64,000 nt of DNA from positions 1 through 64,000 of the forward strand of contig NZ_JOCB01000030.1 in the NCBI RefSeq assembly GCF_000718775.1. The letters run 5' to 3'. Position numbers and translations under genes: made by a program. The notes below the pieces were generated by a model. The model was not told the origin of the DNA and searched no databases. It was given only the letters and a program-made list of their open reading frames with translations. Below, piece after piece: positions 1 through 64,000 of the stretch. Every line of letters begins with the position of its first letter. The stretch's first letter is position 1. Source of the stretch: Streptomyces sp. NRRL S-31. Its GTDB lineage: Bacteria; Actinomycetota; Actinomycetes; Streptomycetales; Streptomycetaceae.

Positions 1-63
1 CGCCGGACCCGTCACGGCGGCGCCGGCCGCCCCGGGGGTGCGCGCGGGGTGGTCGGGCGGCAC
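1..63 (-). CDS. possible start of the next PKS-cluster gene (partial, runs off the left edge)
   Basis: A GTG lies two bases beyond the aromatase stop codon (TGA-CC-GTG), and the frame stays open to the window edge, giving a Pro/Ala/Gly-rich stretch of 21 residues. The close spacing would suit translational coupling to the aromatase gene. Twenty-one residues are too few to recognise a family, and GC-rich DNA is often open by chance, so this is only a candidate. Confidence 0.22.
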   Translation of the reverse strand, partial: MPPDHPARTPGAAGAAVTGPA

Positions 64-65
64 GG

Positions 66-1022
66 TCAGCCCTGCCCCGGGGCCCGTTCCTCGGCGTACC
101 GCTTGGCGTGGTGCAGCGTGGCCGTGCTGTTGGTGGACAGCGCCGTGTGCACGTACTCCCGGGCGTCCGCGACCGTGGCCCCCTCGCCCAGCACCCGGGC
201 GATGTTCGCGGCGTTGAGGGTGACCGTGTGCTGGGAGGAGGCCAGCGTGCCCGCGGCGTCCTCGGTGAAGGTCCAGTAGCCGGTGTGCAGGGTCATCAGC
301 GCCGGCAGCGTGGTCTGCTTGTAGGCGATCCGGCGCTGCGGGAACGTCACCCGGTACGACTTGGTGGTGTGCGTCGAACCGTCCTTGGCCCGGGTGTCCA
401 TCTCCAGCTCCTGGAGGCCCGGGGTGTCCTCGCGCAGCCGCACCGTGGCGACGTGCGGCAGCCGCTCGGACCACTTGTCGGCCTCGTTGACGAAGTCGTA
501 GACGTCCTTGGCGGAGCCGTCGACCCGCACGGTGTCCTCGAAGGAGAACGTCAGCTCCTCCTCGGCGTGCGCCTTCTCGACGTTGGTCTTCAGGGCCGCC
601 AGCTCGGAGCGGGAGTTGCGGTCGACGGCCCGGTCGATCCACTCCAGGCTCGCCGGGTCGTCGTCGACGGCGCGGTAGTCGTGCAGCAGGCGGACCCGGG
701 AGACGGACGCGCCGAGCGGTTCGATGATCCAGGTGCCGCCCATCGCGGCGACGGGCGGGGCGGACACCTCCTGGCGGAAGGTGATCCGCAGCCCCTCCGG
801 GTCCAGGGTGCGGCGCGACGTCCAGTTCTTGGCCTCGCCGTTGGCGGTGGCCCAGATCCGGATGCGCTCCGTGCCCTCGCCGCGCTCCAGGTGGTCGACG
901 TAGATGGTCGGCGGGAAGACGCGCGGCCAGTTGGCCACGTCGGCGATCAGGCGGTACACGGCGGCGGCGGGAGCGTCGACGCTGATCTCGTGCTCCACTT
1001 CGCGCAGGCCGGGCTGCGACAT
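66..1022 (-). CDS. didomain aromatase/cyclase of a type II PKS
   Basis: This is a 318-residue protein built of two START/Bet v1-like polyketide cyclase domains, at about residues 8-150 and 160-305. That is the didomain architecture used to close and aromatise the first ring of C9-reduced polyketide chains. Each half carries the typical start motif (hydrophobic-D-x-x-x-x-V-Y, then a W and a P) and the R-rich strand that lines the pocket. The ATG follows a GAGGAG box. It is the last of five co-directional genes (KS-alpha, KS-beta, ACP, KR, ARO), the order known from angucycline-type clusters. It appears intact, unlike KS-alpha and ACP upstream. The start and frame are clear; the exact product family is inferred. 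Confidence 0.9.
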   Translation of the reverse strand: MSQPGLREVEHEISVDAPAAAVYRLIADVANWPRVFPPTIYVDHLERGEGTERIRIWATANGEAKNWTSRRTLDPEGLRITFRQEVSAPPVAAMGGTWIIEPLGASVSRVRLLHDYRAVDDDPASLEWIDRAVDRNSRSELAALKTNVEKAHAEEELTFSFEDTVRVDGSAKDVYDFVNEADKWSERLPHVATVRLREDTPGLQELEMDTRAKDGSTHTTKSYRVTFPQRRIAYKQTTLPALMTLHTGYWTFTEDAAGTLASSQHTVTLNAANIARVLGEGATVADAREYVHTALSTNSTATLHHAKRYAEERAPGQG

Positions 1023-1093
1023 GCTCGGACTCCTCGGGTGTCGGTTCGGTACGGCGGTGTGGGCGGGCGCCCCGGCGGCGTGCCGCGGCGGTA

Positions 1094-1119
1094 CGGCGGG
1101 CCGTGGGCGCGGCCCGCCG
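1094..1119 (-). terminator. hairpin just after the ketoreductase stop
   Basis: A 9-bp perfect stem (CGGCGGGCC paired with GGCCCGCCG) with an 8-base loop lies within a few bases of the KR stop codon. There is no U-tract. It may stabilise the 3' end or attenuate transcription into the aromatase gene, which lies in the same direction 100 bases on. Confidence 0.35.
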
Positions 1120-1122
1120 GGC

Positions 1123-1908
1123 TCAGAAGTTGCCGAGGCCGCCGCAGACGTTGAGGGCCTGGGCGGTGATGGAGGCGGCGGTGTCCGAGGCGAGGTAGCC
1201 GACCAGCCCCGCGACCTCCTCCGGCGTGGAGTAGCGGCCGAGCGGGATCTTCGCCTGGAACTTCTCCAGGATCGCGTCCTCGGTGGTGTCGTAGGCGGCG
1301 GCGTACCCCTGCCGCACCCGCTGGGCCATCGGCGTCTCGACGTACCCCGGGCAGACCGCGTTGACGGTGATGCCGGTCGGCGCCAGCTCGTTGCCGAGCG
1401 CCTTGGTGAAGCCGACCACGCCGTGCTTGGACGCGGAGTACGGGGCGCCCAGCACCACGCCCTGCTTGCCCGCGGTGGAGGCGATGTTGATGATGCGGCC
1501 GCGCTCCTTGTGCCGCAGGCCGCCGGTGTTCAGGGCCGCGGTGGTGACCCGGAAGACCGAGTTGAGGTTCGTGTCGATGACGTCGTGCCACAGCTCGGGG
1601 TCGATGTCGGCGGTCACGCCGCCGCCGGAGCGGCCCGCGTTGTTGACGACCACGTCGATCGTGCCGAAGCGGTCCACGGCCTGCTGGATCCAGGCGCGCA
1701 CGCTCTCCTCGTCCCGCACGTCCAGCACCCCGCCGTCGACCTCCAGGCCCTCGCCGGCGAGTTCCTTGACGGTCGCGGCGACGTTGTCCGCGTTGCGGGC
1801 TCCGATGAAGACCCGGTGGCGCTGCGCCGCCAGCAGCCGGGCGACGGCCAGGCCGATGCCGCTGGTGGCACCGGTGACGACGGCGACCCGCTTGTCCTGC
1901 TCCGACAT
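1123..1908 (-). CDS. polyketide C9 ketoreductase (SDR family)
   Basis: This 261-residue short-chain dehydrogenase/reductase begins MSEQDKRVAVVTGATSGIG. The Rossmann motif TGATSGIG sits at about residues 12-19, NNAGR at about 90, the catalytic Ser in IINIASTAGKQG and the YSASK Tyr/Lys pair at about 158-162. The stretch VCPGYVETPMA and the C-terminal ALNVCGGLGNF are typical of type II PKS C-9 ketoreductases of the actIII kind. The expected role is NADPH-dependent reduction of the nascent octa- or decaketide while it is bound to ACP. The ATG at 1908 has a GGAGGAA box at 1912-1918. The ACP frame upstream has no stop codon before this start. The gene itself looks intact. Confidence 0.93.
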   Translation of the reverse strand: MSEQDKRVAVVTGATSGIGLAVARLLAAQRHRVFIGARNADNVAATVKELAGEGLEVDGGVLDVRDEESVRAWIQQAVDRFGTIDVVVNNAGRSGGGVTADIDPELWHDVIDTNLNSVFRVTTAALNTGGLRHKERGRIINIASTAGKQGVVLGAPYSASKHGVVGFTKALGNELAPTGITVNAVCPGYVETPMAQRVRQGYAAAYDTTEDAILEKFQAKIPLGRYSTPEEVAGLVGYLASDTAASITAQALNVCGGLGNF

Positions 1909-1981
1909 GTGCTTCCTCCGAAACGCGAAAGGGCGGCCGATGTGGCCGGGGATGACGAGAGAAGAGGGGGAACGCCGTGGC

Positions 1982-2200
1982 GGGGGGGGTACGGGCGTCG
2001 GTGAACACGTCGTCGTCCAGGGTGATCCCGAACTCGCGCTCGATCCGGCCGCCGGTCTCCAGCAACGCCAGCGACTCGTAGCCCAGTTCCTCGAAGTCGG
2101 TGTCGAGGATGTCGCCGTCGAGGTCGACGGTCTCGTCCGCGCCGGCCCCTTCCCGCAGGATGCGCTTGAGGTCGTCGATGGTGAACTCCTGCTTGGACAC
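1982..2200 (-). pseudogene. type II PKS acyl carrier protein lacking its C-terminus and stop codon
   Basis: The GTG at 2200 follows an AAAGGGA box and opens VSKQEFTIDDLKRIL. The ACP fold is clear through about residue 72, with the phosphopantetheine serine in ELGYESLALLET (Ser43). Family members end with a fourth helix of about 15 residues after DDDVFTDARTP. Here the sequence enters an eight-C run (1982-1989), and none of the three frames shows that helix or a stop before the KR gene. The frame stays open to position 947, which would add over 340 residues of nonsense overlapping KR. I read this as a small deletion that removed the ACP end. An assembly collapse at the homopolymer is the main alternative. 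Confidence 0.7.
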
Positions 2201-2349
2201 GGTCGGTCCCTTTCTGATGGGGGGACGGGTGGGTGCGGGCCCGGGGCCGGAACGGCACCCGGGAGTTCGGGGCTCCAGGCGGTGCGAGCACCCGGAGGAC
2301 AAGGGCGCCCGCGGCCGTCCCGGGGGATCGGACGGCCGCGGGCGCGGTG

Positions 2350-2377
2350 CCGGGCGGTGCCGGCCGGCACCGCCCGG
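2350..2377. repeat. 28-bp perfect palindrome between KS-beta and ACP
   Basis: Two 14-base arms (CCGGGCGGTGCCGG and its complement) meet with no spacer inside the 223-base gap between the KS-beta stop and the ACP start. In RNA it would form a very stable hairpin. Such intercistronic hairpins can raise or lower expression of the downstream ACP relative to the ketosynthases. It could also act as a partial terminator; there is no U-tract. Confidence 0.5.
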
Positions 2378-2423
2378 GGGGAGGGGCGGACCGGCCGGCA
2401 CCGCCGGATCGGGGGCGGGCGGC

Positions 2424-3650
2424 TCAGTCGACGGCCCGGAGCACCACGGCCGAGTTGAAGCCGCCGTGCCCCCGGGCCAGGACGAGCGCGGTCCGCACCG
2501 AGGCGGTCCGGGGCCGCCCGGCGACCAGGTCCAGGTCGCCGGCCGAGCCCGTACCGACGTTGATGGTGGGCGGGATCAGGCCCTCGCGGATGGCGAGGAC
2601 GGCGGTCACCACGTCCACCGGGGCGCCGCCCGCCAGCAGCCGCCCGATCGTGGTCTTCGGCGCGGTCACCGGCACCCCGCCCGGCCCGAACACCGCGGTG
2701 ATGGCACGGGCCTCCGCGGCGTCCGGCTCCGGGCTGCCGGCGGCGTCGGCGAAGACGACGTCCACCGCGGCCGGTGTGGTGCGCGCGTCCGCCAGGGCCA
2801 GCTCGATCGCCCGGCGCAGCCCCGGCTCCCGCCCGCTGCCCGGCGGCGGGTCGAGCGTCGCGCCGTACCCGGCCAGCTCGGCGTGGAGCGTCCGCGCCCC
2901 GCGCTCCCGGGCGCTCGTCTCCTCCTCGAGGATGAGCAGCGCGCCGCCCTCGCCGGGCACGTACCCGCCGGCCGTCGGCTGGAAGGGCGCGTAGGCGCGG
3001 TCCGGCCGGTCCGAACGGGACATCAGCCCGGTGGACAGCCGGGCCGCCCAGCCGAGCGGGGTCAACGACGCCTCGAAGCCGCCCGCCGCGACCAGCCGGC
3101 TGCCCCGGTTCAGCTCCCGGCGGGCCTGTCCGACGGCGTCGAGGCCGCCGGCCTGGTCGCCGATCAGCACCCCGTTGGGACCTCGGCTGCCCCCGCGGAT
3201 CGCGAGCTGCCCGGTGTTCACCGCCGGGAACCAGGCGAACGACTGGTAGGCGGAGACATGGCCGGGCCCCAGCTCCCACAGCTCCCGCTCGCCGAAGGCC
3301 GCGCCGCCCGCGCCGACGGCGGTCACCACCCCCATGCCGTACGCCGGGAGGTCGCCCGGCGCCAGGCCCGCGTCCCGCAGTGCCCGGTCCGCCGCGACCA
3401 GCGCGAGCTGGGTCGTCCGGTCGGTCTGCGGGACCAGCGGGCCGGGCAGGTGGTCCGCGGCCGAGAACCCGGGGATCTCCCCGGCCAGCCGCGCCGGGTA
3501 GCCGGAGGCGTCGAACCGGGTCAGCGGGCCGATGGCGTTCCTGCCGACGCGGACGGCGGCCCAGAACTCCTCCACCTCCAGACCGTGCGGAGTGGCCACG
3601 CCCATCCCGGTGATGACCGTACGGCCACGGCCGCCGGCGGCGCCGCTCAT
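2424..3650 (-). CDS. ketosynthase beta subunit / chain length factor
   Basis: This 408-residue KS-fold protein starts [17 protein letters not shown]. The position of the active-site Cys is occupied by Gln ([12 protein letters not shown], about residue 165). That substitution is the hallmark of the KS-beta/CLF subunit, which pairs with KS-alpha, sets chain length and supplies decarboxylative priming. The downstream [18 protein letters not shown] and [10 protein letters not shown] blocks are typical for the family. Its ATG overlaps the KS-alpha stop by four bases (ATGA), so the two subunits would be translationally coupled and made in equal amounts. The gene is intact although its partner is not. 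Confidence 0.93.
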
Positions 3651-4865
3651 CCGCCGCTCCGGCCGGGGCGCGTCAGCACCATCGCGCATCGGAAGCCACC
3701 GAACCCACTGCCGATGGTGAGCACGGCATCGGTGCGGTGTGCGCGGGCGGTCAGCGGTACAAAGTCGAGATCGCACTCGGGGTCCGGTGTGTGCAGGTTC
3801 GCGGTCGGGGGCACCACGTGGTGCTTCATGGCCAGGGCGCGGGCGGCGGTCTCCAGGGCGCCGATCGCCCCCATCGAGTGCCCCACCATCGACTTGATCG
3901 AGCTGACCGGTGTGCGGCGCGCGTGCTCCCCCAGAGCCCGCTTCAGCGCGGCCGTCTCGTGCCGGTCGTTCTGCCGGGTGCCCGTGCCGTGCGCGTTGAC
4001 GTAGTCCACCGCCGTCGCGTCCAGCCGGGCCTCGTCCGGCGCCGCCCCGATCGCGGCCGCCAGGTCGGCGCCGTCCCCGCGCAGCCCCGTCATGTGGAAC
4101 GCGCTGCCGCGCCGGGCCCAGTTCCTCCGGCACGAACACCGCCGCGCCCTCACCGAGGACGAAGCCCTTGCGGGACGGGTCGAAGGGGCGCGAGGCGGTC
4201 TCCGCCTCGTCGTTCAGCGTCGTCGTGGCCCGGATCGCGTCGAACGCCGCCAGCGTCAGCGGGGTGATCGGCGCGTCCACGGCGCCCGCGACCATGACGT
4301 CGGCGGTGCCGTCGCGGATCACCTCCACGGCGTGTCCGACCGCGTCGGTCCCCGCCGTGCAGCCGGTGGCGACCACCGTCGCCGGCCCCTGGGCGCCCGC
4401 CGTCCAGGCCACCTCGGTGGCGAGCGCGCCGGGCACGAACAGGTCGTACAGCCGGGGGAGGGCACCCCGGAGGCCGGCGGGCCCGCGCCGGCCGTCGTCG
4501 CCGAGCGCCCGGTACGCGGCCTCCGGACCGGTGACCGCGCCGAAGGCGGTGCCCACGCTCACGCCGGTCCGGCAGGGGTCGAGCGCGTCCGGGTCGAGAC
4601 CGCTGTCCGCCACCGCCTGCCGTGCCGTCACCACGCCGAACAGGGCGGCCCGGTCCAGCCGCCCGGTCTCCTCGGACGTCAGCCCGTGCGCCGCCGGATC
4701 GAGGTCGACCTCGGCCGCCACCCGGGAGCGGAACGGGGACGGGTCGAAGAAGGTGATCCGGCGCGTCGCCGTGCGGCCCGCGCCGAGCAGGTCCCAGAAG
4801 CCCTCGACGTCCGCTCCGCCCGGCGCGAGGACTCCCATCCCGGTGATCACTACCCGGCGTCCCAT
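3647..4865 (-). pseudogene. ketosynthase alpha with an internal deletion and frameshift
   Basis: The N-terminal part starts at ATG 4865 (AAGGAGG box) with MGRRVVITGMGVLAPGG and carries the active-site Cys in VATGCTAGTDAVGHA. After [16 protein letters not shown] the frame goes off. The family sequence resumes one frame away at [11 protein letters not shown], with the catalytic HGTGT and [15 protein letters not shown] (His/Lys) blocks and the end [10 protein letters not shown]. The total is 1219 bases against about 1275 for an intact gene, so roughly 56 bases (18-19 codons, not a multiple of three) are missing near 4105-4119. That region is rich in short GCGCGG repeats. As written, no protein contains both the Cys and the His residues. 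Decay and misassembly both fit. Confidence 0.8.
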
Positions 4866-5131
4866 CGCTTCGCCGCCCTCCTTCCGCTCCGGCCCGGTAC
4901 TCGTCCACGGTCCGGCGGACAGGTCCTCGGCGGCACGGCCGCCGCGTCCGCCGCGGCCCCCGCGCACACCGCACGGGATCCTGAATCCAAGGTTCTTCGC
5001 CCCCGGCCGCCGTTTCAACGGCCCTGGTTCCAGGGCTTCGTCAGGTTCCCCAAGTCCGGGTCGGCACCTTCCCGCCTTCGCAAGGCGAGTGTCAGGAGCG
5101 GGTGAAATCCGCCCCGTACGACCGGGCGGAA
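4866..5131 (-). promoter_or_regulatory. non-coding upstream region of the PKS operon
   Basis: This region of 266 bases contains no credible gene. It should hold the promoter for the KS-alpha operon. It has a 7-bp inverted repeat with a two-base centre (GCCCTGG-TT-CCAGGGC, 5021-5036), a size that suits a regulator site. I could not pick out a convincing -35/-10 pair. Confidence 0.4.
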
Positions 5132-5201
5132 CGCGACAGCCGGCCCGCCGGAGGAGGGGCCGGGACACGGCACACTGCTCCTCGGGGGGCCGGCTGTCGC
5201 G
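5132..5201 (-). terminator. strong hairpin terminator after the GH92 gene
   Basis: Arms at 5132-5156 and 5178-5201 are complementary over about 24 bases with a single bulge (outermost CGCGACAGCCGGC with GCCGGCTGTCGCG). It begins 12 bases beyond the GH92 stop, so it would stop mannosidase transcripts before they enter the PKS operon on the same strand. Confidence 0.75.
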
Positions 5202-5213
5202 GCGGTGCGGCGG

Positions 5214-8200
5214 TCAGGCCAGCAGCTCCACCTCCGCCAGGGTCGACTCGCCGTCCAGCACGAGCCGGTACTTCGCGTACGTCCCCGGCGTGGCGATGGT
5301 GAAGGCACGGGTCTGCCGGTCCCAGGCGAACGCCTCGCCCGAGCGGTGGTCCAGCGTCCGCCACCGCGTGCCGTCGACGGAGCCCTGGAGGGTCCAGCCG
5401 GCCGGCGCCTTCGTCCGGTCGGCCCCCGAGGTCAGCGTGTACTGCACGGGCCGTACGGGACCCGGGGCCGGCAGGTCCGCCGAGGTGACTACCGCGCTCG
5501 TGGCCGAGGTGTCGTCGAAGAGCGCGCCGTCACCCTTCAGCACGTCCGCGCGCGGTGCCGGCACCTTGTCGTCCCGGGTGACGGAGACCGGCGCCGCGTC
5601 CTCGCCCGAGCCCCAGGCCGACGGCTCGGCGCCCATGGAGAAGTCCAGCACCCCGCCCTTGGCCAGCAGCGAGTGGGGCAGCGAAGTCGACGTCCAGGTA
5701 CGCCCGTTGACCTTCACGCCCTGCACATAGACGTTCTTCGCGCTGTTGCCGGGCGCCCGCACCACCAGATCCCGGCCGTTCTCCAGGTGCACGGTCACCT
5801 TCTTGAACAGCGGGGAGCCGATGGCGTACTCGCCGCTGCCCATGACCAGCGGGTAGAAGCCGAGCGCGGAGAACAGGTACCAGGCCGACTGCTCGCCGTT
5901 GTCCTCGTCGCCGTGGTAGCCCTGCCCGATCTCGCTGCCGGTGTAGAGCCGGGACAGCGCCTCGCGCACGTACGCCTGCGCCTTCCACGGCTGGCCGGCC
6001 GCGTCGTACATGTAGATGACGTGGTGCGCGACCTGGTTGGAGTGGCCGTACATGCCCATCCGGACGTCCCGCGCCTCGGTCATCTCGTGGATGACACCGC
6101 CGTAGGAGCCCACGTAGTCCGGGGAGGCCGTCTCCGGGGTGGCGAAGTACTCGTCCAGCTTGTCCGCGAGCCCCTGCCGGCCGCCGTACAGGTTGGCCAG
6201 GCCCCGGCTGTCCTGCGGGGCGGTGAAGGCGTAGCCCCAGCCGTTGGTCTCGGTGTAGTCGTGACCCCACACGCGCGGGTCGTACGCGGCGGAGGGCACC
6301 CGCCAGTCGCCCCGGGCGTCCCGGCCCTGGAAGAAGCCGGCCTTGGTGTCGAACAGCTTCACGTAGTCCCGCGCCCGGTTGAGGAAGTACTCCGACTCCT
6401 CCCGGTAGCGCTTCTCGCCCGTCTCCCGGTAGAGGGCCTCGCCCATCTTCGCGATGCCGTAGTCGTTGACGTAGCCCTCCATCGCCCAGGACAGGCCCTC
6501 GTGGGTGTCGGTCGTGGTGTAGCCGAGGAAGGGCGAGGTGGCCATGCCCTTGCGGCCCACGCCCGGCATGGGCGGCACGACGGTCGCGTTCTTCACGGCC
6601 GCGTCGTACGCCGCCTTCGCGTCGAACCTCACGCCCTTGACGTAGGCGTCGGCGAACGCCACGTCCGAGGAGGTGCCGGTCATCAGGTCCGCGTAGCCGG
6701 GGGAGGACCAGCGGGAGGTCCAGCCGCCGTCCTTGTACTGCTGCACGAACCCGTCGGCCATCTCGCCCGCCTGGGACGGCGTCAGGAAGGAGTACGCCGG
6801 CCAGGTCGTCCGGTAGGTGTCCCAGAAGCCGTTGTTGACGTACACCTTGCCGTCCACGATCCTCGCGCCGGTGTGCGTCGGGGTGTCCGGGCCCGGCATG
6901 GCGGAGAACGGCGAGGCGTAACGGTCCTCGCCGTCCACCCTCTCGAAGCCGGAGTTGGGGTACAGGTACAGCCGGTACAGGCCGGAGTAGAGGGTGGTGA
7001 GCTGGTCGGGGGTCGCGCCCTCCACCTCGACCTTGCCGAGCAGCCTGTCCCACACCTGCCGGGCGTGCGCTCGGACGCTGTCGAAGGAGGCGCCGTCCGG
7101 GACCTCCTGGCGCAGGTTGTCCTTCGCCTGGTCGACGCTGATCAGCGAGGTCGCCAGGCGCAGGGTGACCGTGCGGTCGGCGCCCGCGTCGAAGCGCAGG
7201 AAGCCCTTCACCCCGCTCGATCCGCCGTCGGTGACCGGCTTGTCGAACGTGCCGTACACGAACAGCCGGGTCGCGCCCGTGGACAGGCCGGACTTCACGT
7301 CCGAGTAACCGGTGACGGTCCCGTGCTCCCGGTCGAGGGTGAGACCCGCCTGCTCGGTGACGTTGTCGAAGAGCACGCTCGCGTCGTCACCGGGGTAGGT
7401 GAAGCGCAGCACGGCCGCGTGGTCGGTCGGGGTCATCTCGGCCTTGAGGCCGTTCTCGAACCGCACCCCGTAGTAGTAGGGCCGCGCGGTCTCGTGTTCG
7501 TGCCGGAAGGCCAGTTCGCGCGCCCGCGGGGCGGTGTCCGGGGTACCGGACGCGGCCGACGGCATCACCTGGAAGGTCTGCCGGTCACCCATCCACGGGC
7601 TCGGCTCGTGGCTCGCGCTGAACGCCTGGATCGTCGGCAGGTTGTCAGCGTTGTTCGCACGCGCGTACTCGTACAGCCAGCTCAGCGAGGACGCGTTGGT
7701 GACCGGCGTCCAGAAGTTGAAGCCGTGCGGCAGGGCCGTCGCCGGGAAGTCGTTGCCGCGCGAATAGCTGCCGCTGGAGTTGGTGCCGCGGGTGGTCAGC
7801 GCGTAGTCCGCCAGGTGTGCCCGGGGCTTCTCGGGCGCCACCGGCTTCAGGGAGACGTCGTCGAGCCAGCCGCGGAACTTCGCCGGGCCGGCGGGGGAGT
7901 CGTACGCCACCAGGATGCGGTCGACGGTCCGGCCGGCCGCCACCGCGCCGATCCGCGCGACCACGTCGTTCCACTGGTTGACGTACAAAGCCTTCGACGC
8001 GCCCTGTCCGCGCGGGGAGAGCGGGAAGCCGTGCTGGTCCACCGCGCCCAGGTCGCTCAGATAGGTGCCGTCGGTGAAGGCCAGGTCGACGGAGACGTTC
8101 GTCGCGTCGTAGTCGCGGTCGCCGTCGGCCATCGACGGGAAGAGACGGTACGAGAGCTGGGTGTCGCGGCCGACCTCGACGTTCACGTCGAAGACCCGGT

Positions 8201-9017
8201 TGGACGAGTACGCCCGGCCGGCCGCCGTGTGCCGGCCGGCGTAGCGCAGCGCGCGCTTCCCGGTGAACCCGGCGCGCGCCTTGGCGGTCGGGGAGCCGCT
8301 CGGGCCCTGGTCGACCAGGGACAGCATGTCCTCGGGCACCGGCCCGCCGCCGCCTCCGGTGGAGAACTGCACGTCCGCGAGTTGGAGGATGTCCGGGGCG
8401 CCGTTGTTCCCCGTCACCTCCAGCCGGAAGTGCCGGTAGGCGGCGGGCTCGGCGAGGTCGTAGGACCTGGTCTGGAAGCGCTCGGAGAAGTTCTCGCCCG
8501 AGCGGCTGTCCACCGTCTTCCAGTCCTCGCCGTCGGCGGAGCCCTTGAGGGTCCAGTCCCGGGGGTCGCGCGTGTCGTAGTCGTTGGCCGAGGTGAGCGC
8601 GTAGGTCGTTATCCTCATCGGCTTGTCCAGGTCGAACTCCGCCCAGCCGGTGGGGGCGAAGGTCAGCCACTTGGTGCCGGGCTCGCCGTCGGCCAGGTTC
8701 TCCTTGACCTCGCCGGCGCCCTCGTTCTCGCCGCTCGCCCGGACCCCGGTGACGTGGTCGGTGACGTTGCCCGGGATGCCGGTGCTGTAGCCGCCGTCGA
8801 CGCCCGAGGCGCGCTTGCCGCCGTCCGGGCCGGTGTCGACGGTGTTCAGCCAGTCCGGTGCCGGCTCGCCCGCCTCGAACGAGGATGCGAACTCCCGGTC
8901 CGCCGCCGGGGCGCCGGCGGGCAGGGCGACCGCCGCGCCCTGCGCCCCGACGGCCATGGCAAAGGCGGCCGTGAGGACGACCGCCGGGCCCCATCTGTGC
9001 CGCTTTCTCCGCTGCAT
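5214..9017 (-). CDS. secreted GH92 alpha-1,2-mannosidase with carbohydrate-binding domains
   Basis: This 1267-residue exported protein has an N-terminal signal peptide (MQRRKRHRWG, hydrophobic core, cut near AVALPAG). An F5/8-type (CBM32-like) domain lies at about 60-225 (WAEFDLDKPMRITTYALTSAND), a jelly-roll domain at about 230-395, then the GH92 beta-sandwich and the (alpha/alpha)6 catalytic domain from about 400 to 1120. A second F5/8-type domain is at the C-terminus. The GH92 signature GDEDNGEQSAWYLFSALGFYP, around residue 1030, contains the acidic residues expected to position the catalytic water. GH92 enzymes are calcium-dependent inverting exo-mannosidases acting on fungal or glycoprotein mannans. 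The gene is transcribed away from ngcE. A perfect GACAACGTTGTC palindrome 30 bases before the ATG suggests LacI-type sugar control. GGAGGGG precedes the start. Confidence 0.93.
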   Translation of the reverse strand: MQRRKRHRWGPAVVLTAAFAMAVGAQGAAVALPAGAPAADREFASSFEAGEPAPDWLNTVDTGPDGGKRASGVDGGYSTGIPGNVTDHVTGVRASGENEGAGEVKENLADGEPGTKWLTFAPTGWAEFDLDKPMRITTYALTSANDYDTRDPRDWTLKGSADGEDWKTVDSRSGENFSERFQTRSYDLAEPAAYRHFRLEVTGNNGAPDILQLADVQFSTGGGGGPVPEDMLSLVDQGPSGSPTAKARAGFTGKRALRYAGRHTAAGRAYSSNRVFDVNVEVGRDTQLSYRLFPSMADGDRDYDATNVSVDLAFTDGTYLSDLGAVDQHGFPLSPRGQGASKALYVNQWNDVVARIGAVAAGRTVDRILVAYDSPAGPAKFRGWLDDVSLKPVAPEKPRAHLADYALTTRGTNSSGSYSRGNDFPATALPHGFNFWTPVTNASSLSWLYEYARANNADNLPTIQAFSASHEPSPWMGDRQTFQVMPSAASGTPDTAPRARELAFRHEHETARPYYYGVRFENGLKAEMTPTDHAAVLRFTYPGDDASVLFDNVTEQAGLTLDREHGTVTGYSDVKSGLSTGATRLFVYGTFDKPVTDGGSSGVKGFLRFDAGADRTVTLRLATSLISVDQAKDNLRQEVPDGASFDSVRAHARQVWDRLLGKVEVEGATPDQLTTLYSGLYRLYLYPNSGFERVDGEDRYASPFSAMPGPDTPTHTGARIVDGKVYVNNGFWDTYRTTWPAYSFLTPSQAGEMADGFVQQYKDGGWTSRWSSPGYADLMTGTSSDVAFADAYVKGVRFDAKAAYDAAVKNATVVPPMPGVGRKGMATSPFLGYTTTDTHEGLSWAMEGYVNDYGIAKMGEALYRETGEKRYREESEYFLNRARDYVKLFDTKAGFFQGRDARGDWRVPSAAYDPRVWGHDYTETNGWGYAFTAPQDSRGLANLYGGRQGLADKLDEYFATPETASPDYVGSYGGVIHEMTEARDVRMGMYGHSNQVAHHVIYMYDAAGQPWKAQAYVREALSRLYTGSEIGQGYHGDEDNGEQSAWYLFSALGFYPLVMGSGEYAIGSPLFKKVTVHLENGRDLVVRAPGNSAKNVYVQGVKVNGRTWTSTSLPHSLLAKGGVLDFSMGAEPSAWGSGEDAAPVSVTRDDKVPAPRADVLKGDGALFDDTSATSAVVTSADLPAPGPVRPVQYTLTSGADRTKAPAGWTLQGSVDGTRWRTLDHRSGEAFAWDRQTRAFTIATPGTYAKYRLVLDGESTLAEVELLA

Positions 9018-9046
9018 CTACGGATTACCCCTCCTGCGCCCCATCG

Positions 9047-9058
9047 GACAACGTTGTC
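9047..9058. promoter_or_regulatory. LacI-family-type operator upstream of the GH92 gene
   Basis: GACAACGTTGTC is a perfect 12-bp palindrome with the central CG of LacI/GalR operators. It sits 30 bases before the mannosidase start on the minus strand, where a bound repressor would block transcription. No LacI-family gene lies in the window, so the regulator would be encoded elsewhere. Confidence 0.6.
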
Positions 9059-9231
9059 AACTGCGGGCGCAGGAACCAGTAGGTGGTCAAGTGGTGCGTG
9101 ATGTCAAGGGTGTTGGCTGCGGCATTCAGGGACTTATGTCGCTGGTTCTTCCGGTGCGGCACTCTTCCGGCGCTCATATTTCCGGGAGGTCTCAACTCGG
9201 AAAAGACCGATCGTGAACCTTGCATTCGATC
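9059..9231. other. remaining non-coding spacer between the divergent GH92 and ngcE genes
   Basis: The 339-base gap between the two divergent genes (9018-9356) contains the LacI-type palindrome near the GH92 side and the ngcE promoter and operator near the other. In the stretch between them I see no open frame with a convincing start and no further clear motif. It is relatively A+T-rich for this genome, as expected of promoter DNA. Confidence 0.4.
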
Positions 9232-9263
9232 TTGTCCGCTGACCGTAAGTGGACTATACCTGT
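9232..9263 (+). promoter_or_regulatory. ngcE promoter with an overlapping DasR-like operator
   Basis: TTGTCC (9232-9237) and TATACC (9255-9260) are separated by 17 bases and form a plausible vegetative promoter. AGTGGACTATACCTGT (9248-9263) overlaps the -10. It matches 12 of 16 positions of the DasR consensus AGTGGTCTAGACCACT, the GlcNAc-responsive GntR operator. This is a fitting regulator for a chitooligosaccharide/GlcNAc transporter. The consensus is quoted from memory. Confidence 0.5.
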
Positions 9264-9356
9264 CGGCGTTTCCCGCACGACCCTGCACTACCCGACAGCG
9301 GTGCCGGGGAGGATCCGGTTCACCGCCTGAGTCCTGGAGAGGGCGAGGACTTGAGC

Positions 9357-10802
9357 ATGGGATCCACTGGGCACCACGGCGTTGAAGGTGTCGGCCGTCG
9401 TGATCTGATCAAGCGCTCGGCGGCGCTCGGTCTGGTCGCCGCGCCGGGGATGGGCCTGCTGTCCGCCTGCGCGAGCAGTGGCGGCGACGGACAGGACAAG
9501 GCCAAGGCGGGCAAGAAGACCGCCAAGAACCCGCTCGGGGTCAATGACGGCGCGGGCATGGAATTCGTCCTCTTCGACGGCGGCTTCGGCAAGGAGTACG
9601 CCGAGGACGCGGTCAAGATCTACCAGCACGACTTCCCCAAGGCCAAGGTGAAGTTCGCGGCCACGCAGAAGATCCAGTCCACGCTCCAGCCCCGCTTCAA
9701 CCAGGGCGACCCGCCGGACCTCATCGACAACTCCGGTGCCGAGCAGATGGACATGGGCGTCCTCGTCGGCAAGAACCAGCTCGCCGACCTCACCCCGCTG
9801 CTGGACGCGCCGTCGTACGACGACCCGGGCAAGAAGGTCCGCGACACGCTGCGCCCCGGCATCGTGGAGATGGGCCAGTTCGACGGCGACCCGGTCTGGA
9901 TCCTGTACTACGCCTACACGGTGTACGGCGTCTGGTACTCGCAGAAGGGGCTGGACTCGCTGGACGCGGCGTACCCCGAGACCTGGGACGAGATGCTCGC
10001 GCTGTGCGCGAAGGCCAAGAAGAAGGGCATCGCGGGCTGGACCTACGCGGGCAAGTACCCGTACTACATCCCCTTCTCGCTGTACCCGATGATCGGCAAG
10101 GTCGGCGGGCGCGAGGTGCTCGACGCCATCGACAACCTGGAGCCCGGCGCGTGGAAGCACCCGGCGGTCAAGGCGTGTTTCGAGGCGTACTACGAGCTGT
10201 ACAAGAAGGGCTACGTCCTCAAGGGCACCCCGGGCCTCGACCACATCCAGTCGCAGACCGCGTGGGCCAAGGGCAAGGCGCTGTTCCTGCCGAACGGCTC
10301 CTGGGTGGAGAACGAGTCGGCCAACGTGATCCCGGCCGACTTCGGCCTCGCCGTCTCCGCGCCCTCCGGGCTCGACGGCTCCGACAAGCTGCCGTTCGGC
10401 ACCATCTGGGCCTCGGGCGGTGAACCCTTCGTCGTCCCGGCCAAGGCGAAGAACTCCGAGGGCGGGATGGAGCAGCTGCGCATCATGCTCTCCGAGGCGT
10501 CCTCGAAGAACTTCACCGCCAAGGTGAAGTCGCTGACCGCGTTCAACGGCGGCACCACCGGCATCACCCTCACCCCGGGTCTGAAGTCGGGCGTGGCGGC
10601 CCTGGACAAGGCCGGGACCAACGTGGTGAACCCGCGGCTCCAGGACTGGTACGTGCAGCTCCAGAAGGAGAAGATCGGCGTGGCCGGCCTCGGCGAGATG
10701 ATGGCCGGCCGGCTCACCCCGGCCGAGGCGATCAAGAAGATCCAGGGCTTCGCCGACGAGGCGGCCAAGGACACCTCCATCAAGCACTACAAGCACCAGT
10801 AA
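9357..10802 (+). CDS. ngcE: GlcNAc/chitooligosaccharide ABC transporter substrate-binding lipoprotein NgcE
   Basis: This is a solute-binding lipoprotein of 481 residues. The N-terminus has a twin-arginine-like motif (GRRDLIKRSAALG) and a lipobox (LLSAC), so it is probably exported folded and anchored outside the membrane. The mature part is a CUT1-type sugar-binding fold (PDLIDNSGAEQMDMG; AKGKALFLPNGSWVEN). Its position ahead of two CUT1 permeases, a ROK regulator and xylFGH matches ngcE (SCO6005 in S. coelicolor from memory), which binds chitooligosaccharides. ATG 9357 has GGAGAGGG and GAGG boxes 8-20 bases upstream. An in-frame TTG at 9351 is less well placed. A DasR-like operator lies over the promoter. 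Confidence 0.9.
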   Translation: MGSTGHHGVEGVGRRDLIKRSAALGLVAAPGMGLLSACASSGGDGQDKAKAGKKTAKNPLGVNDGAGMEFVLFDGGFGKEYAEDAVKIYQHDFPKAKVKFAATQKIQSTLQPRFNQGDPPDLIDNSGAEQMDMGVLVGKNQLADLTPLLDAPSYDDPGKKVRDTLRPGIVEMGQFDGDPVWILYYAYTVYGVWYSQKGLDSLDAAYPETWDEMLALCAKAKKKGIAGWTYAGKYPYYIPFSLYPMIGKVGGREVLDAIDNLEPGAWKHPAVKACFEAYYELYKKGYVLKGTPGLDHIQSQTAWAKGKALFLPNGSWVENESANVIPADFGLAVSAPSGLDGSDKLPFGTIWASGGEPFVVPAKAKNSEGGMEQLRIMLSEASSKNFTAKVKSLTAFNGGTTGITLTPGLKSGVAALDKAGTNVVNPRLQDWYVQLQKEKIGVAGLGEMMAGRLTPAEAIKKIQGFADEAAKDTSIKHYKHQ

Positions 10803-10831
10803 TCCAGCGTTCCGACAGCACCGGAGTGGCG

Positions 10832-11758
10832 ATGCGGCACGGCAAGTACCGGTTCATCGTGGGGTTTCTGGCACTTCCCCTGGGACTGTACGCGCTCTTC
10901 GTGGTGTGGCCGTTCATCCAGTCCATCTACTACTCGTTCACGGACTGGACGGGCCTCAGCCCCGATTTCGAGATGGTCGGGTTCGACAACTACGAGAGGA
11001 TGCTCGACGACGACATCTTCTGGAAGTCGTTGCAGCACAGTCTGCTCTTCGCTCTCGTGCTGCCGGTGGTGACGATCGGACTGGCGCTGTTCTTCGCCTT
11101 CATGATCAATGTGGGCGGACGACGGAGAAAGGGCGGCCCCGTGATCTCCGGGGTCCGGGGCTCGTCCTTCTACAAGATCGTCTATTTCTTTCCGCAGGTG
11201 CTCTCGATCGCGATCGTCTCGCTGCTGTTCGCCTTCGCGTACAACCCGGACAGCGGCGCGATCAACTCGCTCCTGCGCGGCATCGGACTCGACGGCGTCC
11301 AGCCGCTGTGGCTGGGTGATCCGAACCTCGCGCTGTGGTGCGTGATGGCGGTGCTCGTGTGGTCCACGGTCGGCTTCTTCGTGGTGCTGTTCTCCGCGGG
11401 CATGGCCTCCATCCCCGCCGAGCTGTACGAGGCGGCGCTGCTGGACGGCGCGGGCCGGGCCACCACGTTCTTCCGCGTCACCCTGCCGCTGCTGTGGGAC
11501 ACCGTGCAGTCCGGCTGGGTCTACATGGGCATCCTCGCGCTCGGCGCGGAGTCGTTCGCGGTCGTGGGGATCATGACGACGGGACCGGGCGGGCCCGACT
11601 ACTCGACCACGGTGATGGTCCTGTACGTGTACCAGAAGGCGTTCCGGGACGGTCAGGCCGCCTACGCCACCACCATCGGCGTCGCCCTGCTGGTCGTCAC
11701 GCTCGCGTTCGCGGCGATCGTGATGCGGCTGGGCCGTCGCGAGCGGCTGGAGTTCTGA
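10832..11758 (+). CDS. ngcF: sugar ABC transporter permease NgcF
   Basis: This 308-residue CUT1 permease has six predicted membrane spans, starting with FLALPLGLYALFVVWPFI. The cytoplasmic EAA loop reads YEAALLDGAGRATTFFRVTLPLL (about residues 207-229), where a shared ATPase docks. ATG 10832 is preferred to GTG 10826 because GGAG lies at 10823-10826. It follows ngcE by 29 bases and precedes ngcG by 4, in one operon. No ATP-binding gene is present. CUT1 systems of Streptomyces are commonly energised by MsiK encoded elsewhere (family knowledge). Confidence 0.9.
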   Translation: MRHGKYRFIVGFLALPLGLYALFVVWPFIQSIYYSFTDWTGLSPDFEMVGFDNYERMLDDDIFWKSLQHSLLFALVLPVVTIGLALFFAFMINVGGRRRKGGPVISGVRGSSFYKIVYFFPQVLSIAIVSLLFAFAYNPDSGAINSLLRGIGLDGVQPLWLGDPNLALWCVMAVLVWSTVGFFVVLFSAGMASIPAELYEAALLDGAGRATTFFRVTLPLLWDTVQSGWVYMGILALGAESFAVVGIMTTGPGGPDYSTTVMVLYVYQKAFRDGQAAYATTIGVALLVVTLAFAAIVMRLGRRERLEF

Positions 11759-11762
11759 ACCG

Positions 11763-12692
11763 ATGAAGACGACCGAGACCCCCGTCCCGCAGCCGGCCGA
11801 GTCCGGCGCGACCGTCGCCGAGTTGGACGCGCACCCGGCCGCGCGCCGGCCCTCCGGGGGGAGGAAGGAGGGCGGCGTCCTCAACGTCTTCTCCCACGGC
11901 GTCCTCGTGATCTGGGCGATCATGGTGGTCATGCCGCTGGTGTGGGCGGTGATGACGTCGTTCAAGGACGACAGCTCCATCTTCGGCTCGCCCTGGTCCC
12001 TGCCGGACCGGCTGCACTTCGACAACTGGGCGCGGGCCTGGACCGACGCCAACATGAGCGACTACTTCCTGAACACCGTCCTGGTGGTCGGCGGCTCGCT
12101 CGTCGGCACCCTGGTGCTCGGCTCGATGGCGGCCTATGTGCTGGCCCGGTTCGACTTCCCGGGCAACCGCTTCATCTACTACCTGTTCGTCGGCGGCATG
12201 AGCTTCCCGATCATGCTCGCGCTGGTCCCGCTGTTCTACGTCGTGAACAACATGGGCATGCTCAACACGATCCACGGCCTGATCGTGGTCTACATCGCCT
12301 ACTCGCTGCCGTTCACGGTCTTCTTCCTCACGGCGTTCTTCCGCACCCTGCCCGCCTCGGTGGCGGAGGCCGCCTTCGTGGACGGCGCTTCGCACACGCG
12401 TACGTTCTTCCAGATCATGCTGCCCATGGCCAAACCCGGCCTGATCAGCGTGGGCATCTTCAACTTCCTCGGCCAGTGGAACCAGTACATGCTGCCCACG
12501 GTGCTGAACACCGACCCGGACAAGAAGGTCCTCACCCAGGGCCTGGTCCAGCTCGCGGTGAGCCAGGGGTACAAGGGCGACTGGTCCGGCCTGTTCGCGG
12601 GGCTGGTCATGGCGATGCTGCCGGTGCTCGCGGCGTACATCGTCTTCCAGCGCCAGGTGGTGCAGGGACTGACCGCGGGGGCGCTGAAGTAA
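11763..12692 (+). CDS. ngcG: sugar ABC transporter permease NgcG
   Basis: This is the second CUT1 permease of the NgcEFG importer, 309 residues long. A hydrophilic N-terminal tail of about 45 residues comes before the first span (VLVIWAIMVVMPLVWAVM). The EAA loop reads AEAAFVDGASHTRTFFQIMLPMAKPG at about residues 200-225. The C-terminus FQRQVVQGLTAGALK is typical of MalG-like subunits. It starts 4 bases after the ngcF stop and should be translated by the same ribosomes. A hairpin terminator follows at 12734. Confidence 0.9.
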   Translation: MKTTETPVPQPAESGATVAELDAHPAARRPSGGRKEGGVLNVFSHGVLVIWAIMVVMPLVWAVMTSFKDDSSIFGSPWSLPDRLHFDNWARAWTDANMSDYFLNTVLVVGGSLVGTLVLGSMAAYVLARFDFPGNRFIYYLFVGGMSFPIMLALVPLFYVVNNMGMLNTIHGLIVVYIAYSLPFTVFFLTAFFRTLPASVAEAAFVDGASHTRTFFQIMLPMAKPGLISVGIFNFLGQWNQYMLPTVLNTDPDKKVLTQGLVQLAVSQGYKGDWSGLFAGLVMAMLPVLAAYIVFQRQVVQGLTAGALK

Positions 12693-12733
12693 CCGCGGCC
12701 GCCGGTGGGGGCGACGCCCCGTGACCCGGTGCG

Positions 12734-12770
12734 CGCACACCGCTGCCGGGATGTCGGGGCGGTGTGCGTT
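12734..12770 (+). terminator. terminator of the ngcEFG operon
   Basis: A perfect 10-bp stem (CGCACACCGC at 12734-12743 with GCGGTGTGCG at 12759-12768) has a 15-base loop and is followed by TT. It lies 41 bases after the ngcG stop and before rok7B7, so it separates the two transcription units. Confidence 0.65.
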
Positions 12771-12898
12771 CCTGTGCCGGGGTACCCGGAAACGGTTCAA
12801 CCTCTTGACGGAAAGCGCCCCGAACGGCTCAGCTTAGAGTTCACTAGTTGGACATACACGGGGCCTCGCTGAAGCGGCCCCGCGCTCAGGAGGTCGTC

Positions 12899-14098
12899 GT
12901 GGAGACTCCAGGGTCGCAGTCGTCACTGCACCGGGCCAACCTGGAGCGGGTCGTCCGGGCCGTACGCCTGGCCGGGTCCCTCACGCAGGCGGAGATCGCG
13001 CGGACGACCGGACTGTCCGCCGCCACCGTCTCCAACATCGTGCGGGAGCTGAAGGACGGGGGGACCGTCGAGGTCACCCCCACATCGGCGGGCGGGCGGC
13101 GGGCCCGCAGCGTCAGCCTGAGCGGGGACGCCGGGATCGTCATCGGGGTCGACTTCGGCCACACCCACCTGCGGGTCGCGGTCGGGAACCTCGCCCACCA
13201 GGTGCTGGCCGAGGAGGCCGAGCCGCTGGACGTCGACGCCTCCGCCGCCCAGGGCTTCGACCGGGCCGAACAGCTGGTCGAGCGCCTGATCGCGGCGACC
13301 GGCGTGGACCGGACCAAGGTGGCCGGCGTGGGGCTCGGCGTGCCGGGCCCGATCGACGTCGAGTCCGGGACCCTCGGGTCCACCGCGATCCTGCCCGGCT
13401 GGGGCGGCACCAGGCCCGCCGAGGAGCTGCGCGAGCGGCTCGGGGTTCCCGTGCACGTGGACAACGATGCCAACCTCGGCGCCCTCGGCGAGCTGGTCTG
13501 GGGCAGCGGCAAGGGCGTGCGGGACCTGGCGTACATCAAGGTGGCGAGCGGTGTGGGCGCCGGCCTGGTGATCGACGGCACGATCTACCGCGGGCCCGGC
13601 GGCACGGCGGGCGAGATCGGCCACATCACCCTCGACGAGTCCGGGCCGGTCTGCCGCTGCGGCAACCGCGGCTGCCTGGAGACCTTCGCGGCGGCGCGCT
13701 ACGTGCTCCCGCTGCTCCAGCCCAGCCACGGCCCGGACCTGACGATGGAGGGCGTCGTACGGCTGGCCCGGGAGGGCGATCCGGGCTGTCGCCGGGTGAT
13801 CGCCGACGTCGGCCGCCACATCGGCAGCGGAGTGGCCAATCTCTGCAATCTGCTGAACCCGAGCCGGGTGGTCCTGGGCGGCGATCTCGCCGAGGCCGGT
13901 GAGCTGGTGCTCGGGCCGATCCGGGAGTCCGTCGGCCGCTACGCCATCCCCAGCGCCGCGCGTCAACTGTCCGTTCTCCCCGGAGCACTTGGGGGCCGCG
14001 CCGAGGTGCTCGGGGCGCTCGCCCTCGCCCTCAGCGAGATGGGCGATTCGACCCTTTTGGAGGGTGCGCTGCCCGCGACGGCCCCCGCCTTCACTTAG
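12899..14098 (+). CDS. rok7B7: ROK-family transcriptional regulator Rok7B7
   Basis: This 399-residue ROK regulator has an N-terminal winged helix-turn-helix at about residues 10-70 (GSLTQAEIARTTGLSAATVSNIVRE), followed by a sugar-kinase-like domain. ATP- and sugar-binding motifs are visible (GVDFGHTHLRVAVG; DNDANLGALGE; GPGGTAGEIGH), as is the ROK zinc motif CRCGNRGCLE near residue 250. GTG 12899 is chosen because AGGAGG (12888-12893) sits five bases upstream. An in-frame TTG at 12848 would add 17 residues with no ribosome site. In S. coelicolor the orthologue SCO6008 lies between ngcEFG and xylFGH and controls xylose transport, carbon repression and antibiotic onset (from memory). The same neighbourhood here supports the name. 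Confidence 0.92.
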   Translation: METPGSQSSLHRANLERVVRAVRLAGSLTQAEIARTTGLSAATVSNIVRELKDGGTVEVTPTSAGGRRARSVSLSGDAGIVIGVDFGHTHLRVAVGNLAHQVLAEEAEPLDVDASAAQGFDRAEQLVERLIAATGVDRTKVAGVGLGVPGPIDVESGTLGSTAILPGWGGTRPAEELRERLGVPVHVDNDANLGALGELVWGSGKGVRDLAYIKVASGVGAGLVIDGTIYRGPGGTAGEIGHITLDESGPVCRCGNRGCLETFAAARYVLPLLQPSHGPDLTMEGVVRLAREGDPGCRRVIADVGRHIGSGVANLCNLLNPSRVVLGGDLAEAGELVLGPIRESVGRYAIPSAARQLSVLPGALGGRAEVLGALALALSEMGDSTLLEGALPATAPAFT

Positions 14099-14104
14099 AA
14101 AACG

Positions 14105-14122
14105 GATGGCACCGTTGCCATC
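14105..14122 (+). terminator. weak hairpin after rok7B7
   Basis: GATGGCA and TGCCATC form a 7-bp stem with a 4-base loop, starting 6 bases beyond the rok7B7 stop and followed by TCGTTAA. It is short for a terminator but well placed between rok7B7 and xylF. Confidence 0.35.
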
Positions 14123-14140
14123 TCGTTAAGGATTTACTTC

Positions 14141-14169
14141 TTGACGTCGTACGCGTGGCCGAGTTGACT
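14141..14169 (+). promoter_or_regulatory. candidate xylF promoter
   Basis: TTGACG (14141-14146) is followed after 17 bases by TTGACT (14164-14169), which could act as a poor -10. The surrounding DNA (TTAAGGATTTACTTC) is unusually A+T-rich for this genome. The -35 is good; the -10 is uncertain. Confidence 0.3.
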
Positions 14170-14219
14170 TCCAGCCACCTCGGCCGCAACGACGCGGCCT
14201 CGTCAGGGAGGTTTCCAGA

Positions 14220-15341
14220 GTGAACACGCGCATGCGTCGTGCCGCCTTTGCTTTCTGTGCCACTGCCATGACCGTCTCGCTCGCCGCGTGCGGCAGCGCG
14301 AAGGAGTCCGGCGGCAACGGCGACAGCGGGAAGACGACGACCCACAAGGGTGACGACATCACCGTCGGTCTGCTCCTGCCGGAGAACCAGACCGCCCGCT
14401 ACGAGAAGTTCGACAAGCCGATCATCCAGAAGCAGATCGCGCAGCTGACGAACGGCAAGGGCAAGGTCGAGTACCTCAACGCCAAGCAGGACGCGACCCT
14501 CCAGTCGCAGCAGATCGACACGATGATCACCAAGAAGGTCGACGTGCTGATCCTGGACGCGGTCGACTACAAGGCGGTCGCCCAGGGCGTCAAGAAGGCC
14601 AAGGACGCCGGCATCCCGGTCGTCGCCTACGACCGCCTGGCCGAGGGCCCCATCTCCGCCTACACCTCGTTCGACAACGTCGAGGTCGGCAAGACGCAGG
14701 GTGAGGCCCTGCTGAAGGCCCTGGGCGACAAGGCCAAGTCCGGCAAGATCGTCATGATGAACGGCTCCGTGACCGACCCGAACGCCGCGCAGTTCAAGAA
14801 GGGCGCGCACGACGTCCTCGACGGCAAGGTGAACATCGGCAAGGAGTACGACACCAAGGAGTGGAAGCCGGAGAACGCCAACGCCAACATGGAGGGCGCC
14901 ATCTCCGCCCTCGGCAAGGACAAGATCGTCGGCGTCTACTCCGCCAACGACGGCATGGCGGGCGGCGTCATCACCGCGCTCAAGGGCGCGGGCCTCAAGA
15001 CCCTTCCCCCGGTCACCGGCCAGGACGCCGAGCTCGCGGGCGTGCAGCGCATCGTGACGGGCGAGCAGTACATGAGCGTCTTCAAGTCGTACCCGCAGGA
15101 GGCCGAGACCGTCGCCAAGATGGCCGTCTCGATCGCCAAGGACGGCAAGGTCGACAGCTCCCTCGACGCCAGCACCGTCGACAGCGGCACCGAGAAGGGC
15201 ATCCCGGCCGTCATCGTCCCGGTCGTCTCGCTGACGAAGGACAACATCCAGGACACGGTCGTCAAGCAGGGTTACTACACGATCGACGACATCTGCGCGG
15301 GCAAGTACAAGGCCGCCTGCGCCAAGATCGGCCTGAAGTAA
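14220..15341 (+). CDS. xylF: xylose ABC transporter substrate-binding lipoprotein
   Basis: This 373-residue periplasmic-binding-protein-like lipoprotein of the ribose/xylose (CUT2) family has a signal peptide with lipobox LAACG around residue 25. The repressor-like fold is evident: DDITVGLLLPENQTARYEKFDKP, VDVLILDAVDYKAVAQGVKKAK, IPVVAYDRLAEG, GVYSANDGMAGGVITALKGAG and VTGQDAELAGVQRIVTGEQYM. The sequence resembles E. coli XylF, and its place beside rok7B7 supports xylose. GTG 14220 has GGGAGG upstream. A strong stem-loop follows the gene and probably allows the binding protein to be made in excess of XylG and XylH. Confidence 0.92.
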   Translation: MNTRMRRAAFAFCATAMTVSLAACGSAKESGGNGDSGKTTTHKGDDITVGLLLPENQTARYEKFDKPIIQKQIAQLTNGKGKVEYLNAKQDATLQSQQIDTMITKKVDVLILDAVDYKAVAQGVKKAKDAGIPVVAYDRLAEGPISAYTSFDNVEVGKTQGEALLKALGDKAKSGKIVMMNGSVTDPNAAQFKKGAHDVLDGKVNIGKEYDTKEWKPENANANMEGAISALGKDKIVGVYSANDGMAGGVITALKGAGLKTLPPVTGQDAELAGVQRIVTGEQYMSVFKSYPQEAETVAKMAVSIAKDGKVDSSLDASTVDSGTEKGIPAVIVPVVSLTKDNIQDTVVKQGYYTIDDICAGKYKAACAKIGLK

Positions 15342-15422
15342 CACCCCCCGGGGGCCGTATCGTCCGCCCCCACCGGCCCGCACGGAGTCACGCGCGCACT
15401 GTCCGCGCGATCCGTGCCGGCA

Positions 15423-15476
15423 CGTCCGGCGCCCCGCCGCCGACAGCCCCGCAGCACAACGGCGGGGCGCCGGACG
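15423..15476 (+). terminator. 17-bp stem-loop between xylF and xylG
   Basis: Arms 15423-15439 and 15460-15476 are perfectly complementary over 17 bases (inner part GGCGCCCCGCCG with CGGCGGGGCGCC), with a 20-base loop. There is no U-tract. In binding-protein transport operons such intercistronic structures usually protect the upstream message and reduce read-through, which fits excess XylF over the membrane complex. Confidence 0.6.
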
Positions 15477-15546
15477 GAACGCCCCTCACTCTTCATGTTC
15501 AACCTCCCGCCGGGGTCAGGCTCGGGCGGCGAAGGAGATGGTTCAC

Positions 15547-16329
15547 GTGTCCGCTACGCCCGTGCTGGCGTTGCGCGGGGTCTCCAAGCGATTCGGTGCC
15601 GTCCAGGCGCTCACCGACGTAGAGCTTGAGGTCCACGCCGGAGAGGTGGTTGCCCTCGTCGGCGACAACGGCGCCGGCAAGTCCACCCTTGTCAAGACGA
15701 TCGCGGGCGTGCACCCCATCGATGACGGTGTCATCGAGTGGGAAGGCCGGCCCGTCACGGTCAACCGGCCGCACGACGCCCAGAGCCTGGGCATCGCGAC
15801 GGTCTACCAGGACCTCGCCCTGTGCGACAACATCGACGTCGTCGGCAACCTGTTCCTCGGCCGCGAGATCAAGCGCCGCGGTGTCCTGGACGAGGTCGAG
15901 ATGGAGCGCCGCTCGCGCGAACTGCTCCAGACGCTGTCCATCCGCATCCCCAGCGTGCGCATCCCGATCGCTTCGCTCTCCGGCGGTCAGCGCCAGGTCG
16001 TGGCCATCGCCCGCTCCATGCTCGGCGAGCCCAAGCTGGTCATCCTCGACGAGCCGACCGCCGCCCTCGGCGTCGAGCAGACCGCCCAGGTCCTCGACCT
16101 CGTCGAGCGGCTGCGCGAGCGCGGCCTCGCGGTCATCCTCATCAGCCACAACATGGCCGATGTGAAGGCCGTCGCGGACAAGGTCGCCGTACTGCGGCTC
16201 GGCCGCAACAACGGCGTGTTCGAGGTCAAGACCACCTCTCAGGAAGAGATCATCTCCGCCATCACCGGCGCCACGGACAACGCCGTGACCCGTCGTGCGG
16301 CGCGCACCACCGCGGAGGCTCAGCAGTGA
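15547..16329 (+). CDS. xylG: xylose ABC transporter ATP-binding protein (single ATPase domain)
   Basis: This 260-residue ABC ATPase has Walker A GDNGAGKST near residue 40, signature LSGGQRQVV near 140, Walker B LVILDEPTAAL and the switch His in LISHNMADV. The E. coli CUT2 ATPase XylG has two fused ATPase domains in about 500 residues. This one has a single domain, so the complex would use two copies. GTG 15547 is chosen because GAAGGAG (15531-15537) lies nine bases upstream; the in-frame ATG at 15538 directly abuts that box. Its stop overlaps the xylH GTG by four bases. Confidence 0.92.
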   Translation: MSATPVLALRGVSKRFGAVQALTDVELEVHAGEVVALVGDNGAGKSTLVKTIAGVHPIDDGVIEWEGRPVTVNRPHDAQSLGIATVYQDLALCDNIDVVGNLFLGREIKRRGVLDEVEMERRSRELLQTLSIRIPSVRIPIASLSGGQRQVVAIARSMLGEPKLVILDEPTAALGVEQTAQVLDLVERLRERGLAVILISHNMADVKAVADKVAVLRLGRNNGVFEVKTTSQEEIISAITGATDNAVTRRAARTTAEAQQ

Positions 16330-17606
16330 GCATCGACAAGTCCCAGACGGCGCCCGTCGAAGCGCCCGCCGTCGCGGCCGACGCCGCCCCCGCCGTCGAC
16401 CCCCGCCTCCTCGTGCGCGAACAGGGTTTCGCGGGCTACGTCACCGAGTTCAAGCGCAAGATGCGCGCCGGCGACCTCGGCGCCCTGCCGGTCGTGGTCG
16501 GCCTGATCGCCATCTGCGCGATCTTCCAGAGCCTGAACTCGGCCTTCCTCGGCGCGGAGAACCTCAACAACATCTTCGTCGCCATGGTGGCCACCGGCAT
16601 GATGTCGGTCGGCATCATCTTCGTGCTGCTGCTCGGCGAGATCGACCTCTCCGTCGGCTCCGTCTCCGGTGTCTCCTCGGCGATCACCGCCGTGATGAGC
16701 GTCACGCACGGAGTCAACGAGTGGCTCGCCGTCCTCGCCGCCCTCGCGGCCGGCGCGGTCATCGGCGCCCTGCACGGCTTCTTCTTCGCCCGGATCGGCG
16801 CGCCCGCGTTCGCGGTGACCCTGGCCGGCCTGCTGTTCTGGAACGGCTTCATGCTCCAGATCCTGGGCTCGAACGGCACCATCAACCTCGACGGCGACGG
16901 CGTGGTCGGCAAGCTCACCACGTACTACTTCTCGGACGTGGCCGCCGCCTACCTGCTGGCCCTCGTCGCGGTCGCCGGGTACTTCCTCTCGGCCTTCCTC
17001 GGCAACCGCCGCCGCGCCGCCGCGGGCATCCCGTCCCGCCCGCTCGGCGACATCGTGCTGCGCACCGTGCTGCTCGCGGTCCCCGCGTTCGCCGTCGCGA
17101 TCATGTTCAACCAGTACAAGGGCCTGCCGCTCGCGGTGCTGCTCTTCGCGATCGTCCTGGTCGGCAGCGACTTCGTGCTGCGCCGCACCGCCTACGGCCG
17201 CAAGGTCTTCGCGCTCGGCGGCAGCGTGGAGGCGTCCCGCCGCGCCGGCATCAACGTCACCATGGTGCGCGTCTCGGTCTTCGCCATCGCGGGCCTCTTC
17301 GCCTCGGTCGGCGGTCTGTTCTGGGCCTCCAAGATCGCTGCCGCCAACCAGAGCGCCGGCTCCGGCGACCTGCTGATGAACGTCATCGCCGCGGCCGTCA
17401 TCGGCGGCACCAGCCTCTTCGGCGGCCGGGGCCGCACCTGGAACGCGCTGCTCGGTGTCCTGGTGATCACGTCGATCCAGTACGGCCTCGCCCTCCAGGG
17501 CATCGCCACCCCGATCCAGTACATGATCACCGGCGGTGTGCTCCTCGCCACGGTCGTCATCGACTCGATCACCCGCAAGACCCAGAAGTCGGCCGGCCGC
17601 GCCTGA
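16326..17606 (+). CDS. xylH: xylose ABC transporter permease
   Basis: This 426-residue CUT2-type permease has a hydrophilic N-terminal stretch of about 55 residues (many Ala/Asp/Pro) followed by about ten membrane spans. The motifs [33 protein letters not shown] (the ATPase-facing loop, near residue 300) and [12 protein letters not shown] are hallmarks of RbsC/XylH proteins. Its GTG overlaps the xylG stop (GTGA), so the two are translationally coupled. A 13-bp hairpin 23 bases downstream ends the operon. Confidence 0.93.
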
Positions 17607-17629
17607 GCGCGTCCGACGCGTCCCGCCCT

Positions 17630-17658
17630 TGCCCGGCACCGTCCCACGGTGCCGGGCA
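17630..17658 (+). terminator. terminator of the xylFGH operon
   Basis: A perfect 13-bp stem (TGCCCGGCACCGT with ACGGTGCCGGGCA) has a CCC loop. It starts 23 bases after the xylH stop. Streptomyces terminators often lack a U-tract, as here. Confidence 0.85.
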
Positions 17659-17802
17659 GCGGCGTGTCCGAGGGGCGCCCGCACGGGTACAGCCGTTCGC
17701 GTGAGGCAAGTCCCACCGCCCGGCCGTCGGGCGCGCGGACGGAACATTAGACTCGTCCAAGCCCGGCAACAGCTCGATCAGCTCTACTGCAAGGAGGCAC
17801 GG

Positions 17803-19719
17803 GTGCCGCTGCTGACCCGCATCAGGGGACCGCGCGATCTGGACCGGCTCAGCCTGGAGCAGCTGGACCAGCTGGCGGAGGAGATCCGGACCTTCCTCGT
17901 CCAGGAGGTCTCCAAGACCGGCGGGCACCTGGGCCCCAACCTCGGTGTGGTGGAACTGACCATCGCCCTGCACCGGGTCTTCGAGTCCCCGAAGGACAAG
18001 GTCCTGTGGGACACGGGCCACCAGTCCTACGTGCACAAGCTCCTCACCGGCCGTCAGGACTTCTCCCGGCTGAAGATGAAGGGCGGCCTGTCCGGCTACC
18101 CGGCCCAGGGCGAGTCCGCGCACGACGTCATCGAGAACAGCCACGCCTCGACCGTGCTCGGCTGGGCCGACGGCATCGCCAAGGCCAACCAGCTGCGCGA
18201 GCGGGACAGCCACGTCGTCGCCGTGATCGGTGACGGGGCGCTGACCGGCGGCATGGCCTGGGAGGCGCTGAACAACATCGCCGAGGCCAAGGACCGCCCG
18301 CTCGTCATCGTCGTCAACGACAACGAGCGCTCCTACGCCCCGACCATCGGCGGCCTCGCCAACCACCTGGCGACCCTGCGCACGACCGACGGCTACGAGC
18401 GCTTCCTCGCCCGGACCAAGGACATCCTCGACCGCACCCCGGTGGTCGGCAAGCCGCTCTACGAGACCCTGCACGGCGCCAAGAAGGGGCTGAAGGACTT
18501 CATCGCCCCGCAGGGCATGTTCGAGGACCTGGGCCTGAAGTACGTCGGCCCGATCGACGGCCACGACATCGAGGCGCTGGAGTCGGCGCTGACCCGCGCC
18601 AAGCGGTTCGGCGGCCCGGTCATCGTGCACTGCCTCACCGAGAAGGGCCGCGGCTACCAGCCCGCCCTCCAGGACGAGGCCGACCGCTTCCACGCCGTCG
18701 GCAAGATCCACCCGGACACCGGCCTGCCGATCGCCTCCTCCGGCGCCGACTGGACCTCGGTCTTCGGCGAGGAGATGGTCCGGCTCGGCGAGGAGCGCGA
18801 CGACATCGTCGCCATCACCGCCGCCATGCTCCAGCCGGTCGGCCTGGACAAGTTCGCCAAGCGCTTCCCCGAACGGGTGTACGACGTCGGGATCGCCGAG
18901 CAGCACGGCGCCGTCTCCGCCGCGGGCCTGGCGTACGGCGGGCTGCACCCGGTGTTCGCCGTGTACGCCACCTTCCTCAACCGCGCCTTCGACCAGGTCC
19001 TGATGGACGTGGCCCTGCACAAGTGCGGGGTGACCTTCGTCCTGGACCGGGCCGGCGTCACCGGCACCGACGGCGCCTCCCACAACGGCATGTGGGACAT
19101 GTCGATCCTCCAGGTCGTGCCCGGGCTGCGGCTCGCCGCGCCGCGCGACGCCGACCAGGTGCGGGCCCAGCTGCGCGAGGCCGTCGCCGTCGAGGACGCG
19201 CCGACCGTGGTGCGCTTCTCCAAGGGCGCCGTCGGCCCCGCCGTACCCGCCGTGGGCCGGGTCGGCGGCATGGACGTCCTGCGCGAGCCCGGCACCGACA
19301 GCCCGGACGTGCTGCTGGTCTCCGTGGGGGCCCTCGCCCCGATGTGCCTGGAGATCGCCGGGCTGCTGGACAAGCAGGGCATCTCCACCACCGTGGTCGA
19401 CCCGCGCTGGGTCAAGCCCGTCGACGAGGCGCTGGCCCCGCTGGCCGAGCGGCACCGGGTCGTCGTCACCGTCGAGGACAACAGCCGGGTCGGCGGGGTC
19501 GGCTCCGCGATCGCGCAGGCCCTGCGCGACGCGGGCGTGGACGTGCCGCTGCGCGACTTCGGCATCCCGCCGCGCTTCCTCGACCACGCCTCGCGCGCCG
19601 AGGTGCTCACCGAGATCGGGCTCACCGCGCCCGACATCGCCCGCCAGGTCACCGGTCTGGTCTCCAGGCTCGACGGCACGGCCGGCCCCGTGGACTCCGT
19701 GGAGCCCGCGCGCGACTGA
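17803..19719 (+). CDS. dxs: 1-deoxy-D-xylulose-5-phosphate synthase
   Basis: This 638-residue thiamine-diphosphate enzyme condenses pyruvate and glyceraldehyde 3-phosphate in the first step of the MEP isoprenoid pathway. The N-terminal domain has the thiamine/Mg motif [16 protein letters not shown] near residue 145 and the [15 protein letters not shown] block. The pyrimidine domain begins near 320 and contains [19 protein letters not shown], whose Glu activates the cofactor, and [18 protein letters not shown]. The C-terminal transketolase domain has [22 protein letters not shown] 17803 has a strong AAGGAGG box at 17791-17797. The gene is monocistronic, flanked by hairpins on both sides. Confidence 0.97.
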
Positions 19720-19739
19720 CCCGGACCCGAGCGCCCCGA

Positions 19740-19782
19740 CGGGCCGGTCCCGCCCCTCCCCGGTGGCGGAACCGGCCCGTTT
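19740..19782 (+). terminator. terminator of dxs
   Basis: A 15-bp stem with one mismatch (CGGGCCGGTCCCGCC against GGCGGAACCGGCCCG) is followed by TTT. It starts 20 bases after the dxs stop. Confidence 0.75.
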
Positions 19783-19863
19783 GCGTGAACCTGCCTGTGC
19801 CGGGGAATCCGCTCCCCGGCCCTCTCGATCATGTCGAGGACGACAAGCGTGGGAGGTGGGCAC

Positions 19864-21387
19864 GTGAGCAACGCGCTCTTCAGGACGAAGAACGTCGAGC
19901 AGTCCATCCAGGACACCGAGGAGCCCGAGCACGCGCTCAAGAAGTCCCTGACCGCCCTGGACCTGACCGTCTTCGGCGTCGGGGTCATCATCGGCACCGG
20001 CATCTTCGTCCTCACCGGCACGGCGGCCAAGAACACCGCGGGCCCCGCCGTCTCGCTGTCGTTCGTCGTGGCCGGTGTCGTCTGCGCGCTCGCCGCCCTC
20101 TGCTACGCCGAGTTCGCCTCCACGGTCCCCGTGGCGGGCTCCGCCTACACCTTCTCCTACGCCTCGCTCGGCGAACTCCCCGCCTGGACCATCGGCTGGG
20201 ACCTCGTCCTGGAACTGGCGCTGGGCACGGCGGTGGTCGCCGTCGGCTGGTCGGGGTACATCCACTCGCTGCTCGACAACGCGGGCTGGCACCTGCCCGC
20301 GGTGCTCAGCGGCCGGGACGGCGCCACCGGCTTCGGCTTCGACATCCTCGCCGCGGCCCTCGTCGTGGGGCTCACCGCCATCCTCGTCGTCGGCATGAAG
20401 CTGTCCGCGCGGGTCACCTCCGTGGTCGTCGCGGTCAAGGTGATCGTGGTCCTCGTCGTCATCGTCGCGGGTGCCTTCTTCGTCCGCGGCGCCAACTACG
20501 ACCCGTTCATCCCGAAGGCGCAGTCCGCCGCGGCCGGCGGCAACCTCAAGGCGCCGCTGATCCAGCTGATGTTCGGGTGGGCACCGCAGAACTTCGGCGT
20601 CATGGGCATCTTCACCGCCGCCTCCGTGGTCTTCTTCGCCTTCATCGGCTTCGACGTCGTCGCCACCGCCGCCGAGGAGACCCGCAACCCGCAGCGCGAC
20701 GTCCCGCGCGGCATCCTGGGCTCCCTCGTCATCTGCACGGCCCTGTACGTCGCCGTGTCGATCGTCGTGACCGGTATGCAGAAGTACAGCTCGCTGTCGG
20801 TCGAGGCGCCCCTCGCCGACGCCTTCAAGAGCACCGGGCACCCCTGGTACGCGGGCCTGATCAGCTTCGGCGCCGCCATCGGACTGACCACGGTGTGCAT
20901 GATCCTGCTGCTGGGCCAGTCCCGGGTCTTCTTCGCCATGAGCCGCGACGGGCTGCTGCCCCGCTTCTTCTCGCACACCCACCCGCGGTTCCGCACCCCC
21001 TATCGGTCGACCATCCTGCTCGGCGGGATCATCGCGATCGTCGCGGGCTTCACCAGCCTCAGCGAACTCGCCGAGCTGGTGAACATCGGCACCCTCTTCG
21101 CCTTCATCGTGGTCGCGATCAGCGTGATCATCCTCCGCCGCACCCGCCCCGACCTGCACCGGGCCTTCCGCACACCGCTGGTCCCGCTGGTGCCGGTGCT
21201 GTCCGTGCTCGCCTCGCTGTGGCTGATGCTGAACCTGCCCGCGGAGACCTGGCTGCGGTTCGCGATCTGGATGGTGATCGGCTTCGTCGTCTACTTCCTG
21301 TACGGCCGTTCGCACAGCCGTCTCGGGCAGCGGGAGCGCGGCGCGGCCGGCGGCATCCCGCAGCCGCCGGCCGGGCGCCCCCGCTGA
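19864..21387 (+). CDS. APC-family amino acid permease
   Basis: This 507-residue membrane transporter of the cationic amino acid (CAT) branch of the APC superfamily has about 12 hydrophobic spans. Family motifs are the first helix LTVFGVGVIIGTGIFVLTG, FAFIGFDVVATAAEETRNPQRDVPRGI (the central conserved loop) and SRDGLLPRFFSHTHPRFRTPYRS. The last part (TFHRAFRTP-like segment, then two spans) is typical of YfnA/YhdG-like proteins. GTG 19864 is selected because GGGAGGTGGG sits four bases upstream, which discards 11 residues of a longer frame. The substrate cannot be told from sequence. Confidence 0.88.
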   Translation: MSNALFRTKNVEQSIQDTEEPEHALKKSLTALDLTVFGVGVIIGTGIFVLTGTAAKNTAGPAVSLSFVVAGVVCALAALCYAEFASTVPVAGSAYTFSYASLGELPAWTIGWDLVLELALGTAVVAVGWSGYIHSLLDNAGWHLPAVLSGRDGATGFGFDILAAALVVGLTAILVVGMKLSARVTSVVVAVKVIVVLVVIVAGAFFVRGANYDPFIPKAQSAAAGGNLKAPLIQLMFGWAPQNFGVMGIFTAASVVFFAFIGFDVVATAAEETRNPQRDVPRGILGSLVICTALYVAVSIVVTGMQKYSSLSVEAPLADAFKSTGHPWYAGLISFGAAIGLTTVCMILLLGQSRVFFAMSRDGLLPRFFSHTHPRFRTPYRSTILLGGIIAIVAGFTSLSELAELVNIGTLFAFIVVAISVIILRRTRPDLHRAFRTPLVPLVPVLSVLASLWLMLNLPAETWLRFAIWMVIGFVVYFLYGRSHSRLGQRERGAAGGIPQPPAGRPR

Positions 21388-21479
21388 CCCGCCGGCACCC
21401 CCGTCCCGGCGCCCCCCGGCAACACTCCCGGCCCCCGACGTCCCGCCACCGGGCCCGCGGCTGCGGATAGCGTGCTGCC

Positions 21480-23300
21480 ATGCTCGCCGCCCCACTCGCC
21501 CCCGCACGGACCGAGGTCACCCGGACGGCGTACTGGACCCGGCTCGGGCCCCTGCTGGCGGCCCTGGCCTGCGCCACCCGCATCCCCTCCTTCGCCCGCC
21601 CGCTGTGGAACCCGGACGAGGGCTACCTCGCCGTACAGGCCCGGCTGCTCGCCCAGGGCGGCCAGCTGTACGAGACGGTGGTGGACCGCAAACCGCCGCT
21701 GCTGCCCTGGCTGTACGAGGCCGCGTTCGCGCTCTGCGGCTCCGGCTCCCTCACCCCGCTGAGGGTGCTCGCCGTCCTCGCCCAGCTGCTCACCGCCGCC
21801 CTGCTGGCCTCCCTGGCCCGCCGCCGCTGGGGCGACCGGGCCGGCCGCACCGCCGGGGTGCTGTACCTGCTGGTGTCGGTCGGGCTCAACCCCGAGGACG
21901 CGCAGGCCGCCACCTTCGAGGTGTTCATACTGCCCGGCACGGCCGCCGCCCTGTGGTGCGCGGACCGCGGCCGGTGGGGCACGGCCGGGGCCGCCGTCGC
22001 CGCCGCGTTCCTGACCAAGCAGACCGGCGGCGCGGTGCTGCTGCCGGTGCTCTGGCTGCTGCACCGGCGGGGCGCCACGCGCACCGGGGCGCCCCGGCTC
22101 GCGGCCGGGTTCGCCGTACCCGTGCTCGGCGCGGCCCTGGCCACGAACCCGTCCGGCTTCCTGTTCTGGACGGTGACCGGCTCCGCCTCGTACGCCTCCC
22201 TCACCGGCTCCGGACCGCACGCCCTCGGCCGCGCGCTGGCCAACACCGCGATCCTGGCGGCGGCTTCGGCGGGGCTGCTCCCCCCGGTCGTACGGGCCCT
22301 GCGCGTCGCCCGCGCCGAAACCGCCGACCTCTGGGTGTGGCTGGCCTCCTCGGCCCTCGCCGTGATCGTCGGCTGCCACTTCTTCGGCCACTACTTCCTG
22401 CAACTCACCCCGCCGCTCGCCCTGCTGGCCACCGCGGCGCTGCACGTCCTGCCGGCCCGGCGGCGCCCGGCCGCCGTCCTCACCTCCGCCTGCGCCTGCG
22501 CCGTCTTCGTCGGCTGGGGCCTGCTCGCCCCGCGCTCCGAACTGGCGCACGCCCAGCGGCTGGCGGCGGCCCTCACCGAGCGCACGGCACCGGCCGACCG
22601 GGTCCTGGTGTGGGGCATACACCCGGAGACGTACTGGCTGGCCGGCCGCACCCCCGCCACCCGCTACCTCACCGCGGGCCTGCTCACCAACTACAGCGGC
22701 GGCCGGGACGGCCCCCGGGTCGGCGAGGAGTACGCCGTCGCCGGTGCCTGGCCGGTCTTCCGGCGGGAGATGACCGCGCACGCCCCCGCCCTGGTCGTCG
22801 ACGACTCCCGGGGCGAGCCCTACGCCCCCGACCGCGTCCCCACCCTGCGCCGCCTGCTCGCGGCGGACTACACGGAGGTGGGCCGGGTGGACGGCGCGGT
22901 GCTGTACGCCCGGGTGCCGGGAACCCAGGCCGCGTCCGCGTGGCGGGCGCCGGTCAGCCCAGGACCGCGCGCGGCCCGGTCACCTCCGCGCCCAGCTCCG
23001 TCACCCGGCGCCGCAGTTCACGGTCGGCGGTCACCACCAGGCGGGCGCGGCCGGCGCTCGCGGCGGTCAGTTCCACGATCCGGTCGTCCCCGCTGCCCGG
23101 CGCCGACTCCACCCGCACGCCCGGTACCGACGCCACGCCCCGGGCCGCGCCCTCCACCACGAGCACGATCTCCACCGGCCCCGGGCGCCCGGGCAGGCCC
23201 TCGCCCGCCAGCCGGTCCCGCAGCCGCTCGGCCGCCCCCCGGCGGTCCCGCCACCAGCCGTCGGGCCGCGAGCCGACGACGTTCGCGCCGTCCACGATGA
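21480..23300 (+). CDS. polytopic membrane protein, glycosyltransferase-39-like
   Basis: The first 480 residues look like an ArnT/PMT-type GT-C membrane protein: a short cytoplasmic start, then WNPDEGYLAVQARLLAQGGQLYETVVDRKPPLLPW, whose acidic pair after the first span is typical of this fold, followed by about ten spans and a soluble C-terminal domain (VLVWGIHPETYWLAGR). Such enzymes transfer sugars from polyprenyl-phosphate carriers outside the membrane. After about residue 490 the frame runs 120 residues of Pro/Arg/Ser-rich sequence antisense to the NYN gene, with no family character. The true end may be earlier, with the original stop lost, or the two genes overlap. The ATG start at 21480 is reasonable. 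Confidence 0.65.
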   Translation: MLAAPLAPARTEVTRTAYWTRLGPLLAALACATRIPSFARPLWNPDEGYLAVQARLLAQGGQLYETVVDRKPPLLPWLYEAAFALCGSGSLTPLRVLAVLAQLLTAALLASLARRRWGDRAGRTAGVLYLLVSVGLNPEDAQAATFEVFILPGTAAALWCADRGRWGTAGAAVAAAFLTKQTGGAVLLPVLWLLHRRGATRTGAPRLAAGFAVPVLGAALATNPSGFLFWTVTGSASYASLTGSGPHALGRALANTAILAAASAGLLPPVVRALRVARAETADLWVWLASSALAVIVGCHFFGHYFLQLTPPLALLATAALHVLPARRRPAAVLTSACACAVFVGWGLLAPRSELAHAQRLAAALTERTAPADRVLVWGIHPETYWLAGRTPATRYLTAGLLTNYSGGRDGPRVGEEYAVAGAWPVFRREMTAHAPALVVDDSRGEPYAPDRVPTLRRLLAADYTEVGRVDGAVLYARVPGTQAASAWRAPVSPGPRAARSPPRPAPSPGAAVHGRRSPPGGRGRRSRRSVPRSGRPRCPAPTPPARPVPTPRPGPRPPPRARSPPAPGARAGPRPPAGPAAARPPPGGPATSRRAASRRRSRRPR

Positions 23301-23346
23301 CGAGCGGCGCGGCGGGGGAGGGCGATGCGTCCAGGGGGCCGGTCAT
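22954..23346 (-). CDS. NYN/PIN-fold nuclease-like protein
   Basis: This 130-residue protein has a NYN (YacP-like) domain: LVIVDGANVVGSRPDGWWRDR at the N-terminus, EIVLVVEG in the middle, then GSGDDRIVELT and LVVTADRELRRRVTELGAEVTGP. The acidic residues of VDGAN, GDD and TAD form the metal site of this ribonuclease fold. Relatives are often annotated as NTP pyrophosphohydrolase, which the motifs do not support. ATG 23346 is the only good start. The whole 3' part lies antisense to the extended frame of the membrane glycosyltransferase. Confidence 0.75.
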   Translation of the reverse strand: MTGPLDASPSPAAPLVIVDGANVVGSRPDGWWRDRRGAAERLRDRLAGEGLPGRPGPVEIVLVVEGAARGVASVPGVRVESAPGSGDDRIVELTAASAGRARLVVTADRELRRRVTELGAEVTGPRAVLG

Positions 23347-23423
23347 ACGGCAAGCCTGCCACGGCCGGGGCAGGGGCCGGGGGCCGGGCCCGGAGGCGGT
23401 GCCGGGCGGCTTACAGTGAACCG

Positions 23424-24440
23424 GTGAACGGCGACTGGCTCCTTCGCGGCCGAGACGGCCGGCTCAGTGTCTACCAGCTGTCGGGCGAAGCCGTCCTGTG
23501 CCGGGCGGAGCGCGGCCATGGCGGCCCCTGGTCCGCTCCCCGCAGGGTGGGCGGCGAACAGCGGCTGCACTCCGTCCTGGCCGTCGGCCAGGGCGCCGAC
23601 GACTACGCCCACCTGGTCTCCTGGCGGCCCACCGTCAAGGGCGAGGCCGGGCTGGTGCACTCCACGCACTTCCGCCCGCATCTGGCGGCCCTGGACTGGC
23701 ACCCGATCGGCCACCCGAACCGGAAGGGCGACCGCACCGGCACCCCCGCGGTCGCGGTCGACGCGCAGGGCCGCGCCCACGTGTTCGTCCCGAACCAGGG
23801 CGGCGGGGTGAGCATGCTCGGGCAGAAGGAGAAGGGCGGCTGGGGCCCCTGGCGGGACCTGAAGGGCCGTGAGGTGCGCGACGGACTGGCCGCGGTCACC
23901 GCGGAGTCCGGCACGGTGGAGCTGTACGCGGCCGTCCCCCAGGGCCTGCTGTACTGGCGTCAGGAGTCGCCGGGCGCCGTGCCCGTGCTCCAGGAGGCGC
24001 TTCAGGCCCCGGTCCGCCCGGGCACCCTGCGTGCCCTGGCCACCTCCCCGGAGAACACGACCGTCTTCTACACCGACACCTCCGGCGGCCTGTGCGCGTG
24101 GCGCCCCGGCGGCAAGCCGGCCACGCTGCTGCCCGCGGCGGGCCCCGGCCCGGTCGCGGCGGTCCGCTGCGACCTGGACGGCTACGACTGCACCCTGCTG
24201 CTCCAGCGCTCGGAGGACCGCCGGGTCGCCTTCGCCGCGTACCCGACCGAGGAGGAGTCGGCGGGGGCCTGGTGGACCGAGTCGGGTCCCGAACTGCCGC
24301 TGGACGCGCTGGTGTCGCTGACGACGGACGAGACCGGCCGGGTGGTGGCGGCGACGCTGTCCCCGTCGCTCGGACAGCTCCTGCTGACCCGGCGCAAGGA
24401 CGAGCCGGGCCTGGCGCTGGAGGCGTGGCGGCAGGTCTGA
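23424..24440 (+). CDS. hypothetical beta-propeller-like protein
   Basis: This 338-residue soluble protein has no signal peptide. It contains repeated blocks of about 45-50 residues ending in short aromatic strands (WSAPRRVGGEQRLHSV, TPAVAVDAQGRAHVFVPNQGG, GWGPWRDLKGREVRDGLAAV, LRALATSPENTTVFYTD). This resembles tectonin or PLL-type beta-propellers that bind sugars or proteins. No catalytic motif is visible. GTG 23424 has no ribosome-binding site, and TACAGT at 23412-23417 could be a -10 placed to start transcription at the GTG, so translation is probably leaderless. It converges on fadB across a strong terminator. Confidence 0.7.
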   Translation: MNGDWLLRGRDGRLSVYQLSGEAVLCRAERGHGGPWSAPRRVGGEQRLHSVLAVGQGADDYAHLVSWRPTVKGEAGLVHSTHFRPHLAALDWHPIGHPNRKGDRTGTPAVAVDAQGRAHVFVPNQGGGVSMLGQKEKGGWGPWRDLKGREVRDGLAAVTAESGTVELYAAVPQGLLYWRQESPGAVPVLQEALQAPVRPGTLRALATSPENTTVFYTDTSGGLCAWRPGGKPATLLPAAGPGPVAAVRCDLDGYDCTLLLQRSEDRRVAFAAYPTEEESAGAWWTESGPELPLDALVSLTTDETGRVVAATLSPSLGQLLLTRRKDEPGLALEAWRQV

Positions 24441-24509
24441 CGGCGAACCGCCGACCGGCCGGCCGCACGACCACCTGGCGGAGCACCCCGTGACGCGGGG
24501 CCACAACGC

Positions 24510-24546
24510 CGGTGCCCGGCACACCCGAGGGGTGTGCCGGGCACCG
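24510..24546. terminator. bidirectional terminator between convergent genes
   Basis: A perfect 17-bp stem (arms 24510-24526 and 24530-24546, core GGTGCCCGGCACACC with its complement) has a GAG loop. It sits between the stop codons of the propeller-like gene (plus) and fadB (minus), where it can serve both. Confidence 0.85.
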
Positions 24547-24565
24547 TGGGACCGTGCGCGGAGCC

Positions 24566-26695
24566 TTACGCCGGGACGCTCGCCACGCCCGGGGCCAGGA
24601 ACCTCTTGCCGTTCACGCGCTCCGAGACGCCCTCGCGGTCCAGGTACGGCGTGATGCCGCCCAGGTGGAAGGGCCAGCCGGCGCCGGTGATCAGGCACAG
24701 GTCGATGTCCTGGGCCTCGGCGACGACGCCCTCGTCGAGCATCAGCCCGATCTCCTGCGCCACCGCGTCCAGCACCCGGGCCCGCACCTGCTCCTCGGTC
24801 AGCACCGTGTCGCCCTGCTTGAGCAGCGCGGCGACCTCCGGGTCCAGCTCCGGCTTGCCGCTGTCGTAGACGTAGAAGCCGCGCTTGCCCGCCTCCACGA
24901 CCGCCTTGAGGTTCGGGGAGACCGTGAACCGGTCCGGGAATGCGCCGTGCAGCGTCTCGGAGACGTGCAGACCGATCGCCGGGCCGACCAGCTCCAGCAG
25001 GACCAGCGGGGACATCGGCAGGCCGAGCGGCTCGACGGCCTTCTCGGCGACCTCGACCGGGGTGCCCTCGTCGATGACGTTCTGGATCTCGCCCATGAAG
25101 CGGGTCAGGATGCGGTTCACGACGAACGCCGGGGCGTCCTTCACCAGCACCGCGGTCTTCTTCAGCTTCCTGGCGACGGCGAACGCGGTCGCCAGGGACG
25201 CGTCGTCCGTCCGCTCGCCGCGGACGATCTCCAGCAGCGGCAGGATCGCGACCGGGTTGAAGAAGTGGAAGCCGACGACCCGCTCGGGGTGCTTCAGCTT
25301 CGACGCCATCTCGGACACGGACAGCGAGGAGGTGTTGGTGGCGAGGATCGCATGCGCCGGGGCGACCGCCTCGACCTCCGCGAACACCTGCTGCTTGACC
25401 CCGATCTCCTCGAACACGGCCTCGATCACGAAGTCGGCGTCCGCGAAGCCCTCGGCCTTGTCCAGCACACCGGTGACCAGCGCCTTGAGGCGGTTGGCCT
25501 TGTCCTGGTTGACCCGGCCCTTGGCGAGCAGCTTGTCGATCTCGGCGTGGACGTAGCCCACACCCTTGTCGACGCGCTCCTGGTCGATGTCGGTCAGCAC
25601 GACCGGCACCTCAAGGCGGCGCAGGAAGAGCAGGGCGAGCTGCGAGGCCATCAGACCCGCGCCGACCACGCCCACCTTGGTGACGGGACGCGCCAGGTTC
25701 TTGTCCGGGGCGCCGGCGGGACGCTTGCCGCGCTTCTGCACGAGGTTGAACGCGTAGATGCCGGACCGCAGTTCGCCGCCCATGATGAGGTCGGCGAGGG
25801 CCTGGTCCTCCGCGTCGAACCCCTGCTGGAGGTCCTCGTCGCGGGCGGCGGCGATGATGTCCAAGGCGCGGTACGCGGCCGGGGCCGCGCCGTGCACCTT
25901 GCCGTCGGCGATGAACCGGCCCCGGGCGACGGCCTGGTCCCAGGCCTCACCGCGGTCGATCACCGGGCGCTCGACCTTGACGTCGCCCTGGAGGACCCGC
26001 GCGGTCCAGATCAGCGACTGCTCCAGGAAGTCGGCGCCCTCGAAGAGCGCGTCGGCGATTCCCAGCTCGAAGACCTGCGCGCCCTTGAGTTGCTTGTTCT
26101 GGTTCAACGAGTTCTCGATGATGACCGAGACGGCCTTGTCGGCGCCGATCAGGTTCGGCAGCAGCGTGCAGCCGCCCCAGCCGGGGACCAGGCCGAGGAA
26201 GACCTCGGGCAGCGAGAACGCGGGGATCGCCTTGGAGACGGTCCGGTAGGAGCAGTGCAGGCCGACCTCGACGCCGCCGCCCATCGCCGCGCCGTTGTAG
26301 TAGGCGAAGGTCGGGACCGCGAGGCCGGAGAGGCGCTTGAAGACCTCGTGGCCGCCCTTGCCGATGGCGAGCGCGTGCTCGTGCTCCTTCAGCAGCTCGA
26401 CGCCCTTGAGGTCGGCGCCGACCGCGAAGATGAACGGCTTGCCGGTGATGCCGACACCGACGATCCCGCCGTCGGCCGCCTCCTTCTCGACCTGGTCGAT
26501 GGCGGTGTTCAGGTTCGCCAGCGAGGCCGGGCCGAAGGTGGTCGGCTTGGTGTGGTCCAGGCCGTTGTCCAGCGTGATCAGCGCGAACCGGCCGGCGCCG
26601 AACGGCAGCTCGAAGTGGCGTACGTGCGCGCTGGTGACGACCTCGTCGGGGAACAGGTCCGAGGCCTGCTGCAAAAGCTCGGCGGTGGTGCTCAC
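24566..26695 (-). CDS. fadB: multifunctional fatty-acid oxidation protein (enoyl-CoA hydratase / 3-hydroxyacyl-CoA dehydrogenase)
   Basis: This 709-residue protein has an N-terminal crotonase domain (about 1-290), with the oxyanion-hole segments FIFAVGADLKGVELL and YYNGAAMGGGVEVGLHC and the catalytic Glu region PEVFLGLVPGWGG. It is followed by a 3-hydroxyacyl-CoA dehydrogenase (about 330-709) with the NAD motif VGVVGAGLMASQLA, the catalytic region NTSSLSVSEMA...VVGFHFFNPV and FVVNRILTRFMGE. It hydrates enoyl-CoA and oxidises the product in beta-oxidation. GTG 26695 overlaps the thiolase stop (GTGA), so the two are coupled. Together they form the usual actinobacterial alpha2-beta2 pair. Confidence 0.95.
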   Translation of the reverse strand: MSTTAELLQQASDLFPDEVVTSAHVRHFELPFGAGRFALITLDNGLDHTKPTTFGPASLANLNTAIDQVEKEAADGGIVGVGITGKPFIFAVGADLKGVELLKEHEHALAIGKGGHEVFKRLSGLAVPTFAYYNGAAMGGGVEVGLHCSYRTVSKAIPAFSLPEVFLGLVPGWGGCTLLPNLIGADKAVSVIIENSLNQNKQLKGAQVFELGIADALFEGADFLEQSLIWTARVLQGDVKVERPVIDRGEAWDQAVARGRFIADGKVHGAAPAAYRALDIIAAARDEDLQQGFDAEDQALADLIMGGELRSGIYAFNLVQKRGKRPAGAPDKNLARPVTKVGVVGAGLMASQLALLFLRRLEVPVVLTDIDQERVDKGVGYVHAEIDKLLAKGRVNQDKANRLKALVTGVLDKAEGFADADFVIEAVFEEIGVKQQVFAEVEAVAPAHAILATNTSSLSVSEMASKLKHPERVVGFHFFNPVAILPLLEIVRGERTDDASLATAFAVARKLKKTAVLVKDAPAFVVNRILTRFMGEIQNVIDEGTPVEVAEKAVEPLGLPMSPLVLLELVGPAIGLHVSETLHGAFPDRFTVSPNLKAVVEAGKRGFYVYDSGKPELDPEVAALLKQGDTVLTEEQVRARVLDAVAQEIGLMLDEGVVAEAQDIDLCLITGAGWPFHLGGITPYLDREGVSERVNGKRFLAPGVASVPA

Positions 26696-27909
26696 TTGTC
26701 CCCCTCGAAGTGCGGGTTCTCCCAGATGACCGTCGCGCCCATGCCGAAGCCGACGCACATGGTGGTCAGGCCGTAGCGGACGTCCGGCTGCTCCTCGAAC
26801 TGGCGGGCCAGCTGCGTCATCAGGCGGACGCCGGAGGAGGCCAGCGGGTGACCGAAGGCGATGGCGCCGCCGTACTGGTTGACGCGCTCGTCGTCGTCGG
26901 CGATGCCGTAGTGGTCGAGGAAGGCCAGGACCTGCACGGCGAAGGCCTCGTTGATCTCGAACAGGCCGATGTCGGAGATGGACAGGCCCGCCTTGGCGAG
27001 GGCCTTCTCCGTGGCCGGGATCGGGCCGTAGCCCATGACCTCCGGCTCGACGCCCGCGAAGGCGTACGACACCAGGCGCATCTTGACCGGCAGGCCGTTC
27101 TCGCGGGCGAAGTCCTCGCTGGCGATGATGGACGCGGTGGCGCCGTCGTTCAGACCGGCCGCGTTGCCCGCGGTGACCCGGCCGTGCACGCGGAACGGCG
27201 TCTTGAGACCGGCCAGGTTCTCCAGGGTGGTGCCCGGGCGCATCGGCTCGTCGGCCGTGACCAGGCCCCAGCCCGTCTCGCCGGCCTCGGGGGTGGTGCG
27301 GCGCACCGAGATCGGCACCAGGTCCTGCTGGATCTTGCCGTTGGCGTACGCCTTGGCGGCCTTCTCCTGCGAGCGCACCGCGTACTCGTCGGCGCGCAGC
27401 TTGGTGATCTGCGGGTAGCGGTCGTGCAGGTTCTCCGCCGTCATGCCCATGAAGAGGGCCGACTCGTCGACGAGCTTCTCGCTCACGAACCGCGGGTTCG
27501 GGTCCACGCCCTCGCCCATCGGGTGGCGGCCCATGTGCTCCACGCCGCCGGCGATGACGGCGTCGTAGGCGCCGAACGCGATCGATCCCGCGGTGGTCGT
27601 CACGGCGGTCAGCGCGCCGGCGCACATGCGGTCGATGGAGTAGCCGGGGACGGACGTCGGCAGGCCCGCGAGGATGCCCGCGGTACGGCCGAGGGTCAGG
27701 CCCTGGTCACCGATCTGCGTGGTCGCGGCGATGGCGACCTCGTCGATCTTCTGGGGGTCCAGGCCGGGGTTGCGGCGCAGCAGCTCCCGGATCGCCTTCA
27801 CGACGAGGTCGTCGGCACGGGTCTCGTGGTAGATGCCCTTCGGGCCCGCCTTGCCGAACGGGGTGCGGACGCCGTCGACGAAGACGACGTCCCTGACGGT
27901 ACGAGGCAC
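26692..27909 (-). CDS. fadA: acetyl-CoA C-acyltransferase (beta-oxidation thiolase)
   Basis: This 405-residue thiolase has the nucleophilic Cys in SIDRMCAGALTAV (about residue 90), the NEAFAVQ block, His in GGAIAFGHPLASSG and the second Cys in TTMCVGFGMGA. It cleaves 3-ketoacyl-CoA made by the FadB partner, releasing acetyl-CoA. GTG 27909 is the first codon after a GGAGGAGAG ribosome site. It is the first gene of the fadA-fadB operon. Two palindromes directly upstream suggest TetR-type control by an acyl-CoA-responsive repressor. Confidence 0.95.
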   Translation of the reverse strand: MPRTVRDVVFVDGVRTPFGKAGPKGIYHETRADDLVVKAIRELLRRNPGLDPQKIDEVAIAATTQIGDQGLTLGRTAGILAGLPTSVPGYSIDRMCAGALTAVTTTAGSIAFGAYDAVIAGGVEHMGRHPMGEGVDPNPRFVSEKLVDESALFMGMTAENLHDRYPQITKLRADEYAVRSQEKAAKAYANGKIQQDLVPISVRRTTPEAGETGWGLVTADEPMRPGTTLENLAGLKTPFRVHGRVTAGNAAGLNDGATASIIASEDFARENGLPVKMRLVSYAFAGVEPEVMGYGPIPATEKALAKAGLSISDIGLFEINEAFAVQVLAFLDHYGIADDDERVNQYGGAIAFGHPLASSGVRLMTQLARQFEEQPDVRYGLTTMCVGFGMGATVIWENPHFEGDK

Positions 27910-27952
27910 GATGGCTCTCCTCCAGGGTGCGGGATGGCACTGCTGCGTTGCG

Positions 27953-27989
27953 CTGAGCGCGCGCTCAGAACCCATGCTACTTATGAGTA
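27953..27989. promoter_or_regulatory. paired palindromic operators upstream of fadA-fadB
   Basis: CTGAGCGCGCGCTCAG (27953-27968) is a perfect 16-bp palindrome. Nine bases further on, TACTTATGAGTA (27978-27989) has TACT/AGTA arms around a 4-base centre and lies in the A+T-rich stretch where the promoter should be. The TACT/AGTA element is of the type used by TetR-family fatty-acid regulators. Both lie 44-80 bases upstream of the thiolase start. Confidence 0.55.
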
Positions 27990-28167
27990 ACGTAGCTGCA
28001 CAGTCCCGGAGGCGGGAGCGGCGAAGGTCACACGAGATCACCACTCCCGGAGAGGGCGCGCTCGACCCCGCCCACGGGGCGGCTTCCGCGTTCCGCCACC
28101 CCGTGCCTCCCCCGGCGTCCCCGGGATCTTGGCGCGATCTCGACGTCCCCGCCCGGCCCCGCGGACG

Positions 28168-29457
28168 TTACGGCGCCTTCGCCGACAGCGCCTCCACCAG
28201 GACCGGCGTCACCAGGGCCGCCTGCCACGGACGCGCGCCGTACCCGGCCAGCGCTGCACCCACGGTCCGCTCGTCGGCGGGCGTCGGCGGCTCCCAGCAG
28301 ATCCGCCGCACCGTGTCCGGGGAGATCACGTTCTCCTGCGGCATGCCGAGCCGCTCGGCCAGCGCCGTCACCCCCGCGCGGGCGGCGGACAGCCGGGCCG
28401 CGGCGGCCGGGTCCTTGTCGGCCCACGCGCGCGGCGGCGGCGGTCCGGTGACCGGCTGCCCCGGCTGCGGCAGCGCGCTGTCGGCGAGGCCCTTGGCCCG
28501 GTCGACGGCGGCCTGCCACTGCTCCAGCTGCCGCCGTCCCATCCGGTGCCCGAACCCGTTCAGCGCGGCGAGGGCGTGCACATTGCCCGGCAGGGCGAGG
28601 GCGGCCTCCACGATCGCCGCGTCGCCGAGCACCTTGCCCGGCGACACGTCCCGGCGCTGCGCGATCCGGTCCCGCGTCTCCCACAGCTCCCGTACCACGG
28701 CGAGCTGCCGGCGCCGGCGCACCTTGTGCATCCCGGACGTGCGCCGCCAGGGGTCCTTGCGCGGCTCGGCCGGCGGCGCGCCGGCGATGGCGTCGAACTC
28801 CTGGAGCGCCCACTCCAGCTTGCCCTGCCGGTCCAGCTCCTTCTCCAGGGCGTCCCGCAGGTCGACGAGCAGCTCGACGTCGAGCGCGGCGTACCGCAGC
28901 CACGGCTCGGGCAGCGGCCGGGTCGACCAGTCGACGGCGGAGTGGCCCTTCTCCAGGACGTAGCCGAGGACGCCCTCGACCATGGCGCCGAGGCCGACCC
29001 GGGGGAAACCGGCGAGCCGGCCGGCCAGTTCGGTGTCGAACAGGCGGGTCGGGACCATGCCTATCTCCCGCAGGCAGGGCAGGTCCTGGGTGGCCGCGTG
29101 CAGCACCCACTCGACGTCGGACAGGGCCGCGCCGAGGCCGGAGAGGTCGGGGCAGGCCACGGGGTCGATCAGCGCGGTCCCGGCGCCCTCGCGGCGCAGC
29201 TGGACCAGGTAGGCGCGCTGGCCGTAGCGGTAGCCGGAGGCGCGCTCGGCGTCCACGGCGACGGGGCCGGAGCCGGCGGCGAAGGCGGCGGTCACCCGGG
29301 CGAGGGCCGCCTCGTCGGTGACCACGGGCGGGATGCCCTCGCGGGGTTCGAGCAACGGAGTCGGCGCCCCCGTCACAGAAGATCCGGCGTCGTCCGGAGG
29401 AGTGCCTCCGGTGATGCGCAGGGAGCTGTCTGCTGCGGTGTCTTGGGCGTCGGTCAC
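28168..29457 (-). CDS. RNase D-like 3'-5' exonuclease with HRDC domain
   Basis: This 429-residue protein has a DEDD exonuclease domain at about residues 45-210: VAVDAERASGYRYG (D-x-E), LHAATQDLPCL and the YAALDVELL motif (Tyr and Asp of the DEDDy type). An HRDC helical domain follows at about 225-310 (RRRQLAVVRELWETRDRIAQRRDVSPGKVL). It matches RNase D of Actinobacteria, active in stable-RNA maturation and turnover. GTG 29457 is the likely start. The C-terminal 100 residues are less conserved, and a CW-x-PP motif sits near the end. The gene is transcribed in the same direction as fadA, 258 bases upstream of it. Confidence 0.88.
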   Translation of the reverse strand: MTDAQDTAADSSLRITGGTPPDDAGSSVTGAPTPLLEPREGIPPVVTDEAALARVTAAFAAGSGPVAVDAERASGYRYGQRAYLVQLRREGAGTALIDPVACPDLSGLGAALSDVEWVLHAATQDLPCLREIGMVPTRLFDTELAGRLAGFPRVGLGAMVEGVLGYVLEKGHSAVDWSTRPLPEPWLRYAALDVELLVDLRDALEKELDRQGKLEWALQEFDAIAGAPPAEPRKDPWRRTSGMHKVRRRRQLAVVRELWETRDRIAQRRDVSPGKVLGDAAIVEAALALPGNVHALAALNGFGHRMGRRQLEQWQAAVDRAKGLADSALPQPGQPVTGPPPPRAWADKDPAAAARLSAARAGVTALAERLGMPQENVISPDTVRRICWEPPTPADERTVGAALAGYGARPWQAALVTPVLVEALSAKAP

Positions 29458-29603
29458 CTGTCAAGGGTATCCGTGTGCGGACCGCGCCCGTCGACGGAAC
29501 GTTCCGTCGACGGGCGCGGGAGGGACGTAAACCAGTCAGCTCGGGGTTCGGCCTGGTTCACCCCGCGAACACCGGATTGCGCCGAAGGGGGCATCCGGTG
29601 GGC

Positions 29604-30263
29604 TCAGTGGATGATCCCGGTGCGCAGGGCGACGGCCACCATGCCGGCCCGGTCGCCCGTGCCCAGCTTGCGGGCGATACGGGCGAGGTGGCTCTTCACG
29701 GTGAGGGCGGACAGGCCCATGGACACGCCGATCGCCTTGTTCGACTGGCCCTCCGCGACCAGCCGCAGCACCTCGACCTCGCGTCCGGACAGCTCCCGGT
29801 AGCCGCCCGGGTGGCTCGGGGCGCCCGGGGGACGCCGGTGCATGCGGGCGGCGGCGCCGAGGGGGGCGGCGCCGGGCCGGGCGGGGAGCCCGATGTTGGT
29901 GCGGGTGCCGGTGACGACGTAGCCCTTGACCCCGCCGGCCAGCGCGTTGCGGACCGCGCCGATGTCGTCGGCGGCGGACAGCGCGAGCCCGTTGGGCCAG
30001 CCCGCGGCCCGGGTCTCGGACAGCAGGGTGAGGCCGGAGCCGTCGGGGAGGTGGACGTCGGCGACGCAGATGTCGCGCGGGTTGCCGATGCGGGGACGAG
30101 CCTCCGCGATGGACGAGGCCTCGATGACATCGCGCACGCCGAGCGCCCACAGGTGGCGGGTGACGGTGGAGCGGACGCGGGGGTCGGCCACGACCACCAT
30201 GGCGGTCGGCTTGTTCGGGCGGTAGGCGACCAGGCTTGCGGGTTGCTCGAGGAGAACGGACAC
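29604..30263 (-). CDS. whiI: atypical response regulator WhiI (sporulation)
   Basis: This 219-residue NarL/FixJ-type regulator has a receiver domain at about 20-125. The usual pair of acidic pocket residues is replaced by Ala26-Asp27, while an Asp (VADVHLP, Asp69) and a Lys (VKGY) remain. An unusual Pro/Arg linker follows, then a LuxR/GerE helix-turn-helix at about 155-215 (LSGREVEVLRLVAEGQSNKAIG; LTVKSHLARIARKLG). In S. coelicolor WhiI (SCO6029) is needed for sporulation septation and is transcribed by the sigma factor WhiG (from memory). The gene here is preceded by a WhiG-type promoter. GTG 30263 follows AGGAGG. An orphan regulator with a degenerate pocket probably responds to something other than phosphorylation. 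Confidence 0.92.
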   Translation of the reverse strand: MSVLLEQPASLVAYRPNKPTAMVVVADPRVRSTVTRHLWALGVRDVIEASSIAEARPRIGNPRDICVADVHLPDGSGLTLLSETRAAGWPNGLALSAADDIGAVRNALAGGVKGYVVTGTRTNIGLPARPGAAPLGAAARMHRRPPGAPSHPGGYRELSGREVEVLRLVAEGQSNKAIGVSMGLSALTVKSHLARIARKLGTGDRAGMVAVALRTGIIH

Positions 30264-30340
30264 CAGGCCTCCTGGGTGGGGGACGGGGCCGGCTTGTGGG
30301 GAGGAAGCCGGGACGAACCGTGCTTTCAAGGTCACAGTCG

Positions 30341-30368
30341 TCTTCGGCAGCAAACTCGTCCGCCTTTA
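30341..30368 (-). promoter_or_regulatory. sigma-WhiG-type promoter of whiI
   Basis: On the minus strand TAAA (30365-30368) is followed after 16 bases by GCCGAAGA (30341-30348). The WhiG/FliA-class consensus is TAAA, 15-16 bases, GCCGATAA, so eleven of twelve core bases match apart from the variable end. It lies about 80 bases before the whiI start. Confidence 0.75.
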
Positions 30369-30522
30369 GGGAATGATCACGATCTAGTGAGTAACAATCT
30401 GTGCAATTCGGACACGCGATCGATCATGCGAAGATCGAGTCGGTTCGAGCCGGTGCGATTCGAGTGCGGAAAGTGGCCGTATCGACAAAGAGATGGTCAA
30501 CACGGCGTTTCGCGGCGACCGC

Positions 30523-31200
30523 TCAACGGGACTGCGGGCCCCGGCGCTGCGGCAGGGTCACCACCGACGCGTCCCCCGGACCGGCCGGCGGCAGGCCCGC
30601 CACCTGCGCCAGCAGATCGCACCACGAGACCAGGTGCGCGGCGGTGTCCGGCACCCCGCCGAGACCCTCGCGCGGCGTCCACGACGCCCGGATCTCGATC
30701 TGCGAGGCGGCGGGCCGCTCCGCGAGCCCGCCGAAGTAGTGCGAGGCCGCCCGCGTGATCGTGCCGCTCGGCTCCCCGTACGCCAGCCCGCGCGCCTGGA
30801 GCGCCCCGGTCAGCCACGACCAGCACACCTCCGGCAGCAGCGGATCGGCCGCCATCTCCGGCTCCAGCTCCGCGCGCACCAGCGTCACGAGCCGGAACGT
30901 ACCCCGCCACGCCTCGTGCCCGGCCGGGTCGTGCAGCAGCACCAGCCGCCCGTCGGCCAGCTCCTGCTCGCCGTCGACCACCACCGCCTCCAGCGCGTAC
31001 GCGTACGGGGCGAGCCGCTGTGGCGCCGGCGTCGGCTCCACCTCGACCTGCGGCCGCAGCCGGCTGCCGCGCAGGGCCTCCACCGCGGCCCGGAAGGCCG
31101 GGGGTCCCGGAGTACCGGAACGCCGGTCCGCCTCCTCGCTGTTCTGCACGTCGCCCGTTCCATCAGCGCTGTCCGACATTCGTCCGTGAGCCGCAGCCAT
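30523..31200 (-). CDS. DUF3000-family protein
   Basis: This 225-residue acidic protein is conserved in Actinobacteria and has no known function. The core runs from about residue 35 (PAFRAAVEALRGSRLRPQVEVEPTPAPQRLAPYAYALEA) to LVSWCDLLAQVAG, with no signal peptide or membrane span and no catalytic motif. The start is uncertain: ATG 31200 (MAAAHGRMSDS) has no ribosome site and could be leaderless; ATG 31179 (MSDSADG) is the alternative. It is divergent from hemE, 86 bases away, an arrangement also found in S. coelicolor (from memory). Confidence 0.75.
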   Translation of the reverse strand: MAAAHGRMSDSADGTGDVQNSEEADRRSGTPGPPAFRAAVEALRGSRLRPQVEVEPTPAPQRLAPYAYALEAVVVDGEQELADGRLVLLHDPAGHEAWRGTFRLVTLVRAELEPEMAADPLLPEVCWSWLTGALQARGLAYGEPSGTITRAASHYFGGLAERPAASQIEIRASWTPREGLGGVPDTAAHLVSWCDLLAQVAGLPPAGPGDASVVTLPQRRGPQSR

Positions 31201-31286
31201 GCGGGGAAGGGTAAGGGGAACCGGGGCCCCGCGCAGGGCAAGACACCCCGCGCCGCCGGTCACCGATGTCGTGCGAGACTTGCCCC

Positions 31287-32345
31287 GTGACCGCGAACGA
31301 CAGCACGCAGCAGCCCGCGACGTACGACAGCGCCTTCCTCAAGGCGTGCAGGCGCGAACCCGTGCCGCACACCCCCGTGTGGTTCATGCGCCAGGCCGGC
31401 CGCTCGCTGCCCGAGTACCGCAAGGTGCGCGAGGGCATCCCGATGCTGGAGTCCTGCACGCGGCCCGAGCTGATCACCGAGATCACCCTCCAGCCGGTGC
31501 GCCGGCACGACGTGGACGCGGCGATCTTCTTCAGCGACATCGTGGTCCCGCTCAAGGCCATCGGCCTCGACCTGGACATCAAGCCCGGCGTCGGCCCGGT
31601 CGTCGAGCAGCCCGTGCGCACCCGCGCCGACCTGGCCCGGCTGCGCGACCTCACCCCCGAGGACGTGCCGTACGTCACCGAGGCCATCGGCCTGCTCACC
31701 CGCGAGCTGGGCGGCACCCCGCTGATCGGCTTCGCGGGCGCGCCCTTCACCCTGGCGAGCTACCTGGTCGAGGGCGGCCCCTCGCGCACGTACGAGAACG
31801 CCAAGGCGATGATGTACGGCGACCCCGAGCTCTGGGCCGACCTGCTGGACCGCCTCGCCGACATCACCGCCGCCTTCCTGAAGGTGCAGATCGAGGCCGG
31901 CGCGAGCGCCGTGCAGCTCTTCGACTCCTGGGCCGGCGCCCTGGCCCCGGCGGACTACCGGACGTCGGTCATGCCCGCCTCGGCGAAGGTCTTCGACGCG
32001 GTCGCCGGGTACGGCGTCCCGCGCATCCACTTCGGCGTCGGCACCGGCGAGCTGCTGGGCCTGATGGGCGAGGCCGGCGCGGACGTCGTCGGCGTCGACT
32101 GGCGCGTCCCGCTCGACGAGGCCGCCCGCCGCGTCGGCCCCGGCAAGGCGCTCCAGGGCAACCTGGACCCGACCGTGCTCTTCACCGACAAGGACACCGT
32201 GGCGGCCAAGGCCCGCGAGGTGCTCGACGCCGCCGCCGGTCTGGAGGGCCACGTCTTCAACCTCGGCCACGGCGTCATGCCCAGCACCGACCCCGACGCG
32301 CTGACCCGGCTCGTGGAGTACGTGCACACCGCCACCGCGCGCTGA
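31287..32345 (+). CDS. hemE: uroporphyrinogen III decarboxylase
   Basis: This 352-residue enzyme converts uroporphyrinogen III to coproporphyrinogen III in haem synthesis. Signatures are [16 protein letters not shown] (N-terminal, RQAGR), [11 protein letters not shown] with the catalytic Asp, [32 protein letters not shown] and [14 protein letters not shown] 31287 is preferred to ATG 31266 by homology. There is no ribosome site and a GAGACT element lies close upstream, so a leaderless start is likely. It converges on the rhomboid gene with a 13-base gap. The next two enzymes of the route (hemY, hemQ) lie 3.5 kb further on. Confidence 0.96.
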
Positions 32346-32358
32346 CGCACCGGCCGGC

Positions 32359-33180
32359 TCACCAGGAGTAGTGGGGCCGCGCGCGCCTGCCGAACAGCAG
32401 GCCGGGCGGCTCCGGCGGGTCGGGCGTGCCCGGCTTGAGCGGCCAGGCGAGCAGCATGCCCGCCACGAAGCCCACCACGTGCGCCGTGTACGCCACCGTG
32501 CCGGTGCCGGACACCCCGTGCCCGGACGAGTACACCGCCTGGAGCCCGAACCAGAAGCCCAGCACCAGCCAGGCGGGCAGGCGCAGCGGTAGGAAGACCA
32601 GGAACGGCACCAGCACCCACACCCTGGCCTTCGGATACAGCACCAGATAGGCGCCGAGGACCCCGGCGATCGCGCCGGACGCGCCGATCAGCGGGTCGGC
32701 GGAGTCGGCGTTGAACAGCGCGAAGCCGTAGCCGGCCGCGTAGCCGCAGACGACGTAGAAGAGCAGGTAGCGGATGTGGCCCATCCGGTCCTCGACGTTG
32801 TTGCCGAAGATCAGCAGGAAGAGCATGTTGCCCAGCAGGTGCAGCCAGCCGCCGTGCAGGAACATCGCGGTGAACACCGACAGCGGCGGCGACTTGTCGT
32901 AGGACGGCGGCCGCACGACGCAGCCCGGGCCGTGCGGGCCGATGCCGATCTCCCCGGTCGGCACCAGCCGGGGCAGCGAGCCGTGGATCAGCTCCCGCGG
33001 CACCGCCGCGTAGTGGTCCATGAACGCCTGGAGGTGGCACAGCCGTGCCAGGTCGCCGCCGGCCACGGAACCGGCTGTGCCGGGCATGGTGAGGAACACC
33101 AGCACGTTGGCGGCGATGAGCGCGTACGTCACCCAGGGCGTACCGCGCACCGGGTTCACGTCATGGACGGGGATGACCAC
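32359..33180 (-). CDS. rhomboid-family intramembrane serine protease
   Basis: This 273-residue protein has six or seven membrane spans. The catalytic serine is in LIGASGAIAGVLGAYLV and the partner His in YTAHVVGFVAGMLL. The conserved HGGWLHLLGNMLFLLIFGNNVEDRMG stretch of the second core span is intact, so the protease is probably active. An additional loop of about 60 residues follows the first span (CHLQAFMDHYAAVPRELIHG), as is usual in actinobacterial rhomboids. GTG 33180 lacks a good ribosome site. The substrates are unknown. Confidence 0.9.
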   Translation of the reverse strand: MVIPVHDVNPVRGTPWVTYALIAANVLVFLTMPGTAGSVAGGDLARLCHLQAFMDHYAAVPRELIHGSLPRLVPTGEIGIGPHGPGCVVRPPSYDKSPPLSVFTAMFLHGGWLHLLGNMLFLLIFGNNVEDRMGHIRYLLFYVVCGYAAGYGFALFNADSADPLIGASGAIAGVLGAYLVLYPKARVWVLVPFLVFLPLRLPAWLVLGFWFGLQAVYSSGHGVSGTGTVAYTAHVVGFVAGMLLAWPLKPGTPDPPEPPGLLFGRRARPHYSW

Positions 33181-33262
33181 ACAGGAGTACTGCCCCCGAT
33201 CGGGCGGGTGAACCGGTGCGCGCGGCCGGCCGGGTGCGGGCGCCCGTCGGCGCGGGAGGCCC

Positions 33263-34657
33263 TCAGACGTCCCGGACCTTCGCCGTCGCCTTCCTCGCCG
33301 CCACCAGCACCGGGTCCCACACCGGGGAGAACGGCGGGGCGTAGCCCAGGTCCAGGGCCGTCATCTGCTCCACCGTCATCTGCGCGGTCAGTGCCACCGC
33401 CGCGACGTCGACCCGTTTCGCCGCGCCCTCCCGGCCGACGATCTGGACGCCCAGCAGCCGGCCCGTGCGGGTCTCGGCGAGCATCTTGACCGTCATGGGG
33501 GCGGCACCGGGGTAGTAGCCGGCCCGGCTGGTCGACTCGACGGTGACCGTCTCGAAGCGGAGCCCGACCCGGCGGGCGTCCTTCTCCCGCAGGCCGGTGC
33601 GACCGATCTCCAGGTCGCAGACCTTGCTCACCGCCGTGCCGACGACCCCGGGGAAGGTGGCGTAGCCGCCGCCCGCGTTGGTGCCGATGACCTGGCCGTG
33701 CTTGTTGGCGTGGGTGCCCAGCGGGATGTACTGCTCCTGCCCGGAGACCAGGTTCAGCACCTCCACGCAGTCGCCGCCCGCCCAGATGTCCTCGTGCCCG
33801 CGCACCCGCATCGCGAGATCGGTGAGCAGGCCGCCCCGGGCGCCGAGCGGCAGGCCGGCCGCCCGGGCGAGCCCGGTCTCCGGGCGGACGCCGATCCCGA
33901 GGACCACCAGGTCCGCGGGGTACTCGGCGTCCGCCGTGGCCACCGCCCGGACCCGGCCGTCCCCGCCGGTGAGGACCTCGGTGACCTCGGCGTCGTTCAC
34001 CATCGTGATGCCCAGGCCCTCCATGGCCCGGTGCACCAGCCGGCCCATGTCCGGGTCGAGCGTCGACATGGGCTCCTTGCCCCGGTTGACGACCGTCACC
34101 TCGAAGCCCCGGTTGATCAGCGCCTCGGCCATCTCGACGCCGATGTAGCCGGCGCCCACCACCACGGCCCTGCGGCCACGCGTGCGGGCCAGCGTGTCCA
34201 GCAGCGCCTGCCCGTCGTCGAGGGTCTGCACCCCGTGCACCCCGCGGGCGTCCACGCCGGGCAGATCCGGGCGGACCGGCCGGGCGCCGGTGGCGATGAC
34301 GAGCTTGTCGTACGGCGTCCACGACTCGGCGCCGGAGTCGACGTCGCGCGCGCGTACCCGCCGCCCGGCCGGGTCGATCTCCGTGACCTCCGTGCGCATC
34401 CGCAGGTCGATGTCCCGCCCGCGGTGCTCCTCGGCCGTACGGGCGATCAGCCGGTCCCGGTCCGGGACCTCCCCGCCCACCCAGTACGGGATGCCGCACG
34501 CGGAGAAAGAGGTGAAGTGGCCGCGCTCGAAGACCACGATCTCCAGCTCCCCGGGCCCCCTCAGCCGCCGGGCCTGCGACGCCGCGGACATGCCCGCGGC
34601 GTCGCCGCCGATCACGACCAGCCGTTCCCTGCCGCCCCGCCCATCGCTGATGCTCAT
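33263..34657 (-). CDS. CoA-disulfide reductase-like FAD/NAD(P)H oxidoreductase
   Basis: This 464-residue pyridine nucleotide-disulfide oxidoreductase has the FAD motif VVIGGDAAGMSAASQARR at residues 14-30, a single redox Cys in SFSACGIPYWVGG (about residue 50, the position used by CoA-disulfide reductase and NADH oxidase), the NAD motif VVVGAGYIGVEMAEAL, the second FAD motif DIWAGGDCVEV and a C-terminal dimerisation domain. It probably reduces CoA or other low-molecular-weight disulfides. It starts 9 bases after the stop of the DUF4349 gene, which suggests an operon. Confidence 0.85.
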   Translation of the reverse strand: MSISDGRGGRERLVVIGGDAAGMSAASQARRLRGPGELEIVVFERGHFTSFSACGIPYWVGGEVPDRDRLIARTAEEHRGRDIDLRMRTEVTEIDPAGRRVRARDVDSGAESWTPYDKLVIATGARPVRPDLPGVDARGVHGVQTLDDGQALLDTLARTRGRRAVVVGAGYIGVEMAEALINRGFEVTVVNRGKEPMSTLDPDMGRLVHRAMEGLGITMVNDAEVTEVLTGGDGRVRAVATADAEYPADLVVLGIGVRPETGLARAAGLPLGARGGLLTDLAMRVRGHEDIWAGGDCVEVLNLVSGQEQYIPLGTHANKHGQVIGTNAGGGYATFPGVVGTAVSKVCDLEIGRTGLREKDARRVGLRFETVTVESTSRAGYYPGAAPMTVKMLAETRTGRLLGVQIVGREGAAKRVDVAAVALTAQMTVEQMTALDLGYAPPFSPVWDPVLVAARKATAKVRDV

Positions 34658-34666
34658 GGGGACACG

Positions 34667-35680
34667 CTAAGGGGCGTCGGGGCCCCGGCCCCGCCCGGGC
34701 CCCCGCGCGGCGTCCGGTTCCGGACGGGCCGCGGGCAGCGGGCCCGGCGCCGCCGTCGCGGGCGCCGCACGGCGCGGCAGCCGCGGGCGGAGGACGCGCC
34801 GCCACACCACCGTCACCAGCGCGGCGAGGGCCGCGAACGGCAGGACGGCACCGAGTGCCAGGACGATCCAGCACAGCAGGGCGACGAACACGTGCCAGCC
34901 ACCCGCCAGCGCGTCCGTGAAGCCGGGGCCGTCGTCCGCCGCCCGTACCGGGGTCCCGGACAGCGTCAGCGTGATGGTGGCCAGACCGGTGCGGTCCCTC
35001 AGGGACGCCTGCCGGGCCAGCAGCGCCTCCAGCTCGGCCTGCCGGTCGCTCAGCCCGCCCTCCAGCGCGACGACGTCGCTCAGCCGCTCCGCCTTGTCCA
35101 TCAGCGCCCGGATCCGGTCGACGCCGGCCCGCTGCGACCTGATCCGGCTGTCCACGTCCACGACCTGGTCGGTGACGTCGGACGCCTTGGCCGTGCGGCG
35201 GACCAGCCGGCCGGTGCCCGCCAGCCCGGCGAGGACCTCGTCGTACTTCCCGGTGGGCACGCGCAGCACGACCTCGGTGCGCTCCCGGCCGCCGGAGTCC
35301 CGGCTCGTCGTCTCCTCGCCGACGTAACCGCCCGCCTCCTCGGCGCGCGTGCGGGCCTTCGCCAGCGCCCCGGGCACGTCGTCGACCTCGACGGTGAGGG
35401 CCGCGGTGCGGATGACCGCGTCCGGCACGAGCCGGGGCGTCCCGCCCGGGGCCGTCCCCTTCTCCGCCGCGCCGCCCGGGGCGCCGGCCCGCGCGGCGGC
35501 GGCGTCCGGGCGGGACTTCGCGGAGTAGCCCTTGTCGTCGGCGCCGCCGCACCCGGCGAGCGCGAGGCAGGCGGCGAGCAGAACGGCGGCCACGGCCCGC
35601 GGAGGGCGCGCGGAGCGCTGGGCGCGGACGGAGCCCGGTGCCGGGCGTGGTCTGCGGACGGAGCGTGGTGTGCGGCGCAT
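34667..35680 (-). CDS. DUF4349 membrane-anchored lipoprotein
   Basis: This 337-residue protein starts MRRTPRSVRRPRPAPG, has a lipobox (LALAGC) near residue 45 and then a DUF4349 domain: two beta blocks (AALTVEVDDVPGALAKARTRAEEAGGYV; RTEVVLRVPTGKYDEVLAGL) with a central coiled coil (VDVDSRIRSQRAGVDRIRALMDKAERLSDVVALEGGLSDRQ split by hinges). A C-terminal membrane span (VFVALLCWIVLALGAVLPFAALAAL) and a basic tail follow. Relatives lie in the cell envelope and some are linked to antimicrobial-peptide stress; the function here is unknown. ATG 35680 is chosen for the signal peptide. It is divergent from hemY. Confidence 0.82.
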   Translation of the reverse strand: MRRTPRSVRRPRPAPGSVRAQRSARPPRAVAAVLLAACLALAGCGGADDKGYSAKSRPDAAAARAGAPGGAAEKGTAPGGTPRLVPDAVIRTAALTVEVDDVPGALAKARTRAEEAGGYVGEETTSRDSGGRERTEVVLRVPTGKYDEVLAGLAGTGRLVRRTAKASDVTDQVVDVDSRIRSQRAGVDRIRALMDKAERLSDVVALEGGLSDRQAELEALLARQASLRDRTGLATITLTLSGTPVRAADDGPGFTDALAGGWHVFVALLCWIVLALGAVLPFAALAALVTVVWRRVLRPRLPRRAAPATAAPGPLPAARPEPDAARGPGRGRGPDAP

Positions 35681-35840
35681 GGGCGGGTACCCCCCGGGGT
35701 CTGTGCTCGATGACGCTCCTTCGACGGCGGCGCGGACGGGAACGTTCGGCGCCACCGGTCCCGGAGCGGTCACGGGCCGGTCTCGCCCCGGACACCGGGG
35801 CCCGGCGGGACCGTGGTCGCGGTCTGAGAGAGTGGGGTGC

Positions 35841-37295
35841 ATGAGCACAACGGGTAGGGGCCTCGGGCACGTCGTCGTCATCGGGGCCGGCATCGCGGGG
35901 CTGGCCGCCGCGCACCGGCTGCTGGGGCGCGGCGCGCGCGTGACCGTACTGGAGGCCGGGGACCGGGTCGGCGGCAAGCTGCTGCCCGGCGAGATCGCCG
36001 GCGTGCGCGTCGACCTGGGCGCCGAGTCCATGCTGGCCCGCCGCCCCGAGGCGGTGGAGCTCGCCCGCGAGGCGGGCCTCGCCGAGCAGCTCCAGCCGCC
36101 GGCCACCGCCACCGCCTCGATCTGGACCCGGGGCGCCCTGCGCCCCATGCCCAAGGGCCATGTCATGGGCGTGCCGGGCACCGCCGCCGCGCTCGGCGGC
36201 GTCCTCACCGCCGAGGGCCTCGCCCGCATCGAGCGCGACGCCGACCTGCCCCGCACCGAGATCGGCGACGACGTCGCGGTGGGGGAGTACGTGGCGGCCC
36301 GGCTCGGCCGCGAGGTCGTCGACCGGCTGGTCGAACCCCTGCTCGGCGGGGTCTACGCGGGCGACGCCTACCGCATCTCGATGCGCTCGGCCGTCCCGCA
36401 GCTCTTCCAGGCCGCCCGCGCCCACACCTCCCTCACCGAGGGCGTCCGGGAGATCCAGGCCGGGGCCGCCGCCCAACGGCAGACCGGGCCGGTCTTCATG
36501 GGCATCGCCGGCGGCGTCGGACGGCTGCCGCTAGCGGTCGCCGAGTCGGTCCGCGCCCGCGGCGGCGAGATCCTGACCGGGACGCCCGCGCGCGCCCTGC
36601 GCCGGGACGCGGCCGGCGGCTGGCTGATCACCGCCGGCGAACGCCTGCTGCACGCCGACGCGGTGATCGTCGCCGTACCCGCCCCGGCCGCCGCCGCGCT
36701 GCTGCGCGACGAGTCCCCGGGCGCCGCCGCCGAGCTGGCCGCCGTCGAGTACGCCTCCATGGCGCTGATCACCCTCGCCTACCGGCGCGCCGACACGGAG
36801 CTGCCCGAGGGCAGCGGCTTCCTGGTCCCGCCCGTGGACGGCCGCACCATCAAGGCGTCGACCTTCGCCTCCCGGAAGTGGGGCTGGATCGCCGAGGAGG
36901 ACCCGGACGTCGTCGTGCTGCGCACCTCGGTGGGCCGCCACGGCGAGACGGAGGTGCTCGGCTGGGACGACGCCGACCTGGTCGAGGTCTCCCGGCACGA
37001 CCTGCGGGAGGCCACCGGCCTCACCGCCCGGCCCCTGCGCACCCGGGTCACCCGCTGGACCGACGGCCTGCCCCAGTACCCGGTCGGACACCACGCGCGC
37101 GTGGCCCGCGTCCGCGCGCACGTCGCCCGGCTCCCCGGGCTCGCGGTGTGCGGCGCGCAGTACGACGGCGTCGGCATCCCGGCCTGCGTCGCGAGCGCGT
37201 ACGCGGCCGTCGACCAGCTCGCCGGCGACCTCGGCGGGGTCGAGGAGCTGACGGCCAACCCGGTGCAGAGCCTGCACGGCGGAGCGGGAGAATAG
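35841..37295 (+). CDS. hemY: coproporphyrinogen III / protoporphyrinogen oxidase
   Basis: This 484-residue flavoprotein has the dinucleotide motif [21 protein letters not shown] at residues 11-31, followed by [14 protein letters not shown]. Other family blocks are [42 protein letters not shown] and the C-terminal [28 protein letters not shown] motif. In Actinobacteria, which use HemQ, this enzyme oxidises coproporphyrinogen III to coproporphyrin III. It lies five bases upstream of hemQ. The same gene is called hemG in some Streptomyces annotations. ATG 35841 gives the expected N-terminus. Confidence 0.95.
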
Positions 37296-37300
37296 GGGCC

Positions 37301-38032
37301 ATGAGTGACGACGCCCCCATCATTGAGACCGGCAGGATCCCGAACAAGGGCAAGCTGGCCAAGGACCTCAACGAGGTCATCCGCTACACCCTGTGGTCGG
37401 TGTTCAGGCTGAAGGACGTGCTCCCGGAGGACCGCACCGGTTACGCCGACGAGGTCCAGGAGCTGTTCGACCAGCTCGCCGCCAAGGACGTGACGGTCCG
37501 CGGCACCTACGACGTCTCCGGCCTGCGCGCCGACGCCGACCTCATGATCTGGTGGCACGCCGAGACCAGCGACCAGCTCCAGGACGCGTACAACCTCTTC
37601 CGCCGCACCAGGCTGGGCCGCGCGCTCACTCCCGTGTGGTCGAACATGGCGCTGCACCGCCCCGCCGAGTTCAACCGCTCGCACATCCCGGCCTTCCTCG
37701 CCGACGAGACGCCCCGCGACTACGTCAGCGTCTACCCGTTCGTGCGCTCCTACGACTGGTACCTGCTGCCCGACGAGGACCGCCGCCGCATGCTCGCCGA
37801 CCACGGCAAGATGGCCCGCGGCTACCCGGACGTCCGCGCCAACACGGTCGCCTCGTTCTCGCTCGGCGACTACGAGTGGCTGCTGGCCTTCGAGGCCGAC
37901 GAGCTGTACCGCATCGTCGACCTCATGCGCCACCTGCGCGCCTCCGAGGCCCGTATGCACGTCCGCGAGGAGGTCCCCTTCTTCACGGGCCGCCGCAAGG
38001 ACATCGGGGACCTGGTGGCGGGCCTGGCCTGA
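37301..38032 (+). CDS. hemQ: coproheme decarboxylase (HemQ/ChdC)
   Basis: This 243-residue chlorite-dismutase-family protein converts iron-coproporphyrin III to haem b with peroxide, the last step of the coproporphyrin-dependent pathway. The substrate Tyr that is oxidised during turnover lies in [17 protein letters not shown] (about residue 145), and the axial His in [17 protein letters not shown] (about 168). The Arg required by true chlorite dismutases is not expected and not seen. The ATG follows the hemY stop by 5 bases, so the two are one operon. Ferrochelatase is not in the window. Confidence 0.95.
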
Positions 38033-38054
38033 CGGGGCACCCCGGCGGGCCCGC

Positions 38055-39710
38055 CTACCCCCGGCCGGCCTTCCCCATGAGGGCGTCCCGCCGACCCCGG
38101 TCGCCGGCCGAGGCGACCGGGCCGGCGGAGGCGACCGGTTCGGGGCGCGGCGCGCAGGACGCGTGCCGCGCCGGCACCCGGCCTTCAAGCAGGTACGCGC
38201 TCAGGTGCCCGTCGACGCAGGCGTTGCCGCCGCCGGCGACGCCGTGCGTACCCGCGTCCCGCTCCGTCACCAGCACCGAGCCGGCCAGCCGCCGGTTCAT
38301 CTCCAGCGCGCCCTCGTACGGCGCCGCGGCGTCCCGCTCGGCCGCCAGGATCAGCACCGGCGGCAGTTCACCCGGCCCGGTCCGCACGTCCAGCGGCCGC
38401 TGCCGGGGCGCCGGCCAGTAGGCGCACGGCAGGTTCATCCAGGCGTTGTCCCAGGTCTCGAAGGGCGCCACCCGCGCGAGCCGCGTGTTGTCGCGGTCCC
38501 ACACCTTCCAGTCCGTCGGCCACGGCGCGTCGTTGCACTCGACGGCCGTGTACACCGCGCCGGCGTTCTCCGCCGCGACGGCCGTCCCCGGGTCCGGCAC
38601 GGCCAGCCGGACCAGCGGCTTCGGATCGCCGCGCAGGTAGGCCGACAGGGCCGCGGCCCGGCTCGGCCACAGGGCGTCGTCGTATCCGGCCGCCAGGAAC
38701 ACGTTCTGGAGCTGGCCGGGACCGACCTTGCCGTCCGCGGCCCGGGCGGCCAGCCGCTCGCGCGCGATGTCGTAGCCGCGCCGCACCCGCGCGGGCGTCG
38801 TACCGAGCCGGTACACGGCGTCGTGCCGGGCGATCCACTCCCGGAAGTCCGCCCAGCGCTCCTCGAACGCCGCCGACTGGACCAGGTTGCCGCGGTACCA
38901 GATCTGGCCCGGGTCGGGGTTCACCGCCGAGTCCAGCACCATCCGCCGCAGGTGCGAGGGGAACATCGTCGCGTACAGCGCGCCGAAGTAGGTGCCGTAC
39001 GACCCGCCCAGGAAGGTCAGCCGGCTCTCGCCCAGCGCCGCCCGCAGGACGTCCAGGTCCCGGGCGTTGTTGAGCGAGTTGTAGTACCGCAGCCGGGCCC
39101 CGGAGCGCTGGGCGCAGCCGCGCGCGTACGCCTTCGCCCGCGCGACGCGCTGCCGCTTGTACGCCTCGGACGGGTGCTCCGGCGCGTCGGTGGGCCCCTT
39201 GAAGAAGTGCGCGGGGTCCTCGCAGGACAGCGGCGCCGAGCGGCCCACCCCGCGCGGGGCGTAGCCGACGAGGTCGTAGGCGGCGGCGATCCGCTGCCAG
39301 TCCGGGACCGCGCCGATCAGCGGGAAGTACATGCCGGAGGCGCCCGGGCCGCCCGGGTTGTAGACCAGGGCACCCTGCCGGGGGACCTTCCGCTTGCTGT
39401 TGCGCGGGTCCCGCCCGGTGGCCGGGGCCCGGCTGACGGTCAGGGTGATCCGCTCGCCGCCGGGGTGCGCGTAGTCCAGCGGGACCGACACCGTGCCGCA
39501 CCGCACACCGGCCGGCGCGCTCGGCACGTCGGCCGCGGCGCACGGCCCGAAGTCGATGCCGTCCGCCCGGGCCCGGGCCGCGGCCACCGCGGTGCCGCGC
39601 AGTTCGGCCGCGCGGGCGTCCGGGGCGCCGGGCGCGCCATCCGCCGGGGCCGCGGCCAGGGTGGTCAGCAGCAAGGACGCGGCGGCCGGACGGAGGACGG
39701 CAGCTCTCAT
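38055..39710 (-). CDS. secreted alpha/beta hydrolase of the S33 tripeptidyl aminopeptidase family
   Basis: This 551-residue exported protein has a signal peptide (MRAAVLRPAAASLLLTTLAAAPADG). The hydrolase fold shows the oxyanion segment YNPGGPGASGM, the nucleophile elbow LGGSYGTYFGALYATMFP (Ser near residue 225), the Asp in LILAAERDAAAPYEGALEMNRRL and His in DAGTHGVAGGGNACVDGHL. That last motif and the TAP-type C-terminal domain match Streptomyces tripeptidyl aminopeptidases such as SlpD/SlpE, which take N-terminal tripeptides from secreted proteins. GAAGGGA precedes ATG 39710. It converges with hemQ across 22 bases. Confidence 0.88.
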   Translation of the reverse strand: MRAAVLRPAAASLLLTTLAAAPADGAPGAPDARAAELRGTAVAAARARADGIDFGPCAAADVPSAPAGVRCGTVSVPLDYAHPGGERITLTVSRAPATGRDPRNSKRKVPRQGALVYNPGGPGASGMYFPLIGAVPDWQRIAAAYDLVGYAPRGVGRSAPLSCEDPAHFFKGPTDAPEHPSEAYKRQRVARAKAYARGCAQRSGARLRYYNSLNNARDLDVLRAALGESRLTFLGGSYGTYFGALYATMFPSHLRRMVLDSAVNPDPGQIWYRGNLVQSAAFEERWADFREWIARHDAVYRLGTTPARVRRGYDIARERLAARAADGKVGPGQLQNVFLAAGYDDALWPSRAAALSAYLRGDPKPLVRLAVPDPGTAVAAENAGAVYTAVECNDAPWPTDWKVWDRDNTRLARVAPFETWDNAWMNLPCAYWPAPRQRPLDVRTGPGELPPVLILAAERDAAAPYEGALEMNRRLAGSVLVTERDAGTHGVAGGGNACVDGHLSAYLLEGRVPARHASCAPRPEPVASAGPVASAGDRGRRDALMGKAGRG

Positions 39711-39858
39711 CGCGTATCCCTTCGGCGCGCGGCGGCGGTGGCGGGGCTGCCACGGCATGGCGGGCACACCAGGGATGTTTCGTTCGGCCGCCGGGGAAGG
39801 CAAGCACCTCCCGGCGGGTGTCGGCGGCAGTGCCCCCGATGCGCCCCCGGAGCCGCCC

Positions 39859-40638
39859 TCACTCCCGCCAGGGCTGGTCGCGGTGGGTGAAGGCCGCGCG
39901 CAGTCGCGGCTCGCCGATGGCGCGGACGCCGCGGACGGCGACGGAGGTGAGGAACGACCGCTCGTCCCCGGCCGGCCTCCCGGTCAGCGCGCTCAGCAGC
40001 CGCTGCCCGGCCGGGGAGGCCCAGCGCGAGTACGGATGCGCCTCGAACCGGGCGATGGCCAGGCAGCTCAGCGTCAGTGTCAGGGGCAGGGCGAACCACA
40101 GGCCCACCAGCAGCCGCGGTGTCCCGGTCGGCACGGGCAGCAGCAGGGCCGTCACGCCCAGCGCCACCACGACCGGCACCGCGGCCCGCACCTGCCGGAC
40201 GGCGGAACCCACCGTGGTCCCCGTGCCCTCGGGCACCGCGAGCCCGGCGCGCACCAGACCGTCGGACAGCCGGCGCACGGCCTGCGCGCCGGCCGCCCGC
40301 GCCCGCACCGGCGCGATCCGCGACTGCCCCTCGGGCCCGATGGCCCCTATGACGGACCGCTCCATCTCGTCGCGGCCGTGCGGGTCCACGACCGTCGCCC
40401 AGCCGGTGTGCGCGAGCAGCAGCCGCCGCTCGCGGGCCATCGAGACGAGCGTCACGTCGGCGACCCGCGCGGGGCCCCCGGAGAGGAAGGCCGCCTCGTA
40501 CAGCGTCAGATCACGCGCGTCGTCGGCCGGAACGCCGGAGGCGTCCTCGGCTGCCGAGCGAACCGCCGTCAGGCACAGCCGGGCACAGGCCGTACCGGCG
40601 AAAGCCCAGGCCAGGAGCAGGAGAAGGACCCAGAACAT
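39859..40638 (-). CDS. TIGR04222-domain membrane protein without the usual Gly/Cys-rich tail
   Basis: This 259-residue protein has an N-terminal span (MFWVLLLLLAWAFAG), then the TIGR04222 block RDLTLYEAAFLSGGPARVADVTLVSMARERRLLL, then two central spans (VPVVVALGVTALLLPVP; LLVGLWFALPLTLTLSCLAIA). Many relatives end in a low-complexity Gly/Cys/His tail, and the family often lies near DUF692 genes. This copy stops at AAFTHRDQPWRE. After the stop, another frame reads Gly/Ser-rich (GGSEGGSGGASG), which could be a decayed tail. The function is unknown. It lies in line with the DUF4142 and DUF692 genes. Confidence 0.75.
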   Translation of the reverse strand: MFWVLLLLLAWAFAGTACARLCLTAVRSAAEDASGVPADDARDLTLYEAAFLSGGPARVADVTLVSMARERRLLLAHTGWATVVDPHGRDEMERSVIGAIGPEGQSRIAPVRARAAGAQAVRRLSDGLVRAGLAVPEGTGTTVGSAVRQVRAAVPVVVALGVTALLLPVPTGTPRLLVGLWFALPLTLTLSCLAIARFEAHPYSRWASPAGQRLLSALTGRPAGDERSFLTSVAVRGVRAIGEPRLRAAFTHRDQPWRE

Positions 40639-40745
40639 GACGCGTTTCTATGTCAGGGGCCGGGGCGGAGGCCATGCCCTTTCCGGGAATTGAACGCAGT
40701 GTGGCCGGTATGTGATCTTCCGTTTCACGGGCCGGTCAGGCGCGG

Positions 40746-41465
40746 TCAGGGCCCGCCCGTCGTCGGCGTGACCGGTACGGCGGCGCTCGGGTCGACCTCC
40801 GGCGGGGCCGGCGCGGCGGACGGGGTGGACGCCAGGTCCCTGGCCAGCGCGCCGAAGTCGACGTACCCCGTCGCCTCCAGGACCTTGATGTGGTCCAGGA
40901 CGGTCGCGTTCGCGTCGTCGGCGAGATCACGGACCAGGGAGTTCTGGGTACCGGCCCGGACCTCGGCGACCAGGGAGAACACCCGGCCGTGCGCGAGCCG
41001 CAGGATTCCGGCGAACCGGCGGTCGAAGTCCTGCCCCTCGGCCGTCTCCAGGGTGGCGAGCCACTGCTTCTGCTGCTCGTTCGGCTCGTTGGGCAGGCCC
41101 ACGCCGAGCCGGGTGGCGACGGTCCGCACATGGGCGTCCAGGGTGGTGTGGCCGTCGACGAGGTGCCGCCCGGCCGTGCGGACGGCCGGTGTCGTGCCCT
41201 TGCGCCGCGCCAGCTCACCGGCCGGCAGCTCCCACAGCCCGGCCAGCCGGACCTTGGTGACGAAGTCGCGGTCCCGCGCCGAGAGCGGTCCGTACGGCGT
41301 CGTCACCGTCCGCGTGCTCAGCGGGGTCGCGTCCGCCGGGTCCGACGAGCCGGAGTACGACCAGAGCGGCGCCAGCAGGGCGACGGCCGTCACCGCGAGC
41401 GCGGTGACGATGAGCCAAGTGCCACCGAGGATGCCCCGGCCGGGAACGGGGGGACGCGCTCGCAT
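40746..41465 (-). CDS. DUF4142 (ferritin-like helical) exported protein
   Basis: This 239-residue protein has one N-terminal membrane anchor (GGTWLIVTALAVTAVALLAPLW) and a DUF4142 helical domain from about residue 65 to 200. That family is an all-alpha bundle related in shape to ferritin (DRDFVTKVRLAGLWELPAGELA; GRHLVDGHTTLDAHVRTVATRLGV; FAGILRLAHGRVFSLVAEVRAGTQ). The His/Asp/Glu pairs typical of a metal site are only partly visible. A Pro/Ala-rich tail ends it. The ATG follows AGGAGG. It sits between the TIGR04222 and DUF692 genes on the same strand, with gaps of 107 and 290 bases. Confidence 0.75.
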   Translation of the reverse strand: MRARPPVPGRGILGGTWLIVTALAVTAVALLAPLWSYSGSSDPADATPLSTRTVTTPYGPLSARDRDFVTKVRLAGLWELPAGELARRKGTTPAVRTAGRHLVDGHTTLDAHVRTVATRLGVGLPNEPNEQQKQWLATLETAEGQDFDRRFAGILRLAHGRVFSLVAEVRAGTQNSLVRDLADDANATVLDHIKVLEATGYVDFGALARDLASTPSAAPAPPEVDPSAAVPVTPTTGGP

Positions 41466-41640
41466 GCTGCCTCCTGCCCCGCACACCGGGGGCGCCTGGC
41501 GGCGGGTGCGGGGTTGGCATGGTAACCGGGGCGCGGGGGACGGCTTTCGGGTGCGGGTACGGGGGCGGCGACTTTCGGGTGCGGGGGCCCGGCGGGAGCT
41601 GCGGGTGCGGGTGCGCTTGCCGGTGCCGGGGCGGCCTTCG

Positions 41641-41713
41641 GTTCGGGGTGCCCGTACGGTCCGGCTCTGGTTCGGGGTGCCCGTACGGTCCGGCTCTGGT
41701 TCGGGGTGGCCGT
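41641..41713. repeat. 29-bp tandem repeat upstream of the DUF4142 gene
   Basis: Two perfect 29-base copies (41641-41669 and 41670-41698, each starting GTTCGGGGTGCCCGTACGG) are followed by a third that matches for only about 10 bases. Shorter TTTCGGGTGCGGG-type repeats fill 41540-41630. The tract lies between the DUF692 stop and the DUF4142 start. It could be a slippage-prone spacer or a regulator-binding array. Confidence 0.8.
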
Positions 41714-41755
41714 TCGGGTCGGTCGGTTCGGGCGGTCGCCGTGGGCCGCGGTCGT

Positions 41756-43090
41756 TCAGGGGTGGCGGCGCAGGGCTCCCCGCAGCCGGGCCGTCCATCG
41801 CGGCCTCGGCTTCCGGGGGGCCGGTCCCGCCCGGTCCAGCCACCACTCCCGCAGCTCCCGCCGGGCCCCGGCGTCCGCCGGTCGCCCCAGCTTCAGCAGG
41901 TGCCCGGCGAAGTCCAGCGCGTCCCGCCGGTACCCCCCGCTCATCGGCCGCTGCCGGGCGTACGCCAGGAACGCCTCCCGGTACCCGGCCCCGAGGATCC
42001 CCGGCAGCTCGGGAGCCACCTTCGCCACCACGCCCGCCCGCTTCGCCGCCAGCGCCCGCGCCTGCACCCGCATCCGCGCCCGGTCGAACCCCTCCGGCAC
42101 CGGCGTCCCCGCCACCAGGGACGACAGCACGGCGGCCTGGGCCACCCCGAGCCGGTCCCGCACCTCGGCCACCGGCCGCGCCAGCACACCGACGCCCCCG
42201 GCCCCGGTGCGCGCGGCGCCCCCCGACGCCGTACCCGCCGTCGCCGGGCCCCGCCCCGAGCGCGCCCGGCCGGCCGCCACGGCCTTCCGGATCGTGCCCA
42301 GCTCCCGCTCCAGCTCGGCCGGTGCGGGGAAGTTCTCGTCCCGCTCCAGCAGCACCCCCGGCGGCGCGACCCGGGCGGCGAGGGCGGTCAGGATGTCGAG
42401 CACCGGGCGCGGCACCGGGTGGGCGTGGCTGTCGTGCCAGACGCCGTCGCGTTCGAAGCCGCCCGCGACATGGACGTAGGCGATCGCCTCCAGCGGCAGC
42501 CCGGCCAGCGCCTCGGCCGGGTCCTCGCCCCGGTTGACGTGGTTGGTGTGCAGGTTGGCCACGTCGATCAGCAGCCGTACGCCGGTCCGCTCGACCAGCT
42601 CCGACAGGAACTGCCCCTCGGTCAGTTCCTCGCCCGGCCAGGAGAACAGCGCGGCGATGTTCTCCACGGCCAGCGGTACCGGCAGTGCCTCCTGGGCGAT
42701 GCGGACGTTCTCGCACAGCACGTCCAGCGCGTCCCGGGTGCGCGGCACGGGCAGCAGGTGGCCGGCCTCCAGCCGCGGGGAGGCGGTGCGCGGGCCGCCC
42801 GCCCGGACGAAGGCGATGTGCTCGGTGACCAGCGGGGAGCCGAGGGCCTCCGCCCGCTCGGCGAGCGCGACGAGCCGCCCCTCGTCGGGGCGGTCGGCGC
42901 CGCCGAGGCCGAGGGAGACGCCGTGCGGGACCACCGTCACACCCCGCTCGCGCAGCCGCAGCAGCGACGGCGGGAGGTGACCGGGGCAGACGTTCTCCGC
43001 CACGACCTCCACCCAGTCGATGCCCGGCATCCGCTCCACGGCGTCCGCGATCTCCGGCCGCCAGCCGATCCCCGTCCCCAGTCGCCGCAT
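41756..43090 (-). CDS. DUF692 / MNIO-family iron oxidase with C-terminal partner-like domain
   Basis: This 444-residue protein has a TIM-barrel DUF692 domain at about residues 1-275, the family of multinuclear non-haem iron oxidases such as MbnB and TglH that modify peptide cysteines. Candidate metal ligands are His in [12 protein letters not shown], Glu/His in TEHIAFV, Glu/Asn in AVENIAALF, Asp/Asn/His in [16 protein letters not shown], His in YVHVAGGFE and HDSHAHPVP, and Glu/Asp in LLERDENFP. The C-terminal 150 residues ([21 protein letters not shown] through [13 protein letters not shown]) look like the separate DUF2063-type partner of other MNIO systems, here fused. An Ala/Gly/Arg-rich linker joins the two. 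No obvious Cys-rich precursor peptide gene is adjacent. Confidence 0.82.
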
Positions 43091-43216
43091 GGCGCCTCCC
43101 CCTCCTCGGCCGGTGCTCGTGCGCCGGGTGACGGGGATATGGCCCCGCCGGACGAGGGCGAATCCCCGCCCGCCGCGTTCAGAGCAACATTTGAGGTTGG
43201 GCCCGCCCGGCCCCCG

Positions 43217-43933
43217 TCAGCGCAGCGCGGGGTGGTCGGCGACGACCGTGCAGGAACCGGGCGCGATCTCCGTGAAGCCGGCGTCGCGGACCAGCGGCAG
43301 ACCGCTGCCGGTGAGCCGGGGCCAGTCGGCCGGGCCGGCCGTGCGGACGGCCAGCGGGAAACCCGCCTCCCGCCACGCCGTGCGCTCCGCGTCGGACAGG
43401 GCCCACCACGCCAGCTGGGCGCCGTGACCGGCCTGGGCCATCGCCTTGCCGGCCGACATCTCCAGCTCCGGGTTGAGCCAGAGCACCGGCTGGGCCCGGT
43501 CGGCGGCGGCGGGCGGCTCCGGGTCGTCCAGCTCGGTGCCCGACACCTGGAGCTTCGCCAGGTCCTTGGGCCAGCCGTCCAGCGGGACCGGCGGGAAGAC
43601 GCGGACCTCGGCGGACTTGCCGGTCACCGTGATGCCGGGCAGCGCCTCGGCACGCCGCCACTCCGCGCCCCGGGCCCGCCGGACGACCTTGCGGATCCGC
43701 GCGTCCTCCCAGTTCCGCACCGCCTCGGCCCACTCCCCGTCGCCGTGCGCGCGCTCGTCGCCGAGCAGGAGCAGCACGGCCCGGGCGGCCGTCTCCAGCG
43801 CGTCGGTCCGGGCGGGCGGGGCGCTGCGTTCGAGGCGTACGACGAGCGGCAGCACGAACTGCGGCGCCTCGTCGCGCGTGTCGTGCTCGGACCGGAAGGG
43901 ACTGTCGGCGGAATCCGCTGGAACTTGGCTCAC
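43217..43933 (-). CDS. peptidyl-tRNA hydrolase 2 (PTH2) domain protein
   Basis: This 238-residue soluble protein has an N-terminal helical half of about 130 residues ([39 protein letters not shown]). The C-terminal domain contains the PTH2 hallmark LEMSAGKAMAQAGHGAQLAWWAL near residue 160, followed by PLAVRTAGPADWPRL and DAGFTEIAPGSCTVVADHPA. PTH2 enzymes release peptides from tRNA, but the family is mainly archaeal and eukaryotic. In Streptomyces this longer form is present in addition to the usual Pth and its activity is untested as far as I know. GTG 43933 is the start. Confidence 0.78.
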   Translation of the reverse strand: MSQVPADSADSPFRSEHDTRDEAPQFVLPLVVRLERSAPPARTDALETAARAVLLLLGDERAHGDGEWAEAVRNWEDARIRKVVRRARGAEWRRAEALPGITVTGKSAEVRVFPPVPLDGWPKDLAKLQVSGTELDDPEPPAAADRAQPVLWLNPELEMSAGKAMAQAGHGAQLAWWALSDAERTAWREAGFPLAVRTAGPADWPRLTGSGLPLVRDAGFTEIAPGSCTVVADHPALR

Positions 43934-44023
43934 GGGAGCCCAGCCTACGAAGCCGTGGCCGGGCCGATCAACGCGCGGTCCGCGCGGAGGGGATTTGCGG
44001 CGGCCCGGCTCACCGGCCGCCGG

Positions 44024-44206
44024 TCACCCCGAGCAGGCGGTGCGCTGGGCCTCCTGCCACTCGCACACCGGGCACAGCGTGACGCCCTTGTACGACTCCG
44101 GGTACTCGGTCGGCTCCCGGCACAGCACGCACTCGGCGTACGGCGGGCCGTCGGCCGTGGCCGGCTTCACCGCGTCGGTGATCGTGCAGTAGTCCTCGTC
44201 GCTCAT
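44024..44206 (-). CDS. small zinc-ribbon-like protein
   Basis: This 60-residue protein has two CxxC pairs (AECVLCREP and TLCPVCEWQ) spaced 20 residues apart, the arrangement of a zinc ribbon, plus two further Cys near the ends (DEDYCTITD; TACSG). It is short, acidic and soluble, with no signal peptide. ATG 44206 is close to a GAGGC box. It lies 18 bases beyond the deacetylase gene's stop and could share its transcript. The function is not known. Confidence 0.7.
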   Translation of the reverse strand: MSDEDYCTITDAVKPATADGPPYAECVLCREPTEYPESYKGVTLCPVCEWQEAQRTACSG

Positions 44207-44224
44207 GCCTCCAGCCTACGGCGG

Positions 44225-45112
44225 TCAGCGGCCGGTGCCGGTCTGGCCGATCAGCTCGGAGACCTTCACGAACCGGTAGCCCTTCCGGCGCAGTTCCGGC
44301 ACCACCGTGCGCACGACCCGCTCGGTCGTCGGAGCGGCGCTGCGGGTGCAGTGCAGGACGACCACCGAGCCCGGCCGCACCCCGTCGAGCACTTGCCGGA
44401 CCACCGCGTCGGCGTCCGTGGCGAACGCGTCACCGCTCACCACGTCCCACTGCACCGCGGTGACCCCGAGCCCGCTGAGCGACCGCAGCGCCCGCTGGTC
44501 GTAACAGCCGCCGGGGAAACGGAAGTACGGCATCGCGTGCGGCACGCCGGCCGCGCGCAGTGAGGCGTACGCCCGCTCGACGTCCGTCCGCATCCGGTCG
44601 GCGTCCACGGTGGGCAGGCCGTAGCAGTCGGCGGTGAAGGCGTAGTGGCTGAAGGAGTGGTTGGCCACCTCGAACTGCGGGTCGTGGCCCAGTTCGCGGG
44701 CCTCGGCCGGGTACTGGTCGGCCCACTTGCCGGTCATGAACACGGTGGCCGGCACCTTCAGTTCGCGCAGCGCGCGGATCAGGCCCGGGTTGTCGAAGTG
44801 CTCGCCGGAGGCCGCGCGGGGTCCCTGGTCGGCGGTCATGTCGGCGTCGAAGGTGAACGCGACGGTCTTCCCCCGGGTGCGCGGGCCGTGTTCGAAGACC
44901 GGGGTGAGACCGCCGGGGCCCGGCGCGAGCACGGGCGTATGGGTCGAGGAGGGGGAAACGGAGGGGGAGGAGCGGGAGGCGGGGGAGGCGGGGGTACGGG
45001 AGGCGGCCGGGCCGGGACGTTCACCGCCCGGGGTGCCGCAGGCGGTGAGCGCCGCGCCCAGGACACAGAGGGCGGCGCAGGCGTTGGTGACACGACGTGC
45101 TGATGAGATCAC
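44225..45112 (-). CDS. polysaccharide deacetylase lipoprotein (CE4)
   Basis: This 295-residue exported lipoprotein has a signal with lipobox LTACG at about residue 25, then a Ser/Pro-rich linker (about 30-65) and a NodB/CE4 domain. Motif 1 is VAFTFDADM (catalytic base Asp and metal Asp), motif 2 NHSFSHYAF (metal His pair), motif 3 YFRFPGGCYD, and the later motif SVVVLHCTRS carries the His. CE4 enzymes remove N-acetyl groups from peptidoglycan or chitin-like polymers in a metal-dependent reaction. GTG 45112 is the start. The A+T-rich sequence just upstream (45113-45160) is likely the promoter and contains GATAAT on the minus strand. Confidence 0.88.
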   Translation of the reverse strand: MISSARRVTNACAALCVLGAALTACGTPGGERPGPAASRTPASPASRSSPSVSPSSTHTPVLAPGPGGLTPVFEHGPRTRGKTVAFTFDADMTADQGPRAASGEHFDNPGLIRALRELKVPATVFMTGKWADQYPAEARELGHDPQFEVANHSFSHYAFTADCYGLPTVDADRMRTDVERAYASLRAAGVPHAMPYFRFPGGCYDQRALRSLSGLGVTAVQWDVVSGDAFATDADAVVRQVLDGVRPGSVVVLHCTRSAAPTTERVVRTVVPELRRKGYRFVKVSELIGQTGTGR

Positions 45113-45205
45113 GATACGAACGTAAGTCGATAAATACGATTATCAGACTAGTTGTACCGTCACTTGGGGTATCCGGTCACCCTCCCGGTGGACGACCCCC
45201 GCCCC

Positions 45206-46729
45206 TCAGTCCAGCTCCCGGGGCTCCAGCGGCCTGACCGCCGGGCCCTGGAGCACGGTGCCGTCCACGGCGAAGCGCGAGCCGTGACAGGGGCACTCCC
45301 AGGCGCGTTCGGCGCGGTTGAACGCGACCAGACAGCCGAGGTGGGTGCAGCGGGCGGACACCGCGTGCAGGGCGCCCTCCTCGTCGCGGTGCACGGCGAG
45401 CCGCTCACCGCCGGACCGCACCAGCGCACCGTCACCGGGCGCCAGGTTCTCCACCGAGCCCGGCGGCTTCAGCCGGTCGCCGACGAAGTGCCGGGCCACC
45501 TCCGCCTGGGTCTTCAGCAGCGACCCGGCCTCGCGCACCACCGGCTTCAGCCGGCGCGGGTCGTACAGGTCCCGCCAGGGGCGGTCCCCGCCGGTGATCA
45601 GCGAGGTCAGCAGCAGCCCGGACATGATCCCGCCGCTCAGCCCCCAGCCGCCGAACCCGGTGGCGACATAGGTGTGCCGGGCGCCCGGGTGGAAGGGGCC
45701 GATCAGCGGGACGGTGTCGGTGGACTCGTTGTCCTGGGTGGCCCAGGCGTGATCCAGCGTCACCCCGGGGAAGTGCGCCTCGGCCCAGGCGGCGAGCCGG
45801 GCGAAGCCGGCCTCCGGATCGCCGGTGCCGGGCGTGAAGTGCTCGCCGGTCACGACGAGCAGCCGCCGCCCGTCCGGACCGCGGGGCGCGGCGCGCACCG
45901 AGCGGGTGTTCTCCTCGGGCGTGATGTACATGCCGTGCGGGTCCGGGCCGTCGCCCAGGGGTCCGGCGACCACCAGTTCCCGGCGCGGCGACAGCCGGGT
46001 GAACAGCAGCGCCCGGTCGAACACCGGGTAGTGGGTGGCGATCACCACGTCCCGGGCGGTCACCGTGGCGCCCGCCTCGGTCGTCAGCCGGCACGGCTCG
46101 CCCTCCGTCAGACCGGTGACCCGGGTGTGCTCGAACACCTGGCCGCCGTGCGCGAGCAGGTCGGCGGCGACCGCCCGCAGGTACCTCACCGGGTGGAACT
46201 GCGCCTGCCCCGTCACCCTGACCGCGCCCGCCACCGGGAACGGCAGCCCGGTCTCCGTGGTGAACGAGGCCGGCAGTCCCGCCTCCCGGGCGGCCTCCGC
46301 CTCGGCCCGTACCTCCGCCACCCGGTCGCGGTCCCGGACGTAGGTGTACGCGTCCCTCGTCTCCCACTCGCAGTCGACGCCCAGCTCGGCCACGAGCGCC
46401 GCCGCGTGCTCGATCGCCTCCGACTGGGAACGCGCGTACAGCCGGGCGGCGTCCGGGCCCCGGGTGCGCCGCAGTCGGTCGTAGACCAGGGTGTGCTGGG
46501 CGGTCAGCTTCGCGGTGGTGTGGCCGGTGACCCCGGCCGCCGCCCGCCCGGCCTCCAGCACCGCCACCCGCCGCCCGGCCCGGGCCAGCTCGTGGGCCGT
46601 GCTCAGTCCCGCGATGCCCGCGCCGACGACCGCCACGTCCACGTCGAGGTCCGCGTCCAGGACGGGGTGGTCCGGCCCGGGGGCGGTCCGCAGCCAGTAC
46701 GACTCGGTGACCTTCCGCTGCTCACGCAT
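45206..46729 (-). CDS. FAD-dependent oxidoreductase fused to a Rieske [2Fe-2S] domain
   Basis: This 507-residue protein has a DAO-type flavoprotein domain (FAD motif VAVVGAGIAGLSTAHELARAGRRVAVLEAG at about 30-60, end motif YVATGFGGWGLSGGIMSG near 385). A C-terminal Rieske domain follows at about 425-505, with the cluster ligands CTHLGC and CPCHGSRF. This architecture is common in bacteria, often in stress or glycine-betaine-like metabolism, but the substrate is not known. The protein is cytoplasmic, with no signal peptide. ATG 46729 starts MREQRKVTESYW. Confidence 0.88.
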   Translation of the reverse strand: MREQRKVTESYWLRTAPGPDHPVLDADLDVDVAVVGAGIAGLSTAHELARAGRRVAVLEAGRAAAGVTGHTTAKLTAQHTLVYDRLRRTRGPDAARLYARSQSEAIEHAAALVAELGVDCEWETRDAYTYVRDRDRVAEVRAEAEAAREAGLPASFTTETGLPFPVAGAVRVTGQAQFHPVRYLRAVAADLLAHGGQVFEHTRVTGLTEGEPCRLTTEAGATVTARDVVIATHYPVFDRALLFTRLSPRRELVVAGPLGDGPDPHGMYITPEENTRSVRAAPRGPDGRRLLVVTGEHFTPGTGDPEAGFARLAAWAEAHFPGVTLDHAWATQDNESTDTVPLIGPFHPGARHTYVATGFGGWGLSGGIMSGLLLTSLITGGDRPWRDLYDPRRLKPVVREAGSLLKTQAEVARHFVGDRLKPPGSVENLAPGDGALVRSGGERLAVHRDEEGALHAVSARCTHLGCLVAFNRAERAWECPCHGSRFAVDGTVLQGPAVRPLEPRELD

Positions 46730-46741
46730 GACCGCCGGGTA

Positions 46742-46807
46742 CCCCGGCCGGAGCCGCTCACGTTTCCCGCCGGCCGTCCCGGCCTCCCCGGCCGGAGCCG
46801 CTCACGT
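46742..46807. repeat. 22-bp direct repeat flanking the PPK2 stop codon
   Basis: The same 22 bases (starting CCCCGGCCGGAGCCG) occur at 46742-46763 and 46786-46807, 22 bases apart. The second copy includes the stop codon of the PPK2 gene (46802-46804). It looks like a local duplication in the spacer between the two genes. Confidence 0.8.
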
Positions 46808-47671
46808 CTGCTTCAGCAGCCGCTCCCGGCACTCCGCGACGTCGAAACCGGCCTCCGGGTAGCGCGGGTCCAGCTCCCGCAGGTGTTCCAGCAGCAGCCG
46901 GCTGATGGCCCAGTTCCGGTACCACTTGTGGTCCGCCGGGACCAGGTACCAGGGCGCGTACGGCGCCGCGCAGCGCTCCAGGGCCAGCTCGTACGCCTCC
47001 TGGTAGGCGGGCCACAGGGCCCGTTCGTCGATGTCGGACGGGGCGAACTTCCAGTGTTTGTCGGGCCGCTCCAGCCGGCGCAGCAGCCGGCGCTTCTGCT
47101 CCTCGTAGGAGATGTGCAGGAAGCACTTGACGAGGGTCACCCCCTCCTCGGCCAGCTCCCGCTCGAAGTCGTTGATCAGCCCGTAGCGGCTGCCCACCTC
47201 GGCGGGCGTGGCGAGGTGCCGGACCCGGGCGATCAGCACGTCCTCGTAGTGCGAGCGGTCGAAGATGCCGATCTCGCCGGGCGCGGGCAGCGCGCCGCGC
47301 ACCCGCCACAGGAAGTCGTGTTGCCGCTCCTCCTCGGTGGGTGCCTTGAACGCCCTGATCCGGCAGCCCGACGGGTTGAGCTGGCCGATCACGTGCTTGA
47401 CCGTGCCGCCCTTGCCGCTGGTGTCCATGCCCTGGAGCACGAGCAGCACCCGGCGGTGGTCGCCCGCGGTGCCCGCCGCCCAGAGCCGCTCCTGGAGCCT
47501 GGCCAGCCGTCGGCCGGTGTGCGCCGTGGCGGCCTGCGCCGCCTGCTTGCCGTCCCGGGCGCCGGGGGTGGTCCGGGCGTCGTGCCCGGCCAGGTCGACC
47601 CGCTCGCCCGGCGGGAGCCGCAACAGCTCCCGCAGTGTCTCGCTCCGCCTCCCGACCGGGTGTTTCGGCAC
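46802..47671 (-). CDS. polyphosphate kinase 2 family protein
   Basis: This 289-residue PPK2 protein has Walker A VLLVLQGMDTSGKGGTVKHVIG at about residues 75-95, the basic lid with AFKAPTEEERQHDFLWR, and Walker B GEIGIFDRSHYEDVLIARV near 140. LEERPDKHWKFAPSDIDER-like lid residues follow, then PWYLVPADHKWYRNWAISRLLLEHL. These enzymes move phosphate between polyphosphate and nucleotides (ADP, GDP or AMP depending on class). The residue after Walker A is Asp-Thr-Ser, as in class I. GTG 47671 follows a weak GGAGC box. The slipin gene ends 53 bases upstream in the same direction. Confidence 0.9.
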   Translation of the reverse strand: MPKHPVGRRSETLRELLRLPPGERVDLAGHDARTTPGARDGKQAAQAATAHTGRRLARLQERLWAAGTAGDHRRVLLVLQGMDTSGKGGTVKHVIGQLNPSGCRIRAFKAPTEEERQHDFLWRVRGALPAPGEIGIFDRSHYEDVLIARVRHLATPAEVGSRYGLINDFERELAEEGVTLVKCFLHISYEEQKRRLLRRLERPDKHWKFAPSDIDERALWPAYQEAYELALERCAAPYAPWYLVPADHKWYRNWAISRLLLEHLRELDPRYPEAGFDVAECRERLLKQT

Positions 47672-47724
47672 AGGCGCTCCTTCCGTCCGCGGTGGTGCGG
47701 GATGCCGTACGGGTGCCCGGCCGG

Positions 47725-48591
47725 CTAACCGGGATGCGGACCGCCGTCGGTGTGCGGCTCGGGCCGCGGTTCGGGCCGTGGTTCGGGCCGTGGCTCGGAC
47801 CACGCCTCCCGGTCCGGCTCCGCGGGCGGTGACTGCCCGCCCCGCTCCAGGAAGTGCAGCAGCTCCACGGGGATCGGCAGCACCAGGGTGGAGTTCTTCT
47901 CGGCCGCCACCGCCATCACCGTCTGGAGCAGCCGCAGCTGGAGCGCGGCCGGTGTGCCCGACATCTGCTGGGCGGCCTCGGCGAGCTTCCGGGAGGCCTG
48001 GAGTTCGGCGTCGGCGTTGATGATCCGGGCCCGGCGCTCGCGGTCCGCCTCGGCCTGGCGGGCCATCGACCGCTTCATCGTGTCCGGCAGGGACACGTCC
48101 TTGATCTCCACCCGGTCGACCTGGATGCCCCAGCCCACCGCGGGGCTGTCGATCATCAGCTCCAGGCCCTGGTTGAGCTTCTCCCGGTTGGAGAGCAGAT
48201 CGTCCAGGTCGCTCTTGCCGATGATCGACCGCAGGGAGGTCTGCGCCATCTGCGACACCGCGAACTTGTAGTCCTCGACCTTCAGCAGGGCGCTCGCGGC
48301 GTCGACCACCCGGAAGTAGACCACCGCGTCCACCCGGACGGTGACGTTGTCGCGGGTGATGCCCTCCTGGGCCGGGATCGGCAGCGTCACGATCTGCATG
48401 TTGACCTTGTGCAGCCGGTCCACGAAGGGGATGACCAGATTCAGGCCCGGCGACCGTTCCTCCCCGGTCACCCGGCCGAGCCGGAACAGCACACCGCGTT
48501 CGTACTGCTTGACCACCCGAGCGGCCGCCGCCAGGTACACCACGGCTGCGGAGCCGGCCGCCGCCACCGCCGCGAGAAGCAAGTCGACCAT
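47725..48591 (-). CDS. SPFH/band-7 membrane protein (slipin)
   Basis: This 288-residue protein has an N-terminal membrane anchor (LLLAAVAAAGSAAVVYLAAA), then a stomatin/slipin SPFH domain: VKQYERGVLFRLGRVTGEERSPGLNLVIPFVDRLHKV, DNVTVRVDAVVYFRVVD, AQTSLRSIIGKSDLDDLLSNREKLN and IKDVSLPDTMKRSMARQAEADRERRARIINADAE. It probably forms membrane microdomain scaffolds. The C-terminus is a Pro/Glu/Arg repeat encoded by 12-base tandem units (47760-47795). ATG 48591 follows a GAGGAGG box. The nfeD-like partner often found next to slipins is not present. Confidence 0.9.
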   Translation of the reverse strand: MVDLLLAAVAAAGSAAVVYLAAAARVVKQYERGVLFRLGRVTGEERSPGLNLVIPFVDRLHKVNMQIVTLPIPAQEGITRDNVTVRVDAVVYFRVVDAASALLKVEDYKFAVSQMAQTSLRSIIGKSDLDDLLSNREKLNQGLELMIDSPAVGWGIQVDRVEIKDVSLPDTMKRSMARQAEADRERRARIINADAELQASRKLAEAAQQMSGTPAALQLRLLQTVMAVAAEKNSTLVLPIPVELLHFLERGGQSPPAEPDREAWSEPRPEPRPEPRPEPHTDGGPHPG

Positions 48592-48646
48592 GGTGACCTC
48601 CTCGTACAGAGGTCGGTTTTGTCTGCTGTTGCCACGATAGGCCCAT

Positions 48647-48684
48647 GGGGCCGGGATGCCGAGAGATCCCGGCGTCCCGGCCCC
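48647..48684 (-). terminator. terminator after the SulP gene
   Basis: A 15-bp stem with one G-T pair (arms 48647-48661 and 48670-48684, GGGGCCGGGATGCCG core) and an 8-base loop lies 12 bases beyond the SulP stop and before the slipin start. It would end the carbonic anhydrase-SulP transcript. Confidence 0.7.
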
Positions 48685-48695
48685 ACGGGGAGTGC

Positions 48696-50186
48696 TCAGG
48701 CGGCCTTGACCAGCCGCACCGGCTCTATGCCCGCCGCGCTGTGCCGCGCCGCCCAGTTCTCCAGGGCCGTACGGCAGGCGTGATCCAGGTGGTGCAGCCC
48801 GGACAGGTCCAGCCGGACCGGACGGTCCTGCGGCAGCGACTCCAGGCTGTCCAGGATCTTCGGCAGCCGCAGGAACGTCGCGTTGCCCGACAGCCGCGCC
48901 TCCACCGGGCCCGCACCCCCGTCCACGACCTCCAGCCTGATGTGCGAGGCCTCCCAGGCGGTCTTCACCACGGCCAGTGCCAGACCGATCAGCACGCCCT
49001 CGAACATGCTGACCGCCACGATGGAGACGGCCGTGACGGCGAGGACCAGCGCTTCCCCGCGGTGCTCCCGCCACAGCCCGGCCAGCGCCCGGACCGGGAT
49101 CAGCTTGGCGCCCGCGTGGATCAGGATGCCCGCGAGGGCCGGGATCGGGATGTGGGCGAGCACGCCGGGCAGCAGCGCCGCGAACAGCAGCAGCCACACG
49201 CCGTGCAGCACCCGGGAGGCCTTGGTGCGGGCCCCGGCCTGCACGTTGGCCGCGCTGCGCACGATCACCGCGGTCATCGGCAGGGCGCCGAGCAGCCCGC
49301 ACACCGTGTTGCCGGCGCCCTGGGCGATCAGCTCCCGGTTGTACTGGGTGCGCGGACCGGAGTGCAGCCGGTCCACGGCCGCCGCGCTGAACAGCGACTC
49401 GGCGGACGCGATCAGGGTGAAGGCGACGACCGTGCCCAGCAGCCCCGGACCGGCCAGTTCGGCGAAGGCGCTCAGCGGCGGCGGCTGGACGGAGTCCAGC
49501 AGGCCGCGCACCTCCACCATGGCCACGGGCAGGTCCAGCGCGAACGCGGCCAGCGTGGCGAGCCCGACCGCGGCCAGCGGACCGGGCACCGTACGCACCT
49601 TCGCCGGGGCGTGCCGCCACAGCAGCAGCACCGCGACCGTGCCCGCGGCCACCGCGAGCGAGGCCAGGGCGCCGCCGTCGCCGAAGGCGTCCCAGAACGC
49701 GCCGGGCAGCCCGGCGATCTTGCCCAGCCCGGAGTCGGGGGCCTTCGCGGCCAGCGCCGGGTAGAGCTGCCCCGCGATGATGACCAGACCGATTCCGGCC
49801 AGCATGCCCTCGACGACGGAGACGGAGATGGCCCGGAAGTAGCGACCGAGCCGCAGCAGGCCCATGGCCACCTGGAGCAGCCCGCTGGCGAGCACGATCA
49901 CACCGAGTGCCGGCAGGCCGAACTCCTTGACCGCCTCGAAGACGAGCACGGTCATGCCGGCCGCCGGACCCGACACCTGGAGGCTGCTGCCGCGCATCAG
50001 CCCGGTGACGAGACCGCCCACGATGCCGGTGACCAGGCCGAGTTCGGCCGGCACCCCGGAGGCGACGGCCACGCCCACGCACAGCGGCAGCGCGACCAGG
50101 AAGACGACGAGCGAGGCCGCGAAGTCCTGCCTCAGGTGGGGGAATCGGGATATGAGGGAGCGGTTGTCGGTCATCGGCGCGCTCAC
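48696..50186 (-). CDS. SulP-family anion transporter with STAS domain (likely bicarbonate or sulfate)
   Basis: This 496-residue SLC26/SulP transporter has about 11-12 spans, starting DFAASLVVFLVALPLCVGVAVASGVPAELGLVTGIVGG. The family motif region SGPAAGMTVLVFE is clear, and the AESLFSAAAVDRLH region of the substrate site is preserved. A C-terminal STAS domain follows at about 415-496 (VRLDLSGLHHLDHACRTALENWA). Its GTG overlaps the carbonic anhydrase stop by four bases (GTGA). The tight coupling to a carbonic anhydrase makes bicarbonate a better guess than sulfate. Confidence 0.88.
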   Translation of the reverse strand: MSAPMTDNRSLISRFPHLRQDFAASLVVFLVALPLCVGVAVASGVPAELGLVTGIVGGLVTGLMRGSSLQVSGPAAGMTVLVFEAVKEFGLPALGVIVLASGLLQVAMGLLRLGRYFRAISVSVVEGMLAGIGLVIIAGQLYPALAAKAPDSGLGKIAGLPGAFWDAFGDGGALASLAVAAGTVAVLLLWRHAPAKVRTVPGPLAAVGLATLAAFALDLPVAMVEVRGLLDSVQPPPLSAFAELAGPGLLGTVVAFTLIASAESLFSAAAVDRLHSGPRTQYNRELIAQGAGNTVCGLLGALPMTAVIVRSAANVQAGARTKASRVLHGVWLLLFAALLPGVLAHIPIPALAGILIHAGAKLIPVRALAGLWREHRGEALVLAVTAVSIVAVSMFEGVLIGLALAVVKTAWEASHIRLEVVDGGAGPVEARLSGNATFLRLPKILDSLESLPQDRPVRLDLSGLHHLDHACRTALENWAARHSAAGIEPVRLVKAA

Positions 50187-50761
50187 AGGGCTTCGAAGGT
50201 GTCGGTCCGCGGGCGGTGCGTCCGTACGGTGCCGGTGTGCACCTCGTAGTACCAGGCGTGCAGGTCCAGCCGGCCCTCCGTCAGCTTCCGCTCCACGCAG
50301 GGGTAGGAGCGCAGCCGCAGCAGCTGGGTCAGGACGTGGCTCTGCACGCCCTCGGCGACCTCCGGGTCCTCGGCCGCGCCGTCCGGGCGCGGGGTGGCGT
50401 GCGCCAGCCAGTCGCGCACGGCCGGTACGGCGGTCAGGTCGTCCCCGCGCACCAGCGCGCCGACGGCGCCGCAGTGCGAGTGGCCGCAGACCACGATGTC
50501 CCGGACGCCGAGCACCTCCACGGCGTACTCGATGGTGGCGGCCTCGCTGGTGGGATGCTCGGAGGCGTACGGCGGGACGATGTTGCCCGCGGTGCGCAGC
50601 TCGAACAGCTCGCCGGGGCGGGCGCCCGTGATCAGGGCCGGGACGACCCGGGAATCGGAGCAGGTGATGAACAGCACCTGGGGGGACTGGCCTTCGGCGA
50701 GCTTGGCGAACTCCTCAGGGCGTTGTCCGAACGTACGGGCGTGGTCGATGAGGGGCTGCAT
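50183..50761 (-). CDS. beta-class carbonic anhydrase
   Basis: This 192-residue protein has the zinc ligands and catalytic dyad of beta carbonic anhydrases: Cys and Asp/Arg in LFITCSDSRVVP (about residue 35), and His and Cys in IVVCGHSHCGAVGALV (about 92-95). It interconverts CO2 and bicarbonate. The ATG at 50761 is followed downstream by the overlapping SulP transporter, so anhydrase and transporter are made together, presumably to move or trap bicarbonate. The family's conserved RTAGN motif is also present (FELRTAGNIVPPY). Confidence 0.95.
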   Translation of the reverse strand: MQPLIDHARTFGQRPEEFAKLAEGQSPQVLFITCSDSRVVPALITGARPGELFELRTAGNIVPPYASEHPTSEAATIEYAVEVLGVRDIVVCGHSHCGAVGALVRGDDLTAVPAVRDWLAHATPRPDGAAEDPEVAEGVQSHVLTQLLRLRSYPCVERKLTEGRLDLHAWYYEVHTGTVRTHRPRTDTFEAL

Positions 50762-50838
50762 GTCTGTGGTTCCTCCTGGCGCGCCTGCCTGGCGCGTCGG
50801 ACTTGAACGGGTTGTGGGGGAGAGCGGAGCGGCGGCTC

Positions 50839-51234
50839 TCAGCAGCGGAAGACCTGGAGCGCTGCCGGTGCGTGGGCCGCGGCGGCTCTGGAGGCGGGAT
50901 GGTGCGGGGCACCCCCGGGGTACGACGGGTCGGCCTCCGCCTCCCGGCCGGATATCAGGGGGTGTTCCCGCGGTTCGCCCGTCGCCGGGCCGCGGTGCCG
51001 GTCACGCACGGGCGGGAGGCTCAGGGATGCACCCGGCCGGCCGGGGACGCGGATCGTGTCCGCTCCCTCGCGGGCCCACTGTGCGGAGAGGGGTGTTCCG
51101 GTCTCGGTCTTGGCCAGGGCCTGACCGAAAGTGTGCGCGGGTGTGAAGGTTCCCGTGGGGACGAAGAGCTGGAAGGCGAGCAGGGTCACGCTGAGGAGGG
51201 TGAGCAGGCAGCGCACCGTCGTACCTCGCAACAT
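50839..51234 (-). CDS. small secreted protein of unknown function
   Basis: This 131-residue product starts MLRGTTVRCLLTLLSVTLLAFQLFVPTGTFTPAHTF split as a classic signal peptide (basic start, Leu-rich core), with a mature part rich in Pro, Arg, His and Ala and a single Cys as the last residue. No family is recognised. It is supported by a good promoter immediately upstream (TTGACC, 16 bases, TAGAGA) and the lack of any better frame. The mature part has biased composition, so the precise end is less certain. A DasR-like site overlaps the promoter. Confidence 0.6.
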   Translation of the reverse strand: MLRGTTVRCLLTLLSVTLLAFQLFVPTGTFTPAHTFGQALAKTETGTPLSAQWAREGADTIRVPGRPGASLSLPPVRDRHRGPATGEPREHPLISGREAEADPSYPGGAPHHPASRAAAAHAPAALQVFRC

Positions 51235-51258
51235 GAGCCTCCCCCCGCCCTCTTCATG

Positions 51259-51297
51259 TCTCTAGTCCAGACCAAGCGATGGTCAACGAATGGTCAA
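51259..51297 (-). promoter_or_regulatory. promoter of the small secreted protein with DasR-like site
   Basis: On the minus strand TTGACC (51281-51286) lies 16 bases before TAGAGA (51259-51264). A second TTGACC (51292-51297) forms an 11-base direct repeat with the first. TGGTCTGGACTA (51263-51274 on the minus strand) matches 10 of 12 bases of the TGGTCTAGACCA element of DasR operators and Streptomyces chitinase promoters. Confidence 0.6.
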
Positions 51298-51398
51298 GAA
51301 ATACGTTAGCGCGGCGCGGCCCTTTGCAGGGTTAACTGCGCGTTACGAAACGAAGAGAGCGTGAAAAGTGCGGTGGCATGGCCGGAATTCGCCCTTGA

Positions 51399-51435
51399 CG
51401 CGCGCCGGCGCGAGCGACTCCCGCGCTGGCGCGCG
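51399..51435 (-). terminator. hairpin after zapE
   Basis: A 14-bp stem with one G-T pair (CGCGCGCCGGCGCG against CGCGCTGGCGCGCG) and a 9-base loop lies 28 bases past the zapE stop on the minus strand. Confidence 0.55.
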
Positions 51436-51462
51436 AGGTGGCTGACGGCCCGTCGGGGCCGG

Positions 51463-52569
51463 TCAGGGGGCGACGAGCCCCTTCGCGTCCCGGGCCAGCG
51501 CGGTGAGCCGGGATATCGCGCGGAAGTACTTCTTGCGGTAGCCGCCGTTCAGCATCTCCTCGCTGAACAGCCGGTCGAACGGCAGCCCCGAGGCCAGCAC
51601 CGGGACCTCGCGGTCGTAGAGCCGGTCGGCGAGCACCACCAGCCGCAGCGCCGTCGACTGGTCCGGCACGGGCCGCACACCCGTCAGGCAGACCGCCCGC
51701 ACCCCGTCGGTCAGCGCGCCGTACCGGCTCGGGTGCACCTTGGCCAGGTGCTCCAGCAGGCCCGGGAAGTCGTCCAGCGAGGCGCCCTCGGTGGCGAACG
51801 CCGTCGTCCTGACCTCCTCGTCGGAGAAGGGCGCCGGGGCCTCGGGCAGGCCGCGGTGGCGGTAGTCCTCGCCGTCGATGCGCAGGGCGCGGAAGTGGGC
51901 CGACAGTCCCTGGATCTCGCGCAGGAAGTCGGCGGCGGCGAAGCGGCCCTCGCCCAGCTTGCCGGGGAGCGTGTTGGAGGTCGCGGCGAGCGCCACGCCC
52001 GCCTCGACCAGCTTGCCGAGCAGGGTCGACACGAGGACCGTGTCGCCGGGGTCGTCCAGCTCGAACTCGTCGATGCAGAGCAGGCTGTGCCCGGACAGGG
52101 TCCGCACCGTCTGCTGGAAGCCGAGCGCGCCGACCAGGTTGGTCAGCTCCACGAAGGTGCCGAACGCCTTGCGGGCCGGTTCGGCCGGGGCGGCGTGCCA
52201 CAGGGAGGCGAGCAGATGGGTCTTGCCGACGCCGTACCCGCCGTCCAGGTACACCCCGCGCGGGCCCGCCGGGGTCTTGGGTGCCTTCGCCCTGCCGAAC
52301 CCGAGGAAGCCGCGCAGACCGCCGCCGGAGGGCGCGGGCGCGGCGCCCAGCCCGGCGGCGAAGCCCTCCAGGACCCGCACGGCCTCCGTCTGGCTGGGCT
52401 GGTTCGGGTCCGGGATGTACGTCGCGAAGCGGACCGAGTCGAAGCGCGGCGGCGGCACCATCTCGGCGACCAGGCGGTCCGCGGGGACGTGCGGCTCGCG
52501 GGCGCACAGGGAGAGGGGACCCGCGTCGGTCACGGGGCCGGAACCGGGGGCGGTGGAGGAGGACGACAC
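51463..52569 (-). CDS. zapE: AFG1/ZapE-family ATPase
   Basis: This 368-residue P-loop ATPase has Walker A VYLDGGYGVGKTHLLASLWH near residue 110, Walker B SLLCIDEFELDDPGD near 175, sensor residues AATSNTLPGKLGEGRF near 215 and the C-terminal block LPFDRLFSEEMLNGGYRKKYFRAISRL. The family (AFG1 in mitochondria, ZapE in bacteria) is linked to cell division and to handling of damaged membrane proteins. GTG 52569 (VSSSSTAPGSG) is preferred; TAGCAT lies just upstream, so translation may be leaderless. It is divergent from the reductase gene across 36 bases. Confidence 0.88.
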   Translation of the reverse strand: MSSSSTAPGSGPVTDAGPLSLCAREPHVPADRLVAEMVPPPRFDSVRFATYIPDPNQPSQTEAVRVLEGFAAGLGAAPAPSGGGLRGFLGFGRAKAPKTPAGPRGVYLDGGYGVGKTHLLASLWHAAPAEPARKAFGTFVELTNLVGALGFQQTVRTLSGHSLLCIDEFELDDPGDTVLVSTLLGKLVEAGVALAATSNTLPGKLGEGRFAAADFLREIQGLSAHFRALRIDGEDYRHRGLPEAPAPFSDEEVRTTAFATEGASLDDFPGLLEHLAKVHPSRYGALTDGVRAVCLTGVRPVPDQSTALRLVVLADRLYDREVPVLASGLPFDRLFSEEMLNGGYRKKYFRAISRLTALARDAKGLVAP

Positions 52570-52605
52570 GGTTGTCCATGCTAAGCGCCGTGTCACACTG
52601 CACGA

Positions 52606-53511
52606 ATGCGACGCCTCTTCCCTGTGACCGAAGAAACAGCAGCCCAGGCACTCACGGAGGCAGCCGGGCGGGAGACGGAGGGGCCGGCCCCGGCCCGCGC
52701 GGACGGCCCCGCCGGGACGTCCGGGGCGCATTCCGGGGCTTCCGGGACGGGTGGTGCCGGGGCCGCCGACGCCCTGGTGGACCGGGAGTGGGGCCTCGCC
52801 GAGCTGGCCGCCGCCTACGCCTACCCGGAACCCGGCGCCGGCGCCCCGCGGCCGTGGCTGCGGGCCAACATGGTCTCCTCCCTCGACGGCGCCGGTCAGC
52901 ACGATGGCCGCTCGCAGCCCATCTCCGGCGCCGCCGACATGCGGATCTTCGGCACCTTGCGGGCGCTCGCGGACGTCGTCGTGGTCGGTGCGGAAACGGT
53001 ACGGACGGAGGGGTACCGCCCCGCCCGGGTGCGGGCCGAGTTCGCCGGGGCCCGCGCGGCCGCCGGACAGACCCCGGTGCCGGCCGTCGCCGTCGTCAGC
53101 GCGAGCCTGGACCTGGATTTCACCCTGCCGCTGTTCACCTCGCCCGTGGTGCCGACGCTCATCCTGACCGGAGCCGCCGCCGCGCCCGACCGGGTAGCCG
53201 CCGCCGAGAAGGCCGGCGCCCGGGTGCTGGTCGCCGGTGCGGGGACGGGCGTGGAGCCCGCGCGCGCGGTGCGGGTTCTCGCCGGCCTCGGACACACCCG
53301 GCTGCTCACCGAGGGCGGCCCCCGGCTGCTCGGTCAGCTGATCGCCGCGGAGGTGCTGGACGAGCTGTGTCTGACCATCTCGCCGATGCTCACCGCGGGG
53401 AGCGCGCAGCGCATCGCCGTGGGGCCGTCGGTCGCCGTCCCACACCGGTTCGCGCTCGTGTCCCTGCTGGAGGAGGAAGGGTTCCTGTTCAGCCGCTACC
53501 GGCGGCGCTGA
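52606..53511 (+). CDS. RibD C-terminal-domain (dihydrofolate-reductase-like) pyrimidine reductase
   Basis: This 301-residue protein has a disordered Gly/Ala/Ser-rich N-terminal 50 residues, then a RibD_C domain: LRANMVSSLDGAGQHDGRSQPISGAADMRIFGTLRALADVVVVGAETVRTEGYRPAR, with the nucleotide site TRLLTEGGPRLLGQLIAAEVLDELCLTISPML, each part typical of the family. Full RibD has a deaminase domain ahead of this one; here only the reductase is present, so it could act in riboflavin synthesis or on another pyrimidine or pterin. ATG 52606 lacks a ribosome site and could be leaderless. Confidence 0.85.
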   Translation: MRRLFPVTEETAAQALTEAAGRETEGPAPARADGPAGTSGAHSGASGTGGAGAADALVDREWGLAELAAAYAYPEPGAGAPRPWLRANMVSSLDGAGQHDGRSQPISGAADMRIFGTLRALADVVVVGAETVRTEGYRPARVRAEFAGARAAAGQTPVPAVAVVSASLDLDFTLPLFTSPVVPTLILTGAAAAPDRVAAAEKAGARVLVAGAGTGVEPARAVRVLAGLGHTRLLTEGGPRLLGQLIAAEVLDELCLTISPMLTAGSAQRIAVGPSVAVPHRFALVSLLEEEGFLFSRYRRR

Positions 53512-53675
53512 GCCGCCGCTCGGCTGAATCCGCCGTTGTCCGCCGTTGTCGGACGCTATGCGCCGTTCCGCTCCACTCCCGGCGGGCATGCCCAGACCCG
53601 CACCACCCGTGTGATCATGGGGAAGGATGGTTTTCGCGGGGCCCTGCCGGGCCCTCCGAGGAGAGGAGGCGCCTG

Positions 53676-54149
53676 GTGTTCACAAGCGTTCTGATGATCG
53701 AGAAGGCTCTGACGTCTGCCGACGTGGAGTTCGTCACCACCCTGCACGGGGACGAGCCCGTCTCCTTCTACGTGCTGCTCCAGCCGCGCGGTGACCAGGC
53801 GGACCGGCTGCTGCGGGCCATCGACGACATCGCGCTCGGCGAACTCGACGAGGCGGTGCGCGAAGGGGAGACCCCCGAGGGGAACGAGGCGCGCAGCGTG
53901 GGGCGGCAGGCCCTCGACGTGTCGCTCCAGGCGCTGCTCGGCGCGGGCAGCCGGGCGGAGGGGCGGCTGGTGGAGGACCACCCGCTGGAGGCGCTGAAGG
54001 CGCTGGTGGCCGAGGTGGGCGCGGACGAGGTGATCGTGCTGACCGATCCGCACTACGTGGAGGAGTTCTTCCACCGGGACTGGGCCTCGCGGGCGCGGCA
54101 CAAGGTCGGCGTCCCCGTGCTGAAGCTCTTCTCGCACAGCAAGGCGTAG
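53676..54149 (+). CDS. conserved protein of unknown function, USP-like fold
   Basis: This 157-residue soluble protein is widespread in Streptomyces and sometimes mis-annotated as indole-3-glycerol phosphate synthase, which its sequence does not support. The visible pattern is alpha/beta: MIEKALTSADVEFVTTLHGDEPVSFYVLLQPRG, a helical middle (RLLRAIDDIALGELDEAVREGE) and EALKALVAEVGADEVIVLTDPHYVEEFFHRDWASRARHKVGVPVLKLFSH, whose end resembles the nucleotide loop of universal stress proteins. GTG 53676 follows GAGGAGAGGAGG. It precedes murC by 103 bases. Confidence 0.75.
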   Translation: MFTSVLMIEKALTSADVEFVTTLHGDEPVSFYVLLQPRGDQADRLLRAIDDIALGELDEAVREGETPEGNEARSVGRQALDVSLQALLGAGSRAEGRLVEDHPLEALKALVAEVGADEVIVLTDPHYVEEFFHRDWASRARHKVGVPVLKLFSHSKA

Positions 54150-54252
54150 GGTTCCGCCCCCGGGCGGGCCCGCGCGCCCCTTGCGAGGCCGCCCCCGCCC
54201 CAGCGCATAGGCTAGGCGAGCTTCAGCTCGTACCGTCTCTGGGGAGAAACGC

Positions 54253-55644
54253 ATGGCACCCGGCCTTCCTACCGCCATGGACCGACCGCACTTCATCGGC
54301 ATCGGCGGCGCCGGGATGTCGGGCATCGCCAAGATCCTGGCGCAGCGCGGGGCGGAGGTGGCCGGCAGCGACGCCAAGGAGTCGGCGACCGCCGAGGCGC
54401 TGCGGGCACTGGGCGTCACCGTGCACATCGGGCACGCCGCCGCCCACCTCGCGGACGACGCGAGCTGTGTGGTGGTGTCGTCGGCGATCCGCAGCGACAA
54501 CCCGGAGCTGGCCCGCGCCGCCGAGCTGGGCATCCCGGTGGTGCACCGCTCCGACGCGCTGGCCGCGCTGATGGAGGGCCTGCGGCCGATCGCCGTGGCG
54601 GGCACGCACGGCAAGACCACGACCACCTCCATGCTGGCCGTCTCGCTGGCCGAGCTGGGGCTGAAGCCGTCGTACGCCATCGGCGGAGACCTGGACGCAC
54701 CCGGCTCCAACGCGCTGCACGGCGAGGGCGACATCTTCGTCGCCGAGGCCGACGAGTCGGACCGCAGCTTCCACAAGTACGCGCCCGAGGTCGCCATCGT
54801 CCTCAACGTCGAACTGGACCACCACGCCAACTACGCCTCCATCGACGAGATCTACGAGTCCTTCGAGACGTTCGTGGACCGCGTCACCGAGGGCGGCACC
54901 CTGGTCGTCTCCGCCGACCACGAGGGCGCCCGGGAGCTGACCCGCCGGGTGCGCGCGGGCCGGGTGCGGGTGGTGACCTACGGCGAGGCCGAGGACGCCG
55001 GCGTACGCGTGCTCTCGATCGTCCCGCAGGGGCTGAAGAGCCAGGTCACCGTGGTGCTCGACGGCCAGGAGCTGACCTTCCAGGTCTCCGTGCCCGGCCG
55101 GCACTACGCCCTCAACGCGGTCGCCGCGCTCGCCGCCGGTGCCGCCCTCGGCATCCCGGCCGCCGAGCTGGCGCCCGCGCTCGCCGCCTACACCGGCGTC
55201 AAGCGGCGCCTCCAGCTCAAGGGCGAGGCGGCCGGCGTCCAGGTGATCGACTCCTACGCCCACCACCCGACCGAGATGACCGCCGACCTGGAGGCCATGC
55301 GCGCCGCCGCCGGCGACGCCCGCATCCTCGTCGTCTTCCAGCCGCACCTCTTCTCCCGCACCCAGGAGCTGGGCAAGGAGATGGGGCAGGCGCTCGCCCT
55401 CGCCGACGCCTCGGTGGTCCTGGACATCTACCCGGCCCGCGAGGACCCGATCCCCGGCGTCACCAGCGAGCTGATCATCGAGGCGGCACGCGCGGCCGGC
55501 GCCGACGTGACCGCCGTGCACGACAAGACGGAGATCCCGGCGGTGATCGCGGGAATGGCGAAGCCCGGTGATCTCGTTCTCACCATGGGCGCGGGAGATG
55601 TGACCGACCTGGGCCCGCTGATCCTGGACCGTCTTTCGCAGTAA
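54253..55644 (+). CDS. murC: UDP-N-acetylmuramate-L-alanine ligase
   Basis: This 463-residue Mur ligase adds L-alanine to UDP-MurNAc in peptidoglycan precursor synthesis. The UDP-binding domain begins HFIGIGGAGMSGIAKILAQRG (about 13-33); the ATP motif is VAGTHGKTTTTSMLA near residue 117; the central domain has AEADESDRSFHKYAPEVAIVLNVELDHHANY; and the C-terminal domain has SYAHHPTEMTADLEAMR and FQPHLFSRTQ. GGGGAGAAACGC precedes ATG 54253. It lies outside the dcw cluster, as in other Streptomyces, and is followed after 14 bases by msrB. Confidence 0.97.
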   Translation: MAPGLPTAMDRPHFIGIGGAGMSGIAKILAQRGAEVAGSDAKESATAEALRALGVTVHIGHAAAHLADDASCVVVSSAIRSDNPELARAAELGIPVVHRSDALAALMEGLRPIAVAGTHGKTTTTSMLAVSLAELGLKPSYAIGGDLDAPGSNALHGEGDIFVAEADESDRSFHKYAPEVAIVLNVELDHHANYASIDEIYESFETFVDRVTEGGTLVVSADHEGARELTRRVRAGRVRVVTYGEAEDAGVRVLSIVPQGLKSQVTVVLDGQELTFQVSVPGRHYALNAVAALAAGAALGIPAAELAPALAAYTGVKRRLQLKGEAAGVQVIDSYAHHPTEMTADLEAMRAAAGDARILVVFQPHLFSRTQELGKEMGQALALADASVVLDIYPAREDPIPGVTSELIIEAARAAGADVTAVHDKTEIPAVIAGMAKPGDLVLTMGAGDVTDLGPLILDRLSQ

Positions 55645-55658
55645 AGGGGCTGAAGCAC

Positions 55659-56066
55659 ATGTCGTACGACGTCGTGAAGCCGGACGAGCAGTGGCGCGCG
55701 GAGCTGAACCCGGCCGAGTACGCCGTGCTGCGCCAGGCCGCCACCGAGCCGGCCTTCACCGGTGAGTACACCGACACCAAGACCAAGGGCGTGTACTCCT
55801 GCCGTGCCTGCGGCGCCGAACTGTTCACCTCCGACACCAAGTTCGAGTCGCACTGCGGCTGGCCGTCCTTCTTCGACCCGAAGGACACCGACGCCGTGGA
55901 GCTGATCGAGGACCGTTCCCACGGGATGGTCCGCACCGAGGTGCGCTGCGCCCGCTGCGGTTCCCACCTCGGGCACGTCTTCGCGGGCGAGGGCTACCCG
56001 ACCCCGACCGACCAGCGCTACTGCATCAACTCGATCTCCCTGCGGCTGGCCCCCGAGGAGAACTGA
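55659..56066 (+). CDS. msrB: peptide-methionine (R)-S-oxide reductase
   Basis: This 135-residue MsrB has two zinc-binding CxxC pairs (YSCRACGAEL near residue 47; VRCARCGSHLGHVF near 95), the substrate-pocket HCGWPSFF, and the catalytic Cys in QRYCINSISLRL near 125. It reduces the R form of methionine sulfoxide in proteins. It is probably co-transcribed with murC, 14 bases upstream. AAAGGGGC serves as the ribosome site. A hairpin terminator follows at 56098. Confidence 0.96.
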   Translation: MSYDVVKPDEQWRAELNPAEYAVLRQAATEPAFTGEYTDTKTKGVYSCRACGAELFTSDTKFESHCGWPSFFDPKDTDAVELIEDRSHGMVRTEVRCARCGSHLGHVFAGEGYPTPTDQRYCINSISLRLAPEEN

Positions 56067-56097
56067 GCACCGGCCGCCCCGGCGCCTCGGGGCGGCC

Positions 56098-56132
56098 TGC
56101 CGGGCGTCCCCGGCCCGCCTCGACGCCCGGCA
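56098..56132 (+). terminator. terminator after msrB
   Basis: A perfect 11-bp stem (TGCCGGGCGTC with GACGCCCGGCA) with a 13-base loop lies 32 bases past the msrB stop. The rest of the 277-base spacer up to the ABC ATPase start shows no gene. TAGACT near 56289 may be the -10 for the next operon. Confidence 0.6.
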
Positions 56133-56343
56133 CGCGGAGGGCGACGCCCCCTCCGCGCGGCCCCGCCGCACCAGATCGCGACGGGGACGCGTGGTCCGCC
56201 GAAAAGCGGGCAGACGGACGGTCGGCCCGGTACGGACCGGCTCGCCGGCATGCGGCTCCGCCGCCGAACAGCCGGAAGAGGCGCCGTCTAGACTCTCCCC
56301 GCACCAGCCCAGAATCGGTCGGACCCGAAGGGTACGCGGCGTT

Positions 56344-57474
56344 TTGATACGGATAGATGCAGTAACGAAGCGGTACCCGGACGGCACGGTCGCCGTCGAC
56401 CGGCTGTCGCTGGAGATACCGGACCGTGCGATCACCGTCCTCGTCGGTCCCTCCGGCTGCGGCAAGACGACGACCCTGCGGATGATCAACCGGATGGTCG
56501 AGCCCACCGAGGGCGCCATCCTCCTCGACGGCCGGGACATCCGGCAGCAGCCGGTCAACACCCTGCGCCGGTCGATGGGGTACGTCATCCAGAACGCCGG
56601 GCTCTTCCAGCACCGCACCATCCTCGACAACATCGCCACCGTGCCCCGTCTGCTCGGTCGGTCCAAGCGGGAGGCCCGGGCCCGGGCCGCCGAGCTGATG
56701 GAGCGGGTCGGCCTGGACTCCGCGTTCGCCAAGCGGTACCCGTACCAGCTCTCCGGCGGCCAGCAGCAGCGCGTCGGCGTGGCCCGCGCTCTCGCCGCCG
56801 ACCCGCCGGTGCTGCTGATGGACGAGCCGTTCTCCGCTGTCGACCCCGTCGTCCGCAAGGGGCTCCAGGACGAACTCCTGCGCATCCAGGACGAACTGGG
56901 CAAGACCATCGTCTTCGTCACGCACGACATCGACGAGGCGATCAAACTGGGCACCCGGGTCGCCGTGCTGCGCACCGGAGGCCGGCTCGCCCAGTACGCG
57001 CCGCCCGCCGAACTGCTCAGCGCGCCCGCCGACTCCTTCGTGGAGGACTTCCTCGGCGCCGACCGCGGCATCCGCCGGCTGTCCTTCTTCCCCTCCGCCG
57101 GTCTGGAGTTGCAGACCGCGCCCGTCGTCCCGATCGACGCCGACGCCGCCCGGCTCGCCGCCCGCGCCGAAGCCCCCTACCTCCTCGTCACCGACCCCGA
57201 GGGCAGACCGCTCGGCTGGAGCGAGCCGGACCGGCTGACCGCCGGCGCCGTCGACCGGGACCGGCTGCTGGACTTCGGGCGGCCCTTCGTGCCCGGCACC
57301 GACTCGCTGCGCACCGCGCTCGACGGCGCCGTGCTCTCGCCGACCGGGTGGGCGGTGGCCGTGGACGGCGAGGGCCGCGCGGTCGGCGTCGTCTCCCAGC
57401 AGGTCATCGGCGAGGCGATCCGCGACGCGCACAGCCGGGTTGCGGAGCGGGCCGAGGCGAAGGCCGGGCTGTGA
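56344..57474 (+). CDS. opuCA: glycine betaine/choline-type ABC transporter ATP-binding protein
   Basis: This 376-residue ATPase of the osmoprotectant (OpuC/ProU) class has Walker A VGPSGCGKTTTLRMINRMVEP near residue 37, signature LSGGQQQRVGVARAL near 138, Walker B VLLMDEPFSAVDP and the switch His in VFVTHDIDEA. The C-terminal 110 residues form a CBS-like region (YLLVTDPEGRPLGW; GWAVAVDGEGRAVGVVSQQVI) that senses ionic strength in relatives. A TTG at 56344 is the likely start, giving MIRIDAVTKRYPDG; the weak GAAGGG box is 14 bases away. Its stop overlaps the next gene (GTGA). Confidence 0.9.
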   Translation: MIRIDAVTKRYPDGTVAVDRLSLEIPDRAITVLVGPSGCGKTTTLRMINRMVEPTEGAILLDGRDIRQQPVNTLRRSMGYVIQNAGLFQHRTILDNIATVPRLLGRSKREARARAAELMERVGLDSAFAKRYPYQLSGGQQQRVGVARALAADPPVLLMDEPFSAVDPVVRKGLQDELLRIQDELGKTIVFVTHDIDEAIKLGTRVAVLRTGGRLAQYAPPAELLSAPADSFVEDFLGADRGIRRLSFFPSAGLELQTAPVVPIDADAARLAARAEAPYLLVTDPEGRPLGWSEPDRLTAGAVDRDRLLDFGRPFVPGTDSLRTALDGAVLSPTGWAVAVDGEGRAVGVVSQQVIGEAIRDAHSRVAERAEAKAGL

Positions 57475-58124
57475 GCGGCTTCTTCGACCTCCCGAGCGAC
57501 CTCCAGCACAGTTGGTCCGGCCTCGTCGGGCTGCATCTGCGCGAGGCACTGCTGCCGGTGCTGGCCGGACTGCTGATCTCGTTGCCCGTGGCCCAGCTGT
57601 GTGTGCGGTTCCGGTGGATCTACCCGCCCGTCCTCGGCGTCGCCACCGTGCTCTACGCCATCCCGTCGCTGGCCTTCTTCGTCGTCCTCATCGACTACTT
57701 CGGCCAGAGCGAGACCACCGTGATGATCCCGCTCGCGCTCTACAGCCTGGTGGTGCTGGTCCCGGCGATCGTGGACGGTGTCCGTTCGGTGCCGCCGGAG
57801 ACCCTGGCCGCCGCCCAGGCCATGGGGTTCGGCGCCGTACGGCGGTATTTCCAGGTCCAGCTGCCCATCGCCGTTCCCGCCATCATCGCCGGCCTCCGGG
57901 TGGCGACCGTCTCCAGCATCTCGCTGGTCAGCGTCGGCATGCTGATCGGCAACCAGGGCGCCCTCGGCAACATGCTGTACGACGCCCAGACCTACCACCG
58001 CCCCGCGCTCGCAGTGAACGCGGTCCTCACCATCGCGGTGCTGGGCATCCTCGCCGACACCGCGCTCGTCGTCGTCCGCCGTCTCCTCACCCCCTGGATG
58101 CCGAGGAAGGGTGCCGCCCGGTGA
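57471..58124 (+). CDS. osmoprotectant ABC transporter permease (OpuCB-like)
   Basis: This 217-residue permease of the BCCT/OpuC class has about five or six spans. The central loop reads ETLAAAQAMGFGAVRRYFQVQLPIAVPAIIAGLRVATVSSISLVSVGMLIG, the typical EAA region with the AMG motif, preceded by VLYAIPSLAFFVVL. GTG 57471 overlaps the ATPase stop, and its own stop overlaps the next permease start by four bases, so all three are coupled. Confidence 0.9.
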   Translation: MSGFFDLPSDLQHSWSGLVGLHLREALLPVLAGLLISLPVAQLCVRFRWIYPPVLGVATVLYAIPSLAFFVVLIDYFGQSETTVMIPLALYSLVVLVPAIVDGVRSVPPETLAAAQAMGFGAVRRYFQVQLPIAVPAIIAGLRVATVSSISLVSVGMLIGNQGALGNMLYDAQTYHRPALAVNAVLTIAVLGILADTALVVVRRLLTPWMPRKGAAR

Positions 58125-58789
58125 ACGTCCTGAACTTCGCGCAGGCCTTCTTCGGCGACAGCGCCCACTGGCACGGCTACGACGGCATACCCGCCCGGTT
58201 CGCCGAGCACATCGGGTACTCCTTGGAAGCCCTGCTGTTCGCCGCCGTGATCGGGCTGCCCATCGGGCTGCTCACCGGCCACTACGACCGCGGTGGCAAC
58301 GCCCTCGCGCTCCTCGCCACCGCCGGGCGGGCCCTGCCCAGCTTCGGCCTGCTGGTGCTGATGTTCATCTGGCTCGGCTTCGGTCTGCTGCCGGTGATGA
58401 TCCCGCTGGTCGTGCTGGCCGTACCGCCGATCCTGGTCACCACCTACGAGGCGGTCCGCTCGGTCGACCCGTCCCCGGTGGACGCGGCCCGGGGCATGGG
58501 GATGACCGAGGCGCGCGTGCTGTTCCAGGTGGAGCTGCCGGTCGCGCTCCCGCTGATCCTCAGCGGTCTGCGCACGGCGGCCATCCAGATCGTCTCCACC
58601 GCCACCATCGCCGCCTACGTCAGCCTCGGCGGACTCGGCCGGTACATCATCGACGGGCTCTACCAGAAGGACTACGAGAAGGTCGTCGGCGGCGCCACCC
58701 TGGTCGCCGGTCTCGCCCTCGCGACCCTCGCCGTGTTCTGGGCGGTGTCCCGGCTCACCGTGTCACCGGGAGTGCGCCGGAACGGCTGA
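58121..58789 (+). CDS. osmoprotectant ABC transporter permease (OpuCD-like)
   Basis: This second permease of 222 residues pairs with the preceding one. The visible order is an N-terminal soluble stretch (FFGDSAHWHGYDGIPARFAEHIGYSLE), spans from LLFAAVIGLPIGLLTGHY, the ALPSFGLLVLMFIWLGFG block and the EAA loop VDAARGMGMTEARVLFQVELPVALPLILSGLRTAAIQIVSTATIAAYVSLGGLG. The GTG start overlaps the upstream stop. A 12-bp hairpin follows before the binding-protein gene. Confidence 0.9.
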   Translation: MNVLNFAQAFFGDSAHWHGYDGIPARFAEHIGYSLEALLFAAVIGLPIGLLTGHYDRGGNALALLATAGRALPSFGLLVLMFIWLGFGLLPVMIPLVVLAVPPILVTTYEAVRSVDPSPVDAARGMGMTEARVLFQVELPVALPLILSGLRTAAIQIVSTATIAAYVSLGGLGRYIIDGLYQKDYEKVVGGATLVAGLALATLAVFWAVSRLTVSPGVRRNG

Positions 58790-58825
58790 CGACCGGCGCC
58801 CCCTCATGAAGATTCCGTTACAGCG

Positions 58826-58852
58826 CATGCCGGAGGGCCGCCCTCCGGCATG
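58826..58852 (+). terminator. hairpin between the permease and the binding-protein gene
   Basis: A perfect 12-bp stem (CATGCCGGAGGG with CCCTCCGGCATG) with a CCG loop sits 37 bases past the second permease stop. It can act as a partial terminator that separates the membrane genes from the separately promoted binding protein. Confidence 0.7.
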
Positions 58853-58891
58853 ACGGGGCGCGGATCGACGCCAATCGGTGATCTACTGGAC

Positions 58892-58921
58892 TTGACTGAC
58901 CGAGAACCGGCTGGCTTGGAT
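58892..58921 (+). promoter_or_regulatory. promoter of the osmoprotectant-binding protein gene
   Basis: TTGACT (58892-58897) and TTGGAT (58916-58921) are separated by 18 bases. The GTG start lies seven bases after the -10, so the transcript would be leaderless. No ribosome site precedes the GTG, which fits. Confidence 0.5.
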
Positions 58922-58927
58922 CGATGG

Positions 58928-59887
58928 GTGACTTCAAACACCCATATCAGCAGGTCCATCCGGGGGAGCAGAGGCGCGGCGGTGGTCGCCCTCGCGGCGG
59001 CGACGGCTCTGCTGGCGGGCTGTTCCTCCAAGGACGACAAGGCCGACAACCCCCTCACCGGCGGCAAGGCGAGCGGCGACAGCGTGGTCGTCGGGTCCAA
59101 CAACTTCCCCGAGAGCACCCTGCTCGCCGACATCTACGGCGAAGCCCTCAAGGCCAAGGGGATCAAGGTCACGTACAAGCCGAACATCGGCAGCCGCGAG
59201 ACCACCTACGGGCTGATCAAGAACGGCTCGCTCTCGCTGATGCCCGAGTACAACGGCGCGTTGCTGGCCTACCTCGACAAGAAGGCCGCCCCGAAGAGCC
59301 TCGACGAGACCGAGGACGCCATCAAGGCGAAGCTCGACTCCCGGCTCACCCTGCTCGAACCGGCGGCGGCGCAGTCCAAGGACTCGGTCACGGTCAACGC
59401 GGCCACCGCGAAGAAGTACCACCTCACCGAGAAGTCCTCCATCGCCGATCTGAAGGACATCGCCAAGGACCTGGTCATCGGCGCCTCGCCGGAGTTCCAG
59501 ACCCGGCAGCAGGGGCTGGTCGGGCTGAAGTCCGTCTACGGCCTCCAGTTCAAGTCCTACAAGGCGCTGGACACGGGCGGCCCGCTGACGCTGGCGGCAC
59601 TGAAGCAGAACACCGTGCAGGTCGCGGACATCTTCACCACGGACTCGAACATCACCAAGGAGAAGTTCGTCGTCCTTGAGGACCCGAAGAACCTCTTCGG
59701 CTTCCAGAACGTCCAGCCGCTCGTGCACAAGGGCAAGCTGTCCCAGAAGGGCGTCGACGCGCTCAACGCGGTCTCCGCCAAGCTCGACACCGAGACCCTG
59801 CTGGACCTCGACACCCAGGTGAAGGAAGGGAACAAGGACCCGCTGGACGTCGCCCAGTCCTGGCTGAAGTCCGCCGGGCTCGTCTGA
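58928..59887 (+). CDS. glycine betaine/choline-binding lipoprotein (OpuCC-like)
   Basis: This 319-residue substrate-binding lipoprotein has a signal peptide SIRGSRGAAVVALAAATALLAGCSS with the lipobox Cys near residue 38. The OpuAC-type domain is clear: VVVGSNNFPESTLLADIYGEALKAKG, GSRETTYGLIKNGSLSLMPEYNGALLAYL, VIGASPEFQTRQQGLVGLKSVYGL and QVADIFTTDSNITKEKFVVLEDPKNLFGFQNVQPLV split by variable loops. GTG 58928 is chosen because it starts the signal peptide properly; ATG 58850 would add 26 residues across the hairpin and promoter. Confidence 0.92.
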   Translation: MTSNTHISRSIRGSRGAAVVALAAATALLAGCSSKDDKADNPLTGGKASGDSVVVGSNNFPESTLLADIYGEALKAKGIKVTYKPNIGSRETTYGLIKNGSLSLMPEYNGALLAYLDKKAAPKSLDETEDAIKAKLDSRLTLLEPAAAQSKDSVTVNAATAKKYHLTEKSSIADLKDIAKDLVIGASPEFQTRQQGLVGLKSVYGLQFKSYKALDTGGPLTLAALKQNTVQVADIFTTDSNITKEKFVVLEDPKNLFGFQNVQPLVHKGKLSQKGVDALNAVSAKLDTETLLDLDTQVKEGNKDPLDVAQSWLKSAGLV

Positions 59888-59891
59888 CGTC

Positions 59892-59925
59892 CCCGCCCGG
59901 CACGACCACGGCCGTGCCGGGCGGG
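59892..59925. terminator. bidirectional terminator between the binding-protein gene and terB
   Basis: A perfect 13-bp stem (CCCGCCCGGCACG with CGTGCCGGGCGGG) with an 8-base loop is followed by TT. It lies in the 66-base gap between convergent genes and begins 5 bases after the plus-strand stop. Confidence 0.85.
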
Positions 59926-59953
59926 TTCACACGCCGTCCGGACCGCTCGGAGG

Positions 59954-60409
59954 TCAGAGGTCGAACTCGTGCGGCGGCAGGTCCAGCGTGTAGCAGGCCT
60001 CACGGACCACGGCCCGCTCGTCCTTGTCGAAGTCGCCGTCAGCGCCACCGATCACGATGCCGATCTGGATGACGGCCCGCGCCTCCGCCGGCTTCTTCTT
60101 GGCCTTGGCGATCTCCTGGAGAACGCTCACCTTGCCGAAGTCGAAGTCGGTCGTCAGCTTGTTCAGGTTGTCCTCGAAACGGCGCCGCAGGTCGTCCGCC
60201 GGGAAGTTCTGCAACACCTCGTTGGTGGCGATGAGCTGGGCCACCCGCTGCCGCTCGGACGGATCGACCGTCCCGTCGGCCGCGGCCACGAGCGCGCACA
60301 TCGCCATGCTCGCATCACGGAACGCGCCGCTCTTCAGGTCGTTCTTCTTCGCCATCAACTGGGTCTGCATCTGCGACGCCGACTCCTTGAAGCGGTCCCA
60401 CAGGGCCAT
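59954..60409 (-). CDS. TerB-family tellurite-resistance-like protein
   Basis: This 151-residue helical protein of the TerB/YebE-like family starts MALWDRFKESASQMQTQLMAKKN. It has two acidic metal-binding-like segments, AAADGTVDPSERQRV near residue 47 and GGADGDFDKDERAVVREA near 125, as in TerB, which binds calcium in stress-response complexes. ATG 60409 follows GAGGAG; ATG 60415 would leave no room for that box. An A+T-rich inverted repeat upstream may be its operator. The other ter genes are not nearby. Confidence 0.88.
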   Translation of the reverse strand: MALWDRFKESASQMQTQLMAKKNDLKSGAFRDASMAMCALVAAADGTVDPSERQRVAQLIATNEVLQNFPADDLRRRFEDNLNKLTTDFDFGKVSVLQEIAKAKKKPAEARAVIQIGIVIGGADGDFDKDERAVVREACYTLDLPPHEFDL

Positions 60410-60459
60410 GTCCACTCCTCGTATCGGCCGTCGGACACCCGCACGGTGCCCGACGGCAA

Positions 60460-60479
60460 TTTCTACAGCACCGTAGAAA
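60460..60479. promoter_or_regulatory. inverted repeat upstream of terB
   Basis: TTTCTAC and GTAGAAA (7-bp arms, 6-base spacer) stand out as A+T-rich DNA in an otherwise G+C-rich region, 51 bases upstream of terB. The shape suits a repressor or sigma-factor-linked operator. Confidence 0.5.
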
Positions 60480-60595
60480 CTAATGGGACGGCCGGGAAGT
60501 TCCTCGGTCGCCGACCGGCCCGCCGATGTCCGAAGTGACGCGTTGCCGAAGTGACGGGAGCGAGGACCGTCGGCGGGGCTCCGCCGGCCGGGCGG

Positions 60596-61576
60596 TCAGT
60601 CCTCGTCCGAGTCCTCGTCCCCGTCGTCCTCGAAGAAGTCCCCGATCTCGTCCACGACCTCGGCGGCCACCATGCCGCCCACCACGCCCACGGCGAGGCC
60701 CGCCGCACCCGCGGCCACGGCCGTGCCCAGGCCGGGGCCGGAGTGGTGGGAGTCGCCGGAGTGGTGGCCGATCCCGGACACGCCGTCATGCCCGTACGCC
60801 GCGTGGCTGCCGTAGGCGTCGCGGTGTTCCGTCAGCTGGCGGATCCAGCCGTCCACCTCGGTCTCCCAGTCGCGGGCCTGCGCGTCCTCGTGGTGCACGA
60901 CGAACCGGGTCAGCGCGTCGTGCCCGCCGCGCTTGTCCGCCTCCAGCACGACCTCGACGCTCGTGGGGGAGGAGAGGAAGGTCAGCTCCAGCTCGTTCAG
61001 CGCGTACGCGTACTGCGGGGCCGGGGTCAGCTCGATCTCCTGGTAGAACGGCAGCCGCTGGCCGGTGCCGCCGATGCGGCCGTACTCCAGGTCGGCCGAG
61101 CGGAATCCGAAGCCCAGCCGGCCGAACGCCTCCAGCACGGCCTCCTGCACGGGCAGGGGGCGGACGGCCAGCGGGTCCAGGTCGCCCTTGTCCCGGGCGC
61201 CGGCCACGGCGACCTCCGTACGCACGCCCAGCACGATGCCGAGCGGCTGGCCGTGCAACTCGGTCACCGGGGTCTCCCAGGGGAGCGGCACGCTGAACGG
61301 CAGCTCGCGCTCCTCGTGCTCGCCGAGCCGGAAGCCGCCGCCGACGGTGAACCGCTCGAAGGCGACCGCGCCCTCGCTCTCCCCTTCCTCGTGCTCCGCC
61401 TCCACACGGGCCACCAGCTCCAGGCCGATGTGCTCGATCTCCACGGCCGACCCGCCGCCGCGCAGCATGACCCGGCCCGTCAGGGCGCCGCCGGGCAGCG
61501 CCGCGGCGCCGTCCAGCACCGTGTCCACGGAGGGGCCGCCGACCCCGATCGCGCCCAGCAGCCTCTTGAACACCAT
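60596..61576 (-). CDS. Spo0M-like sporulation control protein
   Basis: This 326-residue protein has an N-terminal Spo0M arrestin-like beta-sandwich (MVFKRLLGAIGVGGPSVDTVL; LTGRVMLRGG; VEIEHIGLELVARVE; RELPFSVPLPWETPVTE) of about 240 residues. A His/Gly-rich linker follows, then a Gly/Ala/Val hydrophobic segment (LGTAVAAGAAGLAVGVVGGMVAAEVVDEIG) and a highly acidic tail. In Bacillus, Spo0M affects entry into sporulation; in Streptomyces the role is not settled. ATG 61576 follows AAGGAG at 8 bases; an earlier ATG (61597) is possible. It is a neighbour of TerB, another stress-type protein. Confidence 0.85.
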   Translation of the reverse strand: MVFKRLLGAIGVGGPSVDTVLDGAAALPGGALTGRVMLRGGGSAVEIEHIGLELVARVEAEHEEGESEGAVAFERFTVGGGFRLGEHEERELPFSVPLPWETPVTELHGQPLGIVLGVRTEVAVAGARDKGDLDPLAVRPLPVQEAVLEAFGRLGFGFRSADLEYGRIGGTGQRLPFYQEIELTPAPQYAYALNELELTFLSSPTSVEVVLEADKRGGHDALTRFVVHHEDAQARDWETEVDGWIRQLTEHRDAYGSHAAYGHDGVSGIGHHSGDSHHSGPGLGTAVAAGAAGLAVGVVGGMVAAEVVDEIGDFFEDDGDEDSDED

Positions 61577-61891
61577 GCCGTTGGCTCCTTCACTCATCGC
61601 CTCGTCCGGTCGGCACTCCCTGTCCGTCCGGCTGCCGAGTGAACTCCTGGCGAGGGCACGGAAGTTCCCAGGTCACCTGATCAGGGGAACACGGATTGAC
61701 GGTTTGACGGCCCGACAGCTCTGTCATCCGACGGACCGGTGGCCCGACAGACCGGCGGTCCGGCACCTCGGCACGGTTCACCGCACCGCCCGGAGCCGGG
61801 TCCGCCCGTCGGACCACTCGTCAGACTCGTCGTACCCGACGACGTATATGAGGATGGATCACCACTGCTGGTCGGGCCGTCGGGCCGGGTG
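61577..61891. other. spacer upstream of the Spo0M-like gene without a recognised gene
   Basis: This gap of 315 bases should hold the promoter for the Spo0M-like gene. It contains a perfect 10-bp palindrome (CCTGATCAGG, 61676-61685) and an A+T-richer stretch near 61690-61710. I found no convincing open frame, RNA gene or terminator. Confidence 0.4.
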
Positions 61892-62344
61892 TCACGCCTC
61901 CGCCCGCTCCGACGTCACCGTGTGCGCCGCGGCTCCGGCCTGCTCGCGGCGCCTGCGGCGGCTCAGGCGCGGTTCCTGGTCCGGGAGCCAGCCGAAGGCG
62001 AGGCAGCTTCCGGTGGCGCCGAGGAGCAGGCCGATGAAGAAGCCGCCCAGGTTGGAGGTGAGCCAGGTGCCCAGGGAGAGCAGGATGCCGGTGATGGAGT
62101 AGAAGAGCCGCTGGGACGGGTTGAAGAGGATCAGCAGGCCCAGCAGCACCATGAGCCCCGGCAGCAGATAGCCGGCCAGACCCTGCATGCCGATGTGCAG
62201 CACGACCTTGAGCGAGGCCTTCTCGGTGAGCAGGATCTCGCCGCCGCCGAGGGCGAGCAGCAGCCCGCCCCAGAACGGCCGGCGGGCCCGCCATCCGCGG
62301 AAGGCGAGCCTCGCTCCCCGGCGTGGACCGTCCGGCACGGCCAT
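61892..62344 (-). CDS. DUF6114-family membrane protein
   Basis: This 150-residue protein has a basic N-terminus (MAVPDGPRRGARLAFRGWRARRP) and four predicted spans (FWGGLLLALGGGEILLT; HIGMQGLAGYLLPGLMVLLGLLILF; RLFYSITGILLSLGTWL; LGGFFIGLLLGATGSCLAFGWLP). A basic, hydrophilic tail ends it. The family is found next to DUF6230 genes in Streptomyces. The ATG overlaps the DUF6230 stop by one base (TGATG), so the two are coupled and probably form one complex. The function is unknown. Confidence 0.8.
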   Translation of the reverse strand: MAVPDGPRRGARLAFRGWRARRPFWGGLLLALGGGEILLTEKASLKVVLHIGMQGLAGYLLPGLMVLLGLLILFNPSQRLFYSITGILLSLGTWLTSNLGGFFIGLLLGATGSCLAFGWLPDQEPRLSRRRRREQAGAAAHTVTSERAEA

Positions 62345-63042
62345 CAGCAACCCGAGTCGCTGAAGCGGAGCTTGAGGCCCGGCAGCTTGAACACACCCGC
62401 CGTCGTCGCGTAGTTGGTCTGCCGCAGGTTCGCGATGCGCACGGTGTCGGCCTGCTGGCTGAAGACGCCGATCGGGCCCTTCGCGCGCGCCTTGTTCAGC
62501 GTGCTGGCGTCGTTGCCGATCTCGATGTTGTTGAACGCCGCGTCACCCGACAGCTCGGTGGAGTCGGTGGTCAGGTCGCTCGCACTGACCTTCTGCGCGC
62601 CGCTGCCCGCGGTGATCAGCAGGTTGGTGCCGCCGAGGTCGACGCTCTGGCACAGCTTGGTGAGGGTGGCGTTCCTGATGGCCGAGGTGACGACCAGCAC
62701 CTGGCCGCCGGTGTCCCCGGCGTTCGGGCTGCCCTCCGCCATGTTGTCGAGTGAGCCGAACTGCTCGAAGCCGGTGCCGTTGAGTTCCGTCGCGGTGACC
62801 GTGAACGGCATGCCGGAGATGGCGAACTGCACGCCCAGCGCGCCTTGCGCGGTGAGGACGGCGAGGCCGGCGGCGACCAGGGTGGCGGGCACCGCCATCA
62901 CCGCGGCCCGGCGGGCGCGGACCCGTCCCCGCCTGTCGCCGCCGACGGTGTGTCCGGCGGCGTGCGGAGCCTGTGACGGGTTGCTGCTCCCCGGGTTCTC
63001 GGGGGTGTTGCCGGTGGACGGGACGTCCGGGGACGAGGCCAT
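62344..63042 (-). CDS. DUF6230-family secreted or surface protein
   Basis: This 232-residue protein has an N-terminal disordered stretch, a membrane anchor or signal (AVMAVPATLVAAGLAVLTAQGALG, about residues 45-70) and an extracellular beta-rich domain (VQFAISGMPFTVTATELNGTGFEQFGSL; VVTSAIRNATLTKLCQSVDLGGTNLLITAGSG; a terminal Cys). Relatives are sometimes labelled cholesterol esterase, which no motif here supports. ATG 63042 (MASSPDV) has GGGAG upstream; ATG 63054 is the alternative. The promoter and a palindromic operator lie at 63186-63215. Confidence 0.8.
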   Translation of the reverse strand: MASSPDVPSTGNTPENPGSSNPSQAPHAAGHTVGGDRRGRVRARRAAVMAVPATLVAAGLAVLTAQGALGVQFAISGMPFTVTATELNGTGFEQFGSLDNMAEGSPNAGDTGGQVLVVTSAIRNATLTKLCQSVDLGGTNLLITAGSGAQKVSASDLTTDSTELSGDAAFNNIEIGNDASTLNKARAKGPIGVFSQQADTVRIANLRQTNYATTAGVFKLPGLKLRFSDSGC

Positions 63043-63185
63043 GTCTGCTCCCATGGGCGCGGATCAATGCGGATTGGGCTTCAGTGGCGCGGTGTCCTGG
63101 CGCGGACAGCGGATGCAGCGCACGACTCCTCACGACTCCCGGCGGGTGCGAGGGCTATCACGTTACGCGGCAGTAGCCTTCGAGG

Positions 63186-63215
63186 AAGTTACCGCCGGTT
63201 ACTTTGAAGGGTCAA
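63186..63215 (-). promoter_or_regulatory. DUF6230 promoter with an overlapping palindrome
   Basis: On the minus strand TTGACC (63210-63215) and TAACTT (63186-63191) are 18 bases apart. AAGTTACCGCCGGTTACTT (63186-63204) is an inverted repeat with one mismatch covering the -10 and the spacer. It is in position for a repressor. Confidence 0.6.
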
Positions 63216-63216
63216 G

Positions 63217-63274
63217 GGAGTTGTGGAAAAACGGTGTACGAGGCCCGCGCGTCACCCTCGTGTAACACAACTCC
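63217..63274. repeat. nested inverted repeat between divergent genes
   Basis: Outer arms GGAGTTGTG (63217-63225) and CACAACTCC (63266-63274) are a perfect 9-bp match. An inner pair ACGAGG/CCTCGT (63238-63243, 63256-63261) nests inside. It lies directly behind the -35 of the DUF6230 promoter. No gene ends here, so a terminator is unlikely. Confidence 0.6.
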
Positions 63275-63285
63275 GCTACTACACC

Positions 63286-63315
63286 TTGACGCTGACGGTT
63301 GATCAGGTCTACAAC
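63286..63315 (+). promoter_or_regulatory. candidate plus-strand promoter for the last gene
   Basis: TTGACG (63286-63291) and TACAAC (63310-63315) are 18 bases apart. The next clear start codon on this strand is at 63659, so a transcript from here would have a leader of more than 330 bases. Confidence 0.4.
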
Positions 63316-63493
63316 TTCCCCTGTTTCCACGGATCCGTGGCGCCGGATCCGGCAGGCGCGCCAGTCGCGCCCCGCGGCGCGGCACCGGCCGCGTTCCCGG
63401 CCCTGTCACGGCAACCCGCTCCACCTCGCAGCGCGGCTCCGGCACGGAACGCCTCCCGCCTTCCCGGTGTGCCCGGCCGCCCCTTTGTCCGGC

Positions 63494-63528
63494 CCGGCCG
63501 GAGGTCTTCCCCCAAGACCTTCGGCCGG
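63494..63528 (+). other. 15-bp hairpin in the leader of the last gene
   Basis: CCGGCCGGAGGTCTT and AAGACCTTCGGCCGG pair with one G-T and a CCCCC loop. It lies between the candidate promoter at 63286 and the start at 63659. It could be an attenuator or 5' stabiliser. No riboswitch family was recognised. Nothing else is seen in 63316-63658. Confidence 0.5.
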
Positions 63529-63646
63529 TGCCCGGTGTGCCGCCGTCGCGGATCCGCAGCGTACGGAGAAGGCGTCACGGCCCCGCGCCGGCGGCAAACC
63601 CGCACCACCAGCCACCCCCCACCTCACCTCATCTGATCCCCACTAG

Positions 63647-64000
<354 letters not shown>

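Follow-up and report, generated by a model that had tools for sequence, protein, structure and literature searches.

We analyzed a window of DNA from Streptomyces sp. NRRL S-31, the window being the whole stretch of 64,000 nucleotides, and compared the MNIO (DUF692) locus that it contains with related loci. Two paralogues of the TIGR04222 membrane protein, here called T_A (tailed) and T_B (tail-less), recur throughout. The features of the locus are as follows.

41756-43090, minus strand: 444-aa MNIO protein (DUF692/PF05114) extended by a further domain at the C-terminus; PF05114, 258 bits (cut-off 25)
42278..43090, minus strand: MNIO catalytic domain (PF05114), residues 1-271; predicted ligands H56, H91, E143, D176, N179, H207, D220, H222 and E249
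42191..42277, minus strand: low-complexity linker, approximately residues 272-300, judged from linker lengths in 100 fused loci and from low pLDDT
41756..42190, minus strand: fused partner domain, approximately residues 301-444, probable PME-type 2; PF26136, "SCO6045-like C-terminal domain"
40746-41465, minus strand: DUF4142 protein; PF13628, 80.2 bits against a cut-off of 27
39859-40638, minus strand: TIGR04222 membrane protein, the tail-less paralogue T_B; TIGR04222, 153.9 bits against a cut-off of 43
43217-43933, minus strand: PTH2 (peptidyl-tRNA-hydrolase-like) protein, upstream of MNIO; PF01981, 36.6 bits against a cut-off of 23
44024-44206, on the same strand as MNIO in 24/45 loci without T_A: 60-aa cysteine protein, upstream of PTH2; CxxC...CxxC...ACSG

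On the minus strand the genes run in the order PTH2-like, MNIO:partner, DUF4142, TIGR04222 and alpha/beta hydrolase; beyond the hydrolase lie convergent genes that we take, from sequence recognition, to be hemQ and hemY. An earlier, sequence-only reading of this DNA had named the MNIO fusion, the DUF4142 protein and the TIGR04222 protein. All are where it placed them, and their family scores all exceed the cut-offs. The DUF4142 gene starts at the ATG at 41465, read from the sequence (the stretch used in the family scan ended at 41462), and its product has a hydrophobic stretch near the N-terminus, also found by reading, and no cysteine. Rfam at gathering thresholds gave no match within the window.

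MNIO matches were present in 114/121 Streptomyces genomes. Leaving out the loci of G028, G073 and G112, together with second MNIO copies, gave 111 loci for comparison. The named loci nearest to the window, which include those of S. spinosus, S. olivaceoviridis and S. achromogenes, formed an overlapping set of 80.

The solved structures closest to the MNIO domain are TglH, one DUF692 protein and MbnB. The ligands of TglH are H71, H107, E151, D184, H216 and E258, with Fe3 held by D184, N187, D229 and H231, according to the excerpted text of PMC10880893. Their equivalents in the window enzyme are, in the same order, H56, H91, E143, D176, H207 and E249, with N179, D220 and H222; the mapping follows the TglH alignment, and the two N-terminal histidines were placed by motif order. 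All nine are unchanged in 45/45 loci without T_A and in 57-58 of the 58 with it, one row being a fragment. The predicted iron site of the window enzyme is intact, and the loss of metal ligands, which the earlier reading had named as evidence that would count against its proposal, is not seen. The enzyme falls below the cut-offs of two more specific models: the BufB equivalog NF050167 (174.3 bits against 310) and the MbnB model TIGR04159 (26.7 bits against 325).

The C-terminal domain is joined to MNIO in 100/111 Streptomyces loci, by a linker whose length ranges from 16 to 255 aa, with a median of 36.5. In nine of the 111 the two parts are separate genes, and in six of these nine the partner start codon lies 5 nt ahead of the MNIO stop. 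Altogether the partner domain is fused or adjacent to MNIO in 110/111 loci, a count that takes in one frameshifted locus; the remaining locus ends at a contig edge. Changes between the split and fused forms were counted without L172 and L152. Among the 80 nearest named loci, which overlap the 111 and include some identical contigs, all 80 have the fused domain. At the level of the class, 59/296 genomes carry the partner domain and all 59 also have MNIO; the two lie side by side at 36/36 places outside Streptomyces, and they are fused at 9 of the 34 places re-found by profile. One stand-alone member, P0264, agrees in species and length with the published PME-type 2 exemplar (Micromonospora matsumotoense, 158 aa).

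Modeled by itself, the window's partner domain consists of six helices only, with no RRE sheet, and its top structural matches are TglI and MbnC. NGO1945 (3dee) is not among the structural matches listed, which excludes nothing; profile searches of PDB sequences with the partner domain gave no useful relative. Structural relationship to TglI/NGO1945 without a DUF2063 signature is a criterion for PME-type 2 partners, and the domain shows this combination; the RRE that is optional in that type is missing from the model. The full-length fusion was poorly modeled (pLDDT 60.5 overall and <50 for residues 277-347). The fused partner-like domain proposed from the letters alone is thus borne out: it belongs to the same family as stand-alone proteins encoded next to MNIO, it has TglI and MbnC as structural matches, and split and fused forms both occur within Streptomyces. 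We are highly confident, from sequence and model, that this is a fusion and that its C-terminal domain is a PME-type partner.

The domain resembles PME-type 2 partners (PMC12452194), TglI and MbnC in family, in its place after MNIO and in the helical fold of the N-terminal domain; it differs from them in being fused to MNIO and in a model without RRE strands. An engineered counterpart exists, an HvfB-HvfC fusion with higher activity, in which the mixed-valent cofactor required the partner (PMC13419390, preprint July 2026). The MNIO C-terminus is joined to the partner N-terminus in the same order in both, but HvfB-HvfC is man-made and of the oxazolin type, and its partner is DUF2063 plus an RRE. 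The accessible text of that preprint names MovX and ChrH as exceptions and does not name the window's family. MovX, too, combines an MNIO with a domain for substrate handling at its C-terminus (PMC12452194, PMC13419390), although that domain is of the winged-helix/RRE type whereas the window's is a DUF2063-like part. The accessible text of Antoine et al. 2025 (PMC12452194) names an MNIO|nitroreductase fusion and no MNIO-partner fusion, and those of PMC13174530, PMC12257519, PMC11002830 and PMC12707348 contain no natural MNIO-partner fusion. We found no report of one in the literature covered, which mostly excludes subscription journals. What is new here is a natural MNIO-partner fusion; it is not a new kind of enzyme, and the link between MNIO and TIGR04222 was already known.

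Indeed, MNIO-TIGR04222 clusters, the gene order adjamnio-II-MNIO-TIGR04222 and the idea that TIGR04222 proteins are substrates through cysteine tails are all in print (PMC12452194), so the suggestion that the system might be undescribed does not hold. Common to the window and these clusters are the MNIO superfamily, the TIGR04222 family, a preceding gene for a peptidyl-tRNA hydrolase and a mostly actinomycetotal distribution. It differs in its fused partner, in the presence of DUF4142 (absent from the accessible text of PMC12452194) and in having no tailed paralogue. Many of the published clusters are said to be without partner genes (PMC12452194), an absence that natural fusion would explain. 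In Streptomyces, the fusion offers an answer to the question of which partner serves seemingly partnerless MNIO-TIGR04222 clusters.

We then asked which protein the enzyme might modify. In a tree of 130 TIGR04222 sequences, T_A (58) and T_B (72, including the window copy) split without error; the window copy shares 44-89% identity with T_B but just 19-29% with T_A. T_A proteins carry a tail with a median of 95 aa and 8 cysteines, WCA being present in 35/54 tails, and the T_A domain starts a median of 3 nt from the MNIO:partner stop (<=60 nt in 51/55). Outside Streptomyces, 25/25 loci with TIGR04222 have a copy with at least three tail cysteines. T_A tails are probably the ancestral MNIO clients. 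In contrast, the window's T_B stops four residues past the domain and has no cysteine in that end. The co-occurrence of MNIO and TIGR04222 anticipated by the sequence-only reading is found across genomes, in Streptomyces and outside the genus. The Gly/Cys tails that it attributed to TIGR04222 relatives also exist, although in Streptomyces they belong to the other paralogue, T_A. Its proposal of a TIGR04222 tail as the substrate fails in this window: T_A is absent, so the adjacent protein, a T_B, offers no cysteine tail.

There is no room for T_A here, the gap between MNIO and DUF4142 being 290 bases and that between DUF4142 and T_B 107 bases, and this is not peculiar to one genome. Of 95 complete loci, 50 have T_A (two with only one or two tail cysteines) and 45 do not; the 16 of 111 loci that fall short of the downstream boundary were excluded from complete-locus counts, and the tailed ones among them were kept in the 58 T_A-bearing rows. 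T_A was found in 0/69 complete loci among the 80 nearest named loci, the set that overlaps the first. On the MNIO tree, T_A presence maps as four changes, and nearly all rows without T_A form one clade of 51 (SH-aLRT 98). The exceptions are L084 and L071, which lack T_A outside the clade, and L148, which bears it inside; L142 (short) was left out of the tree and L411 out of alignment A5.

These losses raise the possibility that, in the window's clade, the enzyme has outlived its substrate and survives as a relic. In favor of this idea, T_A is no longer found next to MNIO, and no neighbor that we counted is universal. However, median dN/dS is 0.15 in T_A-less loci versus 0.23 in T_A-bearing ones (250 sampled pairs each, MNIO domain; the TIGR04222 rows mixed paralogues and were set aside). 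By this measure the enzyme of the T_A-less clade is under purifying selection. Its iron ligands are invariant, as described above, and the partner domain has stayed fused in every one of the nearest named loci. Moreover, SCO6045, whose orthology to the window fusion is taken from the Pfam domain's name alone, is among the S. coelicolor genes raised 3-fold by peroxide, in a set that depends on HbpS-SenS-SenR and contains cysteine and cobalamin genes (PMC4991794, accessible text). We consider a relic very improbable.

A second alternative is that MNIO modifies its local neighbors, acting either on the conserved cysteines of T_B or on residues other than cysteine in DUF4142; Asp, Asn and Phe are among the residues open to MNIOs (PMC12452194). 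Three T_B cysteine columns, a CxxxC ending span 1 and one cysteine in span 3, are conserved in 67, 64 and 69 of 72 sequences, and T_B occurs in 39/45 complete loci without T_A. Yet the other six lack T_B with MNIO intact, and five of these six genomes (G013, G023, G045, G107 and G110, each with a complete MNIO locus) have no TIGR04222 match at all, as judged from 21 scored candidates per genome. They belong to 15/121 genomes without such a match, 11 of which have MNIO; the other six of the 11 are drafts that were not counted, the locus lying at a contig edge or not having been fetched. In addition, T_B in G047 and G105, which lack MNIO, retains two of the three cysteines (the copy in MNIO-less G102 was left out). 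DUF4142 lies downstream in 30/45 T_A-less versus 6/50 T_A-bearing complete loci; as a replacement for T_A it was rejected, the raw Fisher value of 4e-8 coming down to just 2 to 4 independent pairs. DUF4142 proteins have no cysteine in 65/77 cases, and their tails are variable. Modification of these neighbors therefore seems unlikely to us.

The earlier reading saw no other precursor nearby, which is nearly right. A scan for small ORFs in the 45 T_A-less loci gave 329 intergenic ORFs with at least two cysteines; among the ten largest clusters, by our reading, the 60-aa protein at 44024-44206 looks like a conserved short gene, one cluster resembles part of a TetR-type regulator and the rest resemble antisense frames. 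Bufferin systems have a Sec-signal Cys precursor beside the MNIO; in these clusters the 60-aa protein is the single one with the look of a conserved short gene. The 60-aa protein could itself be the precursor: its cysteine motifs are conserved, it often shares the MNIO strand in T_A-less loci, and it is found in 86/121 genomes and 0/7 of those without MNIO (Fisher p 1e-4). Clade structure could explain these counts, however, and its distribution makes it a weak candidate: it is on the opposite strand in 17/18 T_A-bearing loci that show it and has no match in 28/114 MNIO genomes. It also looks like a zinc ribbon, by inference and with no Pfam match. A role as precursor is, in our judgment, quite improbable.

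Among genomes without T_A, 25/45 have no TIGR04222 match beyond T_B (hand count). Of the extra copies in the others, the window genome's alone was inspected, a TIGR04222-like protein on contig 6 with a His/Gly tail and a single cysteine. As a general client it is too rare, with matches in 26/121 genomes.

A different candidate for modification in trans is encoded on contig 1 of the window genome (157151-157510), a 120-aa protein with one span, an Arg run, a Ser linker, WWAG, His/Gly repeats and (GGGSSC)n. The Cys/Gly-tail pattern search that led to it showed no enrichment, with 67 hits where the reversed control had 111. A protein search with it found relatives in 43/121 genomes. All 30 retrieved loci of this family gave a tail ORF, but WW was required by the search; when it was not, a Gly/Cys ORF lay at the match in 29/30 loci, with WW in 29/29. 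By our reading of both sets, WWAG tails resemble those of T_A (W-C/W-A-G, then SSCGG repeats). None of three members scored above cut-off in an NCBIfam scan. In Pfam, 5 of 29 showed a weak resemblance to PF25184 "YxzE-like putative bacteriocin", with E values no better than 1.4e-5; the window genome's member reached 21.7 bits where the cut-off is 40. One of the 29 weakly resembled HemY_N.

By profile, the WWAG family is present in 69/121 genomes: 39/45 without T_A, 22/58 with T_A and 2/7 without MNIO. The five genomes that have a complete MNIO locus and no TIGR04222 match all contain it. At E <1e-10 the figures are 29/45 and 11/58. The association with T_A absence has a raw Fisher p of 7e-7, a value that ignores kinship; on the tree it comes down to 2 to 4 independent pairs, which show nothing. 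The family is thus a candidate trans substrate with evidence both ways, and a trans client drawn from it in the window's lineage is possible, if on the doubtful side.

Either kind of tail would need to face the enzyme. Three clear spans are seen in 37 of 54 T_A; in these 37, K+R per 15 residues is 3.3, 3.5 and 3.3 in the flanks predicted to be inside and 0.8 in the outer loop. The contrast is smaller in T_B (1.8, 2.7 and 1.6 versus 1.1; 67/72). In the WWAG tail protein, the Arg run follows the single span. The T_A flank charges and this Arg run favor, by rule-based inference, tails on the cytosolic side, where a cytosolic MNIO could reach them. The published view is a periplasmic one (PMC12452194).

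Overall, we favor with moderate confidence an explanation in which the product of the locus is an MNIO holoenzyme in a single chain, its activating partner, a DUF2063-like helical bundle without RRE, being joined by a flexible linker. The enzyme's substrates would be membrane-anchored proteins with Gly/Ser/Cys-rich tails, whose cysteines it would oxidize on the cytosolic side of the membrane, and the products would be membrane-bound tails with metal-binding or redox-protective properties. The ancestral client would be T_A, encoded by a gene coupled to that of MNIO. With T_A gone from the window's clade, the enzyme there would most likely work in trans on another tail protein, for which the unlinked WWAG/His/Cys-tail family is the best candidate. 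The most specific version, that a large Streptomyces clade lost its operon-linked client and the fused enzyme now modifies unlinked single-span proteins of ~95-130 aa whose His/Gly/Cys tails (WW followed by (GGGSSC)n) are cytosolic, is more tentative still and rather unlikely.

The T_A-less clade is in any case a natural test of what MNIO enzymes modify. If the trans reading is true, an MNIO works outside the setting of a biosynthetic gene cluster, on the tails of unlinked proteins, and confirmation of the tail family would mean that substrate searches restricted to MNIO surroundings miss substrates. The window enzyme is also a natural counterpart of the HvfB-HvfC construct with which the active cofactor was trapped; having no RRE in its model, it allows a test of whether the iron redox state is set by the helical partner domain on its own.

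Finally, the PTH2 gene upstream of MNIO is comparable to the published adjamnio-II neighbor, although the protein here matches PF01981 and Table 2 of PMC12452194 gives PF01195 for adjamnio-II.

Four further features of the window genome accompany the DUF692 iron oxidase (MNIO) gene with its fused partner domain, two near it in the window and two on other contigs:

44024-44206, minus strand, window: 60-aa protein with a CxxC...CxxC...ACSG pattern, flanked by the peptidyl-tRNA-hydrolase-like (PTH2-like) and polysaccharide deacetylase genes
41640-41732, window: tandem repeat, 3.3 copies of a 29-base unit, between the MNIO and DUF4142 genes
157151-157510, contig 1 (6152-6511 of locus L383, minus strand): single-span protein of the WWAG/His/(GGGSSC)n tail family
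1063-1812 of locus L003, minus strand, contig 6: TIGR04222-like protein whose extended His/Gly tail includes one Cys

The 60-aa CxxC...CxxC...ACSG protein has a match in 86 of the 121 Streptomyces genomes, and in none of the seven among them that lack an MNIO. Two genomes, G047 and G105, have no MNIO match and retain the tail-less TIGR04222 paralogue with its hydrolase/hemQ/hemY surroundings (loci L175 and L176). At L214, a locus of MNIO plus partner, the MNIO is in several pieces, the same genome having another MNIO copy, and at L136, L146 and L161 three DUF4142 genes surround MNIO, two upstream and one downstream.

Members of the WWAG tail family, the candidate trans substrate of MNIO, bear a weak likeness to PF25184 ('YxzE-like putative bacteriocin') in 5 of 29 cases. 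The neighbours of the contig 1 member include, by reading, aminotransferase-like and ClpB-like genes. The tail of the contig 6 protein looks like a metal-binding type; among that protein's neighbours is a gene that, by reading, resembles a catalase.
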